Source: Collinsella sp.
Lineage (GTDB): Bacteria > Actinomycetota > Coriobacteriia > Coriobacteriales > Coriobacteriaceae
Assembly (NCBI GenBank): GCA_029264355.1
Contig: JARIBW010000038.1
Span: 1-46,413 of the forward strand
Direction of reading: 5' to 3'
DNA: 46,413 nucleotides
Shown: one piece after another, positions 1 to 46,413 of the stretch
Layout: every line of letters starts with the position of its first letter
How positions within the stretch are numbered: the stretch's first letter is position 1
Position numbers and translations under genes: made by a program
The notes under the pieces: model-generated
Databases searched by the model: none
Told to the model about the DNA's origin: nothing
What the model saw: the letters and a program-made list of their open reading frames with translations, nothing else

Positions 1-2619
<2,619 letters not shown>

Positions 2620-2941
2620 CACCGGCCGGTGCGGGACGCCGTATCTAGACACTTGAATGTCTGGGTGTCGCATACGCGCGGCGGCCCTCGGCCGCCGGCG
2701 ATCGTCTTTTGCAACTTACTATATCTTGCAGATTGGAATATATCTCATATCTCAATATAGAAGAATCGATCAGATCGTTTATTGATCCGTCTCTGTCGCT
2801 ATGCGGCTCTCAAGGTACGCGGGGTGACCCCGGGGACCGGACACGCGAGGGGACGGTTTGGGCGGGGACACGGGCACACCTGCGCCGCAACGTTGTGAGA
2901 TATGTCTCTCGTTCGCTCTCAGAAAGCGGTATCGCTCCCTA
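2620..2941 (-). other. 16S-23S internal transcribed spacer without tRNA
   Basis: This 322-base spacer contains no cloverleaf, so the operon lacks the tRNA-Ile or tRNA-Ala genes often found here. It includes a copy of the element GTACCTTGAGAG (minus strand, 2809-2820) that also appears in the 16S leader (4688-4700), probably a boxA-type antitermination or processing site. A 22-base palindrome at 2615-2636 sits against the 23S 5' end and may form part of the processing stem. An AT-rich patch lies at 2711-2790. Confidence 0.85.
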
Positions 2942-4447
<1,506 letters not shown>

Positions 4448-5129
4448 ATATGATGGCCGGGCCGAGGCCCGGTCGCTATCATGCATGGCGCGGAAGTGCC
4501 CGTCCCGACCAGCATCTCGCTGGTTCGGATTCCATCGGTGCTACAGCGTGTTGTAAACTGGTTAAGGAAAAGTTGGACGGGTCCTGACCGAAGGTCAGGC
4601 CTTACACAACTGAACTTAAAAGTACATCACTGCTGACACCTTCTTAAATGGTGTCTCCACTTACTTCCGTCTCTTCGCGGTATCCGGTTCTCAAGGTACC
4701 CGCCGCGGGCTCCCGGCCTCGTCTTCGCTCGGCCACCCGCGCGGCAAGGAGATATATTGCCAGAGGACGGGGCCTTGTGTAGTGAGAATCAGCAGTTCAC
4801 ACTTCCTCCATAAATGGGACTTTCGGCCCCTCTTGTACAGGAAGGAACTTCAAGCGATCTTTCGCTCTATATAGATGACGACCATTCGGTTCTCGTACGT
4901 ATATTCAGCGGTCATCTGTGTGGAGTCTCATACCCTGTTACGGCCGGGCAATGCCGATGCTCGCGCTCCCCGCTCCGATCCATCGAAGCACCTCAGCGAT
5001 CCTCCAAGACATATAACAAGCTCGTTCGACCTGATTGACCAGCTCGCGCTGACCTGGAGACGAAAAGGGCTCGCAATAGACCGAGGTTCAGAACCCCGAA
5101 TCGATGCCGGGGCTGCACGTGCATATAAG
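4448..5129 (-). other. rRNA operon leader and promoter region, no gene
   Basis: About 680 bases between the rplT terminator and the 16S gene hold no credible coding region. Transcribed features on the minus strand include a GC-rich hairpin at 4458-4473, a hairpin at 4583-4599 (CCTGACC stem), a hairpin at 4635-4655 (GACACC/GGTGTC), and the boxA-like GGTACCTTGAGAA at 4688-4700 shared with the 16S-23S spacer. Several TATA-like patches occur (near 4752, 4868 and 5011), but none has a convincing -35 box at normal spacing, so I cannot place the promoter. Confidence 0.6.
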
Positions 5130-5165
5130 AAAACGGGACGCCCCTTTTAAGGGACATCCCGTTTT
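5130..5165 (-). terminator. Intrinsic terminator of the infC-rpmI-rplT operon
   Basis: A 15-base stem (arms 5130-5144 and 5151-5165, with G-U pairs) starts 9 bases after the rplT stop. The A/T ends give a U-rich tail on the minus-strand transcript. It separates ribosomal-protein transcription from the rRNA operon downstream. Confidence 0.85.
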
Positions 5166-5174
5166 GAAAGCACA

Positions 5175-5534
5175 TTAGGCCTCGAGAGCCTTCTTGGCGA
5201 TGGTGGCGAGCTCGTTGAAGGACTCGATGTCCTCATAAGCCATCTGAGCGAGAACCTTGCGGTCGAGCTCGATGCCGGCGAGCTTCAGGCCGTGCATGAA
5301 CTGGGAGTAGGAAATGTCGTTCATGCGAGCGGCGGCGTTGATACGGGTGATCCACAGGGAGCGGATCTCACGCTTCTTGTTGCGGCGATCGCGGTACTGG
5401 TACTGGAGGGAGTGCTGCACCTGCTCCTTGGCGTACTTATAGGAACGGGATGCCTGACCGTAATAACCCTTTGCACGGTTGAGGACGGTACGACGCTTCT
5501 TCTTGGCGTTCACAGCGCGCTTCACACGAGCCAT
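5175..5534 (-). CDS. rplT: 50S ribosomal protein L20
   Basis: L20 binds 23S rRNA early in large-subunit assembly and, in well-studied bacteria, also represses its own operon. The 119-residue product begins [18 protein letters not shown] and contains the family core around residues 20-60 ([19 protein letters not shown], then [16 protein letters not shown]), at the usual family length. AGGAG lies about 9 bases before the ATG. It is the last gene of infC-rpmI-rplT, 42 bases after rpmI, and is followed at once by a hairpin terminator. Confidence 0.98.
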
Positions 5535-5576
5535 ATCTAATCAACTCCTAAATGAGATTACAGCGGTAAGTACGGA

Positions 5577-5774
5577 TTAACGGCCGGCGAGGCGGGCGTT
5601 GATGACCTTGGCGTCGGCGGCGGCCAACTCGGTCTCCTGACGGAAGCCGCGCTTGCGCTTGGTGGACTTCTTGGTCAGGATGTGGCTCTTGTAAGCCTTG
5701 GCACGCATGATCTTGCCGGTGCCGCTGCGGCGGAAACGCTTCTTGCTGCCGCTGTGGGTCTTCATCTTAGGCAT
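5577..5774 (-). CDS. rpmI: 50S ribosomal protein L35
   Basis: A 65-residue, very basic protein beginning [20 protein letters not shown], the standard L35 start, with the expected KRKRGFR segment in the second half. It is a structural component of the large ribosomal subunit. AAGGAG precedes the ATG by 6 bases. It lies 29 bases downstream of infC and 42 bases upstream of rplT, the common order for this operon. Confidence 0.98.
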
Positions 5775-5803
5775 GGAAAACTCCTTCTGATACCTGTGGT
5801 TGA

Positions 5804-6361
5804 CTACTTATCGCTCGGCTCGGCGTCGCCCTCGTTGTCGAAGGCGCCCTTGATCGGGGCGAGCAGCATGAGCATGTTACGGCCTTCCAGCTTGGGCTGG
5901 GACTCGACCGTAGCGAACGGTTTGAGGTCCTCTGCGAGGCGCTCGAGCACGTTCAGACCCTGCTCCGGGTGGGCCATCTCGCGGCCGCGGAACATGATGG
6001 TGATCTTGACGCGCGCGCCCTTCTTGAGGAAGCGCAGGACGTGACCCTTCTTGGTCTCGTAATCCCCCACGTCGATCTTCGGCCGGAACTTCATTTCCTT
6101 GACCTCGACCTTGGACTGGTTCTTACGAGCCTGCTTGGCCTTCATGGCCTGCTGGTACTTGAACTTGCCGTAGTCCATGACCTTGCACACGGGAGGCTCG
6201 GCGTTGGGCGCGATCTCCACCAAGTCAAGGTTCTGGTCGTCGGCGATGCGCTGCGCATCACGAGTGTCGAACAAACCCAGCTGCGATCCATCGACGCCGA
6301 TGAGACGAACGCGCGGGGCGCGGATCTCATCGTTGATGCGGGTGTCATCAGACTTAGCTAT
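5804..6361 (-). CDS. infC: Translation initiation factor IF-3, probably starting at AUA
   Basis: IF-3 binds the 30S subunit, keeps subunits apart and checks start-codon fidelity. The 185-residue product has the N-domain signature [17 protein letters not shown] near its start and the C-domain segment [18 protein letters not shown]. An in-frame ATG exists at 6427, but the first 22 residues it adds would be translated through the attenuator hairpin and show no family match. The strong AAGGAGG (6369-6375) sits 7 bases before an ATA codon at 6361 and only 1 base before an ATT at 6367, so AUA is the best-spaced start. Rare start codons are a known self-control device of infC, because IF-3 itself rejects them. 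The start call is inference; the gene identity is certain. Confidence 0.93.
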
Positions 6362-6389
6362 CTCAATACCTCCTTCTTGCAACTCGAAC

Positions 6390-6421
6390 AAAAAACCCGG
6401 CCACCTCAACGGTATCCGGGT
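6390..6421 (-). promoter_or_regulatory. Attenuator hairpin in the infC leader
   Basis: On the minus strand, ACCCGG pairs with CCGGGT (6416-6421 with 6395-6400, plus a 2-bp inner stem) and is followed directly by six T residues. This is an intrinsic terminator placed about 30 bases upstream of the infC start and after a structured leader, as expected for transcription attenuation. L20-responsive leaders upstream of infC-rpmI-rplT are known in other bacteria; that L20 is the ligand here is inference. Confidence 0.75.
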
Positions 6422-6647
6422 CTGCACATCTTAGGAGATACGCGCACTACGGTACGCGCATACATCTTGATTTGTACGACCAGACAGCTACCGGTAAGGC
6501 GCCGAAAGGTGGGGACCCGCAGGTCCCTCTTTCCTGCTGGAAAACCAGCGACTCGTGAATTTTACCATGAGACGAGATCGCTCCATGGTTTCATCACGAG
6601 AAAACCGTCCCCCTCGATCTTGCATCAAGAGGATACGGAAGCGCATA
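6422..6647 (-). promoter_or_regulatory. infC operon leader with candidate promoter
   Basis: The interval between tRNA-Leu and the attenuator has no gene. A TAAAAT sequence on the minus strand (6559-6564) is a plausible -10 box, although no good -35 is visible. Downstream of it are a GGACC/GGTCC hairpin (around 6516-6528) and other short complementary segments that could form the antiterminator of the attenuator at 6390-6421. The promoter assignment is weak. Confidence 0.35.
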
Positions 6648-6733
6648 TGGTGCCCGAGGTGAGAGTCGAACTCACACGCCCTCGCGGGCGGAGGATTTTG
6701 AGTCCCCTGCGTCTGCCATTCCGCCACTCGGGC
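6648..6733 (-). tRNA. tRNA-Leu(CAA)
   Basis: The minus strand folds into a type II tRNA. The acceptor is GCCCGAG (from 6733) pairing with CTCGGGC, followed by discriminator A and an encoded CCA (6650-6648). The anticodon loop is CTCAAAA between stems GGGGA and TCCTC, giving anticodon CAA, which reads UUG. A long variable arm of the CGCCC/GGGCG type and a T-arm with GTTCGACTC are present, as required for leucine tRNA. Confidence 0.96.
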
Positions 6734-6735
6734 AT

Positions 6736-6776
6736 AAAAATGCGCCGGACCATGTTACCACAGCCCGGCGCGCGCA
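6736..6776 (-). terminator. fba terminator
   Basis: Minus-strand TGCGC-g-CCGG pairs with CCGGCGCA and is followed by five T residues, 20 bases after the fba stop. The loop holds the putative -10 box of the tRNA-Leu promoter, so the two signals overlap. Confidence 0.75.
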
Positions 6777-6780
6777 TCAA
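6752..6780 (-). promoter_or_regulatory. Candidate tRNA-Leu promoter inside the fba terminator
   Basis: Minus strand TTGATG (6775-6780), a 17-base spacer and TAACAT (6752-6757) would start transcription about 12 bases before the tRNA. Spacing is ideal and each box is two mismatches from consensus. It overlaps the fba terminator stem. Confidence 0.45.
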
Positions 6781-6796
6781 AGCCGAAATGAATCAG

Positions 6797-7663
6797 TTAC
6801 GCCTTGTTGACGGAACCGAACTCCTCCATGAGCTCCTTGGCGCGGGCCACGATGGCCTCACGGCCGGGCTTGAGCACCTTGCGGGGGTCGAAGCCCTTGC
6901 CCTCGAGGTCCTTGCCGGACTCGATGTACTCACGGGTGGCCGCGGCGAAGACGAGCTGCAGGTCGGTGTTCACGTTGATCTTGGAAACGCCGAGGGAGAT
7001 GGCCTTCTGGATCTGGTCCACCGGGATACCGGTGCCGCCATGCAGAACGAGCGGCAGATCGCCCACGGCCTCCTTGATGGCAGCCAGGGCGTCGAAGGAC
7101 AGGCCGGCCCAATCCTCGGGGTACACGCCGTGGATGTTGCCGATGCCGCAGGCGAGGAAGTCCACGCCGAGCGCGGCGATCTGCTTGCACTGCTCGGGAT
7201 CGGCGATCTCGCCCTGACCCACGACGCCGTCCTCGACGCCGCCGATGCCGCCGACCTCGGCCTCGACGGAGATGCCCTTCTCATGGGCGATCTTCACGAT
7301 CTCGGCGGTGCGGTCGAGGTTGATCTGGAAGGTCTCCTCGTGGGAACCGTCGTACATGACGGAGGTGAAGCCGGCCTCGATGCACTCCAGGCAGTTCTCA
7401 TAGGTGCCGTGATCGAGGTGCAGGGCGACCGGGACGGTCACGCCGGTGGCCTCGACGGCGGCCTTCACCATGTCGGCGCAGACCTTGAAGCCGCCCATCC
7501 ACTTGGCGGCGCCGGCGGAGCACTGGATGATCAGCGGGGACTTGGCCTCCTCCGCAGCCTGGAGGACGGCAAGCGTCCACTCGAGGTTATTGGTGTTGAA
7601 CGCACCGAGGGCGTAGTGACCGGCCTCGGCGTCCTTCAACATCTGAGCTGCATTGACGAGCAT
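6797..7663 (-). CDS. fba: Class II fructose-1,6-bisphosphate aldolase
   Basis: Zinc-dependent cleavage of fructose 1,6-bisphosphate to dihydroxyacetone phosphate and glyceraldehyde 3-phosphate in glycolysis, and the reverse in gluconeogenesis. The 288-residue protein starts MLVNAAQMLKDAEAGHYALG, has the LDHG motif (Asp84 catalytic, His85 zinc ligand) and the later zinc/substrate segment LVLHGGTGIP near residue 208, and has full family length. An upstream in-frame ATG at 7708 was rejected because GGGAGG (7670-7675) lies 6 bases before the ATG at 7663 and the family begins there. It is a single gene with its own terminator. Confidence 0.97.
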   Translation of the reverse strand: MLVNAAQMLKDAEAGHYALGAFNTNNLEWTLAVLQAAEEAKSPLIIQCSAGAAKWMGGFKVCADMVKAAVEATGVTVPVALHLDHGTYENCLECIEAGFTSVMYDGSHEETFQINLDRTAEIVKIAHEKGISVEAEVGGIGGVEDGVVGQGEIADPEQCKQIAALGVDFLACGIGNIHGVYPEDWAGLSFDALAAIKEAVGDLPLVLHGGTGIPVDQIQKAISLGVSKINVNTDLQLVFAAATREYIESGKDLEGKGFDPRKVLKPGREAIVARAKELMEEFGSVNKA

Positions 7664-7777
7664 ATTGGACCTCCCATTGTCCATACTCTGAACGGTAAAC
7701 GGAACCATGGTACCACGCGAACGGGGTGCGGCGTGCTCAAACGGGGTGCAAACCCACCCGAACGACGGAGATGAGCG

Positions 7778-8485
7778 CTATCGGTAATGGCGCAAACCGC
7801 GTCGCATGAAGGGGTTGGTCTCGAGCTCGCGCGCCACGGTGGTCGTGTCGTTGTGACCGATGAGGCACAGGGTGTCCGCCGGCAAATATGCGCCGATCTT
7901 GCCGAGGGAGTCGATGACCTGCTTCTCCGATCCGCCCTCCAGGTCGGTTCGGCCGTGCGCGCCGGGGAACAGGGTATCGCCCACGAAGGCGACGTTGCCG
8001 GTGGCGGCTGCGCAGAAGAGCACGATACCGCCCGGAGTGTGCCCCGGAGTCGCCATGACTTGCAGCTCCACGTCGCCGAAAGCGATGACGTCGCCCTCGT
8101 TGAGCACACGGTCGGGCGCGGGCGGCAACTCGTGGTCGAAGCCCCACATCTCGCGCATGTCCTCGACGGCGCGCCCCATGATCGCCGCATCGGCCTCGGA
8201 GATGAGGAACGCTACGTCGCCGCCGAGTGCACGCCGCAGGCCGGCGACGCCGCCGATGTGGTCGGCGTGGCCGTGCGTGCAGATGATGGCCGCGACCCGC
8301 TTGCCGGGACAGCGCTCGGCGAACGCCTCGGCGAGCCGCTCCCCCTCCCAGGCGGGGTCGATGATCACGGCTTCGTCCCCGCTCACTGCGAAGTACGTGT
8401 TGGTCTGGATGGGCCCGTTCACCACGCAGTGGATGGCGAGCGAACCGTTTTTGGCGGTATTCAGCATCGTGTCCCCATCGGTCAT
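7778..8485 (-). CDS. Metallo-beta-lactamase-fold hydrolase, glyoxalase II-like
   Basis: The 235-residue protein carries the metal-binding signature THGHADHIGG (about residues 70-79), the later ligands TPGHTPGG and the Asp of GDTLFPGAHGRTD, and a final GHNDTTT. This set is typical of the small hydroxyacylglutathione hydrolase-like branch (YcbL type) of the family. It is probably a cytoplasmic thioester hydrolase; the true substrate is unknown. The start at 8485 is preferred over an upstream ATG at 8536 because similarity begins near MTDGDTML; the RBS (AGAGAG, 8-10 bases upstream) is weak. It lies downstream of rel on the same strand, separated by a long hairpin. Confidence 0.88.
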   Translation of the reverse strand: MTDGDTMLNTAKNGSLAIHCVVNGPIQTNTYFAVSGDEAVIIDPAWEGERLAEAFAERCPGKRVAAIICTHGHADHIGGVAGLRRALGGDVAFLISEADAAIMGRAVEDMREMWGFDHELPPAPDRVLNEGDVIAFGDVELQVMATPGHTPGGIVLFCAAATGNVAFVGDTLFPGAHGRTDLEGGSEKQVIDSLGKIGAYLPADTLCLIGHNDTTTVARELETNPFMRRGLRHYR

Positions 8486-8562
8486 CGCATATCTCTCTTT
8501 CAACTTTGGGAGCCCGCGCCGATCGTGCGGGATCACCCGGAATCACCTATGCGCCGCATCAA

Positions 8563-8619
8563 TTTGCCTATGGCTTTCTTCCGAATCGCAGCGGTGGACG
8601 GAAGAAAACCATAGGCAAA
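8563..8619. repeat. Long near-perfect inverted repeat (21-bp arms)
   Basis: Arms 8563-8583 and 8599-8619 match over 21 bases with one mismatch around a 15-base loop. It lies between the rel stop (8712) and the hydrolase start (8485), both on the minus strand. There is no T-run on either side, so it is not a standard intrinsic terminator. It could be a Rho-assisted stop, an mRNA-stability hairpin or a dispersed palindromic repeat. Confidence 0.8.
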
Positions 8620-8711
8620 GTCCGAGACGAGGGGCACATCGCCAGCATCGCCTCGCGGTCTCGCCCCTCTGCGCGAATGCCTCAATTTGCACCTGTCCCC
8701 AATTGAAGCGT

Positions 8712-11105
8712 TCAGCGGCGGCGCTTCATCGTCTTGCTGCCCTCCCCCGGCATGAGGCGGCGGGCGTCGTAGACGCTCTCGACGGCACCGATCGCGCCGA
8801 GGAGCGGGTCGAGGCGGCTCGCGTCGGAGATCTCGATGAGGAAGCGCAGGGTCGCGATTCCCTCGCGGTTGGTCGACGTGGCGGCGGAAAGGATATTGCC
8901 GCCGGCGTCGCCGATCGCGATGGTGACGTCCTTGAGCAGGCCCATGCGATCGACGCACTCGACGACGATCTCGACCTGGAAGAGGGCGTCAGCGCCGTTG
9001 TCCCAGCTCACACCGATCATCCGCTCGGGATGCTCCATGAGGCCCTTGACGTTGGGGCAGGTGGCGCGATGCACGGAAACGCCGCGACCGCGGGTGATGA
9101 ACCCCACGATGTCATCGCCCGTCACGGGATTGCAGCAATGCGCGAGGCGCACGAGCATGCTATCGCCCTCGGCCCCCTCGACGAGCACGCCGTTGTTGCC
9201 CTTGGAGCGCTTGCCCTTGGCGTTGCCGCCCGTACGCGGCGGCTGATGCACCACGCTCGCGATGGCCTCCGCCTTGGCATCGGCGGCGCTTTGGGGCCTG
9301 GGATCGAGGATCGCCTGGACCTTGTTTCCCACGGCGCGCGGCTGGACCTTGCCGGCTCCCACCGCCGCGAACAGGTCCTCGAGGGACCTGTAGTTCATGT
9401 CCGCTGCGACCGCGTTCAGCGCGCGCGTGGAGCGAGGGGTCGAGATGCCGTACCCGCGCTTGCGCAGATCGCGGGAGAGCATCTCGCGCCCCGCCGCGGC
9501 GTCCTCGTCCTTGGTGGCCGCCGCGAAATACCGGCGGATCTTGGACTTGGCGCTCGGCGTCTTGACGATGTTCAGCCAGTCGCGCGAGGGCTTGGCGTTC
9601 TTGTTGGTGAGGATCTCCACCCGGTCGCCCATCGCCAGCTCGTGGGTGAGCGGGGCCACGGCGCCGTTGATGATCGCGCCCACGCAATGGTTGCCCACCT
9701 CGGTATGGACCGCATAGGCGAAATCGAGCGGGGTGGAGCCCACGCGGAGATTGAGCACCTCGCCCTTGGGGGTGAAAACATAGATCTCCTGGTCGTACAG
9801 CTCGACCTTGAGGGAGTGCAGGAACTCCTTCGGATCGTCTATATCGTCGCTCGCGGCCCAATCGAGGCTGCGCTTGAAGGCGTTGATCTGGTCGTCCAGG
9901 CTCTGGGCCCCGACGTCTTTACGGGCGCTCGAACCACCGGAGCGCTTGTACAGCCAATGCGCGGCGATACCGTATTCGGCCTGCTCGTGCATCTCATACG
10001 TGCGAATCTGGATCTCGAGCGGACGGGCGGTGGGGCCGATGACCGTGGTGTGCAGGCTCTGATAGTTATTGGCCTTGGGCATGTTGATGTAGTCCTTGAA
10101 GCGCCCGGGAACGGGCGTCCACAGGGAGTGCGCGGCGCCGAGCGTGGAATAGCAATCGACGACGCTCTTGGTGATGACGCGAAGGGCGACCAGGTCGTAG
10201 ATCTCGGAAAACTCCTTGCCCTTGCGCCTCATCTTCTGATAGATGGACCAATAGTGCTTGGAGCGGCCCGTGATCTGATAGCCATCGATGCCGGCGCGCT
10301 TCAGCTCGTCGTCGAGCGCCTTGATGGTCTCGGCCAGGAAGCGCTCGCGGGCCTCGCGGCTCTCGCTCACCATGCGGGCGATGCGCTGATACGCCTCGGG
10401 CTCAAGGTAGAAGAAAGACAGGTCTTCGAGCTCCCACTTGATGGAGCTCATGCCCAGGCGATCGGCGAGCGGTGCGTAGACGTCCATGGTCTCGCGCGCC
10501 TTGAACAGGCGGCGGTCGACGGGAAGCGCCGCCAGGGTGCGCATGTTGTGCAGGCGGTCGGCGAGCTTGACGATGACCACGCGGATGTCGCGGCTCATGG
10601 CGAGGAACATCTTGCGGAGGTTGAGCGCCTGCTTGCCATCCATGGTGTCGACGTCGATGTTGGTGAGCTTGGTCACGCCGTCCACGAGGTCGGCGACGGT
10701 CGCGCCGAAGAAGGCCGTGACGTCCGCGAGAGAGGTGGTCGTATCCTCGACCGTGTCGTGCAGCAGCGCCGCGCAGACCACGTCACAGTCCATCTTGAGC
10801 TCGGACAAGATGATGGCGACCTCTACCGGATGGTTGATATAGGCCTCGCCGCTGCGGCGCTTCTGCGCGCAGTGCTTCTCGGCGGCGAAGCAGTACGCCT
10901 GCTCGACGAGGGCGCAATCCCGCTCCCCCATGTACTTGCGCACCAGTGAGGCCAGCCGGTCGTAGCTGTCCGCCTGGAACTCGATGGGCAGATCGTCCGC
11001 ATGCGCATAGTGCACCATCTCGGCGCTCGGGCGCAAAGATTCGGCGCCCGCTTTGTACTCCATGGACTTGTCCGGATGGGTCCCCGTGGCCGTCTGCTTA
11101 TCCAT
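8712..11105 (-). CDS. rel: Bifunctional (p)ppGpp synthetase/hydrolase (RSH)
   Basis: This 797-residue enzyme makes and degrades (p)ppGpp, the stringent-response alarmone. The N-terminal HD hydrolase domain is intact: INHPVEVA near residue 90, HDTVED at 116-121, and later LADRLHNMRTL. The synthetase domain has YDLVALRV (303-310) and RFKDYINMPK (335-344), the RxKD form typical of bifunctional enzymes. A TGS domain (about 460-520) and a C-terminal ACT domain (about 715-790) follow. The start at 11105 is chosen for the GGGGGG stretch about 9 bases upstream; it overlaps the stop of recJ (11098) by 8 bases, so the two are probably translationally coupled. Confidence 0.95.
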   Translation of the reverse strand: MDKQTATGTHPDKSMEYKAGAESLRPSAEMVHYAHADDLPIEFQADSYDRLASLVRKYMGERDCALVEQAYCFAAEKHCAQKRRSGEAYINHPVEVAIILSELKMDCDVVCAALLHDTVEDTTTSLADVTAFFGATVADLVDGVTKLTNIDVDTMDGKQALNLRKMFLAMSRDIRVVIVKLADRLHNMRTLAALPVDRRLFKARETMDVYAPLADRLGMSSIKWELEDLSFFYLEPEAYQRIARMVSESREARERFLAETIKALDDELKRAGIDGYQITGRSKHYWSIYQKMRRKGKEFSEIYDLVALRVITKSVVDCYSTLGAAHSLWTPVPGRFKDYINMPKANNYQSLHTTVIGPTARPLEIQIRTYEMHEQAEYGIAAHWLYKRSGGSSARKDVGAQSLDDQINAFKRSLDWAASDDIDDPKEFLHSLKVELYDQEIYVFTPKGEVLNLRVGSTPLDFAYAVHTEVGNHCVGAIINGAVAPLTHELAMGDRVEILTNKNAKPSRDWLNIVKTPSAKSKIRRYFAAATKDEDAAAGREMLSRDLRKRGYGISTPRSTRALNAVAADMNYRSLEDLFAAVGAGKVQPRAVGNKVQAILDPRPQSAADAKAEAIASVVHQPPRTGGNAKGKRSKGNNGVLVEGAEGDSMLVRLAHCCNPVTGDDIVGFITRGRGVSVHRATCPNVKGLMEHPERMIGVSWDNGADALFQVEIVVECVDRMGLLKDVTIAIGDAGGNILSAATSTNREGIATLRFLIEISDASRLDPLLGAIGAVESVYDARRLMPGEGSKTMKRRR

Positions 11106-14100
11106 TGGCGGCACCCCCCTCATGTACCTGCGGTGTTATGGGACGGTTGATGCGTGTCAGCATATCATGCGCGGACGCGGAAAGCGCCCAATCGCGGAAG
11201 GTGGAGAACTCTCGACGGGCATGAAGGCCCTCGAGATACAGGATCGATCGATTCAGATCGACATGACCGGGGTGCTCGACCATCTCGATGGCGCGGGAAC
11301 CGCCATCGCCGGCCACGTGCGCGAAGCCGAGCTCCTCGAAAATGGCCAGGCCGCTGGGCACCGCCCGCTCGTCGACGGGCGTGCGGGCGTCGACCGCCAG
11401 GCACATCTGCGCGATGTCGAGATCGCTCGCGGGCAGCGGGTCCATGGGCGCCGCGCCGCGATGGCGGCGCCACATGGTCTGCAGCGCCCGGTACAAGGTC
11501 ACGAGCTCCCGGCGATCGGGGGCCGCGGCATCCAAAAGCCGCTCGTTGATGCGCGCATCACGGCCGGAGTAGAGCAGGTGGATGCTGGCGGGCTCACCAT
11601 CGCGCCCGGCACGGCCGCTCATCTGGTTGAACTCGATATCTCCGAAGGGCATGTGGTAGAGGACCACGTGACGGATGTCGGGGATGTTCACGCCCTCGCC
11701 GAAGGCGGAAGTGGACACGATGCAGGCAAGCTCGCCGTCGCGGAAGGCCGCCTCGACGGAGGCGCGCTCGGGACGCGTGAGCCCCGCATGGTAAAACGCG
11801 ATGCGCGCGCCCAGCTCGGGCACCCGACGACGCAACGTTCGGCACAGCGTCTGGGCCTGATCGCGCGAGTTCACGTACACGACGCTCTTCTGCCCCGTGG
11901 CGACGATCGACACCAGCCTGTTCTCGCGGCTGGAAAGATCGCGGCCGTCGTCGAGCTCCAGGTTCTCGCGCACGGCGGCGTCCACGATCCGATCGTCGAT
12001 GGGCAGCAACCGGCAGATCTCGGCCGCGACCTCGGCCGAAGCGGTCGCGGTCACCGCAAGGACGGTGGGGTCGAGCAAGTCGGTCAGGATTTGGGGCATG
12101 TCGAGGTAGGCCGTGCGGTCGCCGCCCTTGGCGCCCGCCACATGATGGGCCTCGTCCACAACGACGAACCCGATGCGGCGCGACGCGGCGAAGCGCCCGC
12201 GATGGATGGAGAGGAACTCGGGCGTGGTGAGGACGATATCGAGTTTCCCGCTCCCCAGCAGGGAGAACACGCGGTCGCGCGAGGCCGTGGGCGTGTCGCC
12301 CGTGAGGACGCCGACGCGGACCCCGAGGGCGGCGAGCGATTCCTGCAAGTGATATGCCTGGTCGGTCACGAGGGCGCGAAGCGGGTAGACGAAGATGCTC
12401 GCGGAGCCGTTGAGTATCGCCTCACGCACCGCATGGACGTGGAAGATGAGCGACTTGCCGCGACCCGTACCCATCACGGCGAGCACGCTGCGACGGTCCT
12501 TGAGGGCGGCGAGGGCCTCCATCTGCGCGCGATGGGGCTCGGCCGATCCGATGAACGTGTGAATGAGGTTGCGCGTGAGCTGCTCGTAGGGAAGGCGCGC
12601 CAGCGCGGCGCGACGGGCCGGGTCGATCGGGGTCGCGGCCGGGCGCGCGCATGCGAGCTCGGCCGCGCGCCTCCCCTCCCCCGCCCGCTCCTCGGCCCGG
12701 GCGGGGGCCCCACCCGTCAAGACGGGCTCCTCGCACGAGCGGCACAAGATGTCCTTGACCATGAGCTTGGGCTTCACGCGTCCCTGCCAGCACTCCGCGA
12801 CCGCCTCGAACACGAGGTCGACCACCGTGTCGCAATTGACCAGCCGTTCGACCTCGGGCGCCCGGAACATGATCGCCGGCACGCTCGCGGCGCCGTCCGT
12901 GGCGATGAACCGCATGTGGTCGCCCGTCTTGCCCACGGCCGCCCGATCGCACATCGTCACGCCGCGGGCGGCGAGCAGGGGAACGCGGTTGCCCTGGCCG
13001 AACGGCTCGAGCATCCCGATCTGGCGGATGGTCTCGATATCGAGCTCGTCAAGCCCCACCGTGGCGGCGATCTCGCCTCGGTCCTCGAAGGCCTCGGCCG
13101 GAAGATCGGCCAGGACGGCGTTCAGGCGGGCGCGCAGGGCGTCGAGGTTCTCGGCCGCACAGGTGACGCCGACGGCGCCGGCATGACCGCCGAAGCGAAT
13201 AAGCAGGTCGGAGCACTTCTCCACGGCCTCGAACAGGTTCACGGCGCCCACCGAGCGGCCCGATCCGCGAGCCACGCCGTCCTCGATGGAGAACAGCAGC
13301 GCGGGCACGTGGTAGCGGTTGACCAGACGGCTCGCGACGATGCCCTTCACGCCCTCGTGCCAGCCCTCCCCGCCCACGACGATGACGCGGCCGCCGTCAT
13401 ACGTGCGCTCGACGAGCTCCTCGGCCCGACCGGTGAGCTCGGCCTCGATCGCGCGACGCTGCCGGTTTATCTCCTCGAGCGCGGAGGCGAGGCGGCCGGC
13501 CTCCACCGCATCGCGGGCGAGAAGCAGGTCGAGGGCGAGCGTCGGGTCCGCCATGCGGCCGGCGGCGTTCAAGCGCGGGACGAGGGAGAAGGACAGCGCG
13601 TCGGCGGTGATGGTGGACAGGTCGGTCCTCGTGACCGCCGCCAGGGCGATGTAGCCGGGGCGGGCGGTCGAGCGCATATGCGCGATGCCGTCGGCCACGA
13701 GGGCGCGGTTCTCGGGCGTGAGGTACATCATGTCGCTCACCGTGCCGAGGGCGGCGACCTCCGTATAGGAGCGCCAGAGCTGCGGCTGCCCCAGGCGCTC
13801 GCCCAGGATCTGGACGAGCTTGAGGGCCACCCCGGCGCCCGCGAGCTCGCGGCTGGGGCTTTCGGACGCCATCTTGGGGTCGGTCACCGGGATACCGACG
13901 GGAACGAGGTCGGATGGCTCGTGATGGTCGGTCACCACGATATCGATCCCACGGTCGGCGAGCGCCGCGACCTCGTCGCGGGCGGCGATGCCGTTGTCCA
14001 CCGTGATGACGAGCGAGGGCCCGCACGCCTCGACCACGCGGTCGAGCGCCTGGGCCGTGAGGCCGTATCCCTCCTCGAAACGGTGGGGGATGAAGGGGTG

Positions 14101-14442
14101 CACCTGCGCGCCGAGCTGGCGCAGCGCCTCGGTCAGCAGGCAGGTCGAGGTGATGCCGTCCACGTCGAAATCGCCGAACACCGCGATGACCTCGCCGTCG
14201 CGCACGGCGCGCTCCACACGGGCGGCCACCTCGGCCATACCGGGGATGATGAGCGGGTCGGCCCAGTCGCGCTCGAGGGAGGGGCTGAGGAAGAGCCCGC
14301 CCTCCTCGACGCCGCCGATCCCGTGCGCGACCATGATGCGCGCGACCAAGGGCGCGATGCCGAGGGCGGAGGCGAGACGCTCCTCGAGCGCGGGGTTGTC
14401 GGGGGCGATGCACCAGCGGTGCGTGGTGGAGAGCGAAGCCAT
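11098..14442 (-). CDS. recJ: RecJ single-strand exonuclease fused to RecQ-like helicase
   Basis: The 1114-residue protein joins two DNA-repair enzymes. Residues 1-560 are RecJ-like: DHH-family motifs DFDVDG (91-96), TVDNGIA (148-153), TDHHEP (171-176), GTVSDM (233-238), and the DHHA1 segment with FGGHAGAVG (417-425). Residues about 615-1000 form an SF2 helicase: Walker A variant GTGRGKS (658-664), DEAHH (763-767), TATAS (798-802) and SGRAGRDGE (942-950). Between them is a low-complexity linker with a Cys pair at 567-570. A 5'-3' ssDNA nuclease with its own helicase would resect recombination or repair ends. The start at 14442 follows AAAGGA by 9 bases; the ATG at 14505 adds 21 unmatched residues. 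It overlaps rel downstream. Confidence 0.93.
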   Translation of the reverse strand: MASLSTTHRWCIAPDNPALEERLASALGIAPLVARIMVAHGIGGVEEGGLFLSPSLERDWADPLIIPGMAEVAARVERAVRDGEVIAVFGDFDVDGITSTCLLTEALRQLGAQVHPFIPHRFEEGYGLTAQALDRVVEACGPSLVITVDNGIAARDEVAALADRGIDIVVTDHHEPSDLVPVGIPVTDPKMASESPSRELAGAGVALKLVQILGERLGQPQLWRSYTEVAALGTVSDMMYLTPENRALVADGIAHMRSTARPGYIALAAVTRTDLSTITADALSFSLVPRLNAAGRMADPTLALDLLLARDAVEAGRLASALEEINRQRRAIEAELTGRAEELVERTYDGGRVIVVGGEGWHEGVKGIVASRLVNRYHVPALLFSIEDGVARGSGRSVGAVNLFEAVEKCSDLLIRFGGHAGAVGVTCAAENLDALRARLNAVLADLPAEAFEDRGEIAATVGLDELDIETIRQIGMLEPFGQGNRVPLLAARGVTMCDRAAVGKTGDHMRFIATDGAASVPAIMFRAPEVERLVNCDTVVDLVFEAVAECWQGRVKPKLMVKDILCRSCEEPVLTGGAPARAEERAGEGRRAAELACARPAATPIDPARRAALARLPYEQLTRNLIHTFIGSAEPHRAQMEALAALKDRRSVLAVMGTGRGKSLIFHVHAVREAILNGSASIFVYPLRALVTDQAYHLQESLAALGVRVGVLTGDTPTASRDRVFSLLGSGKLDIVLTTPEFLSIHRGRFAASRRIGFVVVDEAHHVAGAKGGDRTAYLDMPQILTDLLDPTVLAVTATASAEVAAEICRLLPIDDRIVDAAVRENLELDDGRDLSSRENRLVSIVATGQKSVVYVNSRDQAQTLCRTLRRRVPELGARIAFYHAGLTRPERASVEAAFRDGELACIVSTSAFGEGVNIPDIRHVVLYHMPFGDIEFNQMSGRAGRDGEPASIHLLYSGRDARINERLLDAAAPDRRELVTLYRALQTMWRRHRGAAPMDPLPASDLDIAQMCLAVDARTPVDERAVPSGLAIFEELGFAHVAGDGGSRAIEMVEHPGHVDLNRSILYLEGLHARREFSTFRDWALSASAHDMLTRINRPITPQVHEGGAANG

Positions 14443-14630
14443 GCGATCAAATCCTTTGTCGCCCGCTACGGCGGGCATGCACGTTGAACGAGTCAAAGTA
14501 TACACGTGCGTCCCGACAAGGACCGCACCCGCTCGGCGAACGCGGCGCGAAGAGCGGGACGCGACCTTGCAACGACACGGCAGGGCGAGTGGAGTATGCT
14601 GGATGCCAAAAACTGACCGAGGAGGTAGGC

Positions 14631-15623
14631 ATGGACGCCTGGAAACGGCTGGGGGGATTCATCGGGGCGAATATGCCCGTCATCGTCATTGGGTGCGTCA
14701 CCGCGGGCGTGTTGTTCCCGCACGGACTCGCCTGGCTCAAACCGCTCGTCCCGGCCCTCTTCGCCTTCATGACGTTTCAGGGCTCCCTCAGCAACACCTT
14801 GGGCCAGCTCGGCGGGGTGCTGCGCCATCCGGCGCCTCTGCTCGCCATCCTCGGCGTGACCCTCGTCGCCATGCCGGCCCTCGCGTTCCTCCTGTCGAAC
14901 GCGATCTTCGCCGGCAACACCGACATCGTCACCGGGATCTTGATCGAATACAGCGTCCCCATAGGAATCGTCAGCTTCATGTGGGTGGGCATGTTCTCGG
15001 GCGACACCGCGCTCGGCCTGACCGCGATCCTCGTCTCCACCCTCGTGTCGCCGATCACCATCCCCCTCACGCTCAAGCTGCTCATGGGCGCGAGCATCGA
15101 TGTCGATGCCCCGGCCATGATGCTCGACATGACGCTCATGATCGCGGTCCCGGCGCTCGCCGGCATGGTCGTGAACGACCTCACGAAGGGCTGGGGATGC
15201 AATGTGCTCTCGCCCGTCGCGTCCCCGCTCTCCAAGATGTTCCTCATGCTCATCATCGCATCGAACTCGACGGCCATGAGCGAGTACGTCCTGCACATGA
15301 CCTGGACGCGGCTGGGCGTCGTGCTGTTCGTCTTGCTATTCACGCTGAGCGGCTTTGCCTGGGGCGCCCTCACGGCACGGATCCTGCACGTGAGCGCACC
15401 CGCGGCCGCGACGATGAGCTTCGACTGCGGTCTGCGCAACATCTCGTCGGGGGTCGTGATCGCCGCGCGCTATTTCCCGGGGGAGGTCGTGTTCCCCGTC
15501 ATGTGCGGGACCTTGTTCCAGCAGTTGCTGGCCTCGCTGGTGGGGCGCGCCATGATGCGGACGGTCGGCCGGTGCGACACGCCGCGGGGGCGGGAAGAGC
15601 GCCGCGACGAGAGGCTCGACTAG
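14631..15623 (+). CDS. Bile acid:sodium symporter (BASS) family transporter
   Basis: A 330-residue integral membrane protein with about nine hydrophobic helices spanning nearly its full length. Segments such as SVPIGIVSFMWVGMFSGD (about 108-125) and CGLRNISSGVVIAARYFPG (about 264-282) resemble the SBF/BASS fold of sodium-coupled organic anion carriers. Family members move bile acids, pantothenate or keto-acids, and the substrate cannot be read here. GAGGAGG precedes the ATG at 14631 by 4-5 bases, so longer in-frame starts upstream are unlikely. It is divergent from recJ and convergent with cutC, sharing the palindrome CTAG as both stops. Confidence 0.82.
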   Translation: MDAWKRLGGFIGANMPVIVIGCVTAGVLFPHGLAWLKPLVPALFAFMTFQGSLSNTLGQLGGVLRHPAPLLAILGVTLVAMPALAFLLSNAIFAGNTDIVTGILIEYSVPIGIVSFMWVGMFSGDTALGLTAILVSTLVSPITIPLTLKLLMGASIDVDAPAMMLDMTLMIAVPALAGMVVNDLTKGWGCNVLSPVASPLSKMFLMLIIASNSTAMSEYVLHMTWTRLGVVLFVLLFTLSGFAWGALTARILHVSAPAAATMSFDCGLRNISSGVVIAARYFPGEVVFPVMCGTLFQQLLASLVGRAMMRTVGRCDTPRGREERRDERLD

Positions 15624-16297
15624 AGGACGACGATCTTGGTGCCGTGCAGCTCGTCGACGCCCAGGGCGGCGGCGACCTGCCCCGCGTTCTTGGCGGTGAT
15701 GCCGCCGCCGGGCAGGATCGTGAGACGGTCGCCCGCGTGGGCGATCAGGGCGCGGAGACGGTCGTAGTTGTCCTCGATGGGCGTGTTGGCCGGGCCTCCG
15801 TGCGTGAGGATGCGATCGACCCCGATCTCCGCCAGCGCGTCGATCGCGGCGAGCTGTCCGGCCTCATCGAGCGCATCGAACGCCATGTGGAACGTGATGC
15901 CGAGCTCGCGACCGCGCATCTCGCCCACGCTGCGGGCCACCTTGACGAGACGGCCGGTGGCGTCGAGATCCAGCTCGAAGCCCTTGCCCTTGGAGCGGCG
16001 CTTGAGGCAGCCGAGGACGACGCCGTCGACGCCGTTGGCGCCCGCATAGCGGATATCCGTCTCCATCGCCTTCATCTCCGCCTTGGAATAGTCGAAGTTG
16101 CCGCGACGGGGGCGGATGATCACGCGCAGCTCGGCTCCCTCATGCTCGCGCACGATGCGCACCGCCTGCTCGATCACACCGGCGGAGGGCGTGGTTCCAC
16201 CCTGGGCGAGGTTGTCGCACAGCTCGATGCGGTCGGCGCCGGCGCGCAGGGCCGCCTCGATATTGGTGAAGTTCTCGGCGCAATATTCGAACAGCAT
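15620..16297 (-). CDS. cutC: CutC family protein
   Basis: The 225-residue protein starts MLFEYCAENFTNIEAALRAG, followed by ADRIELCDNLAQGGTTPS (about 21-38), RPRRGNFDYS (about 65-74) and a C-terminal ILPGGGI. This is the CutC TIM-barrel family, historically tied to copper handling; the biochemical role is not settled. GGGAGAA lies 3 bases before the ATG at 16297. The last codon overlaps the stop of the convergent transporter gene. Confidence 0.9.
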   Translation of the reverse strand: MLFEYCAENFTNIEAALRAGADRIELCDNLAQGGTTPSAGVIEQAVRIVREHEGAELRVIIRPRRGNFDYSKAEMKAMETDIRYAGANGVDGVVLGCLKRRSKGKGFELDLDATGRLVKVARSVGEMRGRELGITFHMAFDALDEAGQLAAIDALAEIGVDRILTHGGPANTPIEDNYDRLRALIAHAGDRLTILPGGGITAKNAGQVAAALGVDELHGTKIVVL

Positions 16298-16454
16298 AGG
16301 TTCTCCCAAAAAATCGAAACGTGTGCCCCCAGGATAACGCACGCCCCCGCGTCTCATTCGGGAACGGGCTCGAATTCGCGAGATCGGGCACGTCTCGAAT
16401 TTGCGCCCTCCTCCGGACGAGGCGCATTCCCGCGGGGCGTCGGCGCATGAAAAT

Positions 16455-16491
16455 GCGCGCCTCCCGCCGGATGGCATTGCGGGAGGCGCGC
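16455..16491 (-). terminator. Terminator of the liv operon
   Basis: A 13-bp perfect GC stem (16455-16467 with 16479-16491, 11-base loop) lies 44 bases after the livF stop. It is followed on the minus strand by ATTTTC. Confidence 0.85.
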
Positions 16492-16534
16492 GAGGCAGGG
16501 ACGTCGGGGCTCGGGCACGGACCCGAGACCGACG

Positions 16535-17248
16535 TCAGCCACCGAGATAAGCGCGGCGGACGTCGTCGTTGTGCAGGAGTTCCTCACCCGTGCCGGAGAG
16601 CGCGACCTTGCCCGTCTCCATCACGTAGGCGCGGGTGGCGATCGAAAGCGCCATCTGGGCGTTCTGCTCGACGAGCAGGATCGTGGTGCCCGATTCGTGC
16701 AGGTCATTCACGATTTGGAAGATCTGCTCGATGAGAATGGGCGCCAGGCCCATGGAGGGCTCGTCGAGCATGAGCAGATGGGGGTTGCTCATGAGGGCAC
16801 GGCCCATGGCGAGCATCTGCTGCTCGCCGCCGGACAGCGTGCCGGCCACCTGCCGGCGGCGCTCCCTCAAACGTGGAAAATGCGCGTAGACGCGCTCAAG
16901 GCCGGGGGCGATCTCGGAGTTGGGACGGGTGTAGGCACCCATTTCGAGATTCTCCTCGACGGTCATCTGCGCGAAGACGCGGCGCCCCTCCGGGACGTGC
17001 GCCAGGCCGCGAGACACGAGCTTGTCGGCGGGGGTGCGCGTGATGTCCTCTCCCATGAACTCGACGGAACCGGTGTCGGGGCGCAGAAGGCCGGAGACGG
17101 TCTTGAGCGTGGTGGACTTGCCGGCGCCGTTCGCGCCGATGAGCGCCACGATCTCGCCGTCGAACACCTGGAATGAGACGTCCTTGATGGCGTGGATCGC
17201 GCCGTAATACACGTTGATGGCCTCGACGTTCAAGATACGATGTGCCAT
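16535..17248 (-). CDS. livF: Branched-chain amino acid ABC transporter ATPase LivF
   Basis: One of the two ATPase subunits of a leucine/isoleucine/valine importer. The 237-residue protein has Walker A GANGAGKS (38-45), signature LSGGEQQM (about 138-145), Walker B LLMLDEP and the switch segment ILLVEQN. The start at 17248 is preferred over an in-frame GTG at 17257, which would sit directly against the AAGGAGG site. It is the last gene of livJHMGF, 5 bases after livG, with the strong terminator at 16455 beyond it. Confidence 0.95.
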   Translation of the reverse strand: MAHRILNVEAINVYYGAIHAIKDVSFQVFDGEIVALIGANGAGKSTTLKTVSGLLRPDTGSVEFMGEDITRTPADKLVSRGLAHVPEGRRVFAQMTVEENLEMGAYTRPNSEIAPGLERVYAHFPRLRERRRQVAGTLSGGEQQMLAMGRALMSNPHLLMLDEPSMGLAPILIEQIFQIVNDLHESGTTILLVEQNAQMALSIATRAYVMETGKVALSGTGEELLHNDDVRRAYLGG

Positions 17249-17253
17249 GGCCC

Positions 17254-18097
<844 letters not shown>

Positions 18098-18105
<8 letters not shown>

Positions 18106-19186
18106 CGGTTCCCACCTCTTTCCCATGCGATACGAAGCGCGCCTTGAGGCGCCCCACGGCCCCCTTGACCGTATCGTTGTTCGACACGATCATGACCAGG
18201 ATGAGCACGACCGCGTAGACGAGCATGCGGTAATCGGAGAACTGCCGCAGGGCCTCGGGCAAGATGGTGAGCGCCACGGCGGCCACGATCGACCCGCGCA
18301 TGTTGCCCAGGCCGCCCAGGACCACGAACACCAGGATGAGGATCGAGGTGTTGAAGTCGAACTTGGTGGCCGACAGCTGCGAGAAACCGTTGCCGAACAG
18401 GGCGCCGGCGGCCCCGGCGAGCGCGGCGGACACCACGAAGGCGATCATGCGGTACTTGGTGGTCGAGATGCCCACGCTCTCGGCGGCGATGCGGTTGTCG
18501 CGCACGGCCATGATGGCGCGGCCCGTGCGGCTGCGCACCAGATTGAGCACCACGACGAGGGCGACCATGACGAGCAGGAACCCGGCGACGAAGGTGGAGA
18601 TGACCTCCACGCCCGAGGCGCCCTGCGCGCCCTTGATGATCGCCACACCGCCCTCGGAGAGGTTGAGATCGCCAGCCGACAGGCTGCCCGTGAGATTGAA
18701 CAGCACGTGGAGGCCGCGCTCATCCACGCCCACGATCAGGCAGGTGACGATCTCCTTGATGATCTCGCCGAATGCAAGGGTCACGATGGCGAGGTAGTCC
18801 CCCGACAGGCGCAGGACGGGGATGCCGATGACGAATCCCGCCAGCGCGGCCGACGCCGCCCCGACGATCACGGCGATGACCAGGCGCAGGCCGTCGTCGG
18901 GGACGACCTCGGTCAAACTCATGGCCGCGACGATACCGGTGTACGCGCCGACGCTCATGAAGCCCGCATGACCGAGCGACAGGTCGCCGGCGACGCCGAC
19001 CACCAGATTGAGCGAAAGCGCCATGACGACATAGGAGCAGATCGGGACGAGCTGGCCCGCGATCATGCGGGGGATCATGCGGTTCGCCTGCAGGAGGCAG
19101 ACGACGGCGAAAGCGGCGATCACGAGCGCGTATGTGATGAGGTCCCGTCGGGCCCTCGTATTTTGCATGCACTTCATCATGGACAT
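18098..19186 (-). CDS. livM: Branched-chain amino acid ABC transporter permease LivM
   Basis: A 362-residue membrane protein with about nine to ten helices. The family segments are ALSLNLVVGVAGDLSLGHAGF (about 56-76), the coupling-helix region GRAIMAVRDNRIAAESVGI and the C-terminal FVVLGGLGNMRGSIVAA. It forms the translocation path together with LivH. It begins 1-3 bases beyond the livH stop and overlaps livG at the other end. Confidence 0.94.
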
Positions 19187-19189
19187 CGC

Positions 19190-20071
19190 CTACACCTTCT
19201 CCGGAACGTACTTGCCGAACAGACCCGCGGGCTTGACCAGCAGCACGACGATGAGCACGCCGAACACGATGGAATTCGCAAGGCTCGTGGAGATATACGC
19301 CTGCGCCATGGCCTCGATGATGCCGAGCAGGATGCCGCCGACGAAGGCGCCGGGGATCGAGCCGATGCCGCCGAACACGGCGGCGGTGAACGCCTTGATA
19401 CCGGGCATGGAGCCCGTGGTGGGCTGCAGGACCGGCGAGTAGGAGCACAGCAGCACGCCGGCGATGGCGGCCAGCGCGGAGCCGATGGCAAAGGTCATGG
19501 AGATGGTTCGGTTGACGTTGATGCCCATGAGCTGAGCTGCGGCCTTGTCCTCAGAGCAAGCGCGCATGGCCTTGCCCATCTTGGTCTTGCCGGTGAACCA
19601 CATGAGGCCCGCCATGATGATGAGGCACGCAGCGACGGTCACGATGCCGACCGCCGAGACGTTGTAGGCGCGCAGGGCCTCGGGAACCTGGAAACTCACG
19701 ATCGACGTGAAGTTCTTGGGCGTGGCGCCCCAGATGAGCTGGGCGGCGTTTTGCAGGAAATACGAGACGCCGATGGCGGTGATGAGGACGGCGAGCGGGC
19801 CCGCCTGACGCAAGGGCTTGTAAGCCAGGCCCTCGATGAGGATGCCCAGCGCCGTGCACACCGCCGCGGCGGCGAGCACCGAGACGATGGCGGGCAGGCC
19901 CAGGTAGGAGGTCACCACAAATGAGACGTACGCGCCGATCATGATGACGTCGCCGTGGGCGAAGTTCAACATCTTCGCGATGCCGTAGACCATGGTGTAG
20001 CCGAGCGCGATGATCGCGTACACGCTGCCCATGGTGAGGCCGTTGGCGAGGTATTGCAAAAAGACCGTCAT
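19190..20071 (-). CDS. livH: Branched-chain amino acid ABC transporter permease LivH
   Basis: A 293-residue inner-membrane permease. Landmarks are GSVYAIIALGYTMVYGIAKM (about 15-34), LNFAHGDVIMIGAY, the coupling segment GKAMRACSEDKAAAQLMGIN, and the glycine-rich VFGGIGSIPGAFVGG. It starts at 20071, preceded by AAAGGGGG about 9 bases upstream. The ATG at 20143 would add 24 residues without family match. Confidence 0.95.
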   Translation of the reverse strand: MTVFLQYLANGLTMGSVYAIIALGYTMVYGIAKMLNFAHGDVIMIGAYVSFVVTSYLGLPAIVSVLAAAAVCTALGILIEGLAYKPLRQAGPLAVLITAIGVSYFLQNAAQLIWGATPKNFTSIVSFQVPEALRAYNVSAVGIVTVAACLIIMAGLMWFTGKTKMGKAMRACSEDKAAAQLMGINVNRTISMTFAIGSALAAIAGVLLCSYSPVLQPTTGSMPGIKAFTAAVFGGIGSIPGAFVGGILLGIIEAMAQAYISTSLANSIVFGVLIVVLLVKPAGLFGKYVPEKV

Positions 20072-20098
20072 GCGCGAATCCCCCTTTCTTCGCGTGAA

Positions 20099-20156
20099 GG
20101 GAACCGCAGTTCCCGCAACCGAAAGCAGGGACAAAGCTCCCAAGCCCTGTCCCCGC
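20099..20156 (-). other. Tandem hairpins in the livJ-livH gap
   Basis: Two short inverted repeats (about 20127-20152, with GGGACA/TGTCCC, and 20099-20114, GGGAAC/GTTCCC) lie between livJ and livH without a T-run. Such hairpins after a binding-protein gene often protect its mRNA or limit read-through so that the binding protein is made in excess. The role here is inference. Confidence 0.4.
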
Positions 20157-20197
20157 GCCGGGTTCGACGTGTGCTTGCGGACGTTATCGGGCGCGCC

Positions 20198-21382
20198 TTA
20201 CGCCGGGACGTACTTGCCGCCCTCGATGACGTAGACGGTGGTCTCCTTCTCGACCTCGCCCTTGTCATTCCAGGTGAGCGTGCCGGTAAGACCCTCGACC
20301 GTGATCTTGGTCATGGCCTCGGGGAGCGCATCGGCGACCTCCGCCGGATCTGCGTCGGCACCGAGGCCGGCCTCTGCGAGCGCCAGCGCCACGGCGTGCA
20401 CCGAATCGTAGGCGTCGGCGGCGAACTGGTCGGGAGTCTCGCCGTAGGCCTCCTTGTAAGCCGTCACGAAATCGGCGTTCTTGGGGTCGTCCGCGGAAAA
20501 CGGCGTCATGAGGTACAGCCCCTCGGCAAGCGCGGCGTCAAAGCCCTCGACGCCCAAGATGCCGTCCATGCCGTCGCAGCCCATTACCTTTACGTCATAG
20601 CCCATGTCCGAGGCGTTGGTGAGCATGACCGAGGCGGGGGTGTAGTAGATAGGGGCGTAGATCAGCGTCGCGCCGGCATTCTTGGCCTTCGTGAGCTGGT
20701 TGGTGAAGCTGGTGGCGGAGTCGTCCTTGAAGGTCTCCTTGTCCACGATATCGAGCTTGAGTTCCTCTGCCTTCTCGAGGAATGCGTCGTGAACGCCCGC
20801 GGAGTACGTGTCGCCGGCATTGTGGAAGGTCGCGATCTTCTCATTCGGGAAGTTCTCCGCGAGCCATTCGGCGGAATGGGCGCCGATCGCTGGGTCGCTG
20901 TAGCACGCGCGGAACACGACGGTCTTGCCGTCCGTGACATCCGGGGCCGTGGCGGAAGGCGTGAGCATGAACAGATGCGCGTTCTCGGCCTCCTGGGCGA
21001 CGGCCAGCGAGCACCCGGTCGTGGTGGGGCCCACGAGCGCCTGCATCCCCCAATCGGCCAGGCTGTTGAAGGCGTTGACGGCCTTCTCGCCATCGGCGAC
21101 ATCGTCCTCGGCCTTGAAGGCGAGCGGCAGCTCGTCTGTGGAGAAGTCCTTGCAACCCAATTCGGCGCCACCGGTGACGGAGGTGCCGTAGGAGGCGGCG
21201 GGGCCGGTCAGCGGGCCCATGGAGCCGATCTTGAACGCGGGGGCACCCGAGCCGCCATCCGCGCCCGAGCCGCCGTCGGAGCAGCCGCTAATAAGGGAAC
21301 ACGCCCCCAGACCTGCTACGCCTGCGATAACGCTCCTGCGATTCATAACAGGATTGAATGACTTACCGGTGAGGCTCGACAT
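20198..21382 (-). CDS. livJ: Branched-chain amino acid ABC transporter substrate-binding lipoprotein
   Basis: A 394-residue extracellular receptor. The N-terminus has a twin Arg (15-16), a hydrophobic stretch and the lipobox LISGC (Cys34), followed by a Gly/Ser-rich linker, so it is lipid-anchored; export by Sec or Tat is open. The mature part begins FKIGSMGPLTGPAASYG, the usual LivJ/LivK opening, and includes the ligand-pocket-type segments PSATAPDVTDG and TYSAGVHDAF. GAGAGGAGAG lies directly before the ATG. It is the first gene of the operon, upstream of livHMGF. Confidence 0.94.
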   Translation of the reverse strand: MSSLTGKSFNPVMNRRSVIAGVAGLGACSLISGCSDGGSGADGGSGAPAFKIGSMGPLTGPAASYGTSVTGGAELGCKDFSTDELPLAFKAEDDVADGEKAVNAFNSLADWGMQALVGPTTTGCSLAVAQEAENAHLFMLTPSATAPDVTDGKTVVFRACYSDPAIGAHSAEWLAENFPNEKIATFHNAGDTYSAGVHDAFLEKAEELKLDIVDKETFKDDSATSFTNQLTKAKNAGATLIYAPIYYTPASVMLTNASDMGYDVKVMGCDGMDGILGVEGFDAALAEGLYLMTPFSADDPKNADFVTAYKEAYGETPDQFAADAYDSVHAVALALAEAGLGADADPAEVADALPEAMTKITVEGLTGTLTWNDKGEVEKETTVYVIEGGKYVPA

Positions 21383-21746
21383 GCGGCTCTCCTCTCAAAT
21401 GCAGCCCGTCATGGCGCACGGGCGGTGTACCTGCCCTCACGGCGATTCGCCAGCGAGGTCGCTTCAGCTTACACGCTTTACCAAAGAAAAGTATCTTCGG
21501 GAACGTTCGAAATATCGGCGAAACAATCCATGCCTTTTGCCCGCATGCGCTCGCCGCTCACATGGCCCATGACCCGCCGCACGCGCTTTTATGCTATACG
21601 CCACCCGCCGCGCCACCGACCGCACACGTCCTGCAGCGGGAGCGCACCTCAAAGCGGGCGCGCACCTCAAAGCGGGTAGAATGCTGGGAACACGAACGCG
21701 ATCGAGCCCCGCTGGGCGACATGCCCGGGGAGAACAGGAGCCTTCC
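21383..21746. promoter_or_regulatory. Divergent livJ/hom intergenic region with tandem repeat
   Basis: No gene is seen in these 364 bases. They hold a tandem direct repeat of a 17-base unit, GCGCACCTCAAAGCGGG (21642-21658 and 21660-21676), directly followed by TAGAAT (21677-21682), a possible -10 box for hom. The repeat occupies the expected -35/spacer region, so it could be an operator. An AT-richer stretch with GAACGTTC (around 21502) lies nearer livJ; I could not fix a livJ promoter. Confidence 0.4.
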
Positions 21747-23069
21747 ATGCAGTCGGGCACCCGCACCGTCAACATCGGCATCATCGGATTGGGCACCGTG
21801 GGCGGGGGCGTCTACCGCCTCATCACGACTCATGCCGAGCGCTATCGCAAGAACCTCGGGGTCGATCTGCGCATCGCGCGCGCATGCAGCCGCAGCGAGG
21901 AGCGCGCCCGTGAGCTCGACATCGACCGCGGGCGCTTCACCACCGACTGGCGCGATGTGGTGTCCGACCCGTCCGTCGACATCGTGGTCGAGGTCATCGG
22001 CGGGGAGCATCCCGCGACCGAGATCTTCGAGCAGTCCTTCTCCGCGGGCAAGTATGTGGTGACGGCCAACAAGGCCCTGCTCGGCCGCCATATGGAAGAG
22101 CTCGCCACGGCCGCTCGCGCGGCGGGCGTGCAGCTTCGCTGCGAGGCCTCGTGCGGCGGCGGCATCCCCATCGTGGACACGCTCGGGCGCGACCTCTCCG
22201 GCAACGAGATCATCACCGTCGCCGGCATCGTGAACGGCACCACCAACTACATCCTGTCGCGCATGGCCGAAGAGGGCTTGGGCTACGAGGAGGTCCTGGC
22301 CGACGCCCAGCGCTTGGGCTACGCCGAGACCGACCCCACCGCCGATGTCGACGGCCTTGACGCCGCCAGCAAGATCGCCATCCTCTCCTCCATCGGATTC
22401 GCCACTCGCATCACCGCAGATGACGTGCACGCACAGGGGATCCGCGCCGTCTGCGCCCAAGATATCGAGGTCGCCCGCGAGCTCGGCTACGCCATCAAGA
22501 TGCTGGCCATCGCCCATCGCACCGAATCGGGCATCGACGTGCGCGTGCATCCCGCCATGATCCCCGCATCGCACCCGCTCGCCGGGGTGTCGGGCGCGAT
22601 GAACGCCGTGTGCGTCGTGGGCGACGCCGTGGGCGAGACCATGTTCTACGGCGCGGGCGCGGGCGCCTTCCCCACCGCGAGCGCCGTGGTGGGCGACGTG
22701 CTTGCGCTCGCCGAGCCCCTTTCGGCCGGGACGCAGGCGCTTCCCGAGCCCGAACCGTTCAAACGCGAGCTGGCGATCCGCAGCATCCGAGACCTCTCGA
22801 CGCGGTACTACGTGCGCGTGGTGCCCGATGGCGCGAACGACGCCCGGTCGTGCGCCGAGGAGGTCCTCGAAAGGCACGGCATCGCGGTCGGACAGGCGCT
22901 GACGCTCGAAGACGGGTCGGTCGCGCTCGTCACGGAAGCGGTCCGCGAGGGCGACATGGCAGACGCGATCGCCGAGATGACCTCCGCTGAAGGGGCCCCA
23001 TGCGAGATAGCCAACACCATCCGCATCGAGGACGTGGCCGCCTGGACGGAAGGCGTCGAGGCGAATTAG
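21747..23069 (+). CDS. hom: Homoserine dehydrogenase
   Basis: NAD(P)H-dependent reduction of aspartate semialdehyde to homoserine, the branch point to threonine and methionine. The 440-residue protein has the Rossmann motif GLGTVGGGV (14-22), catalytic-region segments VTANKALLGRH and CGGGIPIVDTLGRDL, and GIVNGTTNYILSRM. A C-terminal regulatory ACT-like domain (about 345-430) suggests threonine feedback. The start at 21747 follows AGGAG by 7 bases; an upstream ATG at 21591 adds unmatched sequence through the repeats. A terminator follows at 23133. Confidence 0.96.
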   Translation: MQSGTRTVNIGIIGLGTVGGGVYRLITTHAERYRKNLGVDLRIARACSRSEERARELDIDRGRFTTDWRDVVSDPSVDIVVEVIGGEHPATEIFEQSFSAGKYVVTANKALLGRHMEELATAARAAGVQLRCEASCGGGIPIVDTLGRDLSGNEIITVAGIVNGTTNYILSRMAEEGLGYEEVLADAQRLGYAETDPTADVDGLDAASKIAILSSIGFATRITADDVHAQGIRAVCAQDIEVARELGYAIKMLAIAHRTESGIDVRVHPAMIPASHPLAGVSGAMNAVCVVGDAVGETMFYGAGAGAFPTASAVVGDVLALAEPLSAGTQALPEPEPFKRELAIRSIRDLSTRYYVRVVPDGANDARSCAEEVLERHGIAVGQALTLEDGSVALVTEAVREGDMADAIAEMTSAEGAPCEIANTIRIEDVAAWTEGVEAN

Positions 23070-23132
23070 GGCGCACGCGATCCGATTCGCAACATATATC
23101 CGCCGCAAATCAAGAAGCTACTCGATGGACCG

Positions 23133-23163
23133 GACCTGCGAACGCCAAGCTCGCAGGTCTTTT
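23133..23163 (+). terminator. hom terminator
   Basis: A 9-bp perfect stem, GACCTGCGA/TCGCAGGTC (23133-23141 with 23151-23159), is followed by TTTT. It lies 64 bases after the hom stop. Confidence 0.85.
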
Positions 23164-23201
23164 CTCATGGCACTCGATTTGAGCCTCGCGTTTTCTATTC
23201 T

Positions 23202-23229
23202 AGAACATATGTTCTGTTTATGCTATATT
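23202..23229 (+). promoter_or_regulatory. LexA-type SOS box and extended -10 promoter
   Basis: AGAACATATGTTCT (23202-23215) is a perfect 14-base palindrome containing GAAC-N4-GTTC, the LexA operator core of Gram-positive bacteria. TATATT (23224-23229) preceded by TGC forms an extended -10 box, so a bound repressor would cover the promoter. It lies 36 bases before the start of the helicase gene at 23265. Sequence match is exact; regulation by LexA is inference. Confidence 0.75.
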
Positions 23230-23264
23230 CTCTTCACGGGATTTATGCGGAAGGAGGGCCGCAC

Positions 23265-25781
23265 ATGAACGCATTCGACCGCTATGCGCCTTTTATCCAA
23301 GACTTCATCTATGCCCATGACTGGGAGAATCTGCGCTCTATCCAGGTCGCCGCGGCAGACGCGATCTTCAACACCGAGGAAAACGTCTTGCTCACCGCTT
23401 CGACGGCATCGGGTAAAACCGAGGCGGCCTTCTTCCCCATCCTCACCGAGTTTTGGGAAAACCCGCCGGCGACCGTCGGGGCCCTATACATAGGCCCGCT
23501 CAAGGCCCTCATCAACGATCAATTCCAACGGCTCGACGCGCTCTGCGAGGAGGCCGATATCCCGGTCTGGCGATGGCACGGGGACGTCTCCTCCTCCCAC
23601 AAGGCGAAACTCCTCAAAAACCCGGGCGGCATCCTGCAAATCACGCCGGAGTCGCTCGAGGCGCTGCTGCTCCACCGTCACGCGGCAATTGGGCGCCTGT
23701 TCGGCGAACTGCGCTACGTCGTCATCGACGAAGTCCACTCCCTGCTGCGAGGTGATCGCGGCGGGCAGGCCCTCTGCCTCATAGAGCGCCTATCGCGCAT
23801 GGCCGGGGTCAATCCGCGGCGCATCGGGCTATCGGCCACCATCGGCGACCCCGAGCGTGCGGGTGCCTTACTCTCGGCGGGCACTCAAAGGGGCTGCGTC
23901 ATTCCCCGCTTCGAGGAGCCGCGCCGCACATGGCGTCTTTCCATGGAACACTTCTACATGGCCGGACCTCAGGCGCCGGAGCGCGGCGACGATACCCTGG
24001 GGGCACTCGATGCCGACGTGACGCGCGGCAGCGGCCCGCATATGCTTCCCGCAGATGACGAGGTGCGCATCGAGGCGCTTCCCGACGGGGAGATCATGGC
24101 CCGAACCGACATCGCGCCGCGTGACGCCGATCCGGGGCTCGGCTACATCTTCGAGCACACACGCGGTCGCAAATGCCTCGTGTTCGTCAATTCCCGCGAG
24201 GAGGCCGAGGCCGTCTGCTCGAGCCTGCGCTCGTACTGCGAGGCCCTACGCGAACCGGACCGTTTCCTCATCCACCACGGCAACCTCTCAGCCTCATACA
24301 GGGAGGGCGCCGAGGAGCTCATGCGCGACGATGAGCAGCGTCAAACCACCGTCACCACTGCGACCTTGGAGCTCGGCATCGACATCGGCCGACTCGAGCG
24401 GGCCTTCCAAATCGACGCGCCGTTCACCGTGTCGAGCTTTTTGCAGCGGATGGGGCGTACGGGTCGGCGCGACCTGCCGCCCGAGATGCACTTCGTCATG
24501 CGGGAGGAACAACCCGAGCCGCGCGCAATGCTGCCCGAGACCATCCCCTGGAAGCTGATCCAGGGGATCGCCTTGGTCCAGCTTTACCGCGAAGAGCACT
24601 GGGTCGAACCCCCGGCACTCGACCGCCTGCCATATAGCCTGTTGTATCACCAGGTCATGAGCACGCTCGCAAGTTGCGGCGAGCTCACGCCCGCCGAACT
24701 CGCGAACCGCGTGCTCACGCTATCGTATTTCCATCGCATCAGCGCCGACGACCTGCGTTGCCTGCTGCGCCATCTCATCGAAACGGAGCACGTCGAGGTG
24801 ACGGAGGGAGGAGGGCTCATCGTCGGGATCTCCGGAGAGCGACTCACGAACTCCTTCAAGTTCTACGCGGTCTTTCAAGAAAACGAGGAATTCACCGTAC
24901 GCTGCGAGTCCGCCGAGCTCGGGACGATCGTGAATCCGCCGCCCGCAGGCGAGCGCATCGCCATCGCAGGCCATTGCTGGCTTGTCGAGGAAGTTGATTG
25001 GAAACGGCATCTCGTCTACTGCACACAGGTGAAAGGCCGCGTTCCCGCCTATTTCGGCGATTGCGCGGGCGATATCGACACCCATGTGCTCGAACGCATG
25101 CGAGGTGTACTCGAGGAACATGACGTCTACCCGTACCTGATGGGCAACGCCCAAGCGCGCCTCGCCCAGGCGCGTCACATCGCCGTCAACGCGGGGATTA
25201 CCGCCGGCCATCGAAGCCCGGCCGTCGCATGCGCCGCGGGCCGCCCCGTCGACACCGAGGATATCTGGGAGGTCGATGAACGCGGCGGGATTCATGGCGC
25301 GCTCGACGCGCATGCGCCATTTGACGCCTGGGACTCGATTGACGAACGCGGTGAGGGCGCGGCCGGTGCCGACACATCGCTGGGAGCGGGACCCCTCATC
25401 AACCTGGGCGGAGACACCTGGGCGCTCTTTCCGTGGCTGGGTAGTTACGCCTTTCTCGCACTCGAACGATTGCTCAAGATCAAATGCGCGTCCGAGCTGG
25501 GGATTAAGGGCCTCGATCCGTCCCGCCCCTACTTCATGCAGTTTCACATGAAGGCAGATGCGCGCACGTTCTTCGAGGCGGTGGCCGCCGAGGCCGAAAT
25601 GGACTTCGACCCAATCGAGCTCTTATATCCCGGAGAGGTCCCCTATTTCGATAAATACGACAAGTTTTTACCCGCCGAACTGGTCCGAAAGGGGTTTGCC
25701 GAGGGCGTGCTCGACATAGACGGCATGCGTCGAAGAGTCATCGGCTGGCGTGATGCGATGGCGCCGGGGAGGGGACGTTAG
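23265..25781 (+). CDS. Lhr-like DEAD/DEAH-box helicase, probably SOS-controlled
   Basis: An 838-residue superfamily 2 helicase. Motifs in order: Q-like segment near 27, Walker A STASGKT (46-52), GPLKALINDQ (77-86), TPES (127-130), DEVH (155-158), LSATIGDP (about 181-188), then in the second RecA domain TLELGIDIG and QRMGRTGRR. The DEVH box and the layout resemble the Lhr family of 3'-5' DNA-repair helicases. The C-terminal 400 residues are less familiar and lack a recognised nuclease. AAGGAGGG precedes the ATG. It is a single-gene unit with a LexA-type operator, which fits DNA-damage repair. Confidence 0.9.
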   Translation: MNAFDRYAPFIQDFIYAHDWENLRSIQVAAADAIFNTEENVLLTASTASGKTEAAFFPILTEFWENPPATVGALYIGPLKALINDQFQRLDALCEEADIPVWRWHGDVSSSHKAKLLKNPGGILQITPESLEALLLHRHAAIGRLFGELRYVVIDEVHSLLRGDRGGQALCLIERLSRMAGVNPRRIGLSATIGDPERAGALLSAGTQRGCVIPRFEEPRRTWRLSMEHFYMAGPQAPERGDDTLGALDADVTRGSGPHMLPADDEVRIEALPDGEIMARTDIAPRDADPGLGYIFEHTRGRKCLVFVNSREEAEAVCSSLRSYCEALREPDRFLIHHGNLSASYREGAEELMRDDEQRQTTVTTATLELGIDIGRLERAFQIDAPFTVSSFLQRMGRTGRRDLPPEMHFVMREEQPEPRAMLPETIPWKLIQGIALVQLYREEHWVEPPALDRLPYSLLYHQVMSTLASCGELTPAELANRVLTLSYFHRISADDLRCLLRHLIETEHVEVTEGGGLIVGISGERLTNSFKFYAVFQENEEFTVRCESAELGTIVNPPPAGERIAIAGHCWLVEEVDWKRHLVYCTQVKGRVPAYFGDCAGDIDTHVLERMRGVLEEHDVYPYLMGNAQARLAQARHIAVNAGITAGHRSPAVACAAGRPVDTEDIWEVDERGGIHGALDAHAPFDAWDSIDERGEGAAGADTSLGAGPLINLGGDTWALFPWLGSYAFLALERLLKIKCASELGIKGLDPSRPYFMQFHMKADARTFFEAVAAEAEMDFDPIELLYPGEVPYFDKYDKFLPAELVRKGFAEGVLDIDGMRRRVIGWRDAMAPGRGR

Positions 25782-25803
25782 ACCAAGGGCGCTCACCGTG
25801 AAG

Positions 25804-26769
25804 TCATGGCACCAGGCCGCGCTGGACGAGGGGTCCGTCCGCTCGGCTCAAAGCCGTCCGGCCCCGGGCGTCGCACATGACATCACCGTACATCGCGTCA
25901 TCGAGGGGCAGTTCGTCGTGGAAGGCATACGTTCCGTCAGTCGCGATGAGCAGATAGTTGTCCTCAGCGCCAAATAAGGCATCCTCGCAAGGAACCACAT
26001 GGACGCGCGAGAACACCGAAGCGGCAGTCGCAGCTGCGTCTCGCAAGAAATCGACGTTCTCCCCACCCGCGGAAGTAACGACATTCGCGAGGTACAGGCC
26101 TCCGGGATTCAGGCAGGCCTTGACCTGGTGCAGGGCCTCCACCGTGGCAAGGGAGCGGACGGGCTCATGGCCCGCAAAGCAGTCGTTCACGATCGCATCG
26201 TAGCGCACCCCCTCGGCCATTGCCCGGGAGATGAGCGAGCGCGCGTCCGCCGTGATCAAACGCAGTCGATCGCCTGCGATGAGCTCGAGTTCATCGAGGA
26301 AAAACCACCGACGTGCCAACCTCGTGATGGATGGGTCGATTTCAACGACATCCATATCGATGGTCGGATGCGTGGTGAGCACATGCTTGGGATACGCGTA
26401 TCCACCGCCGCCCATCACGAGCACCCGATCGATACCGCGGCCCGTCGTCTCACGCTTGGCTGCTTCGGCATCGAACATGCGGTCAAATGCCCGATAGTAC
26501 GCGAACACCGGTTCAAAACGCCGCTCATCCAAATATGTGGCGCTCTGATACACACCGCCCTGTTGGAGAACGCGAACCCGATTGCCCGTCGTGTCTCGCA
26601 CCTCCTTCACCCGCGCCACGCCCGATTCGGTCCGCGCGGACCGCAGGCACCGAGATCCCGCAAAAAACGCAGTGGCGCCGGCGGCGGCGATTCCGAGGGC
26701 CGCGGCGGCGAGGGCCATCCCCGCCGCGATTCCGAAGCCCGCGGAAACGTTCGAGGGCTTTCGAGTCAT
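25804..26769 (-). CDS. Membrane-anchored spermidine-synthase-like protein
   Basis: A 321-residue protein with a hydrophobic Ala-rich N-terminus (about residues 9-37, one or two membrane segments) and a class I methyltransferase-like fold. It has motif I VLVMGGGGYAYPKH (about 116-129), the acidic motif VVEIDPSITRLARRW and YDAIVNDCFAGHEP, as in the spermidine synthase-like branch. Whether it transfers aminopropyl or methyl groups, or is catalytic at all, cannot be told. Its ATG overlaps the stop of the upstream elp3-like gene (ATGA), with AAAGGAG 5 bases before, so the two are co-translated. Confidence 0.8.
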   Translation of the reverse strand: MTRKPSNVSAGFGIAAGMALAAAALGIAAAGATAFFAGSRCLRSARTESGVARVKEVRDTTGNRVRVLQQGGVYQSATYLDERRFEPVFAYYRAFDRMFDAEAAKRETTGRGIDRVLVMGGGGYAYPKHVLTTHPTIDMDVVEIDPSITRLARRWFFLDELELIAGDRLRLITADARSLISRAMAEGVRYDAIVNDCFAGHEPVRSLATVEALHQVKACLNPGGLYLANVVTSAGGENVDFLRDAAATAASVFSRVHVVPCEDALFGAEDNYLLIATDGTYAFHDELPLDDAMYGDVMCDARGRTALSRADGPLVQRGLVP

Positions 26770-28694
26770 GAGAGCTCCTTTTGCTGATACAAGCCATGGT
26801 CGAGGAAGCCGAGATGACGGTAGTACTCGCGCGTTCCCACCGCGCTGATCACGTTGAGGCGCTCATAGCCGGCCTCGCGCGCGATCTCGGAGGCCCTCTC
26901 GATAAGGCGACGGCCAAGCCCCAGGTGTTGGGCGGATGTTCCACCCGTGCCGAGCTGCGTGGCCATGCCGTACACATGGACCTCGCGAATCATCGCCTCG
27001 CCCGCCACGATGGGTAGGAGCCCATCTCCAAAACCAGCCGCCCTGGATTTGGGATCCGCTTCGATGGAGGCGGACAACCCGCGCACATACCCCTCGTTCG
27101 GCAAGGACAGACGCAAGAAACCCGCGATGAGGTTCTCGGGCGTCACCCACTGCAAGAAGTGCTCGCGCGTGTTCGATGTCCCATACGAGACATCCTCCAT
27201 ACGCAGCTCGTCGACGGGCACTTCGCTCGTTGCGACCTCGCGGAAGCGGATCTCTTGGATGCCGCGCGCATCACCCTGGGAACGCAGGCGATTCTCTACG
27301 AGCTGACGAAGGTTGGGCTTCTTGTTCCCCGCCACGATGTCGTGCGAGGAAAAGTCGCGGATCATGCGCGAGATGCGGCAAAACGGAGGGGTTGCGGCGA
27401 CATCGCTCACCAAAATGTCGAGCAGCTCTGCCTCGGAGTAGGGCGCCCATGAGCCCGCCTCGAAGCGCTCCTGCAACCGCGCACCCTCGATGAGCGCGCA
27501 CGGATAGAGCTTGATCTCGTCGGGCTGAAACGGTAGACCGCGCACAAGTCGCAGGTAGTCGGCCTTATCCTGTTCCGGTGTGGAACCCAGCAGGTTGACC
27601 ATCGCGTGCGCGTGAATCTTGAACCCGAACGCGCGCAACAACTCGAACGCCCGCCCGATCTGGGAAACCTCGATGTCTCGGTCATTCGCATCCAAAACGG
27701 CCTGATCGAGGGACTGGATGCCCATCTGCACCTTGGTGCATCCAAGGCGACGGATCATCATCAGTGAACCGGGTGTGATGGCATCCGGACGCGTCTCCAC
27801 CACGAGCCCGACCACGCGGCAGCGGGCAGTCTCGTTTGCGCGCTGCAACCGCTCAAGCTCGTCAAACGTGGCGACCTGCTCGTCTGCGACGGCGCGCCAC
27901 GGGGACCCGGCGCCGTATAGATCGGAAAATGCCTGGTTGTAGGAGCACGCATGCTCGTCCAGCCGGCGCTGGACCTCTTCCGCCGCCCGATCGAGCTGTG
28001 CATCCCCCTGGGGAAATCCCAGCGTCCGGTACAGCTCTTTCCGTTCCTCGGCACTCGAGCGGGACGGCGCGCACGGTCGCCCGTCCCCTGCAGGGCCCGC
28101 AGCGGAACCGCGCGCGCCGTCCATAGCGGGCTCGAACTCGTTCAACGCGCGGAACAGCTCCGCGATGAACCACACCTGATAGCCCCGCGGATAGTCGCTC
28201 CAGGTTCCCCCGAGCACGATGAGCTCGATCTTGTCGACGGCGTGGCCCATCTGGCTGAGCGCGGTCAGACGCGATGTGACCTGCAGGTATGGATCGAACC
28301 AGTTTTGCTCGGCACGCTCGCACGCGGGCTCGTTGTGCAGATAGCTCTTGGGCATGCGGATATCGTTCGGGCAAAACAGGCAATCGCCGCCGCACGGCCA
28401 AGGCTTGGTGATAACCGTGATGGTCGCCACGCCCGAGGCGCTGCGCCGCGGCTTCATACGCAAAACGGCGAGGAGCCGCCTTTCGAGCTCGGGGGTCACG
28501 CCCCATGACTCCCAACGAGCGCGCTCCTCGCTCTTCACCCGCTGGTAGAACGGCAATAGGCGCCGCTTGGCGAATGTGCGCTTATCTGCACCGGAACGGC
28601 GCGCGGCCGCATGCCCCATCTTGAGCAAGGCGCGGTCGTCTACGCTCCGGCCGGCACGCAGCTCTTCGAGTATGTCGAGAATAATCTGTTCCAT
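26766..28694 (-). CDS. Elp3-like radical SAM/GNAT tRNA wobble-uridine modification enzyme
   Basis: A 642-residue homologue of Elp3, which in archaea, eukaryotes and some bacteria installs carboxymethyl groups on U34 of tRNA from acetyl-CoA. The radical SAM cluster is C101-x3-C105-x2-C108 in PWPCGGDCLFCPND. Elp3-type segments follow: IELIVLGGTWSDYP, VVGLVVETRPDAI, VQMGIQSLDQAVL and IHAHAMVNLLGSTPEQD. The C-terminal acetyltransferase domain shows QHLGLGRRL and YYRHLGF. A variable insert of about 35 residues near 193-227 (rich in Gly, Ala, Ser) is unusual. There is no clear RBS; the promoter nearly abuts the ATG. It is the first gene of a two-gene unit and is divergent from a Trm9-like methyltransferase. 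Confidence 0.92.
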   Translation of the reverse strand: MEQIILDILEELRAGRSVDDRALLKMGHAAARRSGADKRTFAKRRLLPFYQRVKSEERARWESWGVTPELERRLLAVLRMKPRRSASGVATITVITKPWPCGGDCLFCPNDIRMPKSYLHNEPACERAEQNWFDPYLQVTSRLTALSQMGHAVDKIELIVLGGTWSDYPRGYQVWFIAELFRALNEFEPAMDGARGSAAGPAGDGRPCAPSRSSAEERKELYRTLGFPQGDAQLDRAAEEVQRRLDEHACSYNQAFSDLYGAGSPWRAVADEQVATFDELERLQRANETARCRVVGLVVETRPDAITPGSLMMIRRLGCTKVQMGIQSLDQAVLDANDRDIEVSQIGRAFELLRAFGFKIHAHAMVNLLGSTPEQDKADYLRLVRGLPFQPDEIKLYPCALIEGARLQERFEAGSWAPYSEAELLDILVSDVAATPPFCRISRMIRDFSSHDIVAGNKKPNLRQLVENRLRSQGDARGIQEIRFREVATSEVPVDELRMEDVSYGTSNTREHFLQWVTPENLIAGFLRLSLPNEGYVRGLSASIEADPKSRAAGFGDGLLPIVAGEAMIREVHVYGMATQLGTGGTSAQHLGLGRRLIERASEIAREAGYERLNVISAVGTREYYRHLGFLDHGLYQQKELS

Positions 28695-28702
28695 GGACCC
28701 AT

Positions 28703-28731
28703 TGTATATGAGCCCCGCGTCTTCACCTCAA
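28703..28731 (-). promoter_or_regulatory. Candidate near-leaderless promoter of the elp3-like gene
   Basis: Minus strand TTGAGG (28726-28731), 17-base spacer, TATACA (28703-28708). The start codon lies only 8 bases downstream of the -10 box, so transcription would begin at or within a few bases of the ATG. This explains the missing ribosome binding site. Confidence 0.55.
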
Positions 28732-28751
28732 CGGATGCGGCCCGGAACACG

Positions 28752-28779
28752 TTGTCGTCTAAGCGTTCCGCTCTACAAT
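28752..28779 (+). promoter_or_regulatory. Candidate promoter of the Trm9-like gene
   Basis: TTGTCG (28752-28757), 16-base spacer and TACAAT (28774-28779), about 38 bases before the ATG at 28818. It is back to back with the elp3 promoter, leaving about 20 bases between the two -35 boxes. Confidence 0.5.
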
Positions 28780-28817
28780 AACCTTGTCGATATGGCCGCA
28801 TCTTCGCCGGGAGCCCC

Positions 28818-29645
28818 ATGGACCTCACCACCGCGCACAAGCTCATCGAGCTCAACAACCGCTTTTACGCCGAACACGCGGCATCATTCTCCGCGACGCG
28901 AAGCTCGCCGTGGGAAGGGTGGGGGCGCGCAGCCGAGCTCTTGACGCAACTCAACTGGGGTGGCGAGCACAAGGGCGACGGGCGCCATCCATTCGTGCTC
29001 GACCTCGCCTGCGGCAACTTGCGCTTCGAGCGGTTTCTCCTCGACGCATTTCCAGACCTCGACCTTCGATTCAACGCGATCGACGCCTGTCCCGAGCTTG
29101 CAAAAGACGCTTCCCAGATTCCCGGCACGACCTTTTTCAAGATGGATGTCCTCGGGAGCCTTCTCGACGACTGGACTTGTCTCGGCGCCCTTGGGCACGC
29201 CACCCCGAATCGTCACCTCGCCACCGCCGGTGTCCCCGCGTGCGATCTGACGGCCTGCTTCGGCTTCATGCATCACGTGCCGAGCTTTGCCATGCGGGCA
29301 TGCATGCTCGATATGCTCGTCGACCGCACCGCGCTCGGTGGGAATGTGATCATCTCATTTTGGCAGTTCATGCACGATGAGAGATTGGCACGCAAGGCCC
29401 TCGCAGCCGATTCCGTCGCCCGCGAGTCCACGTCGAACGTCATGTTCCCGCTCGACGAGAACGATCACTTCCTGGGCTGGCAATCCGACCCTTCCCCCTT
29501 GCGCTACTGCCACCATTTTGACGAATCGGAAATCGACGCGCTTGTAGCATCTGTGGGAACGCGCGTCCGCGAGATCGCGCGCTACTCCGCGGACGGGGGC
29601 TCTGGTACCCTCAATCGGTACCTGATCCTCGAACGGATCGCCTAA
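28818..29645 (+). CDS. SAM-dependent methyltransferase resembling Trm9/ALKBH8
   Basis: A 275-residue class I methyltransferase. Motif I is VLDLACGN (60-67) and motif II is NAIDACPEL. Three features recall eukaryotic Trm9/ALKBH8, which methylate cm5U34 of tRNA to mcm5U: an N-terminal FSATRSSPWEGW (24-35, like the F-TR-PW motif), the segment MHHVPSFAMRACMLDML (151-167, like HH-ST-ERR), and the C-terminal NRYLILERI. These resemblances are judged by eye and a generic methyltransferase is possible. The context, divergent from an Elp3-like enzyme and followed 46 bases on by trmB, supports a tRNA role. GGGAG precedes the ATG by 4 bases. Confidence 0.65.
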   Translation: MDLTTAHKLIELNNRFYAEHAASFSATRSSPWEGWGRAAELLTQLNWGGEHKGDGRHPFVLDLACGNLRFERFLLDAFPDLDLRFNAIDACPELAKDASQIPGTTFFKMDVLGSLLDDWTCLGALGHATPNRHLATAGVPACDLTACFGFMHHVPSFAMRACMLDMLVDRTALGGNVIISFWQFMHDERLARKALAADSVARESTSNVMFPLDENDHFLGWQSDPSPLRYCHHFDESEIDALVASVGTRVREIARYSADGGSGTLNRYLILERIA

Positions 29646-29691
29646 TCGACCTTTCCCGCTCATAAGCACCGACCCCATCCGAGAGGCCCCC

Positions 29692-30528
29692 ATGCACGCA
29701 CGTATGCCCAAGAACTTCGTCCTCGACCAGCGCATCGAGCGCGCGTCCGACGCCATCGAGACAGGCGCCGCGGCGTACCGGGGGCGCTGGGCCGAGGCAT
29801 GCTGCCCACTCATCCCCGGCGGCGCCGAGCGCTTCAATCACGTGCATCTCGATTTGGGCTGCGGCAAGGGCGCCTACCTCGCCGCCATGGCACAGCGCCA
29901 CCCTGACACCTTGTTCATCGGCATGGACAGCGAGCCCGTGTGTGTTGTGCATGCAGCTCAGTTGGTTCTCGACCTGGACATCAAAAACGCCCTGGTCATT
30001 CCCGGTGATGCCGCAAACCTAGCCGAGATCTTCGCGCCCGGGGAGCTCTCGAGCATCTCCATCAACTTTCCCACGCCCCATCCCAAGCGTCGCCACGCGC
30101 GGCTTCGCGTAACCACGGCCGAGCATCTCGACGGGTACCGCCCGCTCATCGCGGCGAACGGCATGCTCACGCTTCGCACGGACAGCCTACCGCTGTACGA
30201 GTATTCGTTACCGCAGTTCAAAGCCATCGGGTGGAAAGTGGTGTGCGCCACGCACGACGACCGCACCGCCCATCCCGAGCAGCCCATCACCGAGTACGAG
30301 CGGCGTCTTACCGGGCAGGGGGCGACTGTCCACGCGATCTACGCGCGACCTGCGGATAAGCCAGCCACGCCCGAGCAGCTTCAGTCCGCACTTGACCTCC
30401 CGCAAAGCCTTATCGACTATCTTCCCGAGGATCTTTTTGCCGAGGATTACATCCCCTACGGCATGAGCTACGCCGTAGACAACCTCCGCAACCGCCGTCA
30501 GCACCTCGCAGCGCGGCGAAATGCATAA
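29692..30528 (+). CDS. trmB: tRNA (guanine-N7)-methyltransferase
   Basis: Forms m7G at position 46 of tRNA using SAM. The 278-residue protein has motif I LDLGCGKG (53-60), the acidic IGMDSEP (76-82) and the TrmB signature region SINFPTPHPKRRHARLR (123-139), in which the usual DPWPKKRH reads TPHPKRRH. About 70 residues beyond the core make it longer than the family average. The start at 29692 follows GAGAGG by about 5 bases; an ATG at 29704 is the alternative. It lies 46 bases after the Trm9-like gene and is probably co-transcribed with it. Confidence 0.85.
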   Translation: MHARMPKNFVLDQRIERASDAIETGAAAYRGRWAEACCPLIPGGAERFNHVHLDLGCGKGAYLAAMAQRHPDTLFIGMDSEPVCVVHAAQLVLDLDIKNALVIPGDAANLAEIFAPGELSSISINFPTPHPKRRHARLRVTTAEHLDGYRPLIAANGMLTLRTDSLPLYEYSLPQFKAIGWKVVCATHDDRTAHPEQPITEYERRLTGQGATVHAIYARPADKPATPEQLQSALDLPQSLIDYLPEDLFAEDYIPYGMSYAVDNLRNRRQHLAARRNA

Positions 30529-30602
30529 ATGCCTTATCTATCGGGCCTTTGCTGCATATTTTTTCCCGCTCTCCACGTAATGGGCGCGCGTTTTCCCGAT
30601 GA

Positions 30603-30808
30603 TGGTCAAAACACCCTGATTGTGCGGCGAACCTTCGCACGCCGACCAACAAATGCCCAGGATCCGATTGTCCGGGCATCGTAGCAGCGACCTCGAAAAA
30701 AACGTTTTGACCGACAGTCAATACAAAACCCCAGGGTTCTTCTTGACGCGGGGATATGCATGCTTCCTGAGAGGCTCTTCTCAGCGCACAATCAGGGTAT
30801 TTTGACCA
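30603..30808. mobile_element. MITE-like element with 24-bp terminal inverted repeats
   Basis: The ends 30603-30626 and 30785-30808 are inverted copies (core GTCAAAAYACCCTGATTGTG) with one mismatch over 24 bases, enclosing about 160 bases with no gene. Small open frames on both strands end in the same six residues, RTIRVF, purely because of the repeats. No clear target duplication is seen (flanks GAT and CTC). Size and structure fit a miniature inverted-repeat element mobilised in trans; a large cruciform-forming regulatory element is the alternative. The rest of the 30529-30970 gap holds no gene. Confidence 0.65.
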
Positions 30809-30845
30809 CTCTCGAGATTTCGCACATTTAGACCCCCTGTTTGCG

Positions 30846-30867
30846 GCTAATAGACCCTGCTATTAGC
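30846..30867. promoter_or_regulatory. Inverted repeat upstream of the DUF3516 helicase
   Basis: GCTAATAG and CTATTAGC (30846-30853 and 30860-30867) flank the hexamer ACCCTG. The 8-bp perfect arms extend by 3 bp past a one-base bulge. It lies about 105 bases before the helicase start; it may be an operator or a weak terminator. There is no T-run. Confidence 0.4.
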
Positions 30868-30970
30868 GCAGTGATCTGCCGGTGAGTCGATGCGCGGCAC
30901 TCCAAACGAGCATCCGGCACGCCGCATTCGGTCATAATAGGCACAGCAACATCGACGAAATGGAACGCAC

Positions 30971-33712
30971 ATGCCCGACGTGACCAACACTACCGACCCT
31001 TTTGCCCACGGCTCCCTGGGCTCGCTCGCACCCAGCTGGTGGGAACCGGAAACCGACGGAACCGAGCAGGTTTCACAACCCGATCCATGGCTGACGCCCG
31101 AAGAGGCATACGAACGGTTCATGGAATGGGTCTCCTCTCGCGGCATCGAACCCTGGGAACACCAGGAAGATGCACTGTTCTCCCTGGCCACGGGCAGTAA
31201 CGTGATCTTGGGCACACCAACGGGTTCGGGCAAGTCGCTCGTCGCGCTCGGGATGATGTTCATGGCCATGGCCAGCGGACAGCGCGCCTACTACACCGCA
31301 CCGATCAAGGCCCTCGTGTCCGAGAAGTTCTTCTACCTGGTCGACATCCTCGGACGTGACAACGTGGGCATGATCACCGGCGACTCGCATATCAACACCG
31401 GGGCCCCCGTCATCTGCTGCACCGCCGAGATCCTCGCCAATCAGGCGCTGCGCGAAGGTGAGGACACCGATGCGGGCTGCGTCGCCATGGACGAGTTCCA
31501 CTTCTTCTCCGATCCGGATCGCGGCTGGGCCTGGCAGGTCCCGCTGCTCACACTGCCCCACACGCAATTCCTGCTCATGAGCGCCACTTTGGGCGACATG
31601 ACCTCCATCGGAGACGCCCTCACCCGTACCACCGGACGTGAACTGGAGCTCATCGCCGACGCTCCGCGCCCGGTGCCCCTCTCCTACGAATACGTGAAAA
31701 CCGCACTGGAGGGAACGGTCGAACTCGCCCTGAGACAAGGCGACTCACCACTATATATCGTGCACTTCTCCCAAGACGCGGCCCTTCAATCCGCTCGCGC
31801 GCTTGCAAGCTACGGCGTCGCCGGCAAGGAGCAGCGCGAGGCCATCAAGGAGGCCATCAAGGGAGAGCGTTTCACCACGGCATTCGGCAAGACGCTCAAG
31901 CACCTCATCTCGAGCGGCGTTGGCCTGCACCACGCCGGCATGCTGCCCCGCTACCGCTTGCTCGTCGAAAAGCTCGCGCAACAGGGCCTGCTTCCCGTGA
32001 TTTGCGGCACCGATACGCTCGGCGTGGGGATCAACGTGCCCATCCACACCGTTCTGCTCACCGGCCTCACGAAATTCGACGGCTACAAGCAGCGTCGCCT
32101 GCGCTCGCGCGAGTTCCATCAGATCGCCGGGCGCGCGGGCCGCTCGGGCTTCGACACCGAGGGCGTGGTCATCGCCGAGGCCCCCGAGTTCGAGATTGAG
32201 AACCATAAAGCTGAGCTCAAGGCCATGGGCGACCCCAAAAAGATGAAGAAGATCAAGAAGAAGCGCCCGCCGGAGGGCTTTGTAACCTGGAATGAGGACA
32301 CCTTCACCCGCCTGATCGAAAGCGAGCCCGAGACCCTCAAGCCCCGTCTGCGAATCACGCACTCCATGGTGCTCGCAGAGGTCGAGCAAGGTGGCGACGC
32401 CTGGAAGCGCGTGCTGGCACTCATCGACGCGTCGCTTCAGACCCCCGAAGAGAAGGCGAGGCTGAAGGGGCGCGCCGCGGAAATCTTCGCCACGCTCATC
32501 GACGCCGGAGTCGTGGTGCGCGAATCCGTGGATCCCGATGACCACAGCGCCGATTCGTTTCCGACGGTCTCGCTCACCGAGGCCCCCGAGAACCTGGACG
32601 AGCTGAGGGCGCTCGACGTCGGAAACGATGAGGGGGATGCGGCGGCGGACGCAACTCCGGGACATCCGCTTGACGGCCCCGCCTCGTACTTCCTCACGGT
32701 CGACCTGCCCGAGGACTTTGCCCTCGATCAGCCGCTCTCCCCGTTCCTGCTCGCGGCGCTCGAACTGCTCGATCCGGAAAGCCCCACGTACACACTCGAC
32801 CTCATCTCCATGGTCGAAGCGACGCTCGAAGACCCCAAGCAGATACTGCGGGCGCAGGAACGTCGCGCCCGCGATGCGGCGATGAACGCCATGAAGGCGG
32901 AGGGCATCGACTTTGAGGAGAGCGTCGATCGGCTACAGGACGTCACGTACCCAAAACCGCTCGAGGAGATGCTCGACGTTGCGTTCGCCACGTACTGCGC
33001 GCAAGTCCCATGGGCAAACGACTACGAGCTCAGCCCCAAGTCGGTCCTGCGCGACATGCTCGAGACCGGTTGCGACTTCAAGAGCTATATCGCGCAGTAC
33101 AAGATCGCGCGGTGCGAGGGCATCCTGTTGCGCTACCTCACCGAGGCCTACCGCTCGCTGGATCGCACCGTGCCGGTGGAGCGTCGCACCGAGGAGCTCG
33201 ACGATATCGTTTCCTGGCTGGGACTCGTGGTGCGTTCCGTCGACTCGAGCCTTGTGGACGAGTGGGCCAACGCGGGCGCGGAGCCGGGCGCGGCTCCCAT
33301 CAAGCACGGAGACGAGGTGGTCGCCGACCGCCGCGGCATGACGCTCATGGTGCGCAACACCTTGTTCCAGCGCGTGCGCCTCGTCGCCCTCGACCGTGCC
33401 GACGCCCTCGGGGACCTCGACGCCGATTGGGGCTACGGCGAGAGCCGCTGGGCACGAGTGCTCGACGCGTTCTATGAGGCGCACGAAGATCTGCTCACCG
33501 ATGCCGATGCGCGATCGGCCGCGTTCCTTGAAATCGACGAATCGGACGAGCGGTCCGATCACGTTTGGCACGTGCACCAAGTGTTCCACGATTCGGACGG
33601 CGACCACGACTTCGGCATCATGGCCGACGTCGACCTGGATGCCACGCAAGACGGCGACGGCATCGTCTTCAAGAACTACCGAGCCGGCGCGATCGAGGAC
33701 CTCGTTCGCTAG
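30971..33712 (+). CDS. Ski2-like DEAD/DEAH-box helicase with DUF3516
   Basis: A 913-residue superfamily 2 helicase of the actinobacterial DUF3516 type, related to Ski2/Mtr4 RNA helicases. Walker A is GTPTGSGKS (81-89), followed by APIKALVSEKF (110-120), DEFH (174-177), MSATLGDM (about 199-206), and in domain 2 GVGLHHAGMLPRYR, TDTLGVGINVP and HQIAGRAGRSG. A Lys-rich patch (KKMKKIKKK) starts the linker to the C-terminal DUF3516 region, which occupies about 450-913. It is thought to act in RNA processing or decay; no direct evidence here. The RBS is weak and no clear promoter was found. Confidence 0.93.
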   Translation: MPDVTNTTDPFAHGSLGSLAPSWWEPETDGTEQVSQPDPWLTPEEAYERFMEWVSSRGIEPWEHQEDALFSLATGSNVILGTPTGSGKSLVALGMMFMAMASGQRAYYTAPIKALVSEKFFYLVDILGRDNVGMITGDSHINTGAPVICCTAEILANQALREGEDTDAGCVAMDEFHFFSDPDRGWAWQVPLLTLPHTQFLLMSATLGDMTSIGDALTRTTGRELELIADAPRPVPLSYEYVKTALEGTVELALRQGDSPLYIVHFSQDAALQSARALASYGVAGKEQREAIKEAIKGERFTTAFGKTLKHLISSGVGLHHAGMLPRYRLLVEKLAQQGLLPVICGTDTLGVGINVPIHTVLLTGLTKFDGYKQRRLRSREFHQIAGRAGRSGFDTEGVVIAEAPEFEIENHKAELKAMGDPKKMKKIKKKRPPEGFVTWNEDTFTRLIESEPETLKPRLRITHSMVLAEVEQGGDAWKRVLALIDASLQTPEEKARLKGRAAEIFATLIDAGVVVRESVDPDDHSADSFPTVSLTEAPENLDELRALDVGNDEGDAAADATPGHPLDGPASYFLTVDLPEDFALDQPLSPFLLAALELLDPESPTYTLDLISMVEATLEDPKQILRAQERRARDAAMNAMKAEGIDFEESVDRLQDVTYPKPLEEMLDVAFATYCAQVPWANDYELSPKSVLRDMLETGCDFKSYIAQYKIARCEGILLRYLTEAYRSLDRTVPVERRTEELDDIVSWLGLVVRSVDSSLVDEWANAGAEPGAAPIKHGDEVVADRRGMTLMVRNTLFQRVRLVALDRADALGDLDADWGYGESRWARVLDAFYEAHEDLLTDADARSAAFLEIDESDERSDHVWHVHQVFHDSDGDHDFGIMADVDLDATQDGDGIVFKNYRAGAIEDLVR

Positions 33713-33737
33713 CCCCCCGGCATCCCATCGATCCTCC

Positions 33738-33779
33738 CTGCGCATCGCCGACCCGATCCGACTGGCCGGCGATGCGCAG
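33738..33779 (+). terminator. Hairpin after the DUF3516 helicase gene
   Basis: A 13-bp perfect stem (33738-33750 with 33767-33779, 16-base loop) lies 25 bases after the stop. The T-rich run TTATTTTT comes about 20 bases later, so termination may be less efficient than for a standard intrinsic site. Confidence 0.6.
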
Positions 33780-33911
33780 CATTATGCGTGGCATTAAGTT
33801 ATTTTTAACCTCCCATTAAGCTGCATGACCAACCCGTCACGTAGGTGTCACGAAGGCGCAAGGGCCCCTCCCCATCATGGATGACATAGCGATCATCCAA
33901 GGAGTTGAACC

Positions 33912-34757
33912 ATGAACACATATGGGAGAAATGACGTCCGACGCCCTCTCAGAGAATTTGATGGACCCCTCGAGGGAGGGAGATTCCGAAACGATCGCGG
34001 CTCGCGACAACGACGCTCCGCCGTGCCGCAGCAGGCCGGTGCGACGCGACGGAGATATGCCATCGCCAGACAACGATCCCGCGCAGTGCGGCGAACACGG
34101 CGGTGCTCATCGCGCGCGGGAAAGCTGGCGCTCATCGGCCTCGGTATCGCCATCGCCTCCATCCTCGCAGTCCAATCACTCAAGGGACAGGAAGCCGGGA
34201 TGGGACGAAAGGATGCCCCGCCGCCCCAAGAGCAGGTGGCCCATTCGACACCTGCGCACGCCTGGCGCAAGGGGGAGGTCCCATTCCTGTATCAAATCGA
34301 CCCCCAATGGTCCGCCGAACCCTATGCGGGAGGGAACATCCTTGAAAACGGATGCGGACCCACCTGCCTTTCCATGGTCTACGTGTCCCTGACGGGAAAG
34401 ACGGACCTCGATCCCGCCGCCATGGCGCGTTTCAGCGAGCAGAACGGTTTCACCGTCGACGGCATGACGGCTTGGACGTTGATGACAGACGGCGCGGCGA
34501 TACTCGGCCTTCGCAGTTCCGAGCTCCCCGCAAGCGCCGACGACGTCCGCGCCGAGCTCGAGGCGGGGCGGCCGGTCATATGCAGCGTGCGGCCCGGAGA
34601 CTTCACCACCACGGGACACTTCATCGTGCTCGCCGGCCTCACCAAAGACGGACAGGTCATGGTGCGGGACCCGAACAGCGCCGGCAACGGCGACCACCCT
34701 TGGGATCTCGACCGGATTCTCGGCCAATGCGCCAACCTATGGAGCTTCTCCTCGTAA
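33912..34757 (+). CDS. Membrane-anchored C39-like cysteine peptidase with Arg-rich tail
   Basis: A 281-residue type II membrane protein. Residues 1-69 are extremely basic (about 20 Arg) and cytoplasmic, residues 71-90 (KLALIGLGIAIASILAVQSL) form one membrane helix, and the rest is outside. The outer domain (about 122-281) matches the peptidase C39-like family: VPFLYQIDPQW, NGCGPTCLSM with presumed catalytic Cys148, GHFIVLAGL with the His, and VRDPNS with the Asp. Such proteins process peptides or the cell wall; the target is unknown. AAGGAG lies 7 bases before the ATG. It stands alone, between the helicase and a NifX-family gene. Confidence 0.85.
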   Translation: MNTYGRNDVRRPLREFDGPLEGGRFRNDRGSRQRRSAVPQQAGATRRRYAIARQRSRAVRRTRRCSSRAGKLALIGLGIAIASILAVQSLKGQEAGMGRKDAPPPQEQVAHSTPAHAWRKGEVPFLYQIDPQWSAEPYAGGNILENGCGPTCLSMVYVSLTGKTDLDPAAMARFSEQNGFTVDGMTAWTLMTDGAAILGLRSSELPASADDVRAELEAGRPVICSVRPGDFTTTGHFIVLAGLTKDGQVMVRDPNSAGNGDHPWDLDRILGQCANLWSFSS

Positions 34758-34923
34758 CTTTGCATGCGAATCGCCGCTCCCGCGCCGGGGCCCGAGCCCG
34801 AGCGCCGGATTCACGCACGCCCGGGGCTTGGCGGCCCCGTGCGCATGCATACCCTGCGCAAACGCGCTACCATGGGACCATCAACCCCGTTGCGATATAT
34901 CACGCAGAAAGGTGGCATCGTAC

Positions 34924-35286
34924 ATGAAGCTCGCAGTTCCCTCCGTTGGAGAAGGCGGCCTCGAGGCCCAGCGCTCCGCCCACTTCGGCCACGCCGACTG
35001 CTTCACGATTCTGAACGTCGAAGACGGCCAGGTCTCCCTCGAGGGCACCATCGCCAATCCCCCGCACGAGGAGGGTGGCTGCATGCGCCCCGTGGGGATC
35101 CTTTCCGATGCCGGCATCGACGCCATTGTCGCCGCGGGCATGGGCATGCGCCCCATGCAGGGCTTTGCCGCGGCGGGCATCGCCGTTCTGCACGACGCCG
35201 ACTCCCCCACCGTGGGTGCGGCCGCCGAGCGTGTGGCCGCCGGCCAGGCCGAAGCCATGGGGCCGGAGCACGCCTGCCATCATTAG
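34924..35286 (+). CDS. NifX/NifB-family dinitrogenase cofactor-type protein
   Basis: A 120-residue cytoplasmic protein of the dinitrogenase iron-molybdenum cofactor biosynthesis family (PF02579). Typical segments are MKLAVPSVGEGG at the start, SAHFGHADCFTILNVEDG (18-35) and the middle MRPVGILSDAGIDAIVAAGMG. The C-terminus ends EHACHH, possibly a metal site. No nif genes are near, so it more likely handles an iron-sulfur or other metal cluster in an anaerobe. AAAGGTGG precedes the ATG at 34924; the longer frame from 34828 lacks family match. Confidence 0.85.
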   Translation: MKLAVPSVGEGGLEAQRSAHFGHADCFTILNVEDGQVSLEGTIANPPHEEGGCMRPVGILSDAGIDAIVAAGMGMRPMQGFAAAGIAVLHDADSPTVGAAAERVAAGQAEAMGPEHACHH

Positions 35287-35325
35287 GGCCCGTACCGCCA
35301 TACAGATCGTCTCAAACAGCTCGCC

Positions 35326-36672
35326 TCAAAAGGCATCGCCCGCAAACGGAAGCGGGCGATGCCTTTTCTCGTTCGGCCCTTTAGACCCATCCCACCATGG
35401 GGCAAACAACCCACTGCCGAATAGCACCACGACCATGGCGACAAGCCCATAGATGGTTTCGCGCAAAATACCCCACCGCGCGAGCAGGGGATATTTCGCC
35501 CGCAAACGCCGGCGATCGAGCAAGAGATACGCTCCGATTATGAGAATCGGATCGATGCACAAGACGTTCTGCGCGAACAAATACCCTATCGACCTGCCCA
35601 TGTCCTCAGTTGTGGGGTTGAAAATCGTCTCAACGCTCATCCACAGCATCATGGCGAGCATCGCGAGAACCGCGATGTTCCAAACGCGCCCCATCCATGA
35701 GGGGATCAGCGTGAGCGGGTTCCACCTTCTCAGCGCCGACAACGCGAAGCTCATCGGACGGGTACGCACAGGCACTCCCGCCGCGCGCGTCGTGACGGTG
35801 CGGCCCGATTCGACCACAGCCGAAATCGCCGCGCCGAAATCCGCAGCCGAGGCATAGCGGTCGGCGGGGTCGAATGCGCAAGCCGTCTCTATGACCCGCG
35901 CCCACCCATCGCCTATGCCTTTACCCTTGCACTCACCAGCTCCACAGACGTTCGGGGGCTGCTCGCCCGTCAGGCAAAAATACAAGATCTTGCCCAGCGC
36001 GTACACATCGGTTCGCTCGTCGGTCTGACCAAAGCCGAACTGCTCGGGCGGGGCATAGCATCGCGTCAGGAAATGGGTGGTATCGCTCGACGCATCCGGG
36101 CGCCACATCCGAGCACTTCCGAAGTCGATGACGACAGCCTCACCAGCGCGCATGATAACGTTCGACGGTTTGAGATCGCGATGTATCAGGGGGCTCGGGA
36201 GCGCCGTGTGGAGCTCTACAACCGCTCGGCTCAGTGTGGGCAGCACGAGCGTCGCCAGATGCTCCCCCGCGCCGATCGCCCTTTGCAGGGCGTCGACCGT
36301 GCAGCCATCGACATGCTCCATCACCACCGTCAGCGTGCCACCGCTGCGAGCGCACTCGACCAATCGAGGCGCGCACGCCAGGCTCGCACCCTGCTGTTGA
36401 GCTCGCCACAGCTCCTCGTACGCCACGCCGGCGCCGGAGTCGATATCGATGACCTTGCGGACGTATCTGCCGGCGACCCCCTCCCTCGGGCGGCCCCGCA
36501 CCAGCTCCGTCGTCTCGAATTCAGACTGCTTGATCACCCGATCGGCATGCCAGGTCGTCGCCTCTGCAGACTGGGACAGGAACGCCTCGAGGTCATGCTG
36601 GAACGTCTCGTCCCCCGAGCCCGGGGCATTGGTTGCAACTATGTCTTCAGAATTCCTCATGACCCGCATCAT
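35326..36672 (-). CDS. Transmembrane Ser/Thr protein kinase
   Basis: A 448-residue kinase (from the ATG at 36672). The Hanks-type domain covers about 50-290: candidate ATP-binding Lys73 in RYVRKV, catalytic HRDLKPSN (164-171), DFG (183-185), and CYAPPEQFG in the activation loop, all intact. The rest has three hydrophobic segments (about 330-350, 368-385, 410-432) and no extracellular sensor domain. Start choice is uncertain: ATGs at 36672, 36669 and 36660 and a TTG at 36690 lack a clear RBS. It follows the HTH-like gene by 18 bases. The last 14 codons are encoded by the terminator hairpin at 35328-35367. Confidence 0.88.
   Translation of the reverse strand: MMRVMRNSEDIVATNAPGSGDETFQHDLEAFLSQSAEATTWHADRVIKQSEFETTELVRGRPREGVAGRYVRKVIDIDSGAGVAYEELWRAQQQGASLACAPRLVECARSGGTLTVVMEHVDGCTVDALQRAIGAGEHLATLVLPTLSRAVVELHTALPSPLIHRDLKPSNVIMRAGEAVVIDFGSARMWRPDASSDTTHFLTRCYAPPEQFGFGQTDERTDVYALGKILYFCLTGEQPPNVCGAGECKGKGIGDGWARVIETACAFDPADRYASAADFGAAISAVVESGRTVTTRAAGVPVRTRPMSFALSALRRWNPLTLIPSWMGRVWNIAVLAMLAMMLWMSVETIFNPTTEDMGRSIGYLFAQNVLCIDPILIIGAYLLLDRRRLRAKYPLLARWGILRETIYGLVAMVVVLFGSGLFAPWWDGSKGPNEKRHRPLPFAGDAF
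35328..35367. terminator. Bidirectional terminator inside the kinase 3' end
   Basis: A 16-bp perfect stem (35328-35343 with 35352-35367) around AAACGGAA, with four A and four T at the stem ends, serves transcripts from both sides. It lies 41 bases after the NifX-family stop and overlaps the kinase stop codon (35326-35328). Confidence 0.88.
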
Positions 36673-36690
36673 ACCAGCGCGCGCGGACAA

Positions 36691-37110
36691 TCAGCAGACA
36701 GTCTCCTCGTCAAGGCGGTAGAGTTCCTCGTTGACCTTCTGAAGACTGCATCCCTGGTCAATGCAGAAGATGATGATCGCATCTCGGCGGCACTTCGGGT
36801 TGAGCGAGCTCACCCCCGCGGCACGGAGCGCGCGGTTCGTTTCGCGCAGCGTCAATGCCATGGCAAATGCGATTTGGAGCACCTTGTCACGCGAGGGGTT
36901 GCGGGCGCCGGTGAAAATCTGATATCCGAACGTCTCATTCAGGTCGGCCATGCGGACCACGCGCGAGCGTTTGAGGTTCTTCTTCTCGAGCATGCGTTCG
37001 AGAAACTCCGAAAGCGTCTCGGCGGGAAAGTCATGACCTCCGATGAAGTCATCGAGGGACGGGGCCTCGATCAGCTCCTGCAACACCTGCTCTGTCAAAC
37101 GCTCCGTCAT
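36691..37110 (-). CDS. Putative XRE/HTH-like protein upstream of the kinase
   Basis: A 139-residue soluble protein. The stretch MADLNETFGYQIFTGARNPSRDK (about 54-76) looks like the two helices of a lambda-repressor-type HTH, with KVLQIAFAMALTLRETNRAL continuing the bundle. The N-terminus is acidic and the C-terminus contains a Cys in FCIDQGCSLQ. DNA binding is inferred from this pattern only. The start at 37110 follows GGGG by 5 bases; a longer start at 37128 is possible. It lies 18 bases before the kinase and could be its substrate or regulator. Confidence 0.6.
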   Translation of the reverse strand: MTERLTEQVLQELIEAPSLDDFIGGHDFPAETLSEFLERMLEKKNLKRSRVVRMADLNETFGYQIFTGARNPSRDKVLQIAFAMALTLRETNRALRAAGVSSLNPKCRRDAIIIFCIDQGCSLQKVNEELYRLDEETVC

Positions 37111-37153
37111 ATCAGCCCCATTCCACACCCTTCATGCTCATCAGACGCTTTAA

Positions 37154-37190
37154 AAGGGCGACGACGCGAACCAACACGAACGCCGCCCTT
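37154..37190 (-). terminator. Terminator after the DUF4190/DUF4352-like gene
   Basis: Minus-strand AAGGGCG pairs with CGCCCTT (37184-37190 with 37154-37160) around a 23-base loop that can pair further. It is followed by TTAAA and starts 20 bases after the stop at 37210. Confidence 0.55.
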
Positions 37191-37209
37191 CGACACACCC
37201 CCCAGAACT

Positions 37210-37926
37210 TTACGACACAATCCAAGTAGCAGCGGGATCATCGGTAAGTAGGCTGGAGAAATAGAGCACCTTGGACAGCGTTCCACTGAAATAGATATTG
37301 CCCGAAACTGAACCGCCGGTGGAAAGGTCGCCGTAGTTAATCGCATCCTCCCCACCGTCGAAATACGTGGTGTCGCTACGAACACCCGTCTCGTTCTCTC
37401 CCTTCCAATCGTACGAGTTGAAAGAAATGGGCTCATCACCGTTATTCTCGTACGTGACGTTGACCCGAGTAACCTCGGTCCCGTCGAAGTTGGCCAAACC
37501 GGAAGTCACTTCATTGACCGTCACCGACAGGCCATTTTCAAGCTCGACCTTGAACCCGACCGCCAGCTCGTCAGCAGGCCGTTCCTCAGCCTCTTCCTTC
37601 TTTCCATCGCCTTCAGATGACTGAACCGCCTGAGGCCCATTCAACGCGTCATCGACGGCAGCACCATACATGCCCTGACTCACCAGAACGGCGACAGCTG
37701 CCACGACATTCACCGCGATCGCAATGCCCGCCAGGCCTTTGCCCGTGCGCTTGCCGCGCACACAGGAGACCATACCGGCAATCGCCAGCGCCGCGCCAAT
37801 CAGCGCAACGAAAAACGAGATGTTGTTGATAAATGGCAGCAGCGAGGTTACAAGCGCCAAGACGCCGATGATCAATCCCGCAATCGCAATGCCGGAGCGA
37901 CGCTGTTTTTCGGAAACCTCTTCCAT
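37210..37926 (-). CDS. Membrane protein with DUF4190-like helices and DUF4352-like domain
   Basis: A 238-residue protein. Two or three hydrophobic helices (about 12-32, 36-54 and 64-86) contain GIAIAGLIIGVLALV and GKGLAGIAIAVNVVAAVAVL, as in DUF4190-type proteins. After an acidic linker (about 102-118) comes an extracellular beta-rich domain with a DUF4352-like pattern: VELENGLSVTVNEV, VTRVNVTYENNGDEPISF and a terminal SSLL. Function is unknown; such domains are often ligand-binding or immunoglobulin-like. The ATG at 37926 follows AAGGGTGG; an in-frame GTG at 37935 sits inside that site. It lies upstream of the HTH/kinase pair, separated by a hairpin. Confidence 0.65.
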   Translation of the reverse strand: MEEVSEKQRRSGIAIAGLIIGVLALVTSLLPFINNISFFVALIGAALAIAGMVSCVRGKRTGKGLAGIAIAVNVVAAVAVLVSQGMYGAAVDDALNGPQAVQSSEGDGKKEEAEERPADELAVGFKVELENGLSVTVNEVTSGLANFDGTEVTRVNVTYENNGDEPISFNSYDWKGENETGVRSDTTYFDGGEDAINYGDLSTGGSVSGNIYFSGTLSKVLYFSSLLTDDPAATWIVS

Positions 37927-38002
37927 GTTTTCCACCCTTCCGCAACAGAAGACCCCTCCGTTTGGGCCCCAAGTGACTTCATTATCGGAAAGCGCCCCCT
38001 GG

Positions 38003-38029
38003 GTTTCATTAGCTGCGAGCTAATGAAAC
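38003..38029. promoter_or_regulatory. Perfect palindromic hairpin in a divergent promoter region
   Basis: GTTTCATTAGCT and AGCTAATGAAAC (12-bp perfect arms) flank GCG between two divergent genes (starts 37926 and 38096). Position and symmetry suggest an operator for a dimeric regulator; a terminator is less likely as no transcript ends here. Confidence 0.55.
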
Positions 38030-38095
38030 GCCCATCGTCTCTCCGTTGGGGCATGCTCTACCATGTTCACCAACGAGCGAACTGCGGAGGCACCT

Positions 38096-38389
38096 ATGGC
38101 AAGCAACAAAAGATCGGCGCGCGCCAAACAACGCGCGGCGTTTGAAGCCGGATTTGATGGAGGCGCCATGGGCGATCTGTTCGCACGTGAGCGGGAGCGT
38201 GAAGATCGTCTCGACGCCGAACACGATGCCGCACTCCGCCGCAAAGCCTGCGAATCCAAGAACCGCTATTCAAGCAGGTCGGAGGCGGAAGGCGCCATAG
38301 CCGCATGCGCCGAGCACGGGCGAGGCGGCCTTTCGGTTTATCGCTGCCCTTACTGCAACGGATGGCACCTCACGAGCCACCCGCGCTAA
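38096..38389 (+). CDS. Small zinc-ribbon-type hypothetical protein
   Basis: A 97-residue charged protein. The N-terminal half is Arg/Lys/Glu-rich and probably helical. The C-terminus ends YRCPYCNGWHLTSHPR: a CxxC pair with nearby His residues, which could bind zinc. Small proteins with a C-terminal CPYC-WH motif are common in actinobacteria and phages, with no assigned role. The ATG at 38096 is chosen because GCGGAGG lies 5 bases upstream; the ATG at 38063 would add 11 residues. The 252 bases that follow, up to 38641, hold a weak hairpin near 38466-38484 and the operator at 38561. Confidence 0.7.
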   Translation: MASNKRSARAKQRAAFEAGFDGGAMGDLFAREREREDRLDAEHDAALRRKACESKNRYSSRSEAEGAIAACAEHGRGGLSVYRCPYCNGWHLTSHPR

Positions 38390-38560
38390 GCCCGTACGAT
38401 AACGGTCGAGGCATCCGAGGGCGCGACTCGCCCCGCGTCCCATCCCTCGCCGTGTACAAAGGGCGTTGCCGGATGAAACGGCAAGCACCATGTCGCGAAG
38501 GGCCGCGGCCCACCAGCGCCCCACCTAGCGCTTTCTCCCACCCGGAACTCTCCCGTTCAA

Positions 38561-38580
38561 ATATCGGAATCTGTCGATAT
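38561..38580 (+). promoter_or_regulatory. Candidate ArsR operator
   Basis: ATATCG and CGATAT (38561-38566 and 38575-38580) form an inverted repeat with 8 bases between, in an AT-rich patch 62 bases before the arsC-arsR fusion gene. ArsR/SmtB repressors bind AT-rich dyads of this sort, so autoregulation is likely but unproven. Confidence 0.5.
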
Positions 38581-38641
38581 GTTATTATATTGATGAGTTT
38601 CTATATGAAGTAATAGCAGGTAAATATAGGAGATTCGGGAT

Positions 38642-39352
38642 ATGGGCAAACCAGTCGTGGCATTCGTCTGCGCGCACAATGCCTGCCGGGGCCAAATCGC
38701 GGAGGCAATGGCGCGCCAGTTCGCAAACGACGTCATGCTCGCCCATTCCGCGGGGACGCACCCGGTAAAGGCCGTCAACCCGAGTGCCGCGCGCCTGCTG
38801 GCAAGCGAGTACGGATTCGACGTCGCATCGCTCGAGCCCAAACCCCTGACGCACCTGCCCGATGTCGACATCCTCATCACCATGGGCTGCGGTGTTGAAT
38901 GCCCCTCCCTGCCGGCGATGTATCGCGAGGACTGGGGGCTCGATGACCCCATCGGCAAGGACGATGACGCACTCATGCGAACGATGCGCATCATCCAACA
39001 GCGAGTCATCGGGCTTAGGGCGCGCATCGTCGCCGGCGAGTTCGACCGCGAGCGGCTCGCATCGAACCTCAAGGCGCTGGGAGACTCCAACCGCCTCCGC
39101 ATCATCGAGCTGCTATGGGATGGATGCGAGCGATGCGCCCGCGACCTACTCGCAGAGCTCGAGATCACCCAGCCCACGCTCTCCCACCACATGGCGGCGT
39201 TGCGCGATGCGGGAATCGTCCGTGCGCGCAAAGACGGTCGTTGGACGCACTACCGACTCGACCACGACGTCCTCGATGCCATCGCGGCGCTGCTCGGGCA
39301 AAGCATCGCCTACCACGCCGCCGAAACCGATGAGGACGACCGCCGCTTCTAG
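38642..39352 (+). CDS. Arsenate reductase fused to ArsR-family repressor
   Basis: A 236-residue two-domain protein. Residues 1-130 are a low-molecular-weight-phosphatase type arsenate reductase: P-loop CAHNACR (10-16), redox cysteines Cys83 and Cys87 in MGCGVECP, and DWGLDDPIGK (97-106), as in thioredoxin-coupled ArsC. Residues 138-225 are a winged-helix ArsR domain: LKALGDSNRLRIIELL, recognition helix TQPTLSHHM (176-184) and wing RARKDGRWTHYRL. Cys162 and Cys165 may sense metalloids. ArsR enzymes-regulators normally are separate. No arsenite pump is seen nearby. An AT-rich dyad upstream is a likely operator. Confidence 0.9.
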   Translation: MGKPVVAFVCAHNACRGQIAEAMARQFANDVMLAHSAGTHPVKAVNPSAARLLASEYGFDVASLEPKPLTHLPDVDILITMGCGVECPSLPAMYREDWGLDDPIGKDDDALMRTMRIIQQRVIGLRARIVAGEFDRERLASNLKALGDSNRLRIIELLWDGCERCARDLLAELEITQPTLSHHMAALRDAGIVRARKDGRWTHYRLDHDVLDAIAALLGQSIAYHAAETDEDDRRF

Positions 39353-39424
39353 CATCCCATCGCCTCGAGGACCATCCCATCGTCTCCAAAAGCGGCCCCC
39401 GACCCATCCGACGAAAGGCGCGCA

Positions 39425-40648
39425 ATGCCCCGCGATAGCAAGCATCTTGAACATGAACTCGCCCAGCGCGCCCTCCCCTGCATCCTGGCGATTCCCATAG
39501 GCATAGCCTCCGGAGCGGTGTGCGCGCTGTTCGGGAGGGTTCTGCTCACCGTAGGCGCACTGAGGGATTCGCACCTTCTCGCCTTCGCGCCGTTCCTCCC
39601 CTTGGCGGGCCTGCTCATCACGTGGCTGTATCGGCGATTCGGCCGGGAGGCGGCCCGCGGCATCTCCCTCGTCTTCGATGTCGGGCACGGCACGGAAGAG
39701 GAGATCCCCCTGCGGCTGATCCCGCTCTCCATGGCAACGACCTGGCTCACCCACCTGTTTGGGGGAAGCGCGGGGCGCGAGGGCGTGGCGGTTCAGATGG
39801 GCGCCGCCATATCCCATTGGGTGGGGCGCCGCGCACACCCTCGGCTCGACGCGGCCCACGACGGCTCCTATGCGGTCATGGGCATGGCAGCCGGATTTGC
39901 GGGGCTGTTCCACACCCCCATCGCGGCCACGCTCTTCGCAGTCGAGGTACTCGAAGCAGGCAAGCTGCGGTACCGTATGCTCATGCCCTCCCTCATCGGC
40001 GCGCTCTGCGCAAGCCGAGTGTCAGGCGCCTTGGGGCTCGAGGCGTTTCACGCGGTTGTACCGGCACTCGAGCAGGTGGGAACCGCACTCGTCCTCAAGG
40101 TGATGGTTCTGGGGGGAATCTTCGGGCTGGTCGGGGCCGCCTTCGCCGTAATGCTCGACTGGGCGAAGCAGGAGGCTGCGACTCGAATTCCAAATCCGTA
40201 TGCGCGCATCGCCCTCATGGGGGCGGCGGTCTCCCTCCTCGTGATCGCGCTCTTCCACGGCAGATATGCCGGACTCGGCACCAACCTCATCTCCGACAGC
40301 CTCGCGGGCAGCCCGGTCCATGCCTACGACTGGGCCCTCAAACTGCTGCTGACCGTCTCAACACTCGCAGCAGGGTATCAAGGCGGCGAGGTCACGCCCC
40401 TGTTCGCAATCGGGGCGAGCCTGGGAGCCGTGCTCGGCGCGCCCTTCGGGCTCGATCCGGTTCTTGTCGCGGCACTCGGATATGCGGCGGTGTTCGGTGG
40501 CGCCACGAACACGCTGCTGGCCCCGGTATTCATCGGTTGCGAGGTATTCGGTGCCGCGTCGCTGCCGCTCTTCTTCATCGCGTGCGCGGCGGCCAAGTTC
40601 TGCAATTTCAACAAGAGCATCTACGCGAGACAACGCGTGGCCGACTAG
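39425..40648 (+). CDS. CLC-family anion channel/antiporter, fluoride-type motifs
   Basis: A 407-residue membrane protein with the CLC fold (about ten or more helices). It has GREGVAVQMG (117-126) with gating Glu119, and GGEVTPLF (320-327) where chloride-type CLCs carry GxFxP. The usual GSGIP filter is replaced by GHGTEEEIP-like sequence (88-95), and YAGLGTNLIS lies at 281-290. These deviations recall CLC-F fluride/proton antiporters, which protect bacteria from fluoride; no fluoride riboswitch is seen in the 72 bases upstream. It starts 73 bases after the ArsC-ArsR gene and may be co-transcribed. Its stop shares CTAG with the convergent gene. Confidence 0.82.
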   Translation: MPRDSKHLEHELAQRALPCILAIPIGIASGAVCALFGRVLLTVGALRDSHLLAFAPFLPLAGLLITWLYRRFGREAARGISLVFDVGHGTEEEIPLRLIPLSMATTWLTHLFGGSAGREGVAVQMGAAISHWVGRRAHPRLDAAHDGSYAVMGMAAGFAGLFHTPIAATLFAVEVLEAGKLRYRMLMPSLIGALCASRVSGALGLEAFHAVVPALEQVGTALVLKVMVLGGIFGLVGAAFAVMLDWAKQEAATRIPNPYARIALMGAAVSLLVIALFHGRYAGLGTNLISDSLAGSPVHAYDWALKLLLTVSTLAAGYQGGEVTPLFAIGASLGAVLGAPFGLDPVLVAALGYAAVFGGATNTLLAPVFIGCEVFGAASLPLFFIACAAAKFCNFNKSIYARQRVAD

Positions 40649-41304
40649 ATGCAGTGGGCGCAATCCGGGCCTTCGGCAGGCGGGCGGGCGCTCGCATCGC
40701 GCTTCTTTACGTAGATATCGAAATCGCAAAACGCGGCGCCACCGCCCATATATTGCGTGCGATTCCAGCACAGATTCGGATGCAGGCCCTCGTTTCCCGC
40801 ATCGTCCGTATGGCAGAAGCACTGCGTGAGTTCGGGGCATCCATATTTTTCGCACGTGTCCAAGAACAGGCATTTCCTCATATCGAACTTGCAGCGAGTC
40901 ATTCCGGTCCGGTAAAAGTCGGCCTCAAAACCCGCTTTCGTTCCGAACTGCCGCTTTGCAACCCATCGGAATATCAGCGGGTACAGCTTGTAAAGCCCTG
41001 AATAACCCAGCATTTTCCCGGTGGCTTCCGCACTTCTCGCGGCGCGTTCGATCCAGAGCTCGTCCATGAACGCCAATGCGTCCCGCTGTGAAACCCCGTT
41101 TTTCTGAAGCGCCTCATACCAGCTGATGCATGGGAACAGGTTGTTCGCGTAATGCACGCGCTTTGCCCGGCATGCACGCGCGTTTTCCCGGCACAGCTCC
41201 CGCAATCGCGTCGCAGCGTCGGCGGCGGCCCTTTCGGACATCTCCCCGCCCCATCGCGCTTCCACCGCCGCGGCGACATCGGCCATGGCCGTATTTCGCA
41301 TCAT
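40645..41304 (-). CDS. L-2-amino-thiazoline-4-carboxylate hydrolase family protein
   Basis: A 219-residue Cys-rich soluble protein matching the ATC hydrolase family (PF14196). The signature half has KCLFLDTCEKYGCPELTQCF, then CHTDDAGNEGLHPNLCWNRT and MGGGAAFCDFDIY (about 130-205). It ends CAHCI. Named members open the thiazoline ring on a route to cysteine, but most anaerobe homologues are untested. GGTGAG precedes the ATG at 41304. The last codon overlaps the CLC gene stop. The 217 bases up to guaA hold one strong hairpin at 41426 and no gene. Confidence 0.82.
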   Translation of the reverse strand: MMRNTAMADVAAAVEARWGGEMSERAAADAATRLRELCRENARACRAKRVHYANNLFPCISWYEALQKNGVSQRDALAFMDELWIERAARSAEATGKMLGYSGLYKLYPLIFRWVAKRQFGTKAGFEADFYRTGMTRCKFDMRKCLFLDTCEKYGCPELTQCFCHTDDAGNEGLHPNLCWNRTQYMGGGAAFCDFDIYVKKRDASARPPAEGPDCAHCI

Positions 41305-41425
41305 GTCTCACCCCATCTGCCAAACCGGGCATGCACTCCGTACGGGCACCCGTCGGAAAGGCTTTCCACCTCTTGAACCAGAGGCCCCGCACTCGAAAAC
41401 CGCCCAGATCGCGTGCCCGAATGCG

Positions 41426-41462
41426 GGGAAGGGTTCCGCCCGAACGAGGCGAAACCCTTCCC
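41426..41462. terminator. Hairpin downstream of guaA
   Basis: Arms of 15 bases (41426-41440 with 41448-41462) with one mismatch and a 7-base loop lie 60 bases after the guaA stop. No T-run follows on either strand, so it is a structured or Rho-assisted terminator at best. Confidence 0.5.
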
Positions 41463-41521
41463 TCAAGCCGTGAATACACGGGCCTTATGCCGAAAAGCAC
41501 CGCACGTCGCGGTTGTCCCGA

Positions 41522-42505
41522 CTACTCGAACTCGATGGTCCCGCAGGGCTTCGGGGTGAGGTCGTACAGGACACGGCAGATGCCGTTGACCTCGGAGGCG
41601 ATACGGTCGCCGATCTTCTTGAGGAGCGCCCAATCGAGCTCGGGCACCTCGGCGGTCATGGCGTCCACGGTGTTGACGGCGCGGATGAACGCCGGCCACT
41701 CGTACAGGCGCTTGCCCTCCTTCACGCCGGTGACGCGGAAGTCGGGCACGGACACGAAGTACTGCCAGACCTTGCCCTCGAGACCGGCCGCGGCAAACTC
41801 CTCGCGCAGGATCGCGTCGGCCTCGCGCAGGGCCTCCAGGCGATCGCGGGTGATGGCGCCCAGGCAGCGCACGCCCAGACCGGGGCCCGGGAAGGGCTGG
41901 CGCTCGACCATGTTCTCGGGCAGGCCGAGCTCGCGGCCGATCACGCGGACCTCGTCCTTGTACAGCAGGCGGACGGGCTCGCAGAGCTCGAACTGCAGGT
42001 CGTCGGGCAGACCGCCCACGTTGTGGTGGGCCTTCACGCCGTCGGACTCCAGGATATCGGGGTAGATGGTGCCCTGGGCGAGGAAGGACACCTCGTCGCC
42101 GACCTTGCGGGCCTCCTCCTCGAAGACGCGGATGAACTCGGCGCCGATGATCTTGCGCTTGGCCTCGGGCTCGGCAACGCCGTCGAGCAGGGACAGGAAG
42201 CGGTCGGTGGCGTCCACGTAGACGAGATTGGCGTCGAGCTGGTTGCGGAACACGTCCACGACCTGCTCGGACTCGCCCTTGCGCATGAGGCCATGATTCA
42301 CGTGCACGCAGATGAGCTGCTTGCCGATGGCCTTGATCAACAGCGCGGCGACCACGGAGGAGTCAACGCCGCCGGACAGGGCCAGGAGGGCCTTCTTATC
42401 ACCGATCTGCTCGCGGCAGGCGGCAACCTGCTCCTCGATAAAGGCCTGGGCGAGTTCGGGGGTGGTGATGCGGGCCATGTCGTCGGGACGCTTGTTGAGA
42501 TCCAT
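41522..42505 (-). CDS. guaA: GMP synthetase, ATP pyrophosphatase subunit (no amidotransferase domain)
   Basis: Converts XMP to GMP with ATP and ammonia. The 327-residue protein contains the P-loop LSGGVDSS (43-50), VHVNHGLMRKGE, FLAQGTIYPD, QPFPGPGLGVR and the C-terminal PKPCGTIEFE, that is, the whole synthetase and dimerisation parts. The usual N-terminal class I glutamine amidotransferase domain of about 190 residues is absent. A separate glutaminase subunit, as in archaea, must be encoded elsewhere. GAAAGGAG lies 5 bases before the ATG at 42505; the region upstream codes for nothing related, so the missing domain is not a frameshift. Confidence 0.93.
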   Translation of the reverse strand: MDLNKRPDDMARITTPELAQAFIEEQVAACREQIGDKKALLALSGGVDSSVVAALLIKAIGKQLICVHVNHGLMRKGESEQVVDVFRNQLDANLVYVDATDRFLSLLDGVAEPEAKRKIIGAEFIRVFEEEARKVGDEVSFLAQGTIYPDILESDGVKAHHNVGGLPDDLQFELCEPVRLLYKDEVRVIGRELGLPENMVERQPFPGPGLGVRCLGAITRDRLEALREADAILREEFAAAGLEGKVWQYFVSVPDFRVTGVKEGKRLYEWPAFIRAVNTVDAMTAEVPELDWALLKKIGDRIASEVNGICRVLYDLTPKPCGTIEFE

Positions 42506-42663
42506 AAGGCTCCTTTCGAGGGCGCGCGGGCGGCGCGACGGGACGTCTTGTAGGTGGGACGTCATATATCACATAGCATTATGCCTTTTCCGCGTGATAG
42601 GTGCAGGGGAATCGCGCGGTGATGATACGATTTTCACCGTAGAAACCTGTCAAAGGAGGACCG

Positions 42664-43563
42664 ATGGTCACCTTATCCGACGCCCGCATCGACGAACTCA
42701 TCGCCGAGGACGTGCCTTATATCGATCTGACCAGCCATATCCTGGGAATCGACACCCAGGCCGGGGTCATGGAGTACTTCACCCGCGAGGCCTGCGTGCT
42801 CGCCGGTGGCGAGATCGCGGCGCGCATCGCCACCAAGCTCGGATGCGCCGTCACCAACATCCTGCCGGACGGCACGTCGCTCGAGGCCGGCCAGTCCTTC
42901 ATGGCGATCGGCGGGACGGCCTCCCAGCTCCACCGGGCTTGGAAGGTATGCCTCAACGTGTTCGACCACCTCTCCGCCGTGGCCACCAAGACCCGCGCGA
43001 TGGTCGACGCCGCGCACGCCGCCAACCCGTCCTGCGAGATCCTCACCACCCGCAAGAGCATGCCGGGCGTGAAGGACCTGCTCGTGGAGGCCACCGTCGC
43101 GGGCGGCGCATTCCCCCACCGCCTGGGCCTGTCCGAAACGGTTCTCGTGTTCGACCATCACCTTTCGTTCATGGGCGGAATCGACGCGTTCATCGAGCAA
43201 CTGCCCCAGATCCGCTCGCGTTGCATCGAGAAGAAGCTGTTCGTCGAGGTGAACGCCGAGCAGGCGCTCGCCCTCGCGTGGCACAACGCCGCCTGCACGC
43301 GCGCCTGCACCGCCTCGCGCGGGGCCATGACCTGGGCGGGCGTCGACGGCATCCAGCTCGACAAGATCCCCGTCGAAGAGCTCGCCGGGCTCGTGGGCGA
43401 CCTGCGTGCTCTCGATCCGCGCCTCACCATCATCGCCGCCGGGGGCGTCAACCCCGGCAACGCGGGCGAGTACGCGGCCACCGGCGTGGACGGCCTGGCC
43501 ACCACGGCGCCCTTCACCGCCAAGCCCATCGACATGAGCGTTCGCATGCGACGCCTGGGATAG
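42664..43563 (+). CDS. ModD-like quinolinate phosphoribosyltransferase homologue
   Basis: A 299-residue protein of the nicotinate/quinolinate phosphoribosyltransferase superfamily, closest by eye to ModD: VPYIDLTSHILGI (17-29), HRAWKVCLNVFDHLSAVATKTRAMV (89-113), TTRKSMPGVKDL and HRLGLSETVLVFDHH, with the barrel end IIAAGGVNPGNAGEYA. ModD genes usually sit in molybdate transport operons; none is here. The substrate is thus unclear. AAAGGAGG precedes the ATG by 5 bases. It is divergent from guaA and 6 bases upstream of a permease gene, so the pair is likely an operon. Confidence 0.8.
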   Translation: MVTLSDARIDELIAEDVPYIDLTSHILGIDTQAGVMEYFTREACVLAGGEIAARIATKLGCAVTNILPDGTSLEAGQSFMAIGGTASQLHRAWKVCLNVFDHLSAVATKTRAMVDAAHAANPSCEILTTRKSMPGVKDLLVEATVAGGAFPHRLGLSETVLVFDHHLSFMGGIDAFIEQLPQIRSRCIEKKLFVEVNAEQALALAWHNAACTRACTASRGAMTWAGVDGIQLDKIPVEELAGLVGDLRALDPRLTIIAAGGVNPGNAGEYAATGVDGLATTAPFTAKPIDMSVRMRRLG

Positions 43564-43569
43564 GACGCC

Positions 43570-44985
43570 ATGACCTCTTCTTCCAAGTCTTCCAAATCCG
43601 TCGCCGAGGGCGCCTGCGGCGAGGCGGGCGCCGCCGTCATCGCCCATACAGCCCCGGTGAAGCGCTACTCTCTGTTCACCGCCATATGCCTGATCGTGGG
43701 CATCTGCATCGGCTCGGGCATCTTCTTCAAGTCCGACAACATCCTCATAGCCACGGGCGGCAACGTGGCCCTCGGCGTTGCCATGATGCTGCTCGCCGCC
43801 ACGACCATCATCTTCGGCGGGCTCACGCTGGCCCGCTTCGCCGCGCGCACCGCCGGGCACGGCGGCCTGATCGCCTACGCAGAGGAATTCCTGGGTCCGC
43901 GTCGCGCCGCGTTCATCGGCTGGAATTTCACCTTCCTGTACATGCCCGTCGTCTGCTCCGTGCTCAGCTGGGTCGTGGGCGTGTACGCCTGCATGACCTT
44001 CAACCTGCCCGGGACCTTTGTCTGGCAGATGGGCGTCGGCCTGGTGTTCCTGCTGGCCTGCACCGCATGGAACATCTTGTGGCCCACCCTCAGCGGCTAT
44101 TTTCAAAACCTCACCACGCTGGCCAAAGCCCTGCCGCTGGTGCTCGTGGGTGTCATCGGCCTCATGGTGAACGACCCCGTCGCCCAACTTGGCGCCGACA
44201 TCGCCGCCGCGCCCGCCGCCGGCATCGCCTGGATCGCCGCGGCCGCGCCCATCGCCTTCGCCTTCGATGGCTGGAGCTCCGCGGTGAGCATCGCCCCCGA
44301 GCTCAAGGACGCGCAGCGCAACCTGCCGCGCGCGCTTATCGTCGCACCCATCATCATCCTCGTGCTCTACCTTGGGTATTTCGTGGGCATCTCGTGCTTC
44401 TTGGGACCGCAGGCGGTCATCGAGGCGGGCGATGCGAGCCTGTCGCTCATGTTCGTCAAGCTCTTTGGCGAGCAGGCCGGCGCACTGCCCAACGTCATCG
44501 CCCTCATCGCCGTGCTCGGAGGAGCCAACGGCATGGTGCTCGCCACCCTGCGCATGCCCCAGTCCCTGGCGCTCCATCACATGATGCCGTTCGAACACGC
44601 CGTGAGCCGCATGAACGTGACCCTGCGCTTCCCGGTGGTGAGCGCCATGATCGCGCTCGCCACCACGCTGTTCTGGATGGGGATCCACACGGCGGTGAGC
44701 ATCCTGGGTTTGCTTCCCAACGGTGATATATCCGAAGTCGTGGTGGCAATGACCATGCTGATCCTCTCGCTGTACTACAGCGAGGCGCTGCGCGGGGCGC
44801 TGCGCGAAGATGCCCCCGCGCTCACGCGCGCCCGCCGCGCCGCGGCTCCGACCATCGCGCTCGCAAGCTCGCTCGCCATCGGCCTGTCGAGCATCTCCGA
44901 TCCCACTCGTTGGCCGTTCGTCGCCGCCTTCACGGCGCTACTCCTGGTGATGACCTTCGCGCTCACGCCCAAGCGGGACGTGTAG
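43570..44985 (+). CDS. APC-family amino acid permease
   Basis: A 471-residue transporter with about twelve hydrophobic helices. The first helix carries the APC-type ICLIVGICIGSGIFFKSDNIL (about 39-59, unwound GSGIF core). Helix 6 has IAFAFDGWSSAVSIAPELKDAQRNLPRAL (about 229-257), the substrate and ELKNP-like motif. It imports amino acids or amines; specificity is not readable. It starts 6 bases after the ModD-like gene and ends before a strong bidirectional terminator. Confidence 0.88.
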   Translation: MTSSSKSSKSVAEGACGEAGAAVIAHTAPVKRYSLFTAICLIVGICIGSGIFFKSDNILIATGGNVALGVAMMLLAATTIIFGGLTLARFAARTAGHGGLIAYAEEFLGPRRAAFIGWNFTFLYMPVVCSVLSWVVGVYACMTFNLPGTFVWQMGVGLVFLLACTAWNILWPTLSGYFQNLTTLAKALPLVLVGVIGLMVNDPVAQLGADIAAAPAAGIAWIAAAAPIAFAFDGWSSAVSIAPELKDAQRNLPRALIVAPIIILVLYLGYFVGISCFLGPQAVIEAGDASLSLMFVKLFGEQAGALPNVIALIAVLGGANGMVLATLRMPQSLALHHMMPFEHAVSRMNVTLRFPVVSAMIALATTLFWMGIHTAVSILGLLPNGDISEVVVAMTMLILSLYYSEALRGALREDAPALTRARRAAAPTIALASSLAIGLSSISDPTRWPFVAAFTALLLVMTFALTPKRDV

Positions 44986-45033
44986 GCAACGAAAAATCCC
45001 AGCCCATCACGGGCATCAAGTGAACGGAAACCC

Positions 45034-45070
45034 GAACGCCCCGGCGACGCGCAGAATCGCCGGGGCGTTC
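45034..45070. terminator. Bidirectional terminator between permease and DUF2130 genes
   Basis: A 14-bp perfect stem (45034-45047 with 45057-45070, 9-base loop) lies between convergent genes, 48 bases after one stop and 41 bases before the other. The short AA/TT ends give only weak U-tails. Confidence 0.75.
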
Positions 45071-45111
45071 TCATGCAGGCACTTCGAGCTCCTACGGGCG
45101 CCTTTCAACCC

Positions 45112-46413
45112 CTACTCCGCATCGGTCTCCCCCGCCTCGAGGGCGCGTGCCTCACGCTCCTCGCGGGCCTCGGCAAATGCGGCCTTCATGGTGGGGTTGT
45201 TCCGCGTGAGCTTGCGGATGGTGAGGCCCTGGGCCTTGTCGTTCGCCAGACGCAGGTTGTTCTCGCTGGAAAGCAGGTTGTCCTTGACCTTCTGCAAATG
45301 CTTGATGGTCGTGTCGATCTCATCGATGGCCGTCTGGAACTTGCGGCTCGCCAGGTCGTAGTTGCGGTTGAATCCCTCCTGGAAACCCAGCAGCTTTTCC
45401 TCAAACTCCGTGACATCGATGTTCTGCTGGCGCACGAGTTCGAGCTCCTGCTTGTAGGTGAGCGCGTTCATGGCGGCGTTACGCAGCAGCGTGATCATGG
45501 GGATGAAGAACTGCGGGCGGATCACGTACATCTTCTCGTAACGGTAGCTCACGTCCACGATGCCCGTGTTGTACAGCTCGCTCTCCGGCTCGAGCAAGGT
45601 GACGAGCACCGCGTACTCGCAGCCCTTCTTCTTGCGGTCCGAATCGAGCTTCTTGAAGAAGTCCTCGTTCTTGTGCTTGGTGGCCGTGGTGTCGTTCTCG
45701 TTTTTCATCTCGAACATGATCGAGACGATCTCATTGCCCGCCTCGTCGCACTCGCGGAAGATGAAGTCTCCCTTGGTCCCGTCCGAGGCATCGTTGTCCT
45801 TTTCGAAGTAGGCGCGCGGGAACGCCGTGGCACGCAGCTGGTTGAACTGGGTCTCGCAGTGCTGCTCCAAGGTCTCGCCCACCATCTTGGTGGAAAGGCG
45901 GGCCTTCATGTCACGCAGGCGCTCGATCTCCTCATCCTTGTAGCGAACCAGCTCTTGGTTGCTCTGGCGCACCTGCTCGATCTCGAGCGCATGAGCGGTC
46001 TCGATCTGTTGCTTCTCAGCGGCGCGGACCTCCTGCTCATGGGAGAGCTCGAAGCGGGCGGCATCCAGGTCGCGGGAGAGCTTGGCGCGCTCTTCCTCAA
46101 ACGACGCGCGGGCCTCGGCGACGGCCTGCGTCACCGCCAAGTCGCGTTGGGTCGATCCGGCATCCAACTGGGCCTCGAGCGAGGCGATCTTCGCATCGCG
46201 AGCGGCCACATCGCGACCAAGCTCCTCGCGTACAGAGGACTCCGTGAGCTTGGCGGCGTCCTTTTGAGAGGCAAGCTGCGCGTTCAGGGAATCGATGGTG
46301 CGTTGGAGTTGCACGGCGCTCGCCTGGGCCTCCGCTCGCTCCTCGGCGATCGCCTGCTGGTGGGCGGCACGCTCCTGGGAGAGCTGCTCGCGAAGCTCTT
46401 CCTTTTGATCGGC
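45112..46413 (-). CDS. DUF2130 coiled-coil protein, N-terminus beyond the window
   Basis: The reading frame is open to the right edge, so at least 434 residues with the start missing. The visible N-terminal 190 residues are a long Gln/Glu/Ala/Arg-rich coiled coil. The C-terminal part (about 190-360 of the visible sequence) is DUF2130: [52 protein letters not shown] and [15 protein letters not shown]. The EMKNE and D-F-E pattern resembles the PD-(D/E)xK nuclease fold reported for related families, so a nuclease role is possible. The end coiled region suggests a filament or complex. Confidence 0.85.

Follow-up and report, generated by a model that had tools for sequence, protein, structure and literature searches.

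Elp3 and a Trm9-like methyltransferase form a predicted wobble-uridine modification pathway in Collinsella and related bacteria

In yeast and humans, Elp3 and Trm9-type enzymes together produce the methyl-ester mark mcm5U on tRNA. An archaeal precedent is found in Sulfolobus, in which the Elp3 and Trm9 genes are clustered (PMC2584109, PMC5372719), and archaeal Trm9 acts together with Trm112 (PMC7694415). For bacteria, the literature states that a homologue of Trm9 was not detectable (PMC5372719). Bacterial Elp3 has been described from one clade, Dehalococcoides, and the review of that enzyme describes neither a cm5U34 derivative nor a partner methyltransferase (PMC7663514).

Here we analyzed a window of 46,413 nucleotides from Collinsella sp. 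(contig JARIBW010000038.1), in which elp3 lies next to a methyltransferase gene. A sequence-only reading of the window had proposed that this bacterial pair might make mcm5U34, a prediction now supported by a best family match to Trm9 and by the co-occurrence of the two genes. We consider it very probable that the divergent Elp3 and Trm9-like genes constitute a two-step wobble-uridine pathway to mcm5U34.

The Collinsella locus and its two enzymes

All of the open reading frames named in the sequence-only reading are present. The elp3 gene (26766–28694, reverse strand) encodes a 642-amino acid protein with radical SAM and GNAT/KAT domains, predicted to form cm5U34 on tRNA. It is separated by a 123-bp intergenic region (28695–28817) from the divergent methyltransferase gene (28818–29645, forward strand), whose 275-amino acid product is a predicted cm5U34 carboxyl methyltransferase. 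A consensus scan of this region gave one sigma-70-like site, at 28752–28779 on the forward strand, versus 0.1 expected, which does not count as evidence of function. Since the divergent layout is found again across the Coriobacteriia, the arrangement is not due to chance.

Two neighboring genes were considered as pathway members and rejected. The spermidine-synthase-like gene (25804–26769, reverse strand), which overlaps elp3 by 4 bases, had been put forward as a possible third member. This is unsupported, with homologues in 146 of 199 Coriobacteriia genomes, many of them without Elp3, and often located elsewhere in the genome. On the other side, trmB (29692–30528, forward strand) was correctly named (TIGR00091, 122 bits, cut-off 112.65); it adjoins the pair in one family only, that of Collinsella (f1).

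The Elp3 assignment was borne out. The protein scores 391 bits against TIGR01211 (ELP3), above the curated cut-off of 350, and its PDB matches are the Elp3 proteins of Dehalococcoides, Methanocaldococcus, and yeast, at E values of 1e-73 to 1e-60. Alignment to Dehalococcoides (DmcElp3) and Methanocaldococcus (MinElp3) Elp3 places the CxxxCxxC motif for the [4Fe-4S] cluster at Cys101, Cys105, and Cys108 (28371–28394, reverse strand). These cysteines are invariant in 43/43 Coriobacteriia Elp3s, as are the KAT residues Lys155, Lys395, Glu571, His573, and Tyr624/625. The acetyl-CoA and trigger residues of DmcElp3 (K77, K193, E386, and Y441) correspond to Lys155, Lys395, Glu571, and Tyr624/625 and are all retained. 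At the level of sequence, the product is confirmed as an Elp3 with intact catalytic residues.

The coriobacterial enzyme also differs from other prokaryotic Elp3s. A lineage-specific insertion of ~90 residues (~187–278; 27861–28136, reverse strand) lies in the radical SAM domain. It is 68–125 residues long in 42 of the 43 Coriobacteriia Elp3s and absent from DmcElp3 and MinElp3, and other actinobacterial Elp3s have 4 residues at that place. The Zn-binding cysteine triad of bacterial and archaeal Elp3 was not found in the Coriobacteriia Elp3s, which have I/V, E/D, and varied residues instead, and it is kept in 6/6 other actinobacterial Elp3s. Because eukaryotic Elp3 also lacks the triad, it does not define the whole Elp3 family. 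Given the loss of the triad together with the large insertion, the activity of the coriobacterial enzyme could differ.

Searched as a single sequence, the methyltransferase gave no convincing Pfam, NCBIfam, or PDB family match, and it could be placed in a family only with a profile built from 60 orthologues. Among solved structures, the best match of this profile is Trm9 (5cm2_Z, E 1.9e-7; next match E 1.9e-4), which ranks first by three orders of magnitude and ahead of the other class I methyltransferases. With hhalign, the profile matches the Trm9 set at 99.2% (E 2.4e-19) over 205 columns that cover both flanking motifs, versus 53.9% over 38 columns for TrmB. Matches to two control methyltransferase-fold families are weak. 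CmoA is also a weak match of the orthologue profile (E 0.005). Bridging homologues from other Actinomycetota score 109–122 bits with the Trm9 set, and one of them aligns with the Trm9 structure end to end (E 1.9e-18).

A three-sequence Trm9 profile was also used, comprising 5cm2 (PDB), one archaeal database record, and one yeast Trm9 sequence that served solely to guide searching and residue numbering. On its own, the window methyltransferase scores only 20 bits with this profile and is outscored by an RlmA-like protein that the same genome encodes; relatives reach 52 bits. In its own genome, the search returned the RlmA-like protein and TrmB and not the window methyltransferase. This profile is too narrow for a derived member of this kind. 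An AF2 model of the methyltransferase (pLDDT 93.7) matched METTL6 first in VIA-align (Z 20.1, rmsd 3.3, 224 aligned), and Foldseek placed Trm9 5cm2 at rank 16, the class I fold being common to hundreds of chains. Because class I methyltransferases all match, the fold search is not discriminating, and the absence of Trm9 from the best 50 VIA-align entries counts for nothing against the Trm9 assignment. The profile comparisons confirm the product as a Trm9-like class I methyltransferase, its family profile being closest to Trm9.

The F-TR-PW and HH motifs, previously likened to those of Trm9/ALKBH8, are indeed conserved and align with Trm9. Together with RYCHHF and Asn266, they are invariant or nearly so in the 60 orthologues. 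The FSATRSSPW motif (residues 24–32; 28887–28913, forward strand) contains the invariant F24, R28, and W32, with Arg28 aligned to yeast Trm9 Arg29. The HH motif (His152-His153; 29271–29276, forward strand) is invariant, and His152 corresponds to yeast His115. In the RYCHH motif (residues 229–233; 29502–29516, forward strand), R229, C231, and H232 are invariant; Arg229 is equivalent to yeast Arg241 and Cys231 to Tyr243. Asn266 (29613–29615, forward strand), also invariant, aligns with yeast Asn271. In yeast Trm9, R29A and H115A each impair the enzyme, and R241 and N271 are also among the residues whose mutation is harmful (PMC5372719). Four of the five mutation-sensitive residues (R29, H115, R241, and N271) are thus kept in all orthologues. 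The fifth, Tyr243, is Cys in 60/60 orthologues; elsewhere in the Actinomycetota, members of the family have Y, F, V, or C at this position, and the motif reads RYCH or RYYH in some. Y243 is functionally important in yeast Trm9 but is not known to be needed across the whole family.

Co-occurrence and other wobble-modification genes

The link to Elp3 anticipated for the methyltransferase proved to be conserved. Among the 199 Coriobacteriia genomes, 96 carry both genes, none carries the methyltransferase alone, and two carry Elp3 alone, in both cases with Elp3 at a contig edge. Across 296 Actinomycetota genomes, the same 23 carry Elp3 and the methyltransferase. Within the Coriobacteriia, 68 pairs are divergent within 1.5 kb, 21 are divergent at 1.5–5 kb, three are in tandem with near-zero spacing, and a few are unlinked; in Adlercreutzia equolifaciens (L160), the two genes are in tandem and overlap. 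The unlinked pairs include two on single contigs, ~240 kb apart in G136 and ~78 kb apart in G163, so co-occurrence is independent of linkage in at least two pairs. Presence is mixed within single genera (G056 in g15 and G112 in g25 lack both genes), and three further families of the phylum, whose Elp3 belongs to a different lineage, also show the pattern. The two genes are essentially kept or lost together, with near-perfect co-occurrence.

The MnmE/MnmG route is missing from the class. MnmG was found in 1/199 Coriobacteriia genomes, and in a profile search MnmE was over the cut-off in 0/199; matches to the MnmE profile in 109 genomes cover the GTPase domain only, fall below the cut-off, and were taken as other GTPases. 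MnmA was detected in 17/17 tested genomes, over the cut-off in 15. Trm112 (PF03966) was below the cut-off in 15/15 Coriobacteriia genomes tested, with a marginal match over the cut-off in G230, outside the class. CmoB (TIGR00452) was below the cut-off in 21/21 genomes carrying the pair.

A predicted route to mcm5U34

In the proposed pathway, Elp3 would use acetyl-CoA and radical SAM chemistry to carboxymethylate U34 of split-box tRNAs at C5, giving cm5U34. The Trm9-like enzyme would then methylate the carboxylate in a SAM-dependent step to give mcm5U34, apparently without Trm112, and thiolation by MnmA would yield mcm5s2U34 on the tRNAs for Lys, Glu, and Gln. In this class, the two enzymes would fill the role of the missing MnmE/MnmG. 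Homology, conserved catalytic residues, co-occurrence, the absence of MnmE/MnmG, and the presence of MnmA are observed; from these we infer the substrate, product, order of steps, and Trm112 independence. Because both genes are present and are kept or lost together, this "eukaryotic" tRNA mark is probably found in Collinsella and dozens of relatives. It is likely that Collinsella, Adlercreutzia, Slackia, and Atopobium of the human gut, with some other Actinomycetota, make mcm5U34/mcm5s2U34, marks hitherto not assigned to Bacteria, through a Trm112-independent Trm9 branch that strictly accompanies a stand-alone Elp3 and replaces MnmE/MnmG.

Several observations count against this pathway. The 20-bit score with the three-sequence profile is low, and fold comparison does not single out Trm9. 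Further points are the change of Tyr243 to Cys231 within the substrate-binding RYxH motif, the insertion and Zn-cysteine loss in Elp3, and Trm112, the partner of the characterized eukaryotic and archaeal enzymes, below the cut-off in the 15 genomes. These further points would suit a methyltransferase that acts downstream of Elp3 on a different product, either another cm5U derivative or an Elp3 product that is not cm5U, in which case the final nucleoside would be new. We regard this as unlikely, as every tested Elp3 catalytic residue is invariant, the equivalents of Trm9 R29, H115, R241, and N271 are retained, and actinobacterial pairs with a canonical Elp3 share the methyltransferase family, some with RYYH.

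The class I fold, the first-ranked structural match to METTL6 (tRNA m3C32), and the weak CmoA match could instead reflect action on another wobble carboxylate (cmo5U to mcmo5U, CmoM-like) or another tRNA position (METTL6-like m3C32), with co-occurrence arising since both enzymes serve decoding. This appears very unlikely given the profile ranking of Trm9 and the CmoB result in pair-bearing genomes, and the strict co-occurrence, unlinked genes included, suits a substrate-product relation. It is highly improbable that the co-occurrence is mostly inheritance of a clade-bound gene block lost as a unit, without functional dependence. Most pairs are adjacent, so a single deletion would take out both genes, and related genomes are not independent; however, the pattern persists in the distant pairs of G136 and G163, presence is mixed inside single genera, and the pair recurs in the three further families.

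If the pair works as proposed, eukaryotic wobble chemistry exists in common gut bacteria, U34 modification is accounted for in a class without MnmE/MnmG, and a Trm9-type enzyme is able to function with no Trm112 partner. Several of the hosts can be grown in culture, which opens the formation of cm5U derivatives by a bacterial Elp3 to direct testing.

Comparison with known systems

The Collinsella pair shares the Elp3 catalytic residues with the eukaryotic system of Elongator/Elp3 and Trm9-Trm112 (ALKBH8-TRMT112), and its methyltransferase has the same signature as Trm9/ALKBH8 (FSxTRxxPW, HH, W, D..W, RYxH, and N). It differs in that Trm112 was not found, Tyr243 is replaced by Cys, Elp3 carries the insertion, and the genes are adjacent in a bacterium; further Elongator subunits are not expected. 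The archaeal systems of Haloferax volcanii and Sulfolobus likewise combine a stand-alone Elp3 with a Trm9 homologue that acts with Trm112, whereas coriobacterial Trm112 is not above the cut-off and the coriobacterial methyltransferase has extra segments. Dehalococcoides mccartyi Elp3, whose structure is known, is also bacterial and stand-alone with the same catalytic residues, but it has the Zn-cysteine triad and lacks the insertion, the reverse of the Collinsella enzyme. The MnmE/MnmG route with MnmC or MnmM to mnm5U34 is also a two-stage modification of U34 that ends in a SAM-dependent methyl transfer, though the MnmE/MnmG chemistry is unrelated to that of Elp3 and the Trm9-like enzyme.

Assignment of the methyltransferase as Trm9-like

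All four ORFs named in the sequence-only reading are present. The product of 26766-28694(-) is indeed Elp3, with 391 bits against TIGR01211 (curated cut-off 350) and strong PDB matches to Elp3 structures from bacteria, archaea, and yeast. For the divergent gene at 28818-29645(+), single-sequence searches of Pfam, NCBIfam, and the PDB gave no convincing match. We therefore report its assignment from an alignment of 60 orthologues, which are 36-79% identical to the window protein. Almost all named relatives found with this methyltransferase's profile belong to Coriobacteriia. At 79% identity, the protein of Collinsella intestinalis comes nearest, and others are from C. aerofaciens, Enorma, Slackia, Adlercreutzia, Atopobium, and Lancefieldella; the genome that holds the window is therefore presumably that of a Collinsella-type species.

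Against all PDB sequences, the best match of the 60-orthologue profile is the Trm9 subunit of Yarrowia lipolytica Trm9-Trm112 (5cm2) at E 1.9e-7, with the second entry at 1.9e-4 and CmoA at 0.005, which bears out the earlier call of a Trm9-like methyltransferase. Profile-profile comparison with a small Trm9 set, made up of 5cm2, one haloarchaeal protein, and one yeast sequence used as an aid, aligned 205 columns, starting at the FSATR motif and running to the C-terminus, with a probability of 99.2% and E 2.4e-19. Control matches were weak, with TrmB at 53.9% over 38 columns and the spermidine-synthase family at 5.2%. The AlphaFold2 model (pLDDT 93.7) has a class I fold, and fold searches with it were not specific: VIA-align placed METTL6 first (Z 20.1, rmsd 3.3 over 224 residues), and Foldseek put 5cm2 at rank 16.

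Shorter homologues of about 240 aa occur in six genomes outside Coriobacteriia, from three families, in the phylum sample of 296 genomes. Five of the six were scored with the Trm9 set, at 109-122 bits, and for one of them the match to the Trm9 structure spans the full length (E 1.9e-18), ahead of every other structure by over five orders of magnitude. By sequence comparison, these bridging homologues connect the coriobacterial family to Trm9.

Yeast Trm9 is impaired in tRNA binding and activity by the substitutions R29A, H115A, R241A, Y243A, and N271A (PMC5372719). In the window protein, the aligned positions are Arg28, His152, Arg229, Cys231, and Asn266, and four of the five (the R29, H115, R241, and N271 equivalents) are kept and invariant across the class. 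The Tyr243 position is an invariant Cys in Coriobacteriia and Cys, Tyr, Phe, or Val in members outside the class. The F-TR-PW and HH motifs first noted in the sequence hold at F24, R28, W32, H152, and H153 throughout the 60 orthologues, where the invariant residues also include F16, Y17, G34, W35, D62, G66, W182, D216, W221, R229, C231, H232, and N266.

Co-occurrence and linkage with Elp3

Across the 199 Coriobacteriia genomes, which are related and so not independent trials, 96 carry both genes, none the methyltransferase only, and two Elp3 only (G096 and G198), so the proposed association stood up to the neighbourhood check. In these two genomes elp3 lies at the contig start, with the divergent neighbour expected at or past the edge. 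In the phylum sample, the identical 23 of 296 genomes have Elp3 and the methyltransferase, 17 of them also within the class sample.

Divergent pairs no more than 1.5 kb apart make up 68 of the 94 that share a contig (median gap 142 bases), and a further 21 are divergent at 1.5-5 kb. Three pairs are tandem, with some 4 to 12 bases between the genes, and in two the genes are widely separated (G136, ~240 kb; G163, ~78 kb). Among 80 named loci, Elp3 is near the methyltransferase in 75, of which 74 are divergent and one, in Adlercreutzia equolifaciens, has the genes tandem and overlapping; the other five have no visible Elp3, with the methyltransferase at the contig start in four. Two genera (g15 and g25) mix carriers and non-carriers, and both genes are absent together. 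That the two genes occur together even when unlinked, and are missing together within a genus, points to a functional dependence. We conclude that the pairing is genuine and old, and that the two genes are linked in function.

In C. aerofaciens (L111:4097-5967), the pair is split by about 2 kb with the divergent layout retained; the intervening stretch holds a gene for an HTH regulator-like protein and one for a membrane-anchored protein, both in the orientation of elp3. Genome G058 has a second, unlinked Trm9-like copy (L060:2774-3595, G058:C4) besides the Elp3-adjacent one. On a plasmid of the haloarchaeon Natronorubrum bangense, a gene for a Trm9-like methyltransferase is followed 1.8 kb downstream by a radical SAM gene (L213:2956-3666 and 5434-6408).

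The three radical-SAM cysteines are kept in 43/43 Coriobacteriia Elp3s, as are the KAT residues K77, K193, E386, H388, and Y441 (Dehalococcoides mccartyi numbering), defined from the D. mccartyi and Methanocaldococcus enzymes (PMC6367351). These Elp3s have lost the zinc-cysteine triad found in other prokaryotic members, and 42/43 have an insertion of 68-125 residues in the radical-SAM domain (27861-28136 in the window elp3). Six other actinobacterial Elp3s keep the triad and lack the insertion. Coriobacteriia Elp3 is thus a separate lineage, partnered with the same methyltransferase family.

A spermidine-synthase-fold protein with a hydrophobic N-terminus is encoded at 25804-26769(-), its start overlapping the elp3 end by 4 bases. 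Its proposed role as a third pathway member did not hold: of the 146/199 Coriobacteriia genomes with homologues, many lack Elp3, the homologues often lie elsewhere in the genome, and the gene is beside elp3 mainly in the Collinsella family. TrmB (29692-30528(+), by family match) lies next to the pair only in the Collinsella family and was rejected as a pathway member. Downstream of trmB, 30971-33712 encodes a DEAD-box helicase that includes a DUF3516 domain (579 bits).

Pathway context and comparison with known systems

MnmG was found in 1/199 Coriobacteriia genomes and MnmE over cut-off in 0/199; the usual bacterial U34 route is therefore missing. The lone MnmG (G071:C8:4785-6362) is full-scoring, has no MnmE over cut-off, and may be contamination or a recent transfer. 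MnmA was seen in 17/17 genomes tested (15 over cut-off, two as fragments), so 2-thiolation is available, and by analogy with the yeast pathway tRNA-Lys, -Glu, and -Gln would be expected to end up with mcm5s2U34. CmoB was below cut-off in 21/21 carriers tested, which speaks against a cmo5U substrate. The best-supported assignment for the pair is mcm5U34, which we consider quite likely. Trm112 was below cut-off in 15/15 Coriobacteriia tested, suggesting that the methyltransferase probably acts alone.

Reviews give Dehalococcoides as the known source of bacterial Elp3, with no direct evidence of cm5U derivatives in it (PMC7663514), and assign neither mcm5U nor mcm5s2U to Bacteria (PMC7694415). 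According to a further review, homologues of Trm112-dependent methyltransferases are not detectable in bacteria (PMC5372719). Our search of open-licence literature returned no paper on Elp3 in Coriobacteria; an earlier report may exist elsewhere. In the archaeon Sulfolobus, the Elp3 and Trm9 genes cluster (PMC2584109). The window pair is set apart from the Trm9-Trm112 holoenzyme, and we do not class it as one, because the search for Trm112 gave none above cut-off and because of the change at one substrate residue. It is predicted to work like the Elp3 and Trm9 pathway, and would be a bacterial variant of that known pathway.
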